From positions 3,145,501-3,209,500 of the forward strand of contig JAHQIY010000010.1 of NCBI GenBank assembly GCA_019054805.1: 64,000 nucleotides of DNA, given 5' to 3'. Both the position numbers and the translations under genes were made by a program. Under the pieces are notes generated by a model. The model was not told the DNA's origin, ran no database searches, and saw only the letters and a program-made list of their open reading frames with translations. Below, piece by piece: positions 1 through 64,000 of this stretch (its first letter is position 1; every line of letters begins with the position of its first letter). Source of the DNA: Brachionus manjavacas. Taxonomy: Eukaryota; Rotifera; Eurotatoria; Ploima; Brachionidae.

Positions 1-67
1 TAGATCAATCATCTAACGAAATTGGTCAGCAAACTGCAGGTCAAAACGGCATTGAAGAAAATTTAGA

Positions 68-2763
68 ATGAACAAGAAGATAAATAAATCAACTTTAAGA
101 ACAAAACCTCTTAATAAAACAAGGTTAGTAATTACACACTGGAATTGTCTTCATTTACCTAGTAATGTTCATCTCTTAGCCAATTTTTTAGCTCAAAAAT
201 GTCCCGACATTGTTTTGCTCAATAAACTAAAGATAGATTTAAGTGAGGCAAATATTTATCTTGATTTTCACAATTGTCAATTCATAACAAAACCACGCAA
301 CAAGTATGGAGGAGGAGTAGCTTTTATAATTAAAGAAGGAATTGAATTTATACAAGATTTCTCTTATGAGGAATTCAATTCCGAACTCCTTTGTATAAAA
401 ATGAACTTAGGAAAGAATAATGAATTGTTTATATTCAGTCTTTATAATCCACCCAATATGCTTCTGAACTTTGAGTTTTTTAAAACAGTAAATAAAAAAT
501 GTAGAAACTACATTTTCGGTGGTTATCTTAACGCCAGAACAAAGCAAATAGGTTGCGTAGGGGAAAATGAAAACGGCATAATGTTGGGAAAAATAATCAA
601 TGATAAGCGTCCTACTCTCAATATTTTTAATAGGAGTTACTTTGAATTTCTTGATCTTTTTTTAGTTTACTCTCATTAATTGACAAAATTACCGACTTTT
701 GTGTCTTAAATAGTCAAGACATGACTAGTGACCATTTCCCAATCGAAGCATCGATTTCTATGGGCCATCAATTAGTAAATAAATCAGCAGCTAAAAAGTT
801 TAACTATAAGAAAGCAATCTGGTAATTAATCAGCGAGATTTTAACAGTGATTATCAAATAGTGAATATCACTGAAAGTTCCCTCACAATAGATCAACTAA
901 ATGATAAAATTACAGAAAAATTATTTCTGCTTCTCATAAAATCATTCCTTATCATTCTCAGAAAATCTACAAAACCAGTCTTCCCCCGAACATTGTTTTT
1001 TTGATAAAAGAACGCAGGAAAGTAAGAAGAAACTTCGAAAAAACTCGCTGTCAAAAGCTCAAGCAAAAATTTAATCAACTTACATTCGAGTTAAAGGCCT
1101 CTTTAAATAAATTCCAGAATCAAAATTGGTTTAATTTTATTGAGAAAATGGGAAAAAACCCACTGACAAGTAGACCATTCTGGAAAAAAATAAATAAATT
1201 TAGATCAAAAAAGGATCAAATTTAATCCCAAATTTGTTTTTAAATGACAAGGAATTCAAAACTAATGAAGAAAAGGGAAAATGCTTCGGAGAACTCTTAT
1301 CCTCAATGTTTAGTCCTAATTCTGATTTAATTGATACTAAGAAAGATTTCGAAATACTTAATTCTAACTCTGAATTCTTTAGAAATTATGATCAGTCTAA
1401 TTTTAATGATCCAATTTGCTTAAATGAATTAATTATGACTCTAAAAAGATTGAAAAATGAAGCGGCATCAGGACCTGACCAAATACATAATTAAATGTTA
1501 AAAAACTTACCCAGAAATTCATTAATAGAAATTATAATTATATTACTCTAATTTACAAGATCCTTTAAATTATAGACTAATTAGTATAACGAGTTGCTTA
1601 GGAAAAATACAGGAACGAAAGGTTTATTCAAGATTATACAAATTTTTGGAATAAAATTCACTCCTTATCCAGGAGCAATCTGGATTTAGGAAACACCAGC
1701 GAACATCAGATAATCTTTTCTTTTTAATTCAAAAAATTGTGGAATCATTTAATAGAAAAAAAAGAGTTTGTGGCCTTTTTTTTGATATTTCTTAAGCCTT
1801 CGATAGGGTTTGGCATGAGAGTTTACTTTTTAAATTGATTAAATTGAATCCACCTCATTACTTGACTAACTGGATAAGATCCTTTTTAGATAGTATGACA
1901 ATTAAGGTAAATGTGAATGACCACTTGAGCGACGAATATCAAATAACTGCAGGTGTTCCTCAAGGCTCATTAATTAGTCCTCTTTTATTTAGTATATATA
2001 TTAATGACATCCCCAAAAGAAACAAAACAAATAACGAATACTCTCTGCTTTTCGCAGATGATCTAGTTACATTCTTCATTTATAACAAAAAAGGGAACCT
2101 AGAAAATAAGATAAATAAATACACCAACGAACTAGAACAATGTCTCATTAAATGGAAAATGAAGATATCAGTTGAAAGATCGTGTTCAGTAGTCTTCTTT
2201 AGGTACATAAAAGAGAGTGTTAATCTAAACTTAAAAATTTATGGAAACAGAATAATGAACCAAAAAGAAATCAAGTTTCTTGGTATAAAATTTGATTCAA
2301 AATTAAATTTTAATATATAATATATTAGTAGACGAAATTAAAGAACGCTGCACCAAAAGGCTAAATATTATTAAGATACTGTCAAATAAAAACTGGGGTC
2401 TTACTCAAAACACACTAGGAAATTTATATAAATCTTTAGTCGGATCAATTTTAGACTGCTTTTCCTTGCTTGAATTCATTTTCAGAAAACAATATCGAAA
2501 AATTTCAAACAATTCTGAATACAGCAGTAAGATCTATCCTTAAGTTATAATATGATACTCCCTACAACATCATGCATCATGAAGCTTTTAATAAACTTAA
2601 ACTACTAACAGTCTCAAATCGGCTTTTTGAGTTGAGTGAGAGATATGTCGGGACAGGACTGAGTCATTCAATTCAATTGGTTGTAAGACTCGTGGAGGAA
2701 TACAAAGATATTATACAAAAAACTGCTTATAAAAACTTGAAATGGCCACTTAACAACATTTAA
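68..2763 (+). mobile_element. Jockey-like non-LTR retrotransposon (LINE), degraded copy 1
   Basis: This is a dead LINE ORF2. The apurinic-type endonuclease domain lies at 68-679 (conserved NKYGGGVAF and SLYNPPN stretches). Linker and RT N-terminus lie at 1001-1494, with the AASGPDQIHN motif. RT palm and thumb follow at 1790-2320, with AFDRVWHE, GVPQGSLISPLLF and the catalytic FADD box. A C-terminal remnant lies at 2440-2763. The reading frame is broken by several stops and frameshifts, including a TAA just before AFDRVWHE. About 85 bp is missing near 1530 relative to the copy at 10267-12717. The usual endonuclease GDxNAR box reads GGYLNAR, so the catalytic Asp is lost. Encoded activity in live relatives is nicking of target DNA and target-primed reverse transcription. 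The assignment to a Jockey-like group is from RT motifs only. Confidence 0.9.
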
Positions 2764-2999
2764 AATTAAAATTATCTAAATGGAAACTAAAGTTTTCATC
2801 GATTTTTAAGATCTATAATTCTTTGGATCTTATTAATTATGTAAATATATAACAAGCTTTAAATGTTGATTAAAAAACATTCGTATGATTCATACGATTT
2901 TACATTCAAATATTTTTTAAATTTTAAATCTATAATTAATATAATCTGAAGAAGGAGATTTAATTTTCTGAAAAAAAAATAAAAAAAACTCATCTTTCT
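2764..2999. other. AT-rich spacer between LINE and Ty3 relic
   Basis: The sequence is low-complexity and AT-rich, with no gene seen. It may contain the LINE 3' UTR, but the conserved 3' hairpin tail found on other copies of this family is not recognisable here. Confidence 0.4.
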
Positions 3000-5900
3000 T
3001 TTAATCCCCCTTACTTAAATTCTCGTTTGCGGATTCCCTGGAAGAGTTGCTGTTTCAAGGTACTGCGCTGCAGTTCCTAGCGGCATAAGGTGTCTCCCCA
3101 GGCAATCTCACCAGAATCTTAATCACAACCCTCAGTTTACTCTAGGCCTGTTTGAACCCTCGAAGGTCAAACATTTCATAATGGTGACAGCAGTTCTGAC
3201 CATGAGTGACCATGATAAAAATGAGGAACTTGAAAAAAAGGAAATACGAACCCTAAACGAGGCACTACACACAGCAGTTTTAAATTTTTAAAACTGTCTT
3301 AAAAAACAAGAAAAATTTTCAAAACCTCCATTATTGAAAATTTTTGAAAAAATAACAATTCTTCAACAATACTTCTGAAGAGGAATTTAATGACGCTTCT
3401 AAAGACATACCGAAGGGTAAGAAATATTTTCTAAATAACTAAACAAGTTCTTTTACATAAAACAAGACACTTAAAATTGAGAACCTTAAATTTCCAAGTC
3501 GGAACGTAGTTGATTTGTTTGAGATATTCGAATTACTCGCCACGCGTTGGTCACAAAGGGATAGAGGTTACGAAGTAGTAAGTTTTTTCGAAGAAATAGC
3601 TTAAAAGAAATATCAGCTCATGAAAAAGGATATATTTGATTATGAAAAAGTCAAATCATATATGATCATAGAATTAAGGCCCAAATTTTCTACAAAGAGC
3701 CTAATGGCGAATATTTTTTGTGCTAAGCAAAAAACTAGAGACAAAATCGATTCTTACGCTCATCACATTCTTAATTATATTAAAAAAGCTAGAGACGATA
3801 AAATAGTGTTATTCGAAGAGGAATTAGGAAGTCTTTAAAAATGGTTGTTATAAGCCAACGAGATATTTCTTAATTGTAGAAAAAACAACAATTTTAACAG
3901 ATTATGGAGTCTTGATTAGAAAATCGAGAAGAACAGTGAGGAAAATGAAGAAACAACCATTAATGAAATTAAAACAAGTAAAGAACATAATAATAGTAAG
4001 AATTATTTAGAACAGCAGCAGCTTAAAACGAAATTCTGTCATTTTTGCGGAAGGAGCAACCACTTTAGTGAAGAATGTCGTGAGATGAAACATATCTGTA
4101 ACATTATAAAATCATTAAACTCTTATCAGATATTTCAAAGATATTAGCCTCCTTTGCAACCTTACCAAAGATTTTAAAATCGAAAAAACTAAATATTCCA
4201 AACCTAATTCATACTACAAAAATACTCTACGGAATATCAAAACAAAACAGAAAGTTGGTATTCTGAGTCAAAGACCGTCAACAAGAATTTAAACCATTAA
4301 AAGCCGGTCCAACAGAGGGAACGGATTCGTTATGCAAATTAAACTCCCTCAATAATAAAAAACACAACAGATTATCTCATTTCCTATTAGATAAATTAAA
4401 AAAAGAAACTATAAATGATATTTATTCCTTTAAAAAAACAGCTCCTACAATAAAACTTTATATAAATAAAAAGGAGAAGACAAGTCTAGTTGACAGTGTT
4501 GGTAAAAACTTCCTTTCTCAGTGAAAATAATGCCTTAAAAGAATATTTAAGATCCCCATAAAAAACTAAAAATTGGATAACGATAAACTGGTGAGCTTTA
4601 AAAACCTTTGAAAAATTAAACAACTAAAAGCTGAGCTCATTATTGCCAGAAACTTAAATAATGACGTAATCTTAGGTGTTGACTTTCTAACCAATAATAA
4701 ATTTTACAAATCAATAATACATTTAATAATTCTTTCAATATTCAATTATACATTAATTCAAATCCCATATGATAATTGGATTATTGATTTCAGTAAAGAT
4801 ATTTTTGTAAATAATAAGAGAGAGGTAAACTAATGGCAGATAAATCGTTCACTGTGTCAACAGTATCAGATATTACTATAGGTCCTTTCAGCCAGATAAC
4901 TTATAGGGTTAGAATTTTTTCTGATTTAACTAATGATACAATCTTTTTTGATTCTAGTCGGAAAGTCAGATCTATTGAAAAGAAACGATGATACAGATCT
5001 CGTTTTAATTAATGACTCGCCTATAACAAAAAAAATAAGGAAACATACCATTCTCGGTAGGTTCAGTAAAGTAGAAATACTTGAATAAATAAAAAACGAG
5101 AAGGAAATCTCAGAATTTGTATATAAATTCAGAAACTGTGAATAGTGTAACACCAAGCACTATCCCCTCCCTATGGAGGCCTCTAGTTGGAAAATCAGAT
5201 GGATCGGAACGTTTTTGTGAAGATTATCGTAAAGAAAGAGCCTCTACTATTAAAGATAGTTTTCCTTTGGCAAATTTTGGGAGCAGGTAGATCAAACTTC
5301 ATGAATCAAATTTTTTTACATATCTGGATTGCATTTCGGGATATTGGTAAATTAAACTTATAGAAAAAGCAAAACAGATATCCTCTTTCATTTGTAGTTT
5401 AGGTCTTTTCTGTTTCAAAATAATGCGGTCTTTGAAATGCAGGAGCAACATCCCAACGAACGATGGAATTTATTTTAAACAAACTAAAAAATTATTTGAC
5501 TTATATTTAAGACTATTTAACATTTTCTAAAATTTTCGATGACCACTAAATACACCTTGAAGATCTTTTTAAGCGTCAAATTGAATCCAAAATCAAGGTA
5601 AAAGCTCTAAATGAAGAATCGTCAGAAAAAATACGATGTTTTTGGGCTACTAAGAATATGATAAAGAAGGCAGAGAAAGAGTTATTTTTTTGCGAGGAGA
5701 TCTCTGAATAAAGCGGAAAGAAATTATAGTTCGATTGAAAGAGAGTTATTGGCTATAGTTTTTGCAGTTGAAAAATTTAAATACTATCTTTACGGAAGAG
5801 AGTTCATCTTTAAAATAGACCACAATCCACTCACACATCTATATAATTTAAATTTATCATCGTCTAGAATAACGAGATGGAGACTAAAATTAGCGGAATA

Positions 5901-6650
5901 TGATTTTATTATTAAATTAAAAAATAGAAACAAAAACAACGCTGCAGATGGTCTGTCAGGAATATATGAAATAAATAAATCCTCGGAAGAAGAAAATATT
6001 TATGAAGAAAATCAACTCGAATCCCTAAAGCATTAAAGAAAAGGAAACTTTTTCGATGATTAGATAAATTATAAGGATAGTAAGTAAAAACGAATAAATA
6101 AATAAAGCTGTAAATAACTTACACCATTAATCTAACACAATTGAATAATATTAAAACCAAAGTTGGTAACTGCATCATTGACTTTTCGAAAAAAGGTCGG
6201 TTAATTTTTCGATTAAATGTTAATTTAGAAAAACAAAACCAAATTTTAAGCAAATAACAAGAATTTTAAGCATATACTTAGTACTTTTCGCTTTTAGGAA
6301 CAAGTCAGAAAACCACAACTTAAGAGGCTCTTTTTTACTTACTATATGATAGAGAATCGAGACTAAGTGATTTAGATAATCAAAACTTAGGATACGAACC
6401 ATTTATGTTTATAGAAAATATACGAGAAAAATGGCTTGAAGCAAGAGCTCACATAATAAAGCAATAAATAGATAGGAAATATTTTTATCAAAAATTAAAT
6501 AAACCACCTTCTTCTTTTAACGCGTTCGACCAAATTAGAATTAAACAGCCACAAACAAAAAAAGCTTAAAAAAGAAACTTAACGTAAACTATAACGCATA
6601 TCTAAACCTCTTTTTCGAGGATCGTACAAAAAAAAAAAAAAACTGATCTG
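3000..6650 (+). mobile_element. Ty3/gypsy LTR retrotransposon, degraded internal region
   Basis: Remnants of gag and pol occur in the canonical order. A gag-like block at 3480-3838 contains a matrix/capsid-like helix region. A zinc knuckle of the CX2CX4HX4C type encoded near 4039-4084 reads CHFCGRSNHFSEEC. A retropepsin C-terminal part near 4630-4710 includes NDVILGVDFL. The RT start lies near 5165-5265, with a DGSERFCEDYRK stretch. RNase H of the Ty3 type lies at 5720-5975 (AVEKFKYYLYG and DHNPLTHL). Integrase C-terminal-like residues lie around 6330-6480. Stops and frameshifts pervade all genes, so this is a fossil. Most of the RT and the integrase core are missing. A GC-richer stretch at 3010-3190 may be the 5' LTR end/leader. 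I could not prove paired LTRs. Confidence 0.8.
5749..6036 (+). pseudogene. Ty3/gypsy RNase H domain fragment
   Basis: An open segment of 95 codons carries the RNase H signature of Ty3/gypsy pol. The pieces LAIVFAVEKFKYYLYG, FKIDHNPLTHLYNL and RITRWRLKLAEYDF are the classical consecutive blocks. In active elements this domain removes the RNA strand of the RNA-DNA hybrid. The open frame is flanked by stops on both sides and the following integrase is largely lost. A second homologous fragment lies at 55320-55530. Confidence 0.85.
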
Positions 6651-7064
6651 CTTATTTTAATTTCAGATTATATTTAGGCAATTAAGAATTAATAATAAAA
6701 TTTACAAACCAGTCGGACATAATATGGACATGAGAAAGAAAGAAAAAAGAAGCAAATACGAGAGACAAACAATGCATGTTACTGGAGACGTCAAGCTTCA
6801 CGAGTGAGGAATTCAATTCGTAAGACTCAAGGAAAAATTTATCAGAGAAAACAGCGCGAACAAGAAAATCGAAGAGACATCAAATAACAGATTGGAGGGT
6901 GACCTGAGTGAATTGGATAATATTTTTAAACCAGAAATACCAAAGATCCAGCCCCTTATGGAAATTGAATTCGACGATGAACAAATGAAATCAAGAGGTA
7001 TAATAATGCCTTTTGATCTGTTTGTCGACTGAACAACAGTAAATCTAAATTTTTCAATAATAAC
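6650..7064 (+). other. Unassigned coding-like remnant downstream of Ty3 pol
   Basis: A plus-strand stretch around 6810-7030 reads as an acidic, helix-prone peptide (for example LEGDLSELDNIFKPEIPKI). It could be a third reading frame of the Ty3 element or unrelated sequence. No family was recognised. Confidence 0.3.
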
Positions 7065-7414
7065 TATTAGTAGTTTAAGTTTATTAAAAGCTTCATGATG
7101 CACGATGTTAGGGGAGAATCATATTTTAATTTAAAGATAGATCTAATTGCTGTATTCAGAATTGTTTGAAATTTTTCGATATTGTTTTCTGAAAATGAAT
7201 TCAAGCAAGGAAAAGCATAGTCTAAAATTGATCCGACTAAAGATTTATATAAATTTCCTAGTGTGTTTTGAGTAAGACCCTATTTTTTATTTGACAGTAT
7301 CTTAATAATATTTAGCCTTTTGGTGCAGCGTTCTTTAATTTCGTCTACTAATATATTAAAATTTAATTTTGAATCAAATTTTATACGAAGAAACTTGATT
7401 TCTTTTTGGTTCAT
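7065..7414 (-). mobile_element. Jockey-like LINE fragment, copy 3 (5'-truncated)
   Basis: The reverse complement matches positions ~2262-2610 of copy 1 at high identity. It covers the segment after the RT palm, from the ATGAACCAAAAAGAAATC stretch to the TTTAATAAACTTAAACTACT stretch. It lacks the short TATATA-rich insertion that copies 1 and 2 share near their FNI stop. It abuts the Ty3-derived sequence at one end and the Ulp1-like fragment at the other. Confidence 0.85.
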
Positions 7415-7489
7415 GCTCAAGTGCGCCCAAACAAGGAGGACCGAAAGGCAAAGATTTCACACCAAAAATCTAGAAAAATAAATTTTTCG

Positions 7490-7900
7490 AAGCTGATTTG
7501 CCTGAAGGCGATCGAGTTCAAGAGAGCGTTTTAGAATCCTTAGACAGTGGACTTGTTTTGACAACTTGTAACTGGCTAACAAGACCTCAAATAGATTTTG
7601 GACTTGATTTTTTGGGAAGTTACTTCAATAAACGTTTTGATTTGTTCAGTATCACGTATTGGCGAACTTGGCGAAATCAAGAACTTATCAATGAAACAAT
7701 TCAAGTGTGTTTACATGCGTATTCTTACCAAATTTTTATAATAAATACAAACAACCATTGGATTTTGTTGACAAATATCGACACAACACAATCACCAAGC
7801 GATCAGAATTGTGAGCAAATAATGGATCGTAAGCAGTTTATCTAAGATAGCTTAAATAATGTGGCAAATGTAAAATTTAAAGACGTTGATTTCCTATTAT
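7490..7900 (+). pseudogene. Ulp1-like (C48) cysteine protease fragment
   Basis: The frame at 7498-7845 and just beyond resembles the Ulp1/SENP-type protease domains often found in mobile-element ORFs. It has LTRPQIDFGLDFL, then the catalytic-His block NNHWILLTNI. After an in-frame stop, a DSLNN block follows where the family has its catalytic Asp neighbourhood. The catalytic Cys region is not visible. It is therefore a truncated relic, perhaps cargo of a DNA transposon. The frame has no convincing ATG. Confidence 0.55.
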
Positions 7901-9352
7901 TATGCCGAAAGTTAGAATTCTGTTTTTTTTGTCTCTTTTGAAAGTTGCATGAATAAACTGATGTCATGCTCGTTTTTTTGCTTCCTTAATCTTTCGGTCT
8001 GCGTTTGGTGATTTATCAGTTGAGTTTGCTGGTTAAATTGTCTGATTCTTCCCATTCTACAGTGTTGTACTTTAAACCGCAGAACGAGTTTTATTACACC
8101 ATTTTACGTAAATTTACGTAAATAAATGTAGGATTTCATAAAATTACATCAAATTTAGAATGTAATTTATTGTAATTATACTTAAAACAACGTATTTACA
8201 AAGAAAACACAGTAAAAATGCTTAAGACCAAAAAATTGCAATTTTTGAGACGAAAATTTGACATCAAATAAATTTTTTTTTTTATAAAATTTTTATCGCA
8301 ACTTAAAATTTATATTTTTTTTACACATTATGACAAAAAATTACCTTTTATTACATTTTTATCAATGTTTTGTGTAAAATTATGTAATAAAATGTAAAAA
8401 ACATAATCAAAAGATTTTGGAGACCAGAATTAGCCTAAAAAATGATGCTGACTATGGTCAAATATTAAGAATTTTTTTTTCAGATCATTCAAAAAAAAAG
8501 TTAAAGAACATTTGAGAATTTCAAAAATTTTTTGAATTGATGAAATACTTTAATGCATTAACTTTAATAAATTATTAAATTAATATTAAATTTTTTGGAA
8601 AATAACGAAATAACTTATTTACTTTAAATTTTTAAGAAAATTATATTTTTTTTTAAAGTAAGAATTACACATATTTACATTTTGATTAAAAACTTAAAAC
8701 TTTATTTTTTTCAATTTATTTTAAAAATGTCTAATTTTGAACACTTTTTTAAGAGAAATAATAGAGAAATAAAAAAGATTAAAACCTAAAATTTGTTCAG
8801 AATTTACTCTGGTTTTGGAATTTGCATATCTCATTTGGGGTTATGGGGTCCCTTGGGACTAGATACAAAAACACAAAAAAATGGGTAAATTTTCGGTTTT
8901 TTTAAAAATATCTGGATATTAAATTTTTTTGGAAAGAAAAAAAAATTTACTCTAGTAAAAAAATTTTTGCTTTACAAGATGATATATGATTTTTATATAT
9001 TTTGTACATGTTTGCAAAAGATATTCTCATCAGACCGAAGCATACTGACAATTAAAAAACTCTTTGAGACTCAGTAGCGGAAAAATAATTTTTTAAACCC
9101 CCCGAAAAATTGGCGCTCTGGGTTTTTTATATATGCAGATTACTAGTTTGAGGTCGAAAATCAATTCCTAAGATAGCATGGACGTTTTGTTTTATTTCGA
9201 ATAAATACGTATAAATTTTTTTTTATTACAAAACTATTATTTGAATTTTGAAATGTAAAATATTAACTAAATGTAAATCATTTTTTTCGAAAATAAAAAA
9301 TTTTTAATTATAAATATTCTGAAAAAATAATACAATTAAGCGTTTACATACA
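7901..9352. other. AT-rich DNA; possible Tc1-type MITE at ~8095-8400
   Basis: No gene was recognised. At 8104-8130 the run TTTTACGTAAATTTACGTAA resembles the subterminal sequence of the Tc1-like elements found at 32343, 36878 and 39915. Related TTACATTTTAT-type sequence lies near 8390. I could not define both ends. Confidence 0.3.
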
Positions 9353-9589
9353 TTAAATAAAATCTTGACAATTTTTACACCATCCCCTATAGCTTGCGCA
9401 ACATCCGCTCAATTTTACATGTCCTAATTTGGAGTATAAATATAAATCTTCAGATGGTTTTCCTTTAACTGTTGGTATCATTGATTGGTTATTACCACAT
9501 TTGGGACAATTTGGAAGTTCTCGATTTTTATATTGTTTGTCTAATTTCATTTTAGCACTATCAGATAAGGTCTTTTCTCTATTACTCAT
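9353..9589 (-). CDS. Small cysteine-rich hypothetical ORF
   Basis: This is an intact 78-codon frame beginning with ATG. It encodes a lysine-rich N-terminus followed by CPKCGN, a CC pair and CKNCQ, i.e. two CX2C pairs that could bind zinc. It resembles a zinc-ribbon/short zinc finger of the kind found at the edge of transposase or RT proteins, but I do not recognise a family. It sits between AT-rich spacers close to LINE copy 2, so a mobile-element origin is plausible. It could also be an exon of a longer gene or a chance ORF. Confidence 0.35.
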   Translation of the reverse strand: MSNREKTLSDSAKMKLDKQYKNRELPNCPKCGNNQSMIPTVKGKPSEDLYLYSKLGHVKLSGCCASYRGWCKNCQDFI

Positions 9590-10039
9590 TCTGCTTTAAA
9601 TCTAAAACTAATGAAAATTTTGTTAGAAATTATCTTTTATCTAATAATACTTTTACTAATTAATAGCATTACTAAATATTTTTTTCTATCTCTATTGTGA
9701 AGTTTTACACTAATTCTATTTATGTCTTTTATCAAACAATGTATTCACTAAATTTATTTAGAATTTAAAATTAAGAAAAAGATGTTGCCATTAGTTTCAA
9801 AGTTTCACGAAAAAAATGAGCATTGATTAAATTATTTTCTAATTTTTTAAATTTGAAATTTAAATTGAAAAGGTGGTGACTTATAGATTTGATTTGATGA
9901 CTTACAATTTAGATTTGATACCGAAGAGTAAGATTTATTCATCTAATAATTTTCAAAATATATATTTATAGGATATTTTTTTTGGCCCGTTAAATTCGGT
10001 TACACAATTTTTTAATAGAATACCGCAATTTTTTAAAAT
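9590..10039. other. AT-rich spacer
   Basis: No gene, RNA or ordered repeat was recognised. Confidence 0.4.
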
Positions 10040-12717
10040 GATTATTTATTTATCTATTTGTTAACTGTACCGAGCTTAAGATCCTTATGAATAAAAATTA
10101 AAAATAAAAATAAAGTTCAGTAAAATAAAAAATAAAAAAATAGAAATAAAAATATGAAAAAGTTTATGAGAGTTAAAAGTAAAATTAAAAGTAAAATCAT
10201 TTAAGACAAAATTAATGCAATAGTATTTCATTAAAATATTAATTTTTAATTTCAATAATTATTATTAACTCAAATCAAAAAGCCGATTTGAGACTGTTAG
10301 TAGTTTAAGTTTATTAAAAGCTTCATGATGCATGATGTTGTAGGGAGTATCATATTATAACTTAAGGATAGATCTTACTGCTGTATTCAGAATTGTTTGA
10401 AATTTTTCGATATTGTTTTCTGAAAATGAATTCAAGCAAGGAAAAGCAGTCTAAAATTGATCCGACTAAAGATTTATATAAATTTCCTAGTGTGTTTTGA
10501 GTAAGACCCCATTTTTTATTTGACAGTATCTTAATAATATTTAGCCTTTTGGTGCAGCGTTCTTTAATTTCGTCTACTAATATATTATATATTAAAATTT
10601 AATTTTGAATCAAATTTTATACCAAGAAACTTGATTTCTTTTTGGTTCATTATTCTGTTTCCATAAATTTTTAAGTTTAGATTAACACTCTCTTTTATGT
10701 ACCTAAAGAAGACTACTGAACACGATCTTTCAACTGATATCTTCATTTTCCATTTAATGAGACATTGTTCTAGTTCGTTGGTGTATTTATTTATCTTATT
10801 TTCTAGGTTCCCTTTTTTGTTATAAATGAAGAATGTAACTAGATCATCTGCGAAAAGCAGAGAGTATTCGTTATTTGTTTTGTTTCTTTTGGGGATGTCA
10901 TTAATATATATACTAAATAAAAGAGGACTAATTAATGAGCCTTGAGGAACACCTGCAGTTATTTGATATTCGTCGCTCAAGTGGTCATTCACATTTACCT
11001 TAATTGTCATACTATCTAAAAAGGATCTTATCCAGTTAGTCAAGTAATGAGGTGGATTCAATTTAATCAATTTAAAAAGTAAACTCTCATGCCAAACCCT
11101 ATCGAAGGCTTAAGAAATATCAAAAAAAAGGCCACAAACTCTTTTTTTTCTATTAAATGATTCCACAATTTTTTGAATTAAAAAGAAAAGATTATCTGAT
11201 GTTCGCTGGTGTTTCCTAAATCCAGATTGCTCCTGGATAAGGAGTGAATTTTGTTCCAAAAATTTGTATAATCTTGAATAAACTTTTCGTTCCTGTATTT
11301 TTCCTAAGCAACTCGTTATACTAATTGATCTATAATTTAAAGGATCTTGTAAATAAGAGTCCTTTTTTTGAATCATTTTAATGTTCGAAGTTTTCCACGC
11401 TTTCGGGACCTTACCTTCTCGAAGAGATAAATTAAAAAGTTCTATAATTTCTATTAATGAATTTCTAGGTAAGTTTTTTAACATTAGATTATGAATTTGG
11501 TCAGGTCCTGATGCCGCTTCATTTTTCAATCTTTTTAGAGTCATAATTAATTCATTTAAGCAAATTGGATCATTAAAATTAGACTGATCATAATTTCTAA
11601 AGAATTCAGAGTTAGAATTAAGTATTTCGAAATCTTTCTTAGTATCAATTAAATCAGAATTAGGACTAAACATTGAGGATAAGAGTTCTCCGAAGCATTT
11701 TCCCTTTTCTTCATTAGTTTTGAATTCCTTGTCATTTAAAAACAAATTTGGGATTAAATTTGATCCTTTTTTGATCTAAATTTATTTATTTTTTTCCAGA
11801 ATGGTCTACTTGTCAGTGGGTTTTTTCCCATTTTCTCAATAAAATTAAACCAATTTTGATTCCAGAATTTTTTTAAAGAGGCCTTTAACTCGAATGTAAG
11901 TTGATTAAATTTTTTCTTGAGATTTTGACAGCGAGTTTTTTGAAAGTTTCTTCTTACTTTCCTGCGTTCTTTTATCAGAATAACAATGTTCGGGGGGAAG
12001 ACTGGTTTTGTAGATTTTCTGAGAATGATAAGGAATGCTTTTATGTGAAGTAGAAATAATTTTTTCTGTAATTTTATCATTTAGTTGATCTATTGTGAGG
12101 GAACTTTCAGTGATATTTACTATTTGAGAATTTAAAATCTCGCTGAATAATTGCCAGTTTGCTTTCTTATAGTTAAACTTTTTAGCTGCTAATTTATTTT
12201 CTAATTGATAGCCCATAGAAATTGATACTATACTAATTGACAAGTCGGTAATTTTGTCAATTAGTATAGATGAAACTAAAAAATATCAAGAATTTCAAAG
12301 TAATTCCTATTAAAAATATTGAAAGTAGGACGCTTATCATTTACTCTTGAAAAGTCTAACTCATTGATTATTCTTTCCAACATTGCCGTTTTCATTTTCC
12401 CCTACGCAACCTATTTGCTTTGTTCTGGCGTTAGGATAACCACCGAAAATGTAGTTTCTACATTTTTTATTTACTGTTTTAAAAAACTCAAAGTTCAGAA
12501 GCATATTGGGTGGATTATAAAGACTGTTGAATTCCTCATAAGAAAAATCTTGTATAAATTCAATTCCTTCTTTAATTATAAAAGCTACTCCTCTTCCATA
12601 CTTGTTGCGTGGTTTAGTTATGAACTGATAATTGTGAAAATCAAGATAAAAATCTGCCTCACTCTAATCTATCTTTACTTCATTGAGCAAAACAATGTCG
12701 GGACATTTTTGAGCTAA
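10040..12717 (-). mobile_element. Jockey-like LINE, degraded copy 2 (inverted relative to copy 1)
   Basis: On the minus strand this copy runs from the endonuclease (12717 to ~12320) through the RT N-terminal block (11745-11110, with AASGPDQIHN and SGFRKHQRTSD) to the RT palm (11070-10585, GVPQGS and FADD). It then reaches a C-terminal remnant ending near 10267. The 161-residue palm segment is identical to that of copy 1. Both copies share the stop before AFDRVWHE, the broken GGYxNAR box and the extra TATATA insertion. This copy keeps the ~85 bp that copy 1 has lost, and it is 5'-truncated. A conserved 3' hairpin tail lies at 10040-10090. Confidence 0.9.
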
Positions 12718-12944
12718 ACGATACCACAATTATTAAATAAATGTACATAATTTTTAAAATAATCCATAAAAATAAAGATTAGCACTTAATTAAATAAAAA
12801 AACACTTATTATAAAAAATTGACACTAATTTTCTTAAGAAGACCTGACATCTTGTGTTGTAAAATTATTGGCTTTACAATATGTGCATCGATTGTTCATA
12901 CACTGTCCAGCGCAGTTCCAACGGATTATTCCCTGATCACCACC
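12718..12944. other. AT-rich spacer
   Basis: No gene was recognised between the truncated 5' end of LINE copy 2 and the short tandem repeat. Confidence 0.35.
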
Positions 12945-13000
12945 TATTGATAACTCATTGATAACTCATTGACAACTCATTGACAACTCATTGACAGCTT
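12945..13000. repeat. 11-bp tandem repeat
   Basis: About five tandem units of CATTGAYAACT are visible, with T/C variation at one position. It abuts the 3' side of a minus-strand LINE RT relic, so it could be the simple tail of that element. Confidence 0.8.
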
Positions 13001-13520
13001 ACTAATCATTTCAAGCAGCTCTTCGGAGAAAAGCGAAAAGAGTTTAGGCGATGCAACCCCGACTTGACGTACGCCAACCTTAGTCTTTAAAATGCTTGAA
13101 TATTCTTGCTAATTTTTAACTAACATTGAAGAGTCGTTCTAATGATTCATAAAACCTTTAATAATTTGTGCACTTATATTTTTTTTGATCATTTGTATCC
13201 AAAGGATATTTATGTGGATCATTCTGTTGATTTTTCAAAAGCAGTACTTGCGTCTATTTTGCTACATTTGATTAAAGGTTTGATTATTTAGATATTAAAT
13301 AAGAAGGACTTAACTTGACAGTTGATCATTGATGCAAATAGTACATTTAGATGGTTGTGGAGCCTGTCATCGTTTGCGTATTTCAGCATTTCATTGCTAA
13401 CATCACTTATTCTAATAGACTGACCATTCGGTAAATTTATTATAATCTCCTTTAGCTCATCTGGATCTAGTTTGACTTCAAGTGAATTTTCCTTAGAACA
13501 CAAAAACTGCCCTAGTTAGA
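13000..13520 (-). mobile_element. LINE reverse-transcriptase relic (different family)
   Basis: The minus strand shows, in order, a finger-region block (LPNGQSIRISDVSNEMLKYAN, 13503-13288), a palm motif-A-like IDASTAFEK near 13240, and the motif-B-like GVRQVGVASPKLFS near 13070. These are separated by stops and frameshifts. The order and spacing match a non-LTR RT. The spelling differs from the Jockey-like and CR1-like copies elsewhere in the window. It is non-functional. Confidence 0.7.
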
Positions 13521-14354
13521 AGAAGGGGTCGACCAAAAGGTTTAAAAAACAAAAAACAACAGTTTAATTAGTCACTTATTCTCAAAAGAATTGATTTATT
13601 AATCTTTTTAAATTTTTTAAGTCTTTTTATTGAATTTTTATAAAAATGATACCGCAGCAAAACTTGTAATTTATTATTTTCTTAATCGAAAAATATAAAA
13701 ATTGAATTTTTTAAAATTTTTTATTTCTTAATTTTTGAAGCTGCACCAAATGCATGATTCAAAAAAATTATTTATTATTACTTTAAAATCTATCTTACTT
13801 TAAAATCGAGTCCTGAGGACGCATTAAACTAAGGCTTTCAGCGTTGATGTGGACCTAAACATGTGATTACGCTATAAGATCATGTGCTCAAAGTTAACAA
13901 TATTATAACAGATGTACTTTGGTGCATGGTCCAAAGGCGTGTTTAACTTGTGGTGCAGCATAATCGATCGAGGGAATACGGTATGTCTATTCTATATTAT
14001 TATTTGTAATAAAATTTGCTAGAATTTGTCAGGTTATTTATTGAAAGCCATTTATATTTGATCAAATTTAAAGAGAATGAATTATATGATAAAAGTCATT
14101 ATTCAATAACTAAATATAAACTGAAGATAGTTTACTAGACTAGGAACAAATTTTAAGAATAAACTCTCAAGGTTGTTTTTTTTCTTTTACTAAAATAAAA
14201 TAAATTTTTTTTAAAAATCGTTTTTAATTAATTAAAAGTGTTCGTTTGATTTAACGGGCGCATAAAAATGGTTGTGAGAAATTTAAATTAAAACCAACTC
14301 TGCTTCAGAGTATACAAAAAATAAATTTCAAGTAGCTATTAATTATCATAAATT
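13521..14354. other. AT-rich spacer with one AT-hook-like relic
   Basis: At 13515-13562 the plus strand encodes RRRGRPKGLKNKKQQ, an AT-hook-like basic peptide common in transposon proteins. The rest, up to the start of the CR1-like LINE, has no recognisable gene. Part of 14220-14354 may be the 5' UTR of that LINE. Confidence 0.35.
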
Positions 14355-15408
14355 ATGGAGGAAAACTTTATTGACACTGGGTCAACCTTACAAAGGACTC
14401 CCCAAAATACCAGAGAGCAGACTGTATGTGTGATATCCGAGGCGTCAAGAAGACCAAAACGATCAAATCTTAGTACCGATCAGAGCCCCGCCGAACCTCG
14501 TTGCGTCGAAATGGCCGATTTTACAATTTGGAAAAATCGAGTGATAGCTTTAGAGGATCTCGAATGGATTGTCAAATCAAGAGATAAAGTAATTGAAGAA
14601 CTCTCCAAAAAAAATCGAAAACCAAGGTCAGATAATTGAGAAACTGACAAAAAGAGTGCAGCAACTGGAGAGTACAGATAACGAAAAAATCAATGAAAGA
14701 GCCGTACAGATAGAAGCGAAGTTTAATGAACGAATTGCTGACCTAGAATCCAAAATGGGTTTTCAAAAATCGAGAATAGAAGGAAATGACAAAAGCAACG
14801 TTGAAATGGCTTCATTTCAGCGAAGTCCCAACACTAGTTCGGTCTTGCGTTGGTCATCTATTGTTTCTCAGCTACCTGGCGGTGGTGAAGGTAGAGAAAA
14901 AATAAGACCATCTCAGCCTCTACAGTCCCAGCAGATAGATATGACGAATTCTGTCCTTGCAGAGAATCAGGCAAGAGAAAGTAAAAAGGAAAGTCTAATC
15001 GTGTTTGGTTTAAAGCAAGAGTCAAACATAGATGTTGTTGAACAAGTCAGAAATCTTTTCCAAGTTATAGGTGTGAACACAAATAACATCGAGCATGTGC
15101 GGAGATTCAGAAAAACGAATTCGAAAAGTGTTCCTCCGATTTTTATCCGTCTCAAAAAGGGCGTCGATAGAAATGGTGTCTTGGCTGAAGCCAAAAAGTT
15201 GAGAAAAACTGATGGTCATGCAGAAGTGTATATTTGTCCTGACCGAACAGAGTGCGAGAGAAGGTTAGAGAAGCAGCTGAGAGAAAGAAGGGAAGTGCTC
15301 AATAAGGAGGAAGAGAGTAAGAATGAAGGGAGGCATTACCGATGGGTCATACGAGGAAATGAGCTCCGAAGAATTAAACAAACATCAACAAATACAGCAG
15401 ATAAGTAG
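14355..15408 (+). CDS. CR1-like LINE ORF1 protein (frameshifted)
   Basis: The N-terminal ~95 codons are in one frame and the rest from ~14600 in another. The join lies in an eight-A run, so a single-base slip explains it. The central part (about 14600-14780) is a heptad-rich coiled coil. The C-terminal part, starting with the SLIVFGLKQES strand and ending with the basic RRLEKQLRERRE helix, resembles the RNA-binding domain of CR1/L2-type ORF1 proteins. The expected role is binding LINE RNA as a chaperone in a ribonucleoprotein. A small alternative ORF on the minus strand at 14967-15194 is a shadow. Confidence 0.7.
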
Positions 15409-18400
15409 CAATTTAATTGTTATACAAAATAATAGAAAAACTGAGAAGAATTTTAACGTTAAAAATAATTATGTAATTAGTGCTAATAGAATAGTTAGGG
15501 GGAGTGGTGGATCTTTTTCTAGCCAGGTCAATGAAATTCTTGGATCGCCTTTATTGAATTGTAGTTTAGATAAGAAAAGGATAAGTGTTTGTGAACCTTT
15601 TCTCACTTGTATTTATACAAATGCCACGTCACTCAACAACAAACTTACGGAGCTTGTTGTCCGGCTGGATAAGTTGGATAGGCCACATATTGTATGTGTA
15701 TCTGAGACTTGGTATTCCGAGTACTCGTTACCGTGTATAACTGGATATACTTTATACCGAAGAGACAGAACGGGACGTGGCGGTGGAGTTTGTATATATG
15801 TGAGAGATGATCTGTGTTCGATGGAAGTGACCTGTAGAGTTCTATGTGCAGATGGTGTTGAACAGATATGGTGTGGCGTGAGAAGTGGTGCTGAAAGTTT
15901 GTTGGTGGGATGCATGTACAGACCACCTAATAGTAATGGTTTTGTCACTGTGTGTGTGAATGATTCATTAAAAGAGGCAAGGAAAATGATTGAGAATGCG
16001 ATGGTAGTCTGTAAAATATATAATGCGATGGTAGTCTGTGGAGATTTCAATTTCCCAGAAATCAGCTGGACATGTGATGGCGTAAATGCCAGTGGAGAAA
16101 ATGAGATGCGGTTCTTGGAAGGCTTAGATGAATCGTATATGATTCAGTGTGTAGATATTCCAACATTTATATATGGAAAAAATGGAAATCAAGTGTACTT
16201 GATCTACTGTTAACGAGTGAGCCTGAAAGAGTTCTGGAAGTGAGGGCTTTGCCACCACTAGGTGAAGCCGAGAAGGCTCATGTGTTGATAGAGTGGAAAT
16301 TTGCAATGAAAGATGTGAGCACAAGATTTATGAAAAAAAAGAGAAAAAACGTAAGAAAAGCTGATTTTCACCAAATCAACACTGGTATGAGGTCAGTGGA
16401 CTGGAAAAAAGAATTTGTTGGACGGCATGTTAATGAATGTTATGCAAGTTATCTGAATGTGTACCTGCGACTCTATGAGAAAAACGTACCCGAGAAAAGA
16501 GAGAATTTGCGAAAGAGTGAAAAATGGATTAACTACGAGGTTAATAGAGTGATAAAACTAAAGCATCGAGCTTGGTATAAGATGAAAGCATGTAATAAAA
16601 GTTCATTTGAAATAAGTAAATATTATTATGGAAAAGCATGTAGAGAGTTAAAACAGAAGTTAAGAAATGTAAAATCGGATTATGAGAACAGACTGTCTAA
16701 AAAAGCAAAAAGTGATCCGAAACTAATTTATGCCTATGTTAAAAGCAAAATGGGAGTAAAGGAAGAAATAAGAATGTTAAGAACAAAAGAGGGTGAAGTA
16801 ACGAGTGACAAAAAACTGATAGCTGAGCTATTAAATGATCAGTTTCATTCAGTCTTTAATAAAGAAACCAATGATAATTTGCCTTTTTTTCCTTTACGTA
16901 CTTCCTCTACTTTCGATATTGAGAATGTCATGCAGGAGCTAAACGAGGATCTGATTGAACGGAGACTAGAGAAATTAAATGGCAACAAATCGATGGGCAC
17001 AGACCAAGTATATCCACTGATACTGAAAAACTGCGCAAAAACGATGTCAGTTCCATTGAAGATTATTTTCGAAAAATCATTAGAGACAGGAAAAATCCCA
17101 AAAGAGTGGAAAAGAGCAAACGTGTCTCCAATCTACAAAAAAGGAAGTAAATTAGAGCCAGCTAATTATCGACCCGTATCACTGACGTCTGTCGCTTGTA
17201 AAGTTCTGGAAGGTATTGTCAGGGACCGAATAATGTTTTACCTTCAAGAGAATAATCTAATAATTGGAAGTCAACATGGATTTGTTCCAAAGAAAGGTTG
17301 CGTAACGAATCTACTTGAAACGCTTGATATGATCACGACTGAGTTGGCCAAAGGTAACAGTGTGGATGAAATACTTTTAGACTTTTCAAAGGCTTTTGAT
17401 ACGGTATCGCATCAACGACTTCTTCATAAACTACGTGGTTATGGACTAGGTGAGAAAATAGTAAGTTTGCTCGAAGACTTTTTGAGTATGAGAACTCAGC
17501 GAGTTGTACTTGGAGATGGAGTTTCTAGATGGTCAGAGGTACTGAGTGGAGTTCTGCAAGGATCTGTACTTGGACCCCAGCTATTTGTTTTGTACATAAA
17601 TGACCTACCTGACTGCGTTTCAAATAAAATGGAATTGTATGCAGATGACTCAAAAATACTCGGTATAGTTAATAATGTTTATGAGAGAGCGATGTTACAG
17701 AAAGATCTGGATGCAGTATGTCAATGGATAGAGGTTTGGCGTATGGGACTTTGTGCTAACTTATGTAAAGTAATGCATTTCGGCAGACTAAATGAAAGGC
17801 ATAAATATACACAAAAAAGCAACAGGAATGTTATACTAGCGACCACAGATTGTGAAAGGGATCTTGGAGTGATGGTTTCATCAGATTTGAAGTGGACCAG
17901 CCAAGTGAAAAGTGCTTGTGCGAAAGCGAGTAGGGTGCTTGGAATGCTAAAGCGAACGTTTACAAGTAGAGAGGAAAGACTCTGGGTAAGATTGTATATA
18001 TCCATGGTGAGACCCCACCTAGATTACGCAGTGCAGGTTTGGAATCCAAGTATGAAAATGGACGTGAATGCGTTGGAAAAGGTGCAAGAGAGGGCAACAA
18101 AAATACCTTTGTCTGTAAGAAACATGCCGTATGAAAAGAGGCTGACAAAATTAGGACTGACAAAGCTGAGTGAAAGAAGAGTGAGAGGGGACTTGATTGA
18201 AATGTACAAACTAGTGAATGGAATAGAAAAGGTAAGCTTGGTCAAGAATCTAGTGAATAAATCAGAAAACAAGGGACCAGCCGGGGCGTTAAGAGGAAAT
18301 AGCATCAGAGTCCAGAGAGAAAGTTTCCCAGCTAAAATTAGAAACGATTTTGCGGCTGCAGTAAATGCGAGACATGTGTTTTTCTCAAACAGAGTAGTTC

Positions 18401-18546
18401 CGCATTGGAATAGGTTGCCAGAAAACGTGGTGAAATCCAAGTCAACCGCTAATTTTAAAATGGCTTTAGATAAGTTCAATGGAATCGGCTGCTACAGCTC
18501 TACACGGCCAATTGGCGGTGATGGGCTTAGACAATCTACATGTTAG
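15323..18546 (+). CDS. CR1-like LINE ORF2: AP endonuclease + reverse transcriptase (frameshifted)
   Basis: The endonuclease half (15323-16213) shows the Asn block YTNATSLNNK, the catalytic Glu in VSETWYS, GRGGGVCIYV, YRPPNS and the Asp box CGDFNFPEISW. The RT half (16147-18546) has NGNKSMGTDQ, ANYRPVSLTS, QHGFVPKKGC, LDFSKAFDTVSH, the SGVLQGSVLGPQLF motif and the catalytic YADD box. The C-terminal domain includes RPHLDYAVQVWNP and the conserved HWNRLPENVV end typical of CR1/L2/Rex1-type LINEs. The two halves overlap in different frames at ~16195, implying one lost base. A 27-bp tandem duplication at 15996-16040 repeats NAMVVC just ahead of the GDFNFP box. The element is otherwise open to the stop at 18544. 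Confidence 0.88.
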
Positions 18547-18600
18547 GTGTCGCAGCAAGAACTACTACTACTACTAAAAAAAAAAATATGATTTAATAAA

Positions 18601-21600
18601 GATAAAATTTTGGAAATTTGACATGACATACAAATTTTTCATATTTTTTAAAATGATAGTCGTTTTTATTTAATTTTTTTTTGTTAGCGTTTCCAAACCT
18701 CAGAATTGGTCAATACCATGACGGAACTTTGTCCTCAATAGTTATTAAATTAAAAATACTATTTCGATGCATCACTTTTAAGAGAATTTTACCTCTATTA
18801 AATCAAACTAATTGCTTATTTTATTCCAGCAAGCACTCAAAACTGACGGTTTTTGTAAAAAAAATTGAAAGCTAGAGAACGTCTTTTTTTTTAATATCTT
18901 TAGATCAAGTTTATATGCTGACTTGAAATTTTGCACCCTTATCTAATCGAAAATAAGCTTTTAATTTATTGGCATTTTGAAAATTTAAATAAAAATTTTT
19001 AAAAAAAATGCATCGATAAATTATTCGATCTTTCATTACTACTGAGGAAAGATCGAAAAAAATTTTAAAAAAGAGGTTATAATTTTGATGAAATTTTTTA
19101 ATAACTAGAATTAAAACACCTTCTTTTTCTTTTCGAAACTTCGGACAACCATGTTTGACCACCCTTTAGATTTTTTAACAATGATTGAATTCTTTTTGTA
19201 TTAAAGCTAAAGGATAAATAACTTTATTCCTTCTGATAAAAGTCATCAATTCAAGTTAACTTATTAAGCAGTCAAGGACTGCTTTAATTTTTTTTCTTTT
19301 AAAAAAATGTTTTTCATTATCGTGAAAAGAAAATTTATAAATTATAATGCTCAAAATTAAAAATAAATTTTTGGTAATAAATGGTAAAGATAAACTGTAT
19401 TTTTTTTAAATAAATTTTAATCAGTTGGTTTTAAAAATAGTTTTGTTATCCACAAAAACTAAACTTGTGATAGTCATAAGTAAAATTTTTTTCTAAGCAA
19501 TTATCATGTAAAAAAGCTAAAAAAACAGGATTTTAGAACAATATTTGTCATAAGTCATATATTTGTATAATGTAATTAATTAAACTATTTCAGCGTTTAC
19601 TTTACTAATAAGTCAAATTAAAATTATGATCTAGAGTTTTTTATTTTATATAAGAATTCATGAAAGATTGTATCGTGAATTAATAAAATTTTAAAGAATT
19701 TTTAATATTTATTTTAATTTTATTTTCAATTTTCAAAAACAACAATGTTCATTGGAAATATAAACCAGTGGAAATTACAAAAGCCACAGGTTTGTCAATT
19801 TTCATTCCAAAGCCATTATATAAATTTTATTTTTTCCTCGTTTTTTTAAAAATTAATTTTTTAACATTTATTGAAAGGGCTTTGTCATTGTAAACATAAA
19901 AATAATAAAAGAAAAAAATTTAAGAAAATAAAAAAAGCACCTAAGAGATGAATCTTGAAAAAGATCTTACAAGATAATATTTCAAATAAGATTTGTTCCT
20001 AACCTCAATAAATTTCAAAATCTTAATTTAAAAAATATCAAATTATGAAAATTAATATCTTTGAAATTTTCATTCAAAAAAGAAAAAGAAATTTTTTCTT
20101 TTTCTAAAATGAAATAGCTAAAAAAGGCTTTTATGGAATTCACAAATTTATATTTTCTCTAGAGTTCATTTAAACAAATTTTTATGTAACTTACGTTATT
20201 TTCTAACAAAACTTTTAAAAGAATAATTAAAAATTTCAATCTTTAAAAAATAACTAATTTCTTACAAATTTTACTTTTCATTTTTTGATTTTTTGTTTCT
20301 AAAATAAAACGTAAATTTCGATTTACTGACTTTTAAATAGTTTGGATAAATCAAACCAAACATGAGTTGTTTCCGAAGTCTTCAAATTTCAATAATCCAT
20401 TGATAAATTTTTGTATATAAGAAAGAAAAATTAACTCAGTTTGTTTAAATATACTCAGGTATTTGTTGTATTAAATTAGGATTACATTAAATTAAAAGTT
20501 TTTTGGCCCTTCACAGGCAAAAAATTTACCTAACAACAAAGTTTGCTGAAGACAATTTTAAAAAAAAAAAAAGTTATTAAATTTTAATTTTTCGTCACTA
20601 GAAAAATATCAAAAATTTATTTTCAAATTTCTAAACTAATAATTTGAAAATAGAAGTATTTTTTTAATTTTACACTAAAGGTTCCTTAGAAATTTGTGCC
20701 ATTTGAAAAATCAAATGGCTAAAAGCTGAATTAAAGACTTAAAACAACATGAACATTGGGTATATCTTTAGGTTTTAATTCTGGCTAGGGTTCCTTGTAG
20801 TATAATTAGAGATAAAATCGATTGTAGCATTAAAGATCTATCACATATTCTATCTCAATGATCTTGACAATGTTATGAAAAAAATTAAATTTTATATTCA
20901 ATGTATATAAATAAAAAACCTTTGATCCAACACCAAAATTAAAAATAATTTCGATGCCAAAAATATTTGACAATTTTTTTGTTAAATTTATTATAGTTTT
21001 TGTTAAAGATCGTGTTTATAATTTATATTTTGTTGTTGGCTAGGATGATGAACTTATACGCGCATTATTTCGACTATGTGTACAAGTATTGTAATTAAAA
21101 TACGATTCAAATAACTTCCAACTTAGTTTGAATTATTTCTTATTTTTTTTAGCAAAAAAATGGCTTCTATTCTTTTTTCGGAAATAATGGTCACATTTTT
21201 TGGTAAATATTGTCGAACAAACAAGAACAGAAATTTTAAAAGAGTGTTTTAAAAGCAAGTTTTAAATTTATTATTTATTTAATTTAAGTTTTAATTATTA
21301 ATGATCAATTAAAAGCTAATTTTTTGTTTAGATTTCTGATTAGAAAATTTAAGAAAAGTTATTAGGTATTCTTAAAACATTTTAAACTGTATTGAAAAAA
21401 ATAAATCTATTCAGTGAATTTATATTCAATACCTGCTTTAATTGAAAAGAATTAGATGCAAAATCATTTTAATGGTCCTAGTAAACGAAAACTTAGCATA
21501 TTTTATAAATTTGAGTTTCAGTTTCAAGATTTTTTTGTAAGTATTTAAAAAATTTGTCAACAAAAAACTTAATAAAAATAATTTTTAATTTATTTTTTAT

Positions 21601-23313
21601 TTTTATTTTTAGTGTAAGATTAATAAAATTTAGCCAGGTTTTTTAAATTTTTCTACGCTTATATAAAAAAATTAAAAGTGAGTGACTTTTTACCAATTTA
21701 ACTCTATAAATCTCTCTTCGCCATAGCAATGTATTTTTTTTTGCTCTTAAATGTTAGAAAGTTAATTTCTTAATAAAATTCAGTATTTCTAAATTTTTTT
21801 TATATTTTTCATGTAAGAGTCAAACAAATTTAACTTTAGGCTCTAAACACTTAAAAATTATCAGAAGCATTTAGATAATTTTTTTTTCGAAAAGAAGTGA
21901 AGAGGTTTTTTATTAATAAAAAATTTTTAAACTCGAAAATTAATTTATTTCAAAAATTTTAAATTTTAAATTAAATGTTGAAATAGCTTTCTCTAAGACT
22001 TTGGAATGGTTTTGCTAGGCCTTTGAATGAAATTTTCTAATTTTTCTTTCATTTTTTCGTAGTTCAATCATTTAATTATTGAAATCTTAGGGCTATATAA
22101 AATTAATTAAATACTTTAATTAAAAAACATACCAGTCGCCAAATTTGTTTTTCAACAATTTTTAACAAAAGACTTTAGTCTGAAACAATCATTTTTAAAA
22201 GGCAAATAATTTTAATGAATAAAAAATACGTCTAAATAAAAATTTAAAAAAATAAAATAAAAAAGTTAAAAATGATTACATTCTATAACTAATTTTCCAA
22301 AACTTAGAATAATGTGAAACTTAGTTTAATTAAATGGTACTTAATGATAGAAAATAAATGGTGCTCAACTAGCAACATACCAATGACTACAAGATATTTT
22401 TTGTCATAGATGCATTTTAAAGAAAAAAATATTTTTTTTAAGTTAGAAATTTTTTAAATAGATATTTTTTAAATAAATAAATCTAGTTTTACTAAATTAG
22501 ACCAAATCGATTATTTTATTAAGATCAAGGGTGAGGTAAAATATGGGTCTTTAAGAAATACTCAAAAAAAGCATGATAAAATCTAAAATTTAAATTTTAG
22601 GTCCAAATTTTCAAAATTGTAAAGTAGAGAAATTTAAATGCGTCTATAAAATCGAATTTTATGGTAAATGTTATTCAGAAGAATAAAAAAATTTCACTTA
22701 ATTTTAATTAAATATTAAATTACAGGTAAATTCGATATTTGATAAGCAAATTTGATTAAAAAATCTAATGCATATTTTGTTTATAAAAAAATGGGATGCA
22801 TGAAAATTCAAAAAAGACCAACCTCTTTTCAATTTCAAGTATTTCAAGCTTCAAAAATAAATTTCTCTATAAGCTGCAAGAAGAGTGTTTTTTAGAAAAA
22901 ATGTAAAATATTTTAACCGAGAAAACGTAAAATGCACGTATCATTAATTTTCTTAACTAAAAATCCTTAAAAATTTTATAATTTTGATTTTAAAATTTAG
23001 TAAATCTTACTACTTTATTTTTTATTTCAACATTAACTTTTTATTTGTAAATTGAAATTAAAGACAAAATTTTGGTCGACATGTAAAAATTCGAATTTTG
23101 TACTCGTGCCAAGCCAATTTTTCCATTCATAATAAATTAAAATTACACTCAGCTTATTTTTGTCTTCAATCTTGAACAGAACACACCTTGTTTTGTTCTC
23201 TTCAAAAATTTTAGTACTCGATTTTTTGTTTTTTTTTTCGCAAGATCAAATAATGATAAAATTTATCGACCAAACATTCGATCAATGCATCGCCTAATTT
23301 GTTAACTTAAATA
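18601..23313. other. AT-rich intergenic DNA upstream of RPTOR
   Basis: The 4.7 kb is strongly AT-rich with many A/T homopolymers. No coding region longer than noise, tRNA, rRNA or defined terminal repeats were found. The RPTOR promoter and 5' UTR should lie in its last part, but no specific element can be assigned. Short ORFs at 18681 and 18911 have no recognisable content. Confidence 0.5.
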
Positions 23314-23960
23314 ATGTTTAGAAATGACTCGAATAATTCGTCTTTACTGAACAGAGTGTTATCATATTTACCAAGATTTGAACGAGAAGCAGCCCCTAGT
23401 CAAAGCGATCAACTCGACTGGTTCAAAAGCGTAGACCAAGTCGAGTCTGTCAAGACCACTGAGCAAGTAGCGCAGCCAAAGTTTGAGAGCTACTACGATT
23501 TTCTAACTCGAGCCGACTCACTCGAATCCCAAATGACCTCGCTGGCATCGAGCAGCTCGTTCACCAGCGCTGTTTCGCTGAGCGCCCAGGACGACCTGAG
23601 CATGCTGTCAAGTCTAATCGACACCCATCTTCAGACCAATCTAAAAATTGACACTGCCAAGCCAACTTCCATCAAATCAGTCAAGCTATTCCAAAAGGTG
23701 TACTACAAAGAGAAAATAAAGGGCCAGGATGTGAAGGTGACTTCGTGGCGGATGAAGGAAAAGATGAAGACTATTTCGGCCGCTCTAGTCCTTTGTTTGA
23801 ATATTGGAGTGGAGCCGCCTGATGTGATCAAGACAACCAACTCTTCCAAACTGATGTGCTGGGTCAACCAGGCTAATCCGCAGTTGTCATCGCAAAAGAT
23901 TCTCGAAATGATCGGCACCGAACTTCACAAGCAATACGAAAGATGGCAAGCTAAAGCAAG
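23314..23960 (+). CDS. RPTOR: RPTOR (Raptor) exon 1
   Basis: This exon encodes the first 215 residues plus two bases of codon 216. The first ~140 residues are Ser/Thr-rich and low-complexity, longer than the ~50 residues preceding the same point in human Raptor as I recall it. The conserved Raptor N-terminal (RNC) domain then begins with SWRMKEKMKTISAALVLCLN and IGVEPPDV and ends with QYERWQAKAR. The exon ends at AAGCAAG before the donor GTATGTG at 23961. The reading frame continues 50 codons into the intron, so the unspliced ORF end at 24012 is artefactual. Base composition is far more balanced than the flanking DNA. The start is the first ATG after the AT-rich upstream DNA (AATAATG context). 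Confidence 0.92.
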
Positions 23961-25894
23961 GTATGTGAAATTTTCTAAAAATTTGAGGAAAAATTTTTCC
24001 AAAAAAGGGTAGTGCTGAAAATTGAATAATTATTACTTGATCATTTATTTGATTAAGGTTTAAGTTCCATGGGCAAATCGAAATTTAAAATTAAATATAA
24101 AAGGATAGAAAAATTTATTAGACTATTTTACAATTATGTAAAAAATTCAATTAAGATTATTTAGCATAAAAATTCTTAACGCAATTCAATCGATCATATA
24201 CATTGCAATTTATATGAGTCAAATCTTCTAAAATTCAAAAGAGTAAAATCGGAGATTTGTTCAGAATTTTGTCTAGGTTATTTTAAAAAAAAAATTTGGT
24301 CTCAAGTGATCCATTGAACTATATAGGATTCGAGTGAAAAAAGCGTTGTTTTTGGCTATTTTTCAATTAATTATTATTATTATTTATTCATAAAATTACG
24401 CCAGACTTGGCGATGTTAAAAATAAAATTAAATACAAGGATTTTTGTACTGTTAGTTTTCCTATTTTTAATTTACAATTATGCTTAAGAAATTAAAATAT
24501 AAAAATAAATTATTACATAAATACCACAAAAGTTTTATTTTAGATTAAATATTCAATTAATAAAATTGACACATCCTTTTTTATAAATAAAAATATACAC
24601 TAGAGTGTACAAAATTTTATTCTCTTTCAGAAAATATGCTATTTAAAAAAAAATCAATTTTATCGTTGAATAACTAGATCTGAAAGAACTACAACTTTTT
24701 AAAGGGTGAGTTATTTTTAGACCCTTGGGCACAACATTTTTGTTTGTTAGACACCCCCCCCCCCCAAGAAAAAAATGATATCTAGGGTTTTAAAGGACGT
24801 AGTTTACGACATAGTGAGTGAATCGTCCGAATTTTTAAAAATTACATATATTTTGATTGGTTGAAATTTGGAATGAAAGATTTTTGTTAAAAAATCAAAT
24901 TTTTTTATTCAAAAAGAGGAAAGTATTAAAAATGTAAAATAAGTTAAATTGTCTTTATATTGTTAATAAATTTTCTTTCAAATAAAATGTTTTTCATTTT
25001 TCTTATAATAAAATTTATCCAAAATTGCATTTATCTATTTTAATTTTGAATAAATTATTATAATTTTATTTATATCCAATAGAAAAATAGTAAAAAGAAA
25101 ATAAAAATCCGGTCGATTTACATTGAATTCACTCAAGATGAATTTCAAGTCAAAAATGACTATTGTTTAATTAAAGAAGTATTTTTATTATTTATTGTAA
25201 TAAAAATAAAAAACAAGAAATGATTAGAGAGCTAATATAAACATATGATACTGGTTTTTAAGCATGGTCAAAAGTTATAGATATTTTTATATAAGATAAA
25301 TGTTTAAAAGTTAAATGTGTTTTGAATTAGCGCAAAGAGTTGGTCAATAGTAAGATAAAAACTACACAAAGACGAAACTCAAAATTATATTTATACCCAC
25401 TTATTAAAGAAAGAGCCACCTGCTTTTGCAAACCTCTCTTGACATTGCTCTCACCCAAGCTGAGTTTTGTATGACTTAACATTTTTTTATGCTTTTGCCG
25501 CCAAAGGCGTTAAAACAAGGAAATAAGTAATCAATAATGGAGCAGGATTTTACCAAAAAAAGAGAGTTTTAATTTAGAAATACTGTTACTTTTGGAAAAT
25601 ACTATGCAAGACTATTGAAATTTTCATCTTCCATTTACAGAGCCTAGGTTCTAGTTCTCTAAGTATTTGGTTTAATTTTTTGTGTTTGAATTACAAAATG
25701 TATGCAATGTTGAAATTACATTGAAAAAGTGCGATGTTTCAAATTTTTTTAGTCTCAAAAAAAAATAATTTTAAGTTAATATTGCAAGCATTTTCATATT
25801 GGAAATTAAACTTGATAGTGAAATAGAACGAGTTTAATTTTTATTTGTAAATTTGAAAAAATATTGAAAATTCTTTTTTTTTAATTTTATATAT

Positions 25895-26044
25895 GTAATG
25901 TTTACATTAGTACCCTTGGGCCTGTCTATCCGATCTTGTCGTAGGACGTATTGGAGAAGCTATTTATGCTCCTTGTTAACTTAAACGCTCGTGGTTAAGT
26001 TAATCAACTTGCCAGTGATACAGACAAAGATGTCGCTATATCAC
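25895..26044 (+). repeat. 150-bp dispersed repeat with internal hairpin (copy A)
   Basis: This sequence recurs in inverted orientation at 46772-46922 with about nine differences over ~150 bp (by eye ~94% identity). It contains a perfect 9-bp hairpin, TTAACTTAA / TTAAGTTAA, around a ten-nt loop, preserved in both copies. It is GC-richer than its surroundings and non-coding. It matches no family I know; it could be a SINE, a solo terminal repeat or a structured RNA. Confidence 0.75.
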
Positions 26045-27659
26045 ATTTTATTTACCAAATTCTAGTAAAACTGCAAATTTACCAGAAATTAAATTTCAAT
26101 ATATTCCAGCTTCGAGCATTTTGTAGAGATTGTGCACATCATTGTCAGTTGCAACATACTGGACTCAAAGACTTAATTTTGAACTCGTATTAAAAAAAGA
26201 ATCAAAATTAGGTGAAAATTTTTTAGTTTATGTGAACAAATTGAATAAAGCTATTTAATAAAATGCTTAATGTTCGAAGCTGACTTGAAAATAAAGAATT
26301 AAAGTTAATAATTTTTTTGTTTTTTTTTAATTTGAAAGAGCTCTAGAAATAGCATTTGCTGTGATCTGGCTGACTTGGTATTACTCTCTCAATAATCCTA
26401 AATACCCAAATGCGCTCTCTACTAAATCTTTGGCTTTCAGCATAAATAATAAAAATTAAAGAAAATTAAAATTAATTTTTCATCATTTAAGTGTTTGACT
26501 TTGGAGAAAATAGATTCATCTATTTCGCAAAATTTACTTAGTCCGCAGTCCGCTCATATTTAAATTTAGACAAATTTAAATTTTCTATTAAATTATTATT
26601 TCTATCTTATTTTTTACTATTACTTTAGCTATTTTTCTAAAAAGATGAAAAAATTTCACAACAGTTTTACAATTTTTAGATTAGGTGAAATTCATAAAAC
26701 CTGAGAACAAGAATTGTTCCATTAACAGGTTAACCATAGTTCATCTATCCGACATGACCCGATAAACTTAATTTTTTTCCTTATAAATTTTGACTTTAGA
26801 CTAATTGACGTTTATTTGATGCATTTTAACAAAAACTCAATTTATAAAAAATAAAAAACAGAGCGTAGATAGTTTTCTAAACTACAAATATTATTTTAAG
26901 AATCATCATATCTCAAACTTAAAGTCAAAATTTATAAAAAAAGAAACAAAGTTTTACATGTTCACAATATTAATTATTTAATATTGAATAAGAATTGATT
27001 TTTTGAATATAAAAAAAAAAATTTAGTGATCTAAAAATTTTAAATAAAGCAAAATATATTTTAATGCATTGAATTTCAATTTTATTTCAATAATTTAAAT
27101 AAATTACTGTTTAACATTTCGCAAAGTAAAATTTTTGTTCAATTTTCAACTTGCTCTATTTGCTCAGAAATTGCCATGGTTTTTTTAAATTAAAAAACTT
27201 AACTTATGAGGATTCTTTCAAAAAACTACCACACTTTTTAGGATCAATTTCAAGAGATTTTTAACTCTGAAAAATTGATCGTCCAAAAATATAATACTAA
27301 ATTAAAAAAAATTAAAAAAGTCAAAATAATTAAGGTTCTATTTAAAATTTACAAAGCCTTTACAAATTTCCTCTTTTTTCTTGTCAAAAACTCAAATATT
27401 TACTATCTGAAATGACTTTTATTAAATATATTTTTAATTTTCTCATTATTTTAATATTAGTATTTAATTTTAAAATGATCTGAGCAATATAACATTGAGA
27501 ATTTTTATCATTTGACTCAGTTAAGTAGAAGAAAATTCAATTATTTCTTTAATTAAATAATAAATCAAATATGTTGAATATTACATTTTTTAGAAATAAT
27601 AGGAAAAAAATTATATCCTATTATATCTTATTACCTAATAAAGCTAATAAAAGACTAGC

Positions 27660-27740
27660 ATTATTAATTATTTATTTGTACTAGTTATTTGGATATTTGT
27701 ACCGAGCTAATGCTTCTTAAGATAAAAAAAAAAGAATAAT
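27660..27740 (-). repeat. Orphan Jockey-like LINE 3' tail
   Basis: The plus strand reads ATTTGTACCGAGCTAATGCT, followed by A-rich sequence. It matches the 3' hairpin tail of the Jockey-like LINE family in the minus orientation, with no coding part attached. It is probably a severely 5'-truncated insertion. Confidence 0.6.
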
Positions 27741-28495
27741 AAAATAAAATTAAAAAGCCAGTAAAATATTATTAAAAACAGATGATGCTCGAAAGATGGA
27801 CGAGGTTTCTTTTAAATCCTCAAAAATTTGTACATCTTTTAATAAAAAATGGCTAGCAGTAAAGTTTTTTCAGATAATTAATTTTTATTTGAAGAATCTA
27901 ATACTGTTTTTTAAATTTAAAACCAAAAAGTTTATTTATGATTATTTTTCTGTAAGAGTCTTACATTTTTACACCTGAGTATAAAGGAGCTATGAAAATG
28001 TAAGAAAATATAATATGTGAACGTGTTTGAAGACTAATATCTGAAATACGCTATTACATTAAATACCAAAATTATATTGATTTTCTATTTCTCAAATGTA
28101 AAAATATAGTCTTTAAATATTTAAATTCTCAAATCTACAATTGCTGATTTGAATTTTTTCGGAATATCCAAAATTTTAACGGGTGATGTAAAAATAAATG
28201 GAAAAAAATTAAAAGCGAAAATCTCAAAAAATAAAAATGATATTAAGTTCTGTTTTTTATGTGTTGCAAAGAATTCATTTTTTAATAGAATTATGATTTT
28301 TAAATAATGAAAAAACTCCATCGTGGCCGATTTTTCTGAGCTTTGCTTTGACCCCCGCCATAAGGGATTTCACGAAATTTAAGTCGAATTCCTTCAACTT
28401 CAATTTAATACGGTTAATCAGCTTTTGCTCAATTGAAGCTTGCCCACCGCCCTCGCATACATTTTTAGTTAAATAACCCCAAAAATTTTCGATTT

Positions 28496-28787
28496 TTAAG
28501 ATCTGATATGAGAACAGGATTCTCTTATATAGTTATTTAGAATCTATCAATTTTTTGTCTTCTTTCTTTTCTTCTGTCTTTCTTTTTCCTTTTTAAAAAA
28601 GAAAAAATTTATTTTTAATGATGTAATTTAAAATATGTTTGTTTGTTTTTATTATTGTTTTATTTTTTTACTGAGCAGAAGGAGCTTCACTTCGAATGTG
28701 CAGTTTGCGCTCTTTTCGAATGTTAGCTCGAAGCCTTTTTAAATTAATTTTTAAATAAAAATAACTATTAAAAAATTAAAAAAAAAA
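28496..28787 (+). mobile_element. 292-bp A-tailed retroposon inside mariner
   Basis: This insertion interrupts the transposase between the codons for QI and ENFWG. The hexamer CGATTT is duplicated at 28490-28495 and 28788-28793, as expected for a target-site duplication. The insert ends in an A-rich run on the plus strand. Its core (28675-28740) is GC-richer and non-coding, including the stretch GAGCAGAAGGAGCTTCAC. It has no recognised family; a SINE or a truncated LINE end is likely. Confidence 0.65.
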
Positions 28788-29054
28788 CGATTTGACACGC
28801 TTGAGGAACTTTTGGCTGGTTGATATCTTTTGTCACAAAATTTACATTTTCGTTAATCCATGTTATGCTTTCCATAGAATGGTGAGAAGATGCTTAATCA
28901 GGCCAAAAAACGTAGTCAAAATCTTGACGATACTCATGTATAAATGGGAGAAGCATTCGTGGATAGATACTCATATTGAAAACTATTTTATTTAAAACCA
29001 TTTTTAAATGAAAGTAATTGAAAAATATATAAAAATAAGATATCTAAAAAAAGC

Positions 29055-29625
29055 GGAAATAGTCGAATATGTGATCGGACAAAAAATGTCATGTGGTCTT
29101 AAGTCTAATTTGTGATCACTGTTAAGATCGCGATCACAAATTTTAATTGATAAAAAAATATGTGATCGTAATTAGATTATTTTTTTTTATTTACAAACAA
29201 GTCAATTATCTAATAAAAAAATTAAATATTGTATATTTTATCTTGACCTTTCGGCTTTTCCAAAACATTAGATACGGCAGTTGATGCTATTTTTGAGCTC
29301 CAGTAATTGGATCCAAAAAGTTATACTTATGGTTTACTTTTAAGTGGTTAAAATTTAAGTCTTTCAGTTTTTCGTATGAAGACCAGCTGTCAGAAATGAT
29401 TGTTGTCCCTTCTTCAACTCTATCAAAAAATATTTTAAGCAAAGTTTCTTCTTTACGATCAGGAACGATTCAATGTAACATTGGTTGAGCGAAGTTGAGC
29501 GAAAATAAATTCTAGTTTATCAATTTCATGTCTCATTTTTAGAAAAAATAATAATGTATAATTTTTGCGATCACATTTTTTTTTGTAAATTATGTGATCG
29601 AGCGATCACATATTCGACTATTGCC
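29055..29625 (-). mobile_element. Merlin-type (IS1595/ISXO2-like) DNA transposon relic
   Basis: Terminal inverted repeats of 24 bp with two mismatches bound a 571-bp element. The left end begins GGAAATAGTCGAATATGTGA and the right end is its complement. Adjacent flanks share AAAAAAG, a possible 7-8 bp target duplication, though it is low complexity. The minus strand near 29490-29270 encodes EEGTTIISDSWSSYEKLKDL followed by HLKVNHKYNFLDP and ITGAQ. This is the diagnostic block of the IS1595/ISXO2 DDE transposase that defines eukaryotic Merlin elements. Only this C-terminal part of the catalytic domain remains. It lies within the mariner element at 28179-30095, so it inserted later. Confidence 0.85.
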
Positions 29626-29634
29626 AAAAAAGTT

Positions 29635-29745
29635 TATTTAAAAAAATTGGCAATTGGCTGTTATAGTGGGGCGTCTACGTGCGCCACTTCTTGGAGTCTC
29701 AAGTCTCCCACAGAATTTATACTACTACTACTAAACTATGACGCC
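29635..29745 (+). mobile_element. LINE 3'-end fragment with (ACT)4 tail
   Basis: A ~100-bp GC-richer sequence ends in ACTACTACTACTA, like the 3' end of the CR1-like LINE at 18565. It interrupts the mariner transposase immediately after the KRLSESKAS codons. It is a short 5'-truncated insertion. Confidence 0.55.
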
Positions 29746-30097
29746 TTTGACTCACTCAATCTCTTCAGTTTTGTCTTCCTCGCAACTGTCCAGGTGGTTG
29801 GACGACCTGTTCTCTTATTGCCCTTTATCGGATCTCCAATTTGAATACGGTTGATCGTATTTTATATTGTGCTTCGAGCGATTCCATGCTTTGTAAGATG
29901 TGCCGCAAGAGCGGATTTTGTCATTTGTGAAATCAAATTTTTGACTGCTTTTGGAAAAGCCTCTCGTTCAGACACAGAAAGTCCCATTTAAAATTTTTTT
30001 TAGTAATTTATGAATATATATAGAGGATCACCTGATCATTCGCATGATAGGGCAAGTTGGCTTAACTTTTGTCCATTTACTTATGCATCACCCGTTA

Positions 30098-31760
30098 TTA
30101 AAGTCTTTATTTAATACCTGTTTGTTATGAATTATTAATTACTTTTAATAGAAATTAAATAATTTTGTTGATCTAAATTAATAAATAAGTTAACTTTTTT
30201 GTAATAGGTATTCATTGAATATCAAAAAGCTTACTGTTTAAATTAGAAAAAAAAATTACTAAAGATATAATGGACCTCTTTTAATTTAAAAAATGAAGAA
30301 ATTTTATTAGCTGTAAACTACTCAAATTAAAACGAATAAAAAAATGATTTGTTTACAAATTAACCTTTTCATAATAGTCATTTTTCAATATTGTTTTTGT
30401 TAAGCTAAACAATGCAGATTTTGTTTAAAGTTCTTCATAAAGTTCAAAATCAACCCATAATTATTTAATTATTTGTGCTTCTGTTCTAGCCTAGACCCGT
30501 TCAGATACGGAAAAATAAAAAATTTTAAAATTTCGTTATTTTTTTGAAGAAGACGGTGGTTCGATAATTGAAAAAGTCAGAAAAAAATAAGAAGAAAACC
30601 AGAAAATAGCTTGTATGTGATCTATAGATTCAGAGAATTTTTGTTAAATTAGGAAGAAGTCATATAGAAGATAAGGATTCGAAACAAAGCTTGAATTGAA
30701 GCCTCTTTGATTCTCAGAAACAAGCTTATCTGTAGATAGAACTGAATTATCTAAAGCTTTATAACGGTAATTTTCTAAGAGCTTGCTTGATCTGTGATCA
30801 ATTTTATTAATAATTAATTTATTTTTTGCTAAAAAAAATAAAGATTCAGAGAAGGTTCCAAAAGGAAGTATATCTTACAGTTGTATTTTGAATAAATTTC
30901 AAAAAATAAAAATCCAAATTTTTTGTTGTGATCAATTAAAAAAGCAGCTTTAATACTCGAAATGTCTTTTTTAACATTTAAGTCATGACTTCAACAGCTT
31001 AATATAAATTAGGTCTAACAAAGGAGGTAAACAGCTCCTTAATTGTTTGAATGTAGAAGTGTTTAAAAATACGCTTAATTAATTCAAGAGTTAAATAAAT
31101 TATTAATTTTAATTTAATTTTTTTTATTATTAAAAATATCTGTAGGAAAGAACAATTTTTTCATTTTTTTACATATCTCGAATTTAACATTTGAATTTAT
31201 TTTTTAAAATTTAATTCTGAATCTAGATACAAATACTTTAGAAATAAAAAATTCAAAATATTCTCTTTGCCTTTCATCTTTCAAGAAGGCTTTCATCTAT
31301 CCAATTACTACAGAATCACTTGATCTATTGCAAAAAAGCATCGGTGTTTAATCTAAATTTTATTCCAAAAAATAAGTGGAATACAATTTTTTTCTTTTTT
31401 TAATAAAATAAAAATTTGATATTTTAAAATGCTTATTTTCGAAAGAATTATTTTTTGATCATATTAGACGGAAAAAATGGGTAATTTTGATTTCCTCGAA
31501 ATTTAGTAAATTTTTAGATGGACAAAAGTGAAGTGGGAATTAACGGCTGAAGACAAAGTATCCGGAAAATTTCAGAAGATTATTACTTCTTTATTTTTTA
31601 AGAATGAAGACTAAGGACAAGTAATTTATAAAGAGAATTTAAGGCTTCACAAAATTTATTTATTAATTGTTTTCAATAATATCATTTATTTGAATTTTAG
31701 TTCATCCGACTTTTGACGCCTTCCATTAGAGTCTGTTTTGAAATTAGGCTGGTTTCACAT
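30098..31760. other. AT-rich intronic DNA
   Basis: No coding domain or paired terminal repeat was recognised between the mariner element and the RTE-like LINE end. Confidence 0.4.
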
Positions 31761-32145
31761 TTTAGCATTTTTTTTCCTTATTCACTCTTTGTGGGGCACA
31801 GGGTCAGTACTTTTGATTTCCACTCAAGTCTTTTGCCTTTACCCTTGCTTCTCCCCATGTCATCCCCATTTCGATTAGCTCTTTGGTGATTACTGACCTC
31901 CATGTTACTGCTTGTCGTCCTACCTTACGTCACCCTTGAGTCCATTGAAGGGCTCTTTTAGATATTCGTGTTTCTTTCATTCTTAGTACTTGCCCAGGCC
32001 ATTGCAGTCTTTTATTCTTAATAGAAAAATTATTACCTTCATGTTGAAATTACTTAGTTTACCTTTATTTTTCTGATGTGTATAATTACTTTTTGTTGAA
32101 AATAATTATTTTACTGTCGAAGGTTATTAGTTGTAAATAAATTGT
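31760..32145 (-). mobile_element. RTE-like LINE 3' end (copy 1)
   Basis: The minus strand reads KRLQWPGQVLRMKETRISK, then TWGEARVKAKD-like residues, and ends LCPT before an A-rich tail. This is the C-terminal end of a LINE ORF2 of RTE-like type. A near-identical copy in the opposite orientation is at 47155-47470. The two share sequence through the TTATTAGTTGTAAATA region near 32130, differing by a ~50-bp indel. Confidence 0.75.
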
Positions 32146-32342
32146 TGAAAATAATTAATTTTTGTTTAATTTAATGAGATTATTTAGAATATCATTTTTT
32201 TGAAGATGACGTAATGTTTGACTTGGATCGTCTTTCAAACGTTTCTCTTTTTGAGACCTTAGATAAATAGTGAACTCCTTATTAAAAAAAGTTGTTCCTA
32301 TTGTAATAGTAAAAGATGGACAGGGGTCAAATCATAAGTATA

Positions 32343-33406
32343 CAGTGCCTATTTGGCACGTGGATTTCTGGTAATTTACGGAAAATTACGGAAATTTGCG
32401 TAAAAATGAAAAGGCTAAAAAAGCTCAATTTTTTTATTTTTTTCTAATAAATTTAAAAAAAAGTAGTTTCTACTTGTTTGTTTATTTGTTCATTCTACTT
32501 GTTTGTTTCTACTTGTTTGTTACTTTTTTTTTACTATTTTTTACGTAAATCTAGATAAAAAAGGTAAAATATGGTAAAAAAGTAGTTTTTATTCGAAAAT
32601 TAAACTAGCTAATTCTTCATCATTTTGAGAATCATTTGCTCTAATAATTCTTATCAATTCATTCCAAACCATTTCTATTAGGTTTAGATTTGGTGAGTAA
32701 GAAGCCGCTTTAACCATATTATTTAATTAAAATCATGCAATAATATCTTATTATTTATAAACTATATTTTACCCAGTTAATGGTATTTGTATTTAAAAAG
32801 GTTGTACGTATGACTAGTGTTTAGGATCATTATCTTGATGATGTTAGAATTTTATTTAAATTAGAAGCAACATTCGGAAATAAATATTCTGCAAAAATAT
32901 CAAAAATATCCCTTACATTTTTAATTTAAAAGTGATAACAAAAGGACAAAATTTTTTTTAAAGAAATAAAATTTCGAATTCCGTAATTCCTTTACGAGAT
33001 TTCCCACCCCAGATATGAGTTTACTTTTAAACTTAGATGTACATGGTATTGCTTGGGGTAGTCACGGGAAAGTCTTAAATGGTATGTAGGCTTATCATAA
33101 ACCATAATGCTTGTTTCATCTACAAAAACATAATCACCAAAATCACAGTTTTTATATCTTAGACACCAAATAAGACGAGCCAACTTATGCAGTTCTATTA
33201 AGATAGATGCTTTTTTTAGTCGTCTACAACGAAATCCTAATCGAATTTAATTTGATTTTATCAATTTATTTTTTGTTTTTTTGGTAATTGATATAGTGAT
33301 AGATATAAATAACGGATGGTCGGATTGCTAGTTTTTTAAGAAAAATTAAGTTAAAAATTGAGTTTTTTGGCCTTTTTTGAGCTATGCCTTTTTATTTTTA
33401 CCACTG
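32343..33406 (-). mobile_element. Tc1-like transposon relic 1 (1.06 kb)
   Basis: It is bounded by CAGTGCC at the left and GGTAAAAATAAAAAGG-type inverted sequence ending CACTG at the right. TA lies on both sides (32341-32342 and 33407-33408). The right terminus has lost ~50 bp relative to the left. The minus strand carries DDE transposase blocks: YVFVDETSIMVYDKPTYHLR with the first catalytic Asp (33130-33060) and SPNLNLIEMVWNEL with the last catalytic Glu (about 32700-32640). The middle is degraded. It belongs to the IS630/Tc1/mariner superfamily. Confidence 0.8.
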
Positions 33407-33426
33407 TAACATAAAAGAAAATTGTG

Positions 33427-34509
33427 CATACCGCTATGATTTTCTGTTTTTACGTAATTTTACGAGAAATTTTTACCTGAATTAACGTTAATTACCGGAA
33501 ATTTCTTAAATTTTTGTAAAAACCAAAAATCCCAAAAAACACTACTTTTTTAAGAATTTTGACATTTTTTGACTTTTTTAAAATTTTTTGTGCCTAAATT
33601 CGGAAAAAAAAAATTTAACGAGAAATTTATTTTGAAAATGCTAATTTTTAGTAAAAAAAAGTAAATTATTAAAAATAAATAAAAACTCAAAATTAAAAAA
33701 AGTTCAATTATACACAATCCAATATAATTCAATGATTCGACTAGTCTCCATTTTTCTGTATCCACTTCAATTTTCTTAATTTATTTTATTCTTTTTAAAG
33801 ATTAAATTGAAAATTAAAATTAATAAACTAAAAAACCTGTTTTTAATGATTTATTTAATTTTGGCTTTTTCTTTCGTTAAGTATTCTCGAAATCTTTGAC
33901 AGCCATTTCGGTATCAGCTGCTGATAAAATCATTCTCTTCCTAACATGCTGTTTTAACTCGTTCCACATAAGTTCAATGGGATTTAAAAAAGGAGACTTT
34001 GGGCGAGATTTAATCTTTATTTAAAAGAATTGACTCAAATATTATCGCCAAAGATAATTACTAAAAAGCAATTTACCCAAACAATATTTTTTAAATTTAA
34101 AAAATGTTTTAGTGCACATTAAAGAACGATGCTTTAGGTCGTTTTCCTGGTCTAGTTTTAAGTCTAAATCCTAGTTCAAAGCCCCAAATGTAATAAATAA
34201 TCAGATAATATCTCCCGGTAAAGTTCTGCATACATTTTGCTCTTATAAACCTCAAAAAAATTCTAAAGTAAAAGCTTTTTAGTAATTAATCATTGGCGAT
34301 AATTTTAGAGTCATTTCTTTTAAATAAAGATTTAATCTGCCCCTAAGTCTCCCGATTTAAATACCATACTTTAATTTTGAGTTTTTGCTTATTGTTTAAA
34401 ATTTAGTTTTTTTAAATTTGTACCAAATTTACTTTTTTACTTAAAATTACCATTATCAAATAAAAATTCACGTAAAATTAAGTAAAAACAGAAAATCATA
34501 GCAGGACTG
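33427..34509 (-). mobile_element. Tc1-like transposon relic 2 with internal inverted duplication
   Basis: Matching ends read CGCTATGATTTTCTGTTTTT at the left (33432) and its complement at the right (to ~34500). The right outer end is ACTG followed by TA at 34510. Minus strand 34015-33870 encodes RPKSPFLNPIELMWNELKQH, the terminal DDE/E block. The same segment recurs in inverted orientation at ~34268-34349 (PKSPDLNTI on the plus strand), so the interior folds on itself around ~34170. The element starts 20 bp after relic 1 ends. Confidence 0.72.
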
Positions 34510-34726
34510 TATAATTAAATTTGATAAATTTTTCAAAAATTCAGTATTTTAAACCTATTATTACCTATTTTAAAAATTCTATTTAACGTAAATTTACGAA
34601 AAAAAAAAAGTAAAATTTTAAAATGCTAATTTTTGAATGACAAAATAATAATTTGACAATTAATATAAATAAATGTCAATTAAAAAAGAATTATTTGTCA
34701 ATTAAAACTAGATATTCGTCAGTTAT

Positions 34727-35009
34727 TGAAGCCCATATAGCCGAATGGTTTGCGTGTTAGTCATGAAAGCAGAGGATCGAAGGTTCGAAACCCGCTGAGG
34801 GTGGAAAAAATCTTCAAAATATAACCTCTTTCATCATAAAAAAAAGGGGGACCAGTTTCGACTGGGTAATAATTGCGGAATATATGATCAACTCGATTCA
34901 GTAGCCTGTGTCAGATCTGAGCCGTTGCTCAAAAAGGTACATGAAAAGGACATGATCGCCTCCCCATTATCCACTAGGATAGAAAAGGGACAATTATTAT
35001 ATTATTATA
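34727..35009 (+). mobile_element. tRNA-derived SINE with 13-bp target-site duplication
   Basis: The head is tRNA-like, starting GCCCATATAGCCGAATGG. It has an A box TAGCCGAATGG at 34738-34748 and a B box GGTTCGAAACC at about 34782-34792, both close to the RNA polymerase III consensus. A ~200-bp unrelated body follows, then a tail of ATT repeats. The perfect direct repeat ATTCGTCAGTTAT at 34714-34726 and 35010-35022 brackets it precisely. It is a ~283-bp retroposon expected to be mobilised in trans by a LINE. The parental tRNA was not determined; the anticodon arm has diverged. Confidence 0.88.
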
Positions 35010-35044
35010 ATTCGTCAGTTATACTAGAGTCAATTTGAAAAATA

Positions 35045-35735
35045 AACTTGATCATTATTATTTATTTGTTTTATCTGTGCCGAACTAAAGCTCCTTCAGA
35101 TTAAAAAAAAATAATTAAAATAAAATTTAAGACAAAATAAACTAAAAATGTAAAGAAATTACACAATTGAGTTGGGTATTCAACATACCTTGATTCAAAA
35201 CCCGCTTTATATTCATCAACCAGCTTGACAAACTGTAATCAATTTGGTGCTAACAGGCTCGTCAAATTTACATTGATTTTCCTTATTAAAAAACTCAAGA
35301 TTATAATCAGTTATTTCTCTATCTTTTTGGGGATTAATTAGATCAGTATTCGGACAGAAAGTTTTTGGAAGGAATTCACCTAAAAAGGTAGCCTTTTCTT
35401 CATCAGTTCTAAGTTCATTAATATTTTTAATTCAGATCCTTTCTTTGATCGAAACTTAATAATTTTTTTACCAGAATGGTCTACTTGAAAGCGGATTTTT
35501 CCCAATTTTTTTAATAAAATCAGACCATTTTTAATTCCAAAAATTTTTTAAACTGATTCTTAACTCTGAAGTCATTTGGTTGAATATTTTTTTTGTATTT
35601 TGACAGCGAGTTTTTTTAAATAATCTTCTTATTTTCCTGCGTTCCTTAATTATATTGACAATGTTCGGTGGGATCGAACCAACCATTCACCAAGAATTTA
35701 TCCATGTAGTCTCAAAAAAGGAACAAAAAAACTAA
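35045..35735 (-). mobile_element. Internally deleted Jockey-like LINE, copy 4
   Basis: On the minus strand this copy has RT N-terminal sequence (35690-35290) fused to the extreme C-terminus (35235-35160) and the 3' hairpin tail (35110-35050). The whole catalytic palm is missing. A GGTGGGATCGAACC stretch marks its 5' side. Confidence 0.75.
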
Positions 35736-35744
35736 TGTTGTCAT

Positions 35745-36525
35745 TTTAAAATAGATTTTTATTTTTTTATTTATTTATTTATTTATTTGTTTTCTGTACC
35801 GAGCTAAAGCTCCTTCAGAATAAGTTAAAAAAAATAAAAATAAAAATAAAATTAAAGTTAATAAAATTAGATAAAAAAAAGAATCAAAATAGAGTAAATA
35901 AGCTAAAAAATGAAAGTTGAAGTGACATAAATTGGAAAAGATTGTTACATGTGGCACATGTTAAAATTTCGACCGAAACTAATACATGTGCCGGGACTGG
36001 GTAATAATTGTCCCAGTCAAATAGTTCAAGTTTCAGGAAAAAAGAAGAAATAGTAAGGTAGCAATTACACAATGGAGTTGGGTATTCAATGTATCTTGAT
36101 TCGAAACCTTCTTTGTATTCTTTCACCAGTCTTTCAACCAATGGAATAGAATGACTCAGTCCTGTCTCAACACATTTCTCACTCAACTCAAAAAGACGAT
36201 TCGGGACTGTTAGTAATTTTAGTTTATTAAAAGCTTCATGATGCACGATGTTGGAGGGAGTATCATATTTTAACTTGAGGATAGATCTTACTGCTGTATT
36301 CTGAATTGCTTGTAGTTTTTTGATATTATTTTCTGAAAATGAATTCAAGCAAGGAACAGAATAGTCTAAAATCGATCCGACTAAAGATTTTCGGTGGAAG
36401 ACTCGTTTTGTAGATTTTCTGAGAAAGATATGGAATGCTTTTATGTGAAGCAGGAAAATTTTTTTCTGTAATTTTATTATTTAGTTGATCTATTGTGAGG
36501 GAACTTTCAGTGATATTAAATAATT
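35745..36525 (-). mobile_element. Internally deleted Jockey-like LINE, copy 5
   Basis: On the minus strand, sequence from the domain between endonuclease and RT (36525-36390) joins directly to the C-terminal region (36380-35890) at GATTTT/CGGTGG. The conserved 3' tail with TTTATTTATT repeats follows (35830-35755). The open frame 36348-35884 is the LINE C-terminus, including KYDTPSNIVHHEAFNKLKLL. RT palm and fingers are absent. Confidence 0.8.
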
Positions 36526-36916
36526 GTCATTGATTTTTTTAATGACAAAATCCTTTTTATTAGGTTTAATTTACAATAAATTAATTTAATTGACAAAAAT
36601 TAAATTTAATTCACAATTATTTATCTAAAGTTACAAATATTTAATTTAATTGACAAAAAAACTAATTGACTGTTTCTCTCCCTGCCTTTTCGAATCGTTT
36701 CAAAAACAAAAATGAAAAAAGTTGAAAATTTTCCTAAGAAAATTGCATTTAGTCAAACTTGTTTGGCCTTTTTTGGTTTTAAAGGTTTCAAAATATTTAC
36801 AATATTTTACATAATTTTACGTAAATTTACCAAAAGAAACGTAAAATTTGGTAAAATCCATGTAGCAAATCATCACTGTAAATAATCACGACTTAACTAA
36901 TTCGACTTGTTTTCAG
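36526..36916. other. End of RPTOR intron 1; Tc1-type terminus at 36784-36878
   Basis: A terminal sequence whose reverse complement reads CAGTGATGATTTGCTACATG ends at 36878 and is followed by TA. It resembles the end at 39915 just past exon 2 and the end at 32343. The opposite end of this element was not found. The remainder is AT-rich, up to the splice acceptor. Confidence 0.5.
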
Positions 36917-39886
36917 ATATCGATTATGTCCGGACCCGACATCAGAAGACGTGAAAAAGCTGTGCGTTTCGTTGCGCAAAAACGCCAAAGAAGAACGCGT
37001 CCTGTTCCACTACAACGGACACGGCGTGCCGCGTCCAACAGTCAACGGCGAAATCTGGGTCTTCAACAAAGAATTCACTCAATACATACCTCTGTCTCTT
37101 TACGAAGTGCAGACATGGATGGGCACACCGTCCATTTACGTGTGGGAATGCTCGAATGCGGGCCTGGTCGTGCAGTCATTTCTGAGCTTCGAGAGCGACC
37201 GCGAGGCCGAGTTCAAGAAGCAAATGGAAGAGTCGGAGAGCGGAAGCTCGTGCGCCTCCGTGCCCAACTTCAAAGACTCGATTCATCTGGCGGCCTGCTC
37301 GGCCACCCAGCTCCTGCCCCAGCATCCCGACCTGCCCGTCGACCTCTTCACCTCGTGCCTCACCACGCCGATCAAAACCGCCCTCTACTGGTACGTCACC
37401 CAAAAGCACTCGTGTCAACTCATACCCGGCCTCACTCTCGACCTGTTGGAAAAAATACCCGGCCAAATAAGCGACCGACGCACCATGATGGGCGAACTCA
37501 ACTGGATATTCACGGCCATCACCGACACCATCGCCTGGAACCTGCTCGACTCCGACCTATTCCAAAAGCTCTTTCGCCAAGACCTGCTAGTCGCCAGCCT
37601 GTTCCGCAACTTTCTGCTCGCCGAGCGCATCATCAAGTCATTCGACTGCACGCCGGTCTCCCACCCGGCGCTGCCGGCCACCAGCGAGCACCCCCTGTGG
37701 CAGAGCTGGGACCTCGCTCTGGACATGTGCATCAGCCAACTGCCGCACTTGTTCGACGCAAGCGGCAGCCAAACGGGCGACTTTGTCTCGTGCGGCTTCT
37801 TCACCCAGCAGATTGAAATATTCGAGCTGTGGCTCAAGTTGAACGTGAGCTCGGAGAGAGCGCCCGAGCAGCTGCCAGTCGTGCTCCAGGTCCTGCTCAG
37901 CCAGCAGCACCGGCTCAAGGCGCTCGAGCTGCTCGCCAAATTCATCGACTTGGGCGCATGGGCAGTCTCGGCGGCCCTCTCTGTAGGCATCTTTCCCTAC
38001 GTGCTCAAGCTGCTGACCACCCAGCCCAAGGAGCTGCGGCCGCTGCTCACGTTCATATGGGCGAAGATTTTGGCCGTGGACCGGTCGTGTCAGGCCGAGC
38101 TCGTCAAAGACAACGGCCACGTCTACTTCATTCAAATGCTGTCCGAGAGCGACGTAGAGCCCGACCAAAAGGTCTACTCGGCGTTTGTTCTCTCGTCGCT
38201 GGTGCACAACTATCCGATCGGACAAAAGAGCGCCAAACAAAGCCACTTGATAGCGGCGTGCTCGTTTCTGCTCACTGACGAGAGCTCGCGCGACTATGCG
38301 CACACGCTGCTGCGCAAGTGGGTCTGCATTTGTCTGGGCCTGTGTTGGATCAAGTATCCGGAGGCCAGGTGGGAGGGCGTGCGCAACAACGCGCATTTGT
38401 TGCTCAAAAAGTTGGTCGGTGACCCGGAGGCGGAAGTGCGCGCCGCCGCCGTCTTCGCTCTCGGCACCTACATTGATGCCGGACACGGCAAAGAGGGCAC
38501 GTTCGAACAGGCCATCGAAATCGACTCCCAAATAGTCAACTCTCTCATCAAAAGCTACGATTGTGTGTTTTTGGTGCGCAAGGAGTTGATCGTAGCGCTG
38601 CACAGCTACATTAATCGATTTTGTAGCGAGCCGGCGGATTGTGGCAAGCAAACAAAGATCGTGTTCGCCAAAGCGGTGGCCACCCTGTTCGAAATGCAGA
38701 GCGATCCGTATCCGGAGTGTGCGGCACTGGCTCAGCGAGTTCTTAGAAAAAACCAGCACTTGATCAACAAATTTGAGAATTTGAAGAAAATGAGCGAAGC
38801 GGGCACGGCGGCCGGCGAAACAGACGAGGCCGATCTGGACACAGGCCTAGTCGCCTGGTCGTCCAACTACTTTCTCAGACCGCTGTTGGCCTCGCACGGA
38901 CCCGACCGCCACCAGCCGTTGCCCGTCAATCGACACGTCGATCTGTACTCGAGCGAAAAGCTCGACCAGCACTGCAAGTTATTGTACAACTATAAGACGC
39001 GTCGCACGCCCGTCCAATGGACCCAGCCGGCTCAAATGGAAGAGCTGCTCCAAATACACCACCAGCCCTATCCCATTCACGTCAAATTCAATCCCAACAA
39101 CGAGCAAATCTTTGTTGCCGACATTCAAAACAACGTGACTGTGTACGACAGTGCCAATCGGACAAAATTGTTGTCGTTCTCTAGTAGTCGCAAGCCGGCC
39201 ATCATACGCTCCTTCAAGCTCATAAATACGCAGCACGAGCCGATTATTTTGACGGGCAGCGACGACTTGGCAGTCAAGTTTTTCAAGCCCGACCTGCACA
39301 ACCTCAAGCAGACCCAGCTGATCACGGCCTTCACGGCCTTCAACTCGGTGAGAGAGTCGACCATCGAGGCCGGCCTGATAGTCGAGTGGGACGAGGCCAA
39401 CGAGGTGCTGATGTGTGCCGGCGACACCAACTATATCCGCGTGTGGGACATGAACAAAGAGCTGTACAAGGATTATTTGACCGAGCTGAAGAGCTGTGTG
39501 AGCAGTTTGTCGTGTGGCGATAGTTTCACGATAGCGGGCTTTGGCAACGGATGCGTAAAGTTGTTCGACTTTAGGAGCCCGAGCGGGGCCATTGGTATTG
39601 TGCACAGTGATTCGGTGAGTTCGTTCATGTCCTCGACGCCTGTCATTCACCGCACCAACAGCATGTACGAGTCCAAGTACTCCTATTCCAACAAGTTGTA
39701 TGCACACAATTCCTTTGTGCTCAAGACCAGCGTTCATGTGCAGGAGAACACGCTGGTATCGAGCGGTGTCTTGGGCGACATCACCGTCTACGATTTGAGA
39801 TACATGAAAAAGGCCATTGACAAGTCGTTCAACAACGAGAAGGCATCTGCTCTAGAGTGTCATCCTGCCAACAGGCTCATTGCTGT
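36917..39886 (+). CDS. RPTOR: RPTOR (Raptor) exon 2: RNC core, HEAT repeats, most of WD40
   Basis: Raptor is the mTORC1 subunit that recruits TOS-motif substrates and binds Rag GTPases on the lysosome. This 2,970-bp exon encodes residues ~216-1206. It continues the caspase-like RNC domain with HYNGHGVPRP at ~245-254 and ECSNAG at ~292-297. The armadillo/HEAT region follows (RKWVCICLGLCWIKYPEARW, VRAAAVFALGTYI). After a linker of roughly 80 residues, WD40 blades begin at KFNPNNEQIFVADIQN. The joins are acceptor CAG at 36916 and donor GTAAGT at 39887. Exons 1-3 sum to 3,840 bp, a 1,279-residue protein; human Raptor is 1,335. The exon is strikingly GC-rich against AT-rich introns. Long antisense ORFs here are composition artefacts. 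Confidence 0.96.
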
Positions 39887-39914
39887 GTAAGTTGCTTAGT
39901 TCAAAAATTAAATA

Positions 39915-40090
39915 CAGTAAGGATTTGCTTCGAGGATTTTACGATAATTTACGTTAAATAACGTAAAATAACAGATTTTGAAATATTCCAAAAAAAAGCT
40001 AGATTTTGGCTCTTTTTTAAATTTTTTTAAGAAAAAAATTTACGTCAAATTTGGTAAAAAAATAGTCAAAAAAAGGAAAAATTCGGAAAG
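39915..40090 (+). repeat. Tc1-type element terminus
   Basis: The sequence CAGTAAGGATTTGCTTCGAG follows a TA and matches, at ~23 of 29 positions, the complement of the terminus at 36878. It is followed by TTACGT-rich subterminal sequence. The far end is unidentified, so this is a partial or solo end. Confidence 0.55.
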
Positions 40091-40179
40091 GTCTAATTTA
40101 TTAAACTTAAATTATAGAAATTTTTAGCTTTTTAAAACAAAGATGAATTCAGGACTTTACTGGGACATGTTGACTGAAT

Positions 40180-41077
40180 CAGAGTTTTTTAAAAGTCTAA
40201 AATTAAAGTCCAAGTCCGGACTTTAAATTTTTTTTTTTTAATCCAAGTCACTCCACATAAACGAGAAAACAGGAAAATTTATTTGATTAATTTGTAAATG
40301 GAGAAAAAATTGACTTTGGTTTCTCGGAACATCGAGTCAACAAGATCTAGACAATTTATTATTTTTAAATAATTTAAGAATTTTCTAGGGCTTAAATTTT
40401 TTGGGGGTGATAGAATCAATTTTTTTAAGATGACAAAAATAACTAAGAGTGGTGACTAATTTAAACTATTTTAGCTGACTATAAAAAACTAATTATTCTG
40501 ACAAAAAAAACTAAACGACTGACAAATATATATATTGAGATGACTTTATAATAATTTAGCACTGACAAAATATAACTTATTTTATTTAGCTCTAATTAAG
40601 CTATTTAATAATGTAATTATCTAAGATTGTAAGAATGAACTTAAATTGTGACGTTTTCTCATAGTTGACTCTAGCTAGATGATGAGATTTGGACAAAATG
40701 GTTTGTCATAATCGTCTGGAACTTCCTTCCGATTTTGGTGCTATAGTTCAAGATTTTGATTTTTATTGTCACTTCAAAATCATTAATTTATTGTAAAAAT
40801 AATTAATTAGTCAACAAAGTATTTTTGTCAGTCAATTAATTTATTTGGTTATCAAAACAGCATCATATGTAGTTTTTTTTGTCAGTAGATTTAGTCTTTT
40901 TTGTCAGTAAAATTTAATTTTTTTTGTCAGTCCATTAATTGATGGCCATTTTTTATTCATCGTGAAAATAAAAATATAAGTCTTTGAGTCGGACTTTTGA
41001 AAAAAAAGGTTTTTGGACCTTTAAAAAAAGTCCGGACTTGGACTTGACTCAAGACTTGTGAGTTTTAAACATCTCTA
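40180..41077. mobile_element. hAT-like non-autonomous element (candidate)
   Basis: The ends are inverted. The left end starts CAGAGTTTTTTAAAAGTC; the complement of the right end starts TAGAGATGTTTAAAACTC. Each is followed by AAGTCCAAGTCCGGACTTT. The interior repeats TTGTCAGT motifs and has no transposase. The ~0.9-kb size and CAGAG-type ends suggest a hAT MITE. I did not find an 8-bp target duplication, which lowers confidence. Confidence 0.5.
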
Positions 41078-41499
41078 CAATATAAACATTTATATAAAAA
41101 AAAATTTGTTTTTGAACTGCATGATGAAAACGATCCGAAACACATATTTGATATTTGTATAAATTTTTGAAACTAATTACATAAAATGAGTATAAACTTT
41201 ATTTAATTGATTGATTGGAATTTATTATTTTGAATGCTAGATACTTTTGAAATTGATAATCTATTAATTGAAAAAATCTTAAATAATGAATAAAAAAGAA
41301 ATACAAGGGTTTCCATATTATTGTAATTGATTCCTAAGAATATTTTTATTTTATATTTTTTATTAACAATCTTCAAAGGTTTTTTTTATTCTAGGTTAAT
41401 AGATTGCTTCATTTTTACGATTTTATTTATGTTTTTTTTTCGTTCTAGTTATCTAATAATTTAAGGTTGTTCCGGAGTGAAAAAATTGAGCTAATTTTA

Positions 41500-41933
41500 C
41501 AAATTATGAAAATTAATATTTAAACATTATTTACAAAATAAATTTTATTTTCTAGCTTTTTTTAAAATAAAGAAAAGATTCAGAATTACTTTAAGTAGTA
41601 GCGTAATCCGAAAATATAGATATAAACTAGGTAATTTATTTTCATCTAAAAATATTTTATAAAATAAAAAATAAATAATATTTTTTAAAATAAAATTTTA
41701 TTTTCTAGCTTTTTTTGCATTTAAGCTAACGATAACGATATCCTTTAAAAAATAATATTTATTTTTTATTTTATAAAATATTTTTAGATGAAAATAAATT
41801 ACCTGGTTTACATCTATATTTTCGGATTACACTACTACTTAAAGTTATTCTGAATCTTTTCTTTATTTTAAAAGAAGCTAGAAAATAAAATTTATTCTGT
41901 AAATAATGTTTAAATATTAATTTTCATAATTTG
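41500..41933. mobile_element. Foldback element / MITE with ~190-bp arms
   Basis: The arms 41500-41689 and 41744-41933 are near-perfect inverted repeats, with only about seven to ten mismatches by eye. They surround a ~54-bp centre that includes TTTTATTTTCTAGCTTTTTT, itself a repeat of an arm segment. No coding capacity is present. As RNA it would form a long hairpin inside the RPTOR pre-mRNA. Confidence 0.88.
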
Positions 41934-42344
41934 TTTAAAAAAATTGAATGAAATAATAAAAAATTCATTTTTTTCTTTTTGTTGAATTTTTACCATTTTT
42001 TACCATATTCTTATCGTCTAGTTTGTCAAGAATAAGAACAGTTGACTTAGTTTCATTTACGTAAATTCTTAGTATCTCATCCCTAACATTTGGATTTAAA
42101 CGTTGATCATCAAATTGTAATTCACATTTACTTTCAGGATTATGTTTATCTGTTTACATATGCAGAGTGCATTTTTGTGAATCTTGGTGCAAGAGCAAAT
42201 ACATTTGAACTGGGCAATTACCTTTACTACCTTGTGAATAACATGAAAATCGTCTTTTTTCGTCCAATTTAGCTATCATTAATTAATTTTTTTTATTAGT
42301 AGTTAAAAAAAATTTAATAGCAGAAGAAAAAAATTGAGTCTACC

Positions 42345-42990
42345 TTTTCAACACAATAAAATAACCATTTAACACAATTTCAAAACGCTCAGCACAAAAT
42401 GATTTCTTCTCAACACAAAAATTAAAATTTGAAAAAAATTACTTTTAGCACAAAAATAAAATAAATGCATTCAACACAAAAATTAATGGCTTGTTGGGAA
42501 AATTTAAAAAAATTTATTCAACAACTTATTTATTCAAGAACCGTTATAAAGTTGAGCTCAACAGTAAGAAATGTTCTTGCAAGTTTTTCACTAAATTAGG
42601 ATATTATGCACATTTATTGGCATTAAAAGAACTGTTTAAAAAAAGGACAAATTTGTCAATAAGCCTAAAAGAGGTAGAGCAAAAAATGCGCAAACTGGTT
42701 TTCTAGAGACTAATTTTTTTTAAAATTTCTTTTCTTTAAGCTTCGAAATTTACTTGATTTACCTAACATCCACTTATAAATATCATTAAATAAAATTTAA
42801 AATTAAAAAAAAAATTATTTAATTGTAAATATTTTTGTGTTGAAAAAAAATCTCCTTTAAGAATTATTTTCAAACATAATTTTTTAGTGTTAAATGTTTT
42901 TTTTTTAAATATAATTTTTTGTGCTGAGAAGAAATCGAATTGTGTTGAATTTTTTTTTCATTGTGCTAATCAGAAATTGATTGTGCTGAA
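42345..42990. mobile_element. Mutator-like (MULE) relic with iterated subterminal repeats
   Basis: The left 130 bp (42346-42490) and right 160 bp (42830-42990) are inverted with respect to each other. Each is built of repeated CAACACAA / CAGCACAA / TAACACAA octamers. Between them the plus-strand frame 42491-42706 encodes KKCSCKFFTKLGYYAHLLAL, a SWIM-type zinc finger (CXC-Xn-CXH) with its third ligand changed to Tyr. The SWIM finger is the hallmark C-terminal domain of MULE transposases. The rest of the transposase is gone. Confidence 0.65.
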
Positions 42991-43154
42991 ATAATATTCC
43001 CAAAAAAAATTTACGGAGAAAGAAATAGATCTCTTTTTAAATCTCAATATTTTTTTATTATCAATGTCAAATATTTCGAGCTAATATTAGATTAAAAAAA
43101 AAATTAAAAATGCAAAAATAAAATCCAACAAAATTAGAAAAAAATAAAGTTAAT

Positions 43155-43230
43155 TAAACACGAAATAATTTATTTATCAATTTGTTTATCTGTGCCGAGT
43201 TAAAGCTACCTCTGATTAAAAATAGAATTA
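43155..43230 (-). repeat. Orphan Jockey-like LINE 3' tail
   Basis: The plus strand ATCTGTGCCGAGTTAAAGCT, followed by A-rich sequence, matches the family 3' tail in minus orientation. No coding region is attached. Confidence 0.55.
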
Positions 43231-43623
43231 ATTAAAAAAATAGTAAAAAAATCTAAGATAAATTGAACAAAGTTGCTACACTTTTAAGTACAGTTTAAAA
43301 ATGAAAAAAAAAAGAACAGAATATACTAATAGGAAATAAATTTCATTATTTGAATTTATGGGTTTTTTTTTATTATTTAGTCAAATAATCAATAATATTG
43401 AATTAAAAAAATTGTTAGATTATTTTTGCGGCCAAGGCCCAAAAAAATTTCAAAATAAAATTTTGTAAAATAAAATTAAATGACAAACTCAATTATTCTT
43501 AATGACAAAATAATTTTTTTAATTGACTAAGAAAAATTTACAAAAAGACCCAAAATTTAAAAAAAGTTAATCATTACTTTAAATTTCTTTCAAGATATTT
43601 TTAATTTTATTTTACTTTTTTAG

Positions 43624-43846
43624 GGCGAACAGCACCAAACAAAATGAGTCGATAAAAATTTACAATTTTGAAGGAGCTGAATTGAGTTGTATCAAGCATA
43701 GAGAAGGTTTTATGGGCAAGCGATTGTCAACGGTGTCTTGCATTGATTGGAATCCGAACTCTAACGAAATTCTTTTCGGCAGCTTCGATAATTTGATAAC
43801 TGTCTTTCGTAAAAAAGATAATCAACATTTGAACAATCTTTACTAA
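43624..43846 (+). CDS. RPTOR: RPTOR (Raptor) exon 3: last WD40 blade
   Basis: This exon encodes the final 73 residues, including IKIYNFEGAELSCIKHREGF, MGKRLSTVSCIDWNPNS and a terminal blade ending NLITVFRKK. It corresponds to the human Raptor end with its DGFMGQR block. TAA lies at 43844-43846 in the spliced frame. A candidate poly(A) signal AATAAA is at 44058-44063. Composition is more AT-rich than exon 2. Confidence 0.9.
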
Positions 43847-45484
43847 GAGCTCAATCATTTATCTTTATTTGTATATATGATCCAGATTATTTTATTTTTG
43901 TTGGTCTTACGTAGACTGGTCAAGTTATTTTTCAAACTTCAATTGTTATAAAAGACTCTAATTTTCAGTAAATCTATTGAAATATTTTGTCATTTAAGAA
44001 GTATAATTTTATGTTTTTTTTGTTACTATTTTATTCATTCTTTATATAATATTGGTTAATAAAACATGAAAATCAATTAAATTAAAGCTAAAACTATTTT
44101 TTTATTATTAATTCTAAATTTTTTGGGTCATGTCGACTAGGTGATCAAGTGTTGACAAAATTAATTAAATTAAATGTGATCATTCAAAATTGATCATATT
44201 TTTTATGATCAAAAACTTTCAACCAGATGACTTGACTAAATTTTTTTTTTAAATAAAATTAATTATTGAAAGAATTAAAAAAATTTTCAAATTTTCAAAA
44301 AAATAAAATTATTTTTGACCTCAAATATACAGGATATGATAAAAACTTTTTTTTTTAACAATTTGAATGCGAAATTTCACTTTATTTAAAATCCAAAAAA
44401 AAATAGTAAAAATATTATTTATTTTTAATTTATTATTTGAAATAAATTTCTACCATCCAGTGCTTTACTTTGGCATTTATTATTATTTTATCTAGTCCGC
44501 CAATTTTTAAGATTTTTTGTCGTTTAATTAAGAACAAACAATGCTAACCGACTGGACTCGAAAATAATTCAAAAAAATTCATTAAACATTCTAAAGCTGA
44601 ATGTGTTTCCAGCAGTCAAAACACCGGTGGATGGTATCAGATGAAAGGGTTAGTTTTAATTTAAACATTAAAATGTTAAATTTTTTTAGCAAAATTTTTG
44701 TTTTTTTATTATACAAAATTAAATTAAATTTAAATTTTATTTTTGAATAAATGAAGTGTCAATCGGTCTTTTATGGACAGGGGCACTAGCCTGTTGAAAA
44801 ACCTTGAAACTTGAAAAAAGCATCAGCTTTAACCCGAAATTCTGTTGTTCCTATGTTTGATTTTATTATGAATCAATGCAAATTAATGTCCAACAAGCTC
44901 TTATTGAAAATCAATTACAAGCTACAAATATATTGCTTGAGTTTCAAGTAGATACTGTATTGGCAAGTATTGATAATCGATCAGCAGAAAAAAAGAGAGG
45001 ACGTCCAAAAAATAGTAACACAAGAAAAAAGTGTTTTACAACCATTTAAAAAAGCAAAAAGTTATCCAAAAAAAAATTATTAATGATAATAATAAAAAAA
45101 TAAATTATAGATTATTTAGAAAATATAATTAATTTTTTTTCTTAAATTTTGTTAATTTAAATTTTTAAATTTTATGTTTTTGGTTTTAAATAATTATTTT
45201 TTGGTACTAATTTAAATAAAAGCAGTATATGATCTAGTTTAAAGGCCAAGATCTAATGGGAGCCAAAATTTATTCTGATCTGGTTTTTAAACAAAAAATA
45301 AAGAGTTATTAAAGATTGATCAAAATGTTCCACGAACGCTACAGCACCATAAAAAATGACATTTTTAGATAAGTTGGATCTTTTTATTTGCTTTAAAATT
45401 GAATGCTTTAAAAGCATTACTATGCCAAATTTTTTACAACAAGATTTAATGCATTTCTTTTCATTCTTAAATAAGCTTATATTA
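43847..45484. other. AT-rich intergenic DNA with an AT-hook-like ORF relic
   Basis: At ~44880-45050 the plus strand encodes a peptide with VQQALIENQLQATNILLEF followed by KKRGRPKNSNTRKK. The basic part is an AT-hook-like motif frequent in transposon proteins. The frame is closed by stops on both sides. Nothing else was recognised. Confidence 0.35.
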
Positions 45485-46415
45485 TCTTGCTGAAGTGGTT
45501 TTGCTGTATCCCTGTTGTGACCTTTCCGTCAGCTTTCAGCATTTCTGCTGTGACTTCGTCAATGCCCAAGGCTATACAGCAGATTCTATTTCTTGTTGGC
45601 TATTCACTTCTATGTCAAAATCAGTGCTAGCTGGTTCAGGTTGTAAAGACTCTATAGGTTCTGGTCTATTTAGAACTTCCCTAAAGTGCCTGCTCAACCT
45701 TGTTCAATCTATCTTTGTACCTGCTCTCTTTCAATTGTTAAGTTAAGACCTTCTTCGCTAATGTTCTTTTCTGATATTAGCACCAGATCGTTCTCAAAGT
45801 CTAAGTCTTTAAGCTTTGCTGTTAATCCTCATTGTAAACCCCTAGCACTGGCAGTTGTTTTCTTCATGGCATAGTCGATCAATATTAGGAATAGTGTCGG
45901 ACAGAGAACGCACCCTTGTCTGACTTCTGTACACACTTTGAAGCTCTCAGGTTCATGGATTGACAAATTTTTTCTGTGTATTTTGAGTTGATTTATGAAT
46001 ACTTTATTACCTAGCATAAACAGTGAGTTTACGGAATCACGTTAATTAGAATAAGAGAGGAATTCTTTATATTTGTTTTATTAACAAGAAACAATGCTAA
46101 GGCTTACTAAAAAAAGGACACAAAAGGACAGAATATTCGCCTCACCAAGTAAAGTACGCGAAAGGACCAAAAAGAATATTTAAAAGATAATAAGCTCATT
46201 TTACAAAAGCTCCTCAAATTGTCCTTTTTCCAGAATCACGCTTTACGATGTACCTAAGACGATGCTTTACGATGTATTTATGATGTACCTAAGTGCAAAT
46301 ATCTGGTCTATGCATCCTGTACCCCGTCTAAATCCTGCTTGTTCTTCTATAAGTATACCATCCAAAGAGTTCCTGATTCTTTTCAGAAATATGCTGCAGA
46401 ACGCACATAGACATT
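45485..46415 (-). mobile_element. RTE-like LINE RT fragments, permuted order
   Basis: The minus strand from 46415 reads SLDGILIEEQAGFRRG, then (46017-45833) ESFKVCTEVRQGCVLCPTLF. A mutated catalytic box follows (DLDFENDLVL where FADD is expected). Below ~45720 it reads REVLNRPEPIESLQPEP and EVTAEMLKAD-like residues, which in intact elements lie upstream of the AGFRRG block. The pieces are therefore in a non-native order. Stops and frameshifts abound. Confidence 0.7.
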
Positions 46416-47470
46416 AAGAACAGACTTGCTAAAGCAAAGAGTGCCTTTGCTAGACTTCGACCTAGAAAAATGGAAATCAACCAGCTACAGTAAGGAAACA
46501 AAACTTATACTGTAGTAAAACCAGCAGTGATGTACGGTAGCGAATGTTAGGAGATGTGTAGATCTGAAAAAGACAAACTCAGAGCCATTTAGCCAATGTA
46601 TTAAGAAGGCTGTTAATTACCAATACTTCGAAAATAATCACTTTCTGTTACAATAAACTAAAATTAGATAAAAAAGTTAATTTTGATAAATTGATTTCAT
46701 TTCAATCCGCTTTAAAAAACAATTTAAAACAATTTAAAAGTTCAGATTGGTCAAGCAGTAGATACAATTGTTGTGATATAGCGACATCTTTGTCGATATC
46801 ACTGGAAAGTTAATTAACTTAACCATGAGCGTTTAAGTTAACAAGGAGCATAAATAGCTGCTCCAATACGTCATACGACAAGTTCGGATAGACCGGCCCA
46901 AGGGTACTAATGTAAACATTACACTTGTTGTAATTTTTTCAAGAATTATAATTGCTCTCAGTAAACCAGTAAACCAAAAGATTTAAGCATTGCCATTGAA
47001 GTTTATAAAGACAGCAGTTTTTCCATAAGCAAAAGCTAGAAGACCAACTAAAGCAAAAGTATGCCTAGCTAAGTGTTAAGTAAATTTTTTTGTGCAAATT
47101 TTTACTTTTTCAAAAAATAGTAATTAATCTCAACGGAAAGAAATTGTTTTCTAAATAAAATATACAACTAATAACCTTCGACAGTAAACTAAGTAATTTC
47201 AACATGAAGGTAATATTTTTTCTATTAAGAATAAAAGACTGCAATGGCCTGGGCAAGTACTAAGAATGAAAGAAACACGAATATCTAAAATAGCCCTTCA
47301 ATGGACACCTAAGGGCGACATAAGGTAGAACGACAAGTAGTAACATGGAGGTCAGCAATCACCAAAGAGCTGATCGAAATGGGGATGACATGGTGAGAAG
47401 CAAGGGTAAAGTCAAAAGACTTGAGTGGAAATCAAAAGTACTGACCCTGTGCCCCACAAAGAGTGAATAA
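46404..47470 (+). mobile_element. RTE-like LINE C-terminal part, inverted relative to its RT part
   Basis: The plus strand at 46404-46625 encodes NRLAKAKSAFARLRP and KPAVMYGSE, the segment following the RT domain. After a ~550-bp interruption it resumes at 47195-47470 with RLQWPGQVLRMKETRISKIA and ends in an A-run. The interruption contains the 150-bp hairpin repeat (46772-46922). The end is homologous to 31760-32145. Confidence 0.7.
46772..46922 (-). repeat. 150-bp dispersed repeat with internal hairpin (copy B)
   Basis: This is the inverted counterpart of 25895-26044, keeping the TTAACTTAA / TTAAGTTAA stem. It is flanked here by degraded LINE sequence, so it probably inserted into the LINE. 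Confidence 0.75.
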
Positions 47471-48158
47471 GGAAAAAAAAAATTTGCTTTGATCAGAGCT
47501 AATTAAGAATTCAATAGAAAAATAGAGATCTTTGTGCATCTTTAGTCACATATCTTTACCAGTTAAGTCTTGGATTTTATTTTTCAAGTCCTGAAAGAAT
47601 CTTTTTTAAAAATTCAAAATAATCAAAAAATTTCACTAATAATCTTACTTAAAATTATTATATTTCTTTTTGACTATTATCTTCAAAAAATAAAGTATAA
47701 GAATTCTTTAAACTTTTAAAAAAATATTGAAAAAAATGTTAATCCTGTAATATCCTAAAATATTATATCTGATAGATATCTGAAGCCAAAAATAATTTTA
47801 CTATAATCAAGAAAGCCTTAAAACTGAAATCAAATCGATAAAATTTTATTTTGAATTTACGATGATCTAAAATTTTAGTCTTTTTATTATTTTAAACTTT
47901 TAATTAAAAAAAAAGTGAAAAGTCAAGTCATCTGAAAAGACTTGAAACTCTTTTTTTACTTTTCTTAATTAGCTTTTATTTTTGAAAATAAAGCCATTTT
48001 TTTTTTGGCAAATTTTTTTATCTGACCATATTTAATTGATTGTTGATCGCCTAGAATTTTTTTAAATTAAAAGGATATAAATCTGGTTAAAATAATTTAT
48101 TGAAAATAAAAACAATGTTCAAAATCATAACCAATAATTGCAAAAATTTATAAAGGAT
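47471..48158. other. AT-rich intergenic DNA downstream of GPD1
   Basis: No gene was seen. A candidate minus-strand poly(A) signal for GPD1 (TTTATT on the plus strand) is at 48096-48101, about 60 bp past the stop. Confidence 0.45.
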
Positions 48159-49333
48159 TTATAAATGTTCTGGATGGTTTCTTAGGTTATCTATCAGTTG
48201 AGTTACTGGTATTTCTCTGACGCAGATTTTATATATTGAGGTCAATAAAGGAAAACTGTAAAAAAATTAAAAATTAAAAAATTTCTTAACAAAATTTAAA
48301 GTAATTGAATTACTCGTTTTCAGAATTGTGCGCTTTTAGCATTATGTTAACTTCTCTTGCCGCCTCAGGACCTTGTACTTTTTGTCCATTTAACAATTCT
48401 CGTTCGAGTTCATCGATGGTCTTTTCACCCAAGGCTCTGGCAAATGCTTCGGCAACTCGTCTATTTCGGCCACCATAACAAGTGGTCACCAAATCGGCAA
48501 CACCACAACTCTCAAAAAATGTTCGATGTTCACTAGCTAAAAAAAATTTTTTTTATTTAAAATATTTAAAAAAAAAAAAAAATTTTAATACATTTATAGA
48601 ATATGTCACAAAATTTCATGACTTCCATGAGACCAAGGCGAATAACAGCAGCTTTTGTGTTGTCACCATAGTTAAGACCATCACAAAAGCCAGCTCCGAG
48701 AGCGACAATGTTCTTCAAAGCACCACACGCTTCCACCACTTCGACATCTTGCCTGACCACAATTCTGAAAAAATCCGTCTGTAAAACCTCTTTTAGCAAC
48801 AGGCCTTGTTGCCTGTTTCTAGAGCCTATGGTCGCTTCACAAAATTGACCAGCAGCTACTTCGCCAGCAATGTTTGCGCCCATGACCACCAGACACTCTA
48901 TCTTGAGCAAGTTTCTGACCATATTGGATATGAGGTCTACTTTGCCATCATCGGTTATATAAAAGCCCTTGCACAGCGACACACCAAACGCATCACTTTT
49001 CAGTTTGCCCATCAATGGCTTACAAGTGTTTGCCATGAACTGGTGCGGCAACACGAATATTATGATGTCAGCATCGTGCGCAACCTCCACCACATCGGGC
49101 ACGGCAACAACATTCTCCGGAAGCTTGTGACCAGGCAAGTACTTGATATTCTCATGCTGTGTGTTGATTATTTCGGTCAATTTTCGGCCATCCACTATTT
49201 CTTCATACACGTACATTTTTACTTTTTGATCGAACTTTGGATTCGAGAGAACATTGGTGCCGACTATTTTGGCAATAGTCGAGCCCCAGTTGCCCGAGCC
49301 CACTATAGATACGCGTTTCAATGTCGATGCCAT
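48159..49333 (-). CDS. GPD1: Cytosolic glycerol-3-phosphate dehydrogenase [NAD+], three exons
   Basis: This enzyme interconverts dihydroxyacetone phosphate and glycerol-3-phosphate with NADH, feeding lipid synthesis and the glycerophosphate shuttle. Exons on the minus strand are 49333-48592, 48536-48314 and 48255-48159, giving a 353-residue protein (human 349). The Rossmann GSGNWG lies at residues 12-17. The catalytic Lys block [20 protein letters not shown] and [13 protein letters not shown] are intact. Exon 2 carries [19 protein letters not shown] and [11 protein letters not shown]. Exon 3 encodes [11 protein letters not shown] and ends [12 protein letters not shown], the family C-terminus. 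Introns are 55 and 58 nt, GT-AG and phase-consistent. The frame of exon 2 alone runs into a stop at 48310, so omitting exon 3 would give a false truncated protein. The start at MASTLKRV fits family length better than the upstream MLKSF. The antisense ORF 48806-49342 is a shadow. Confidence 0.95.
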
Positions 49334-50106
49334 TTTGTGTAGTCTAAAACTCTTTAACAAAAAACAAATTAAAATAAAAAAAAATTAAAATTGTTTATTA
49401 AATTTTTTATTAAAACAGCAATCACGTCGTTCATGAATGCAATTTAGTTTTAGATTATGTAATTTTTTTGATATGTGAGTGTGTAAACTATAGAAATATT
49501 TTTTTATGATGAAACTTGAATTTTTAATAAGTACCAAAGATAAACACAAATGGCTTGGATAAGTAAGAACAAACATGTATTTTAGTTTCTGAACTAATTT
49601 TAGGATTAGAAATTACGAATTTACTTTTTAATGAATGTAGAACTAGAAAGCTTTGTATTGCGCAACTGAGACTGGAGAACAAAGTTAAGTATTCTCTGTT
49701 ATGGAGAATAATGCTTGGTTTGTGGTTCCAAGCTAGTCGCAAACGGGAGCCGAGATCGCAGTCCTGACTCGGTTGAGTGGCCCTGTTTGTCGACGAACGT
49801 CCCACAGTTCTCCTCGCGGTCCTAATTATGCCCTAGCCGGTCCCAAGCCCGGGTGAGAAAATAAGAGGGGGATCGAACAAGCTAATCAGAAGTAAATTAA
49901 ATATAAATCAGTTCGAAATTTTGAATTACTTTGATTTTAGCACATTTATTAATAAACAAATTACAAAAAAAAAAAAATTTTTTCTACCTCACTAAAACGC
50001 ATTATCAAATTGATTAGAAGATTTTGTTTAAAGAAAAAAAAAAATTTTCTTAAGTACATGAGGGTATTTTTGAAGAATTAAAAATTTGAATTTTTTTCTT
50101 TTTAAA
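49334..50106. other. Divergent GPD1-TWNK intergenic region with GC-rich repeat island
   Basis: The two genes diverge from this 773-bp spacer, which should hold both promoters. Positions ~49690-49870 are conspicuously GC-rich, including GGTCCCAAGCCCGGGTGAGA. This resembles, from memory, a 3' segment found in some LINEs of other animals. It is probably a LINE end rather than a promoter element. Flanks are AT-rich. Confidence 0.4.
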
Positions 50107-53100
50107 ATGAGTCAAATTTTTAACAAAGCTCTGCTCGTACAGACAAAATTGAACACTAATCTTTTGGCAGCAAACAATTTGCTTAAAGTAGCCAAAAATT
50201 GTGTGAACACATCCGACCAGGATCACGATCACCGAGCTTTGCCACTGGTAAAATCAGACCAAAAAACAAAGTACCTCAACTCAAAACTGATAGATTTCAA
50301 TCCAGGATGGAACAACTTGAACATATTGTCCCTGTGTCCAAAGTCAAAGGGATCCTTGTATGTGAACTCCAAGTCGGGAGTTTACACTTGTTTAAATTGT
50401 GACCAAAGCGGGGATTGGGACCAGTTTAAAAATTTGGTCGAGAAAATTCTCGACGAGCAAAAGTCATGCACTGAAGATGAAGAAGAACAAATGGAAGTGA
50501 TCAAACAGATAAAATTTCGGCAAGCCTGGACTCAGGCAAAGCGAATACGCGACTTGAACGACTCTCAGTTCAGGATTCTGCTGCGCAACTCTGGACTGAC
50601 TGACGAGTTGACCAAGCCAATCTTCGAAACATTCGACATCAGGATCCACGAGCAGGACATAATGGCTCCGGTCATGGACTCCAAATGCGACCTGCTCGAC
50701 ATTATCTTACTAAATTCCAAAGATCGCAATGAAACACTGAAGCCAAATCAAATTTTTGGACTGAACAATTTGCTGGCAAAGACAAACACCGAGCTGTACA
50801 TCACTGACGATGTTTTAAACATGATGGCTCTTAAGCAAGAGCTGAAAAAGCCCGTAATTGTGGTAAATTCCATTGAGGCGCTAAGCGACCAAGTAAATCT
50901 GATATTATTGTCCATTTTTTTAATTTGAGAATAAAAAAATTAATTTTCAGGTGCTTGCTTTGTTAGAAAGATTTGATTCTGTAATCATTTGGCAAAAAGA
51001 TACCAAGCTTTCGTATAATTTAGCCAAAAAGTTAAATCAAAATAGATGCAATCTTATCAAGTAAATTTGGGGGAAAATTTTTGCCAAAAAGAGATTTTAA
51101 AAAACTTTTTAGCTATGCTCGTACTCCGTACGAATCGTTGATTATGAAGGAGAATTTGACCAAAATTGTGTACAGCGAAAGATTTCCTCTCAAAAATGAG
51201 TCTATAGTTGAGTATAAAGACTTTAAGGAAAGTGTCTATGCCGAAGTTGTTCATTCTAAACAATATTCGGGAACACAGGTAGTTTTTTATTATTTTTATT
51301 TTGTTTTAAAATTTGACATTTGGGAAAAATAGGATGGTATTTTTTTTTGGTATTTAGGTTCTATAAGTTTCAATCTTAAATTAATTTGAATTTTTTTTAT
51401 TTAAAAAAATTAATAAGTTGTTTTAAAGACTGAAATGATCTCTTAACAAAATTTATCTCCTATTTTACTAAAATTGATTTCTTAAACTGATGTTTCCTTT
51501 TTAAATTTTCCCATTTAATTTTTTTCCCTCTAAAACTTTTCCTTTATAAAAAATTGCCTGTGTTTTTTGGGGTTATTAAATAAAATAAATAAAAATTAAA
51601 TATTTTTATTTACGAAATTGAATGTATTTAAACAGTGAAAAAATAAAAAATTTCTTAGATTAAAAAGGTTAAATAAAATGGCGCAAAATAAGAAAATTAA
51701 TTTAAAGAATTTAACGGGAGCATTTTAATTTAATTTTGTTATCTTTTCTTACCAAAAAAAACTACTAAAGTTTACCTAAAAAATTCTATTAAACTTAAAA
51801 ATTTTTTTCTCTAAAGTTAAAAAAAAATCGCGCGAGAATTTCAAATTTATTCAAACAAATTTATCAAAAAATATCATAAATTAATGTTATATATATTAGA
51901 GCATTTAAGGTGAACTACGTTGTAAAAGATCAGTTCATAGTTCGTCATAATTAAGAATGGGGAAACCGGTTCGATTATAAAATCGGTTCAAAATTAAATA
52001 GCAGAATATTAAAAAGAAAAATTTTTTTAAAATTTTTTATTTCAGAATATAATTTTTAATAATAATAATAAGGCAGTTGATAATGAATAACTTAAAGTCA
52101 TCCTCTAACGGAATGCAAGGGTTAGTTGCACTATGGTAGCCCGTAAAATCAATTTTGTCAAGTTTATTTTTATTACCATTAATTGTTTCTTGTTTAACAA
52201 CTTCTCTTGGTAAATTATTCCAAACATTAGCAATTCAGTTTCTAAAAAAATTAAATCTTTGAGTGCAGTTTGGAACAAGTTGTTTTTCTAACCCCTAATT
52301 ATGACTTCTGGTTCCATCCTGACTAGATAATTGATTTAAAGGATGATGCCATTACACTTGATCTTGATTTCTCACTATTTTAAATTGTTAAATTAAATCA
52401 CCTCATACTCTCCTCTCTTTAAGAGTAGTGAAATTAGTTTCCATAAACGGTCTTCATATTTTAGATCTTCTATCTTACCTATGATTTTAGTCGATCTTTT
52501 TTGAACCCCTTAAATACTTCTATCATTTTGAAGACATGGATTCCATATTCTAAGTGGGACTTAGCAATAATGTATAAAGCTTTTAAATAGTTGATATATC
52601 ACGACATTTGAACGATAATTGTTTAATTGAAAAAATTTTAAATAAATAAAGTAAAAAAAGTTAAATATTGAAAAATTTTCTTTTTATTTCTTGATACAAA
52701 ACCGGTTTCGAAATAGATAGCTGAAATAAGAAGGGTTTTATTCCCCGATTGTAAAAGATAAAAAATTCAATTAAAAAGTGGATTTTTTTTTAAAGACTTT
52801 TTAGATAATTAAACAAAATTTGTGATTAAAAATTAAAAAAAGATAAATTGCTTTTATTTTTAAAATAAAGTGGAAAAGATTTCCAATATTGAATGAAATT
52901 TTGAAAGGACACCGGCCAGGCGAGCTGACCATTTTCACAGGACCTACCGGCAGTGGCAAAACCACATTTTTGAGCGAGTATTCGTTAGATTTGTGTGTTC
53001 AGGGTGTCAAAACTCTATGGGGAAGCTTTGAAATTCAGAACCATCGACTAGCCAAGATGATGATGACTCAGTACTCAAGACTAAATCTATACAAAAATGT

Positions 53101-53713
53101 CGAATTGTTCGACTACGTTTCTGGTCAATATTCAAAGTTGCCTTTGAAGTTCATGAGCTTTCATGGACAAGAAACGGTTCAAAATGTGCTCAAGACCATG
53201 TCAAATGCAGTTGTTTTACATGACATAAAACACATTGTTATTGACAATCTGCAATTTATGATCGGCAACCAGTTTTCAGGCTCACTGGACCGCTTCGCTC
53301 AGCAGGACTACATTATAGGCTCATTTAGACGATTTGCGACAAATTTCAACTGCCATGTGACAATTGTCATTCATCCGAAAAAAGAAGATAGCGACGAGTT
53401 GCTCAAAATTTCGTCCATATTTGGCAGTGCCAAAGCAGCACAAGAGGCAGATAATATTTTAATATTGCAAGAGCATAAGGCTGTTAAGGAAAAAAAAAGT
53501 TCGTGGATCAAGTTTATTGAGGTCTGTAAGAATAGATATGATGGAGATTTGGGGAAAATGGTGGTGAAATTTGACAAAGAAAATTTGTGCTTTTCAACAA
53601 ATAGATCAAGTGCTAATGAACCCGATCATATTGCGTCATTTTCTGACATTAATAATTTAGATGATGACATCAATTTTAAAAATAATTTTAATTTATTAAA
53701 AAAAAATTGCTAA
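50107..53713 (+). CDS. TWNK: Twinkle mitochondrial replicative DNA helicase, four exons
   Basis: Twinkle is the hexameric 5'-3' helicase that unwinds mtDNA for POLG. Exons are 50107-50892, 50951-51060, 51113-51278 and 52871-53713, giving 634 residues (human 684). All introns are GT-AG and phases close. The N-terminal half has a zinc-ribbon-like LCPKSKGSLY and YTCLNC block (~75-100). A degenerate primase/TOPRIM region follows (IFGLNNLLAK, ELYITDDVLNMMALKQ). Exon 4 opens WKRFPILNEILKGHRPGELT and carries Walker A GPTGSGKT (378-385), LWGSFEI, Walker B HIVIDNLQFM, QDYIIGSFRRFA, HVTIVIHPKKED, SIFGSAKAAQEADN and the arginine-finger region KNRYDGD. The first 30 residues are basic/hydrophobic and could be a mitochondrial targeting peptide. 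The ATG at 50107 is chosen because the upstream frame has no ATG. Introns 1 and 2 are 58 and 52 nt; intron 3 is 1,592 bp and holds a LINE fragment. Confidence 0.95.
52055..52525 (-). mobile_element. CR1-like LINE C-terminal fragment in TWNK intron 3
   Basis: The minus strand reads KRSTKIIGKIEDLKYEDRLW, then the terminal FFRN and IANVWNNLPREVVKQET block equivalent to the HWNRLPENVV end of the element at 14355-18600. It ends with a TTATTATTATTATT tail at 52060-52080. It is 5'-truncated and broken by stops. The surrounding 51950-52760 contains AACCGGTT-type sequences near both edges that could belong to an older hAT-like insertion. Confidence 0.75.
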
Positions 53714-54130
53714 AAATTTTTTCTCAAGTTCAATTTTAAATTCTAACCAGTATTTCCAAAAAAATTAAGAAAATAGACAAAAAAATAAACTAAAAAAGGA
53801 TTATAAATAAGTATATAATAAGGATGAATATTTTTTTTAATTAAAAATTAAAAAATTAAAAAAATTAGGAAAAAAGGTTAGGAAAAATTAAAAATTTTTT
53901 TGTTCAATAAATTTAGTGATGCCATCAGAAATTTAGATACAAAAAAAAAATAAATTGACATTTTAAAATCAGACAACGAATACTTATTCGGGATTGTCTG
54001 GAATAGTCTAAAAAAAATTGTGTATGTGCCACAAGATATAATGACACTTGCCAAGATATTTTTCCTATTCAACAATGGGTAATGTTAAATCGATCTCTAA
54101 TTACTGAATTTATCTCCTAAAAATATATTT
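53714..54130. other. AT-rich DNA downstream of TWNK
   Basis: No gene was recognised. Several AATAAA-like strings lie 70-100 bp past the TWNK stop and could serve for 3' processing. Confidence 0.4.
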
Positions 54131-55195
54131 ATTTTTTTATTATTTTTATTTATTTATTTGTATTCGGTACTGACCTAATACTCCTTCAGATTAAAAAAAA
54201 ATTTATAATCAAAATAAATTAAACAAAAATAAAAAATAAGAATAAAATAGAATGTAGGAAGTATAATTTAAAAAGGGAAATGTTATGAAAGTATTAAAAA
54301 ATAGATAGAATGAAATAAGAAGTAACAAGATACACATGTTTAATTATCTGATGGCTCAGGAAAAAAGTAAGAAATAGTAAGGTAACAGTTACACAATGGA
54401 GTAGGGTATTCGGTATTTCTTGATTCGAAACCGGCTTTGTATTCCTCCACCAGTTTGACAACTAATGGAATTGAATGACTCAGTCCTGCGCCAAAATATC
54501 TCTCACATAACTCAAAAAGTCGATTCGAGACTATAGTAAGTAATTTAAGTTTGTTAAAAGCTTCGTGATGCATGATATTGGAGGGAGTATCATATTTTAA
54601 TCTAAGTATAGATCTTATTGCTGTATTCAGAATTCTTTGAAATTTTTTGATATTTTTTTCTAAAAATGAATTCAATCAAGAAAAAGAATAGTCTAGGATT
54701 GATCCGACTAAAGATTTATATAAATTTCCTAGTGTATTTTGAGTGAGACCCAATTTTTTATTTGACAGTATCTTAATAATATTTAGCCTTTTGTTGCAGC
54801 GTTCTTTAATTTCATCTACTAATATATTAAAATTTAATTTAGTGTCAAATTTTATACCAAGAAACGTGATTTCTTATTCTGTTTCCATAAATTTTTGAGT
54901 TAAGATTACACTCTCTTATTTATACTCAGAGAAGACTACTGAACATGAATTTTCCACTGATATTTTCATTTTCCACTTAATTAGCCATTGTTCTAGTTCG
55001 TAGGTGTTTTTATTTATCTTATTTTCAAGGTTCCCATTTTTACTGAAACTAAAAAAAGTTACTAGATCATCCGCAAAAAGTAGAGAGTATTTATTATTTG
55101 TTTTATTTCTTTTGGGGATGTCATTAATATATTTATTAAATAAAAGAGGGCTAATTACTGAGCCTTGAGGGACACCTGCAGTAAGGAGTATTTAA
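54131..55195 (-). mobile_element. Jockey-like LINE, copy 6 (5'-truncated)
   Basis: The minus strand starts at the RT GVPQGS motif (complement near 55185). It passes a FADD region near 55060 and the thumb. It ends with the C-terminal frame 54675-54340 (KYDTPSNIMHHEAFNKLKLL) and the conserved 3' hairpin tail at 54140-54190. It is more diverged from copies 1 and 2 than they are from each other and lacks their shared TATATA insertion. Confidence 0.82.
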
Positions 55196-55734
55196 CATTT
55201 ACAAATTCCGCCCACAATTTTCTAAAAAATCGCTTTAAAATTTAATTATTTTTTTTAGCAATTTATAAACAAGGACATATTTAACCCAAAGGTTCATTTT
55301 TCAAGATTTTAAATCAAGTCGAACGGAACTTGAGCGGGAACATCTTGGAATTGTAAATGCAGTCGAAAAATTCAAATATTATTTATATGGCACTAAATTC
55401 ATTATAATTACCGACCATAATCCATTAACATATTTAAATAACATAACATTATCATCTTCAAGACTAACTAGGTGGCGATTGAAACTGGCCGAATACAACT
55501 TCAAAATTTTATATAAAAAATGAAGGATAGATACACGAGCCGAACGTATTGGCAATAGCTAAACCTAATCAAATTAAAATAATAATCAAATTTGTTAACA
55601 AAAATTTGATTATTATTTTAATTTGGGAAAACAGATTGAAGAAAAAGAAATTTGAAACTAAAAATTTTTACATTTATATATTTATTTAATTTTTATATTT
55701 AAATATTTGTTTAAATTTTTACCGTAAAGGGGGA
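55196..55734 (+). mobile_element. Ty3/gypsy fragment: RNase H, hairpin and polypurine tract
   Basis: The plus strand at ~55317-55530 encodes Ty3-type RNase H: HLGIVNAVEKFKYYLYG, ITDHNPLTYLNN and LTRWRLKLAEYNF. The rest of pol is deleted. A perfect 24-bp inverted repeat with an 8-nt loop follows at 55570-55625. The polypurine-like AAAGGGGGAGG at 55724-55734 directly precedes a TGTAAAGATG that would be the 3' LTR start. It is related to, but distinct from, the element at 3000-6650. Confidence 0.7.
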
Positions 55735-56700
55735 GGTGTAAAGATGTAATTTAAAGATTAAAAAAGGAAAAAATAAAATTTAATAAATTTTAACTTATTT
55801 TTGGAAAAGTTAATGAGAAAAACTCTGATAACTTTGTAATTTTCGTATAGATATTAATTGTATTTTTGAATAATAAACTAACTAAAAAACTTAAATAAAA
55901 AATTAGAAAGAAAATTATATCTTAATTTCCGGAAAAAGATATTGTAAAGTATCTTTTAGTTCAATTTTAAAGGTGATTGAAAAGTCATCTATCAGGTTAC
56001 TGAAAAGTATCCTATTATTAAAAAATCCTATTTCTTCGTTCTTTGGGACCCTAAGGACAAGGCGAAAGACTTGGTCATAAGCTGACTAACTCAAGCACAG
56101 AGTAGTCTTGTTTTTTCCGTATATTGAAAAGTATACTAAAAAGGCATTGAGAAGTGCCATAGGGACCCCTCTTTCGATCGTATATCAGTCAAGCAAATCA
56201 ATAATAGAAGATCGATCAAAAACCACTCAACCGTGACGGACCAGAAACTCACGCGAAGCATTACATTAATTTGATTAGAAATAAACATTTTATTGGCAAA
56301 TATTTTAAGTGCATTAGAGATATTGTATTTTTTAGAAAAGGTAATAGGAAAAACTTTCAAATAATTTGATTTTATTAAAAGAGATATTTTCAATCTTATC
56401 CTATTTGATTTTTTAGAAATAAAACGAGTTTTTTTTTTAAATCTCGCCACTTCTTTTTTGAGATAAACCCCAAAAAATATTTGTTTTAAATTTGGATTTT
56501 AAATAAAATTTTTAAATCAATCACTTTAAAAAAAAATCATAAAATTAAACAAAAAATTTTTTTCATTGCTTTTGGTCCTTTATTCATTTAAAAGAAGAGC
56601 AAACAATAATGATCATTTCCATCAATATTGATTATTATATTGAAAAATTAATTAAAAAATCTACGAATACTTGGTTAATAATTTGTTATTTTATTTTTTG
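55735..56700. other. Putative Ty3/gypsy 3' LTR start and AT-rich DNA
   Basis: An LTR probably begins with TG at 55735. I could not find its matching CA end or a partner LTR. A GC-richer block at ~56040-56260 may be its R/U5 part. A minus-strand frame at 56136-56450 has no recognisable protein. A possible minus-strand poly(A) signal for the next gene is at 56690-56695. Confidence 0.35.
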
Positions 56701-56731
56701 ATTGATAATACTATCACTAGAATTATCTTGC

Positions 56732-58855
56732 TTATTCTTTTTCCTCTTTAATATGTTTTGCCCATACTACTAATTCATCATTTATCCTTGTAGGAATTGT
56801 CCAAGTTTTTTTATTTTTTGAACAAGAACTAATTAATTTATTGCAAGTTTGATCATACTTTAGAGCTCTTAATTTTTTTTCATGTCCAATTAATGAATGA
56901 ACTAAATGTAATTTTTCACCATAAATTTTAAATATTTCAATTGTTTTATCGTTGAAACCTATGGCAATCATGTCGTTTTTTTCAATATACTCAATTAAAA
57001 ATGGTTTGTTTTTCAATTTGAATTTTTTAGTATCTTGATATATTAAATACTTTCCAGATAATTTGTATTGTTTAAATTTGTTAGATATTTGATGTTTTAT
57101 CATATTTGATTGATTTTTTTTGTCCTCATACTCATACTCAATTTCTCCTTTATCATCTTCACAAAATAGGAATTTGTTTGAAAAAATTTCTTTTTTGGTG
57201 AATATATTCTGAAAATCATTTGTTCTCGGACTTGGTAGGCTTCGTGAATCAATTAAAAAAAATTTCGATTTAATCCAAAAATTAAAATGTGGCTTTTTAA
57301 CAATTCTTTTTAAAACATTTTCACATTTTTTGTATTGTTTTTTAGGTTTTGTGTTGTTTTTTTGTAATTGATATAAATACAACTGCTGGTTATAAAATAT
57401 CATGAAATCCCATGCTTCATTATTTGGATCTTTAGGCCAAAACACATGAACTTTGTTTGAATTAATTTGCTCAAGACAACAATCTTCTAATACCAATGTT
57501 TGGTCATCAAAAATGATTTGATCGTGAGTTAAACTTGTTTCACTATTAATTAAAGACTGAATGCATTCTAAACATCTTGGAAAGCCCCCTTTAGGATTAG
57601 TCATCTGTTTTAATAAATTTTCAAAACTTTTTCCAAAACTTTTTTGAAAATAGTCCCTTGTAAGAGAATAGTGCTGGTCAAAATTCAAATTCATAAAATC
57701 TATCATGTAATTAATATCAGATGCTAATTCATCTCTTATCGCAATTTCATTGCTCTTCGATAATTTTACATTTGTTTCTTCCCTCTGCCCAGTCTTTGCA
57801 TCTTTATCTTCCTTCAGCAAATACAAGTTATTGGAATATTGCAGACAAAATATCGTAGTTGTGTTATGGCAAGTCATAATCACTTGAATGTCTAGTTCTT
57901 TGATTAAAACATTTTGAATAAATTTTACCAAATTAATTACCAAATTGGGTTCACAATGAGAGTCTGGTTCATCAAGCAAAATTAATTGCTTGGTTAGACT
58001 CAAATGTCTTCCAATTTTAATATTTTCCTTATCTTTCCATATTACAAAAAAATGAAGAATCAGCTTTTCACCTGGTGACAACTGATTAAATTTAATTCGT
58101 ATTTTTGGGTTTTTTTTGTTTTCAAAGTCAATCAATTCATTCAAATCTTTCTTTTCTACAATGCTGCTATGATTTCTCACAATTCTGTACCCAAATTCAA
58201 GCTCAAGACCGTATTTTTGTTTTAATAAATTTTTTTTTTCAAAAGCCTCATTAATTTGTTTGATATCAAAATCATAAGGTGAATTCAGCAGCAAAAGTTG
58301 CTGCAAATTTCCAAAACAAATTTTTTTCAGTATTTGTCTTTTAAAATATTTCTTAAATTCCACAAAATGGTTAAAAAAACCAATCGACTCATCTGGCATT
58401 TTATCAAGATCTTCGTCTTTATGTTTAAATTTGATAATTTCTTTATATACTTTGTAGATGCGCTCAACTTCAAGTTCTTTTTCTTTTTTTTCGCCAATTC
58501 CCTTTGGTGTTACCTTCAGCGATTTCCACTTATCAAATGAACAGTTGAAAAAAATTTCGATCATCTCTTGGGTCACCAAGGGATGACTGGTTAAATTTGG
58601 ATCATAGCCATCCGGATCTTCTCCATAATCTAGCTTTCTTACGATTATTTTGGGAAACAAAGCGTTCTTTTTGATTACTATAAATTCACGAATGACTTTT
58701 AGCAGCCTTGATTTTCCGATTCCATTTTTTCCAGTTATTACCATCAACATGTCCAAATCATCATTTGAATCAATTTCTAAAATATACTTTTTTGAATTTT
58801 TGTCGGACAGATCTTTCAAAGATTCCTTCAAATCATTTTTATTAAAATAAACCAT
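56732..58855 (-). CDS. P-loop ABC/OLD-like ATPase with C-terminal WD40-like segment, function unknown
   Basis: This is an intact single-exon frame of 707 residues from ATG at 58855. Walker A GKNGIGKS lies at 42-49, a 200-residue helical insertion follows, then the ABC signature LSPGEK (259-264), Walker B LILLDEPDSH (291-300) and an H-loop TCHN (328-331). This is the layout of SMC/ABC-like AAA_15/AAA_21 ATPases of the OLD/RecF type, many of which act in bacterial and phage-defence systems. Residues ~465-500 (NEAWDFMIFYNQQLYLYQLQ) recall the core of degenerate PD-(D/E)XK nuclease-like domains. Residues 600-707 form one WD-repeat-like unit with GH at 657-658 and VVW at 696-698. It is AT-rich and lysine/asparagine-rich like its surroundings, lacking the GC-rich coding style of RPTOR. 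No family name can be given with confidence. Confidence 0.8.
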   Translation of the reverse strand: MVYFNKNDLKESLKDLSDKNSKKYILEIDSNDDLDMLMVITGKNGIGKSRLLKVIREFIVIKKNALFPKIIVRKLDYGEDPDGYDPNLTSHPLVTQEMIEIFFNCSFDKWKSLKVTPKGIGEKKEKELEVERIYKVYKEIIKFKHKDEDLDKMPDESIGFFNHFVEFKKYFKRQILKKICFGNLQQLLLLNSPYDFDIKQINEAFEKKNLLKQKYGLELEFGYRIVRNHSSIVEKKDLNELIDFENKKNPKIRIKFNQLSPGEKLILHFFVIWKDKENIKIGRHLSLTKQLILLDEPDSHCEPNLVINLVKFIQNVLIKELDIQVIMTCHNTTTIFCLQYSNNLYLLKEDKDAKTGQREETNVKLSKSNEIAIRDELASDINYMIDFMNLNFDQHYSLTRDYFQKSFGKSFENLLKQMTNPKGGFPRCLECIQSLINSETSLTHDQIIFDDQTLVLEDCCLEQINSNKVHVFWPKDPNNEAWDFMIFYNQQLYLYQLQKNNTKPKKQYKKCENVLKRIVKKPHFNFWIKSKFFLIDSRSLPSPRTNDFQNIFTKKEIFSNKFLFCEDDKGEIEYEYEDKKNQSNMIKHQISNKFKQYKLSGKYLIYQDTKKFKLKNKPFLIEYIEKNDMIAIGFNDKTIEIFKIYGEKLHLVHSLIGHEKKLRALKYDQTCNKLISSCSKNKKTWTIPTRINDELVVWAKHIKEEKE

Positions 58856-59308
58856 TTCTTCTTAAAAATTTCAAAGTACGCATAAGGGTTTTAAGAGAAA
58901 AAAGTTGATGATTTTTTTCTTTTTAATTTAGAAATTAAATGATAAATGTTGATTTCGAAAAACAAAACTGATAAATGGATCACACCAAATGAAGAAAAAC
59001 TTGTGTCAAAAGATAATAGCAATAAACCATTTGTTTAGGTAGTAATTTATTTATAAGATAGGGAAGCAGGGCTTTATAGTTTCGAAAAAGTAAAAAATAA
59101 CATGTAATTTATCAATTAATGTGTATACTCTATTGACGATTTACGTCCAGAATTTTTTAAATAACTATTCAGTATTTCTTTTTTATTCACCTGAGTCTAT
59201 GCTTAATATGCTCGTCACGAACCACTCGTTCCTCTCAAACAAAGGTGTGAGTTAATAGATAATTTTGCTTCAGAAATGCTTTTAAGCACTGATATAATAA
59301 TTAAAAAT
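58856..59308. other. AT-rich spacer upstream of the ATPase gene
   Basis: It should contain the ATPase promoter. No specific element or other gene was recognised. Confidence 0.35.
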
Positions 59309-59459
59309 TAACAGTTGATTATGTAAAACAAGACTGAAAGATGATATGAATAAAGAACTAAACAAAATGCGATTTGTCATGGAAACATTGTGCAATTTTA
59401 AACAAAACTAACAGTAAAAAATTAATTTTCATTTTTGAAAACACAAAATTCTCAAAATG
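59309..59459 (+). repeat. 150-bp direct repeat (left copy)
   Basis: It is nearly identical to 63299-63448, starting TAACAGTTGATTATGTAAAA in both and differing at about seven positions. It is non-coding. The two copies bracket the pogo-like relic and the CR1-like LINE. Confidence 0.8.
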
Positions 59460-59824
59460 TTTCACTATTTATATTCTACTTTTTAACAAATTATCCAAAT
59501 AAAATTTAATTTAAAAATAAATCATTCATGAACAATAATTTGTATTATACAACTTAAATATGTTCAAGTCAGCTATGCAATTCTTCAATTATTCTTTATT
59601 TAAACTAATTCAACTATTCAATTATTCAACTTTGAATTGCTTCCTTTCTATTTCCTTTTTTTTTCCTAAAGCCTCAAAATGTAAACATGTATCACATGTA
59701 AAAATCAGCTCAATATATAACTTTCTTTGCATTTTGTTTTAGCTTTTTTTCTTTATTTTGATTCTTATTTTGTCTTTTTCTATTGATTTTGTTTTTTTTT
59801 TATATATAATTGTTTTGATTTTGA
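59460..59824. other. AT-rich spacer
   Basis: No gene was recognised; the short frame at 59560-59742 has no identifiable content. Confidence 0.35.
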
Positions 59825-60245
59825 GTAGTTGAATTCTGTTTAACGAGACCCAATATAACGAGCTGTATTATCGGAACCGATTACGAGCAATAGAAAAAGA
59901 TTTTAAAATATTTTCGATACAACTAGTTTCGATATAAGGAAAACTTGATAGAATGAGCTCTCTAAAAAAATTTTCACATGTATAATAAAAATAAAGATCA
60001 AAAAAATTTGAATTTAAAAATTAATTTTCGATAACGAGCAAGAAATTTTTTTTCTTATTTAAATTCTAAAAAAAAACAATAAGCTTTTTGTCATTGCTTT
60101 TTATAAATTGATAAGCATTATTGATAGTAGTTTATTCATAATGAGATTAGTTATCTGATCTCGCAATAGTCAATACATTAACTGTTACAGAGGACGATGC
60201 TGAAAGTGATTCAGATATAAAAGAAATTTGCAAATAAGAAAAACA
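59825..60245 (+). mobile_element. pogo/Tigger-like DNA transposon relic
   Basis: The stretch GAATTCTGTTTAACGAGACC, followed by AATATAACGAGC and TTTCGATATAAGG, is the terminal signature of pogo/Tigger elements (repeated TAACGAG / ATATAACGAG). Near 60150-60230 the plus strand encodes VTEDDAESDSDIKEICK, an acidic tail like that at the end of such transposases. The two parts are separated by only ~200 bp, so nearly all of the transposase is deleted. The right end was not identified. Confidence 0.5.
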
Positions 60246-60260
60246 GAAAAAAACCTAAAA

Positions 60261-62712
60261 GATAGTAGTAGTAGTAGTAGTTTTGACTGTAGCTGGCTAG
60301 CCAGCGAGTGTGCTGATAAGGCAAACTATGACAGCAGATGTGATTGATTGCTGCTCATCCAGCAATCAATGCCTGCTTTAAAGCTGTTAACATTAGGGGC
60401 TTCAACTAATTGATTTGGCAGTGAGTTCCATATGTTAGCGGTTCTGTTGAAAAAAAAGTTATCTCTATGTTGGAGCCTCGAATTACTTTTGTCTAGACTC
60501 ATTGAGATGAAATCTAGAACTTCCATAAGATTAGATGTACATGACTTTTTCTTGACAAATCCATGCTGTTCTTTAGATATAATATTGTTCTTATAAAGAT
60601 AGTCTTCCATTTTGGTTCTTATTATGCTTTCCATAATTTTGCACGGAATTGAAGTTAAAGACACGGGACGGTAATTGCTGGCCGTTGATTTATCACCTTT
60701 TTTAAACAATGGAGTTATATTTGCTGATCTGAATTGTATTGGAAGCTGACTATTAGATAAAGACTTTCTGAAAATTAAAATTAAAGGAACAGTAAAGGCG
60801 TCTGCACAGTTTTTTAGGAAAAGCGGATGAAGCTTGTCTACACCACATGATTTATTTTGATTAAGGTCTTGTAAATTTTTATAAACCACTTCATAACTAA
60901 TATCATTTGGTTCAATGTCAATATATTCTGAACAGTTTTCATAAAGTTCAGCTACAAAAGGAAGAAGCTCCCCATCTTGTTCAATATCAAAAACATCTTG
61001 AAAACATTTATTTAGTAAATTTGATATCTCTTTCGATTCTTGCGTTAATTCATTGTTTGACTTCTTTAATGCTTTGATTTATTTTCTGATTACTTGTTGA
61101 TCATTTAGATATTTGTATAATAATTTTGGATTCTTCTTAGATTTATCCACTAAATTTTGTTCAAAAGTAAGTCTGGCTCTTTTTATATCTGAAGAAACTA
61201 ATTTACAGTTACTTTTGTAATAAAGATTCATATCCTTCTAGTTATATGAACATTTCCTGTATCTAAGATTTTTTTGATTCCTAATTAAGATCTTGAGATC
61301 ATCTTTTATCCAAGGTTTTGAGATACTTTTCTTTTTAGAGCCATCCGTCACTGGAATGAATCGATTACTAGCTTCGCTGACATAGAAAATAAAATCTTTG
61401 TACATTTCCTGAATATTTAAATTCTCAAATAAGTGCACCCAATCAATATTTGATAGAAAATCAGATATTTTTTCAAAGTCAGCTTTACTATAAATAAATT
61501 TTTCAGTATTAAATGATTCCTTACTAACCTTGTTTTTGAGAACAAAATTGAGAAAGATAACCATATTCCTTTATTAATGTTACCAAGCACAAATTTTATA
61601 TCGATTGCATACACACTGCCAGACTGAGTCGTGAAAATCAAATCCAAAGTTTTAACAGCTATTGATAGAAAAATGTCGCTTAGCGTCTCGCTGAATTTAT
61701 GTTCGATGCCATTTTCGTTTAAGACTTCTGAAACACAGCAATTTGACCAGATGATTGATGGAAAGTTAAATTCACCCATAATTGTATCCTTTTACATTTG
61801 CATTTGAGATGCTCTTAAACCAAAACTCACTTACTGCCACAATTTGTGGGTTATGCTTCAATAACAACACTGAATTCATCAAGTTTATTTTCCAAAGAAG
61901 TAGCATTTAAATTCATTCATTTTAAAGATTCGAGATTATCCACACGTGATGACGCTTTTGATGAACGATTATTGCTTCTTGAATTTGACGACTTGATTTC
62001 CACGGATGCCATATCGAAAGGGCGAGTCTTGTGAAAGACCATTATTTGCGTCTTTGTTTCCACAATTCATAGTCTAAAACTCTTTCGGTTTCAGTCAAAT
62101 CTGGACTAAGATAAATAGATTTGAATCTCGCAACTTTTTGGTTACTAGGAGTAGTGGATTTCTGTTTGCTTCTTCTTTGAGTTCTTCTAAAATTGGGCCT
62201 GGTTTACTCTGGTCTTTAGATCTCAAGCTTCTCGAATACGGTGGCTTGACATCACCTTTTCCAATATTGGTCAGAAATTGTTTGATTTTTTCTTCATCTT
62301 CTGCCTCCTGTCTGTTAGAATCTCTATCTTTGATTCTGGTACACCATAAATTTTCACATTTTTTTTTCTTTTGATTCTTTTATTCATTTGCTGATGGTTG
62401 CATTTGCTTCAGCTATCTGGTTGGCTGGTTTTTTTGCATTTTTTGTCCCTTTTTTTATCACTTGAATCCACTGACTACTGATGTCTTATGATTTTGCTGT
62501 TTTATTTGCTGCTGCCAATTCAAATTTTAGTTTGTTTATTTCAATGTCTTTCTCCATTTCTCCTTCCTTTAGATGTTTCACATGATTTGAAAACTCCAGG
62601 ATGAAATACGCAATATTTCCGCACCATTCATGCAAATATTTTGAATGCCCAGATACGGTTCCCTGTTCAAACGTTGCCCAGTTTGTTTCAATCAAAATAT
62701 TTGAGTCCATTT
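60261..62712 (-). mobile_element. CR1-like LINE, second subfamily, internally deleted
   Basis: On the minus strand, the ORF1 start (62710-62486, MDSNILIETNWATFEQGT) and ORF1 remainder lead to an endonuclease C-terminal part (61779-61600, GEFNFPSIIW). The connecting domain and RT fingers follow (60889-60460: NKSCGVDKLHPLFL, SNYRPVSLTS, EQHGFVKKKS). The frame then jumps from LDKSN straight into RDNFFFNRTANIWNSLPNQL, the last ORF2 block. The catalytic RT palm and thumb are therefore deleted in frame. The 3' end is (AGT)n on the plus strand, i.e. an ACT tail like the element at 18565. It has many stops and is non-autonomous. Confidence 0.82.
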
Positions 62713-62999
62713 GACAAAAACTGCGTGCTTTTTATTTTATTTTGGCTAACGTGTGCTTTTATTTTGGAGTGTGCCTTTCAATAAACTTTTTTATTTTTTC
62801 AATTTTATTTATTTCAACAGATTCCAATCTATTGAATTATTTGAAAAATTTATTGAATTATTTAAATTATTAATTAATCTATTGAAAAATTAATTTTAAA
62901 TTTTGATACGTATTACCTAATTCTTGTATAACAAAAATTTTTAAAGCTACACATTCAATGTAAAAATAATAGTCTTATTTTTACTTTTAATAATAATAA

Positions 63000-63090
63000 T
63001 AATAATTTAAGCTATAGCAGGAGACATCGGGAGCAAGGCTTTACGTAACCTGGCTATGGTAGCTGTCTCCTTTTATGATTTAAAAAAAGC
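63000..63090 (-). mobile_element. LINE 3'-end fragment with ATT tail
   Basis: The minus strand reads GACAGCTACCATAGCCAGGT and ends in ATT repeats (AATAATAATAATAATAAT at ~62988-63006 on the plus strand). It resembles the 3' end of the LINE fragment at 52060 (GGGCTACCATAGTGCAACT). No coding part is attached. Confidence 0.6.
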
Positions 63091-63298
63091 CAGAATAAAT
63101 AAATTAATAAATTAGTAAAATAATATAATTCATTTTATTTTGTAAGTTTTTTTTTGATGATAATCAATTAAATTTAATTCCTTACCAATATTCTATCTTT
63201 TTTAGTTTTTTCTAGCATAAATATATTAATCATTATTTAAATGAAAATTCAAAAAAGTTAATAATGTGATCAACAATACAAATTTCAGCTTATTTTAT

Positions 63299-63448
63299 TA
63301 ACAGTTGATTATGTAAAACAAGACTGAAAGATGATATGAATAAAGAACTAAACAAAATGCGATTTGTCAAGGAAACATTATGCAAATTTAAACAAAACTA
63401 ACAGTAAAAAATTAATTTTCGTTTTTGAAAACACAAAATCTCAAAATG
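63299..63448 (+). repeat. 150-bp direct repeat (right copy)
   Basis: This is the partner of 59309-59459 in the same orientation, 3.99 kb downstream. Confidence 0.8.
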
Positions 63449-64000
63449 ATTTCTATTATAGATTTTCTAAAAGAATTGTTTACGAACAAAACAAGTTTTG
63501 AATTCTCATCACTTAGAATATGTTATGAAAATGATATAATTAAAGAAGAATTTTAAAAAAAATCATCTAAAATCACTCCTAATCCTTAAAAATAGCGAAT
63601 TAAAAATTGAACCTTTAAAGAAAAATTATTTTGTTTTTAGAAATAAGTTATTAAAAAAAACATTTCTTGAACAGACAAAACATAAAAATTTATTTTTTAA
63701 AAAATGAAACTCAATTTAATCATTAATTTCAAAAGCAATTATTAAAATTATTTAAAAAAATATAATTGCAATAATTTTCTAAATAGTTCTCGATTAGATG
63801 ATATGCTTTAAATTTTCTGAAAAAATTTGCTCTACTGAGATATGGTAAGTTTTTTTTTCTATTTGAAATTTCTAAAAATAATTTCATAATTATATTTCAA
63901 ATTTTAACATGCTTTAGTATTGAGTTTTAATGAAACAACGTAATTTCAAAATTTCAAAAAAGTTAAATAGAAAAAAAACATGCCATATGTTATATTAATA
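63449..64000. other. AT-rich DNA to the window end
   Basis: No gene or defined repeat was recognised. Confidence 0.4.

Follow-up and report, generated by a model that had tools for sequence, protein, structure and literature searches.

An uninterrupted gene in the genome of the rotifer Brachionus manjavacas joins, within a single chain of 707 amino acids, an ABC ATPase domain resembling those of PtuA, AriA and OLD proteins, a middle domain that is nuclease-like by motif, and a WD40-like tail. The gene lies on the minus strand of the 64,000-nucleotide stretch of DNA that was analysed (the window), and it belongs to a small family of animal genes that share this ATPase, of which it is one of the two intact members found. 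Our favoured reading, put forward tentatively as one that falls a little short of probable, is that a prokaryote-type ATPase was acquired by the animal and expanded there, with a nuclease-like domain replacing TOPRIM and a WD40-like tail in two of the copies. If confirmed, it would provide an instance in which an animal has retained and reshaped a bacterial ATPase of the defence type together with a nuclease, and the movement of OLD/PtuA-like proteins into animals would become directly testable in a small genome. A comparable case is that of TIR proteins transferred into amoebae (PMC13142454). Among the titles and abstract openings listed by literature searches, with subscription journals mostly outside their coverage, no animal counterpart combining ATPase and nuclease was found.

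The frame, which the initial annotation had described as uninterrupted without giving a strand, runs intact from ATG to TAA (Table 1). Given the base composition of the gene's own flanks, 709 stop-free codons would arise by chance with a probability of about 10^-28.8, which rules out a chance open frame at this position. The G+C content at codon positions 1, 2 and 3 is 0.36, 0.216 and 0.253, respectively. The ATPase motifs also follow one another in the order first reported (Walker A, ABC signature, Walker B, H-loop), and the motif reported from the middle region is present as WDFMIFYNQQLYLYQLQ at about residues 482-498.

Table 1. Features of the gene and its flanks, in window coordinates
Feature	Position	Strand	Basis
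Uninterrupted gene, 707 codons, ATG to TAA	56732..58855	-	Length significance, codon-position G+C, intact C14 paralogue
PtuA/AriA/OLD-like ABC ATPase domain, residues ~30-350	57806..58768	-	Pfam, PADLOC, profile against PDB
Walker A GKNGIGKS, residues 42-49	58709..58732	-	G42, N44, G45, G47, K48 and S49 invariant, 4/4 ATPase rows
ABC signature LSPGE, residues 259-263	58067..58081	-	Invariant, 4/4 ATPase rows
Walker B LILLDEPD, residues 291-298	57962..57985	-	L293-D298 invariant, 4/4 ATPase rows
H-loop MTCH, residues 327-330	57866..57877	-	H330 invariant, 4/4 ATPase rows
Nuclease-like domain, residues ~400-530, PD-(D/E)XK-like by motif only	57266..57658	-	Four-locus alignment, shuffles
Codon of E412, candidate motif I	57620..57622	-	Aligned loci
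Codon of D483, candidate motif II	57407..57409	-	Aligned loci
Codon of Q496, candidate motif III (Q-x-K/T/S/Q)	57368..57370	-	Aligned loci
WD40-like tail, one to two repeats, residues ~601-698	56762..57055	-	Pfam, genome search, shuffles
Flanking LINE reverse-transcriptase remnant	60326..61078	-	Frame identified by eye
Flanking LINE reverse-transcriptase remnant, interrupted	54500..55200	-	By-eye comparison with reverse-transcriptase frame 1796-2320

The window belongs to contig C10, one of 61 contigs in an assembly of 114.17 Mb. The host is an animal, since the window also contains frames for raptor (E 8.8e-244) and Twinkle, a mitochondrial helicase (E 4.7e-94), and since a myosin tail encoded elsewhere in the assembly, on contig C8, is most similar to striated-muscle myosin (5.6e-188). 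Because raptor and Twinkle share the window, bacterial contamination is ruled out as the source of the C10 locus. Each of these two frames spans only part of its protein, and both seem to continue in other exons. The dead transposons earlier noticed around the gene are borne out by the reverse-transcriptase remnants on either side of it, which were recognised by eye. Elsewhere in the window, two reverse-transcriptase frames in opposite orientation (1796-2320, plus strand; 10585-11109, minus strand) have an identical 174-aa translation. The raptor frame (36897-39890) coincides with 2-kb bins of 44% and 52% G+C, the remaining bins of the window ranging from 20% to 37%.

The initial annotation had likened the ATPase to those of prokaryotic defence proteins, and this likeness is upheld by several comparisons. 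The window protein matches Pfam AAA_21 (E 1.9e-8, 35.2 bits against a cut-off of 27), while in PADLOC its best match is AriA (3.6e-13), with AbiLi at 2e-12 and both above the PtuA models. A profile of four family ATPases places the retron Ec83 ATPase first in the PDB (9.7e-6), followed by general ABC proteins from 1.7e-4, the Ec78 ATPase (0.034) and AriA (0.05). A single-sequence search of the PDB gave weak matches, the best (0.0077) being a WD40 protein and the first ABC ATPase standing at 0.0097. By sequence comparison, the domain is not exclusively defence-like, as general ABC ATPases also match it, more weakly. The best 25 of 41 NCBIfam matches are all to ABC ATPases of general type and fall far short of their respective cut-offs; the best of them is UrtE (2e-8, 34 bits against a cut-off of 285.8). 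Structure prediction, which had been proposed as a check, yielded no confident model: a single-sequence AlphaFold model had a mean pLDDT of 33.6 and was unusable for the fold, and a model of residues 1-400 from a seven-row alignment was poor (mean pLDDT 38.4). In a Foldseek search with the latter, retron and Septu PtuA chains lead (best E 1.4e-4; four matches at E<=0.001), with SMC, Rad50, AriA and OLD chains at lower ranks, and this support is weak since query TM-scores are only 0.17-0.27.

Outside the genome, in the bacterial, plasmid, phage and viral collections searched, matches were obtained at 11 loci in genome_contigs, two in viral contigs and two in plasmids; one of the 11 (L029) resembles an ordinary ABC transporter by eye. 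Neither the window protein nor the C14 protein, its intact paralogue, matched phages, and a search of viral contigs with the window protein gave no match. One of five bacterial genomes matched at E<=1 (best 0.09), and in the phylum of L025 (labelled Bacteroidota) two of 395 genomes matched at E<=0.01 (best 0.0038), which is about chance level. Pfam detected OLD-like_TOPRIM in two of the seven bacterial frames scanned, two of the seven being from the bacterial-looking contig C21: L024 at 3.6e-6 and L023 at 2.1e-4, the latter just under the cut-off. Among the rows compared by BLASTP, the best match of the window protein outside its family is L023, at 64 bits.

An ATPase phylogeny of 21 rows, a check that the initial annotation had proposed, groups the four family members together (100/99) and makes C10 and C14 sisters (100/98). 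It does not nest the family inside a bacterial group, so that the position of the family among the bacterial rows is left undecided, and it is flagged for the unusual composition of C10 and C14 as well as for long branches, including that of C6T, a second OLD-like lineage described below. Horizontal acquisition of the ATPase by this animal, as the initial annotation had suggested, is plausible from the sequences, because two intact copies have an unbroken frame and the closest ATPases among the collections searched are bacterial; nesting among bacteria is the part of that claim which the 21-row tree does not bear out. An old animal family could instead have been inherited vertically and have lain outside the collections compared. 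These collections are bacterial, plasmid, phage and viral, and the split between C10 and C14 is ancient, with saturated dS. We nevertheless regard vertical inheritance as very improbable, given that the relatives found are bacterial and that both intact copies are uninterrupted, whereas the raptor and Twinkle frames seem to be multi-exon.

The search for paralogues that the initial annotation had proposed does find them: within its own genome the window protein has seven matches, which include itself and fall at five loci, with an intact copy on C14 and damaged copies on C3, C27 and C7. The C14 copy is unbroken, encodes 718 aa when read from its first ATG, and is 44-48% identical to the window copy, depending on the aligner. 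The C3 copy consists of two overlapping frames, the ATPase and then the nuclease-like domain. On C27 (L011:3083-4351) the ATPase is truncated and carries an in-frame tandem repeat, NNGTGNIEDGE, inserted between the signature and Walker B. The copy at C7:5282801 has stops and an integrase-like frame nearby, and C7:5248500-5272000 contains tandem units of ~6.8 kb, 98.1-99.1% identical, which carry family pieces and inverted 0.7-kb repeats. A neighbouring segment, C7:5246500-5247324, is 97% like part of the repeat unit and lies inside a 2333-codon stop-free frame.

Unlike the split C3, truncated C27 and stop-bearing C7:5282801 copies, neither C10 nor C14 is supported as a dead pseudogene. Between these two copies, dN/dS is 0.30/2.58 (about 0.12) for residues 30-350, 0.50/1.18 (0.42) for residues 351-540, 0.46/1.47 for residues 440-540, 0.75/1.33 (0.56) for residues 541-600, 0.64/1.64 (0.39) for residues 601-690 and 0.44/1.68 overall, values that give constraint and not its exact strength, because dS is saturated. 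Every region computed is under constraint below neutrality, the ATPase most of all.

The PD-(D/E)XK motif consists of an acidic residue in a helix, a D, and then (E/Q)-x-K. When the middle domain was aligned across four loci (C10, C14, C3 and C7, the last represented by one of its three units), E412, D483 and Q496 were invariant in all four, as were W-P, N-N and A-W alongside them, and all six pairings of the loci outscored the best of 300 shuffles. The four rows gave no Pfam match at E<=10 that would support a nuclease, CR-REase or other, and there was no such match in PADLOC or the PDB; the middle-domain alignment likewise had no match in viral contigs, nor had the C3 nuclease-like domain in plasmids. 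These motifs suggest a PD-(D/E)XK-like nuclease. The Crinkler-like nuclease that the initial annotation had envisaged becomes more credible in that the paralogues keep E...D...Q-x-[K/T/S], but no profile or confident fold confirms it.

The position two residues after Q496 (residue 498), where the lysine of the motif would be expected, varies among the loci: it is Q in the window copy, S in C14, T in C3 and K in the C7 unit. The intact copies carry Q or S there, and T and K occur only in damaged copies, the C3 copy being split, the aligned C7 unit being a 146-codon fragment and its two sister units breaking in the middle-domain region. Since intact copies are without K at the lysine position, the working copies could be inactive, and it is a real possibility that the window copy, with its Q at residue 498, is non-cleaving. 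The damage to both copies that have K or T makes our favoured reading weaker, and it strengthens a rival in which the gene is a domesticated ATPase with a dead nuclease, that is, an ATP-dependent nucleic-acid-binding or scaffold protein whose middle domain binds only. This rival accords with the Q-L-Q of the window copy against Q-x-S/T/K elsewhere, and with a dN/dS that is higher in residues 351-540 and in the tail than in the ATPase. The retention of E, D and Q at all four aligned loci speaks against it, and on balance we think it rather unlikely, though deserving of serious attention.

Comparison with known systems places the family beside several ATPase-nuclease combinations, from each of which it differs. 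PtuA of Septu and of the retrons Ec83 and Ec78 is likewise an ABC ATPase that works with a nuclease. Its partner PtuB, an HNH enzyme, is a separate chain, whereas here the nuclease-like domain is in the same chain, is accompanied by a WD40-like tail, and occurs in an animal. OLD-family proteins (GajA, retron OLD, PARIS AriA/AriAB) resemble the window protein in having an ABC ATPase followed by a nuclease domain, mostly in one chain. In them, the C-terminal domain is a TOPRIM, which in PARIS is on a separate gene (PMC10568477). In contrast, the window family is without a TOPRIM match: none was detected in the window protein (Pfam, E<=10) or in four paralogue frames (E<=1), with a library that does detect the domain in the bacterial L024.

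Crinkler-RHS effectors also have an NTPase followed by a putative nuclease of the REase superfamily, a common layout of CR C-termini (PMC5289972). The gene might accordingly be an effector of this kind, dispersed along with transposable elements, whose use lies with the element or in a conflict between organisms and not in host defence. Besides the shared layout, retroelement-like frames near the copies (by eye) and the tandem amplification of family pieces on C7 fit such an origin. However, the ATPase is ABC/OLD-like by profile, and Walker A begins at residue 42, which leaves little room for a header. The WD40-like tail is a further difference from CR effectors. The Crinkler header PF20147 has no match in this genome, a weak argument since the same test detected none of 14 controls. 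We consider an effector of this kind improbable.

The WD40-like tail of the initial annotation is corroborated by weak propeller matches and by a homologous tail in C14. The best Pfam WD-repeat propeller covers residues 621-681 (E 9.5e-6, 25.9 bits against a cut-off of 154), WD40 PF00400 gives E 0.17, and all propeller matches are below their curated cut-offs. A complete WD40 beta-propeller has about seven blades; the matches here span residues 591-694 at most, so there is room for one to two blades and a complete propeller is absent from the tail. The C14 tail is homologous to that of the window protein (E 1.2e-5; score 103, the highest among shuffles being 58), although the C14 protein itself has no WD40 match in Pfam at E<=1. 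In a genome search with the tail, the sole further match at E<=0.01 was a multi-frame stretch on C2 (0.0016), which by eye looks like ARPC1, a WD40 protein. The C-terminus of the C3 copy does not resemble the tail, scoring 35 where shuffles average 38. The domain gain that had been proposed is in keeping with a tail that C10 and C14 have and C3 lacks, and loss in C3 explains this equally well.

Under our favoured reading of an acquired and expanded prokaryote-type ATPase, a working model can be sketched by analogy with OLD and PtuA. ATP binding would pair two ABC heads upon a trigger or upon nucleic acid, and the paired heads would gate or license cleavage by the attached domain, which has E...D...Q-x-[K/T/S], probably adopts a PD-(D/E)XK fold, and stands where OLD proteins have TOPRIM. 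The WD40-like tail may recruit or tether a partner. The role would presumably be one in intracellular conflict, with the protein either acting on nucleic acid of viruses or transposons or serving as an effector that harms its own cell. A more specific version holds that the animal took a bacterial anti-phage ATPase with a non-TOPRIM nuclease and added a WD40 adaptor, giving a cell-autonomous nuclease defence against viruses or transposons, with the second OLD-like lineage being an independent acquisition; taken as a whole, this version is unlikely.

The second lineage, C6T, is a frame of 916 open codons (913 aa from the first ATG) at C6:805679-808417 (L057:2680-5418). It matches AAA_21 (1.2e-10) and by eye has a TOPRIM-like C-terminus, with no match to Pfam TOPRIM at E<=0.1. 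C6T adjoins a gag-like frame (by eye) and has a paralogue at C1:1230837-1232354, a 741-aa frame of 32% identity. OLD-like genes probably entered this genome twice and separately, since in BLASTP C6T scores 69, 67 and 63 bits with L025, L001 and L002 but 41 bits with C3 or C14, and is not among the nine best matches of C10.

A genome search with AAA_21 scored 13 of 74 candidates and is a partial census, the window's own copy being missing from its list. Six of the 13 matches (L055, L056, L058, L059, L060 and L062) resemble ABC-transporter, SMC or ABC-F genes by eye. Four others, three on C21 and one on C45, were left out of the animal count because both contigs look bacterial by their frames (L053, L054, L061 and L063, judged by eye). 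C45 carries the gene order dnaA-dnaN-recF-gyrB, and C21 is AT-rich and has AAA_21 proteins of its own.
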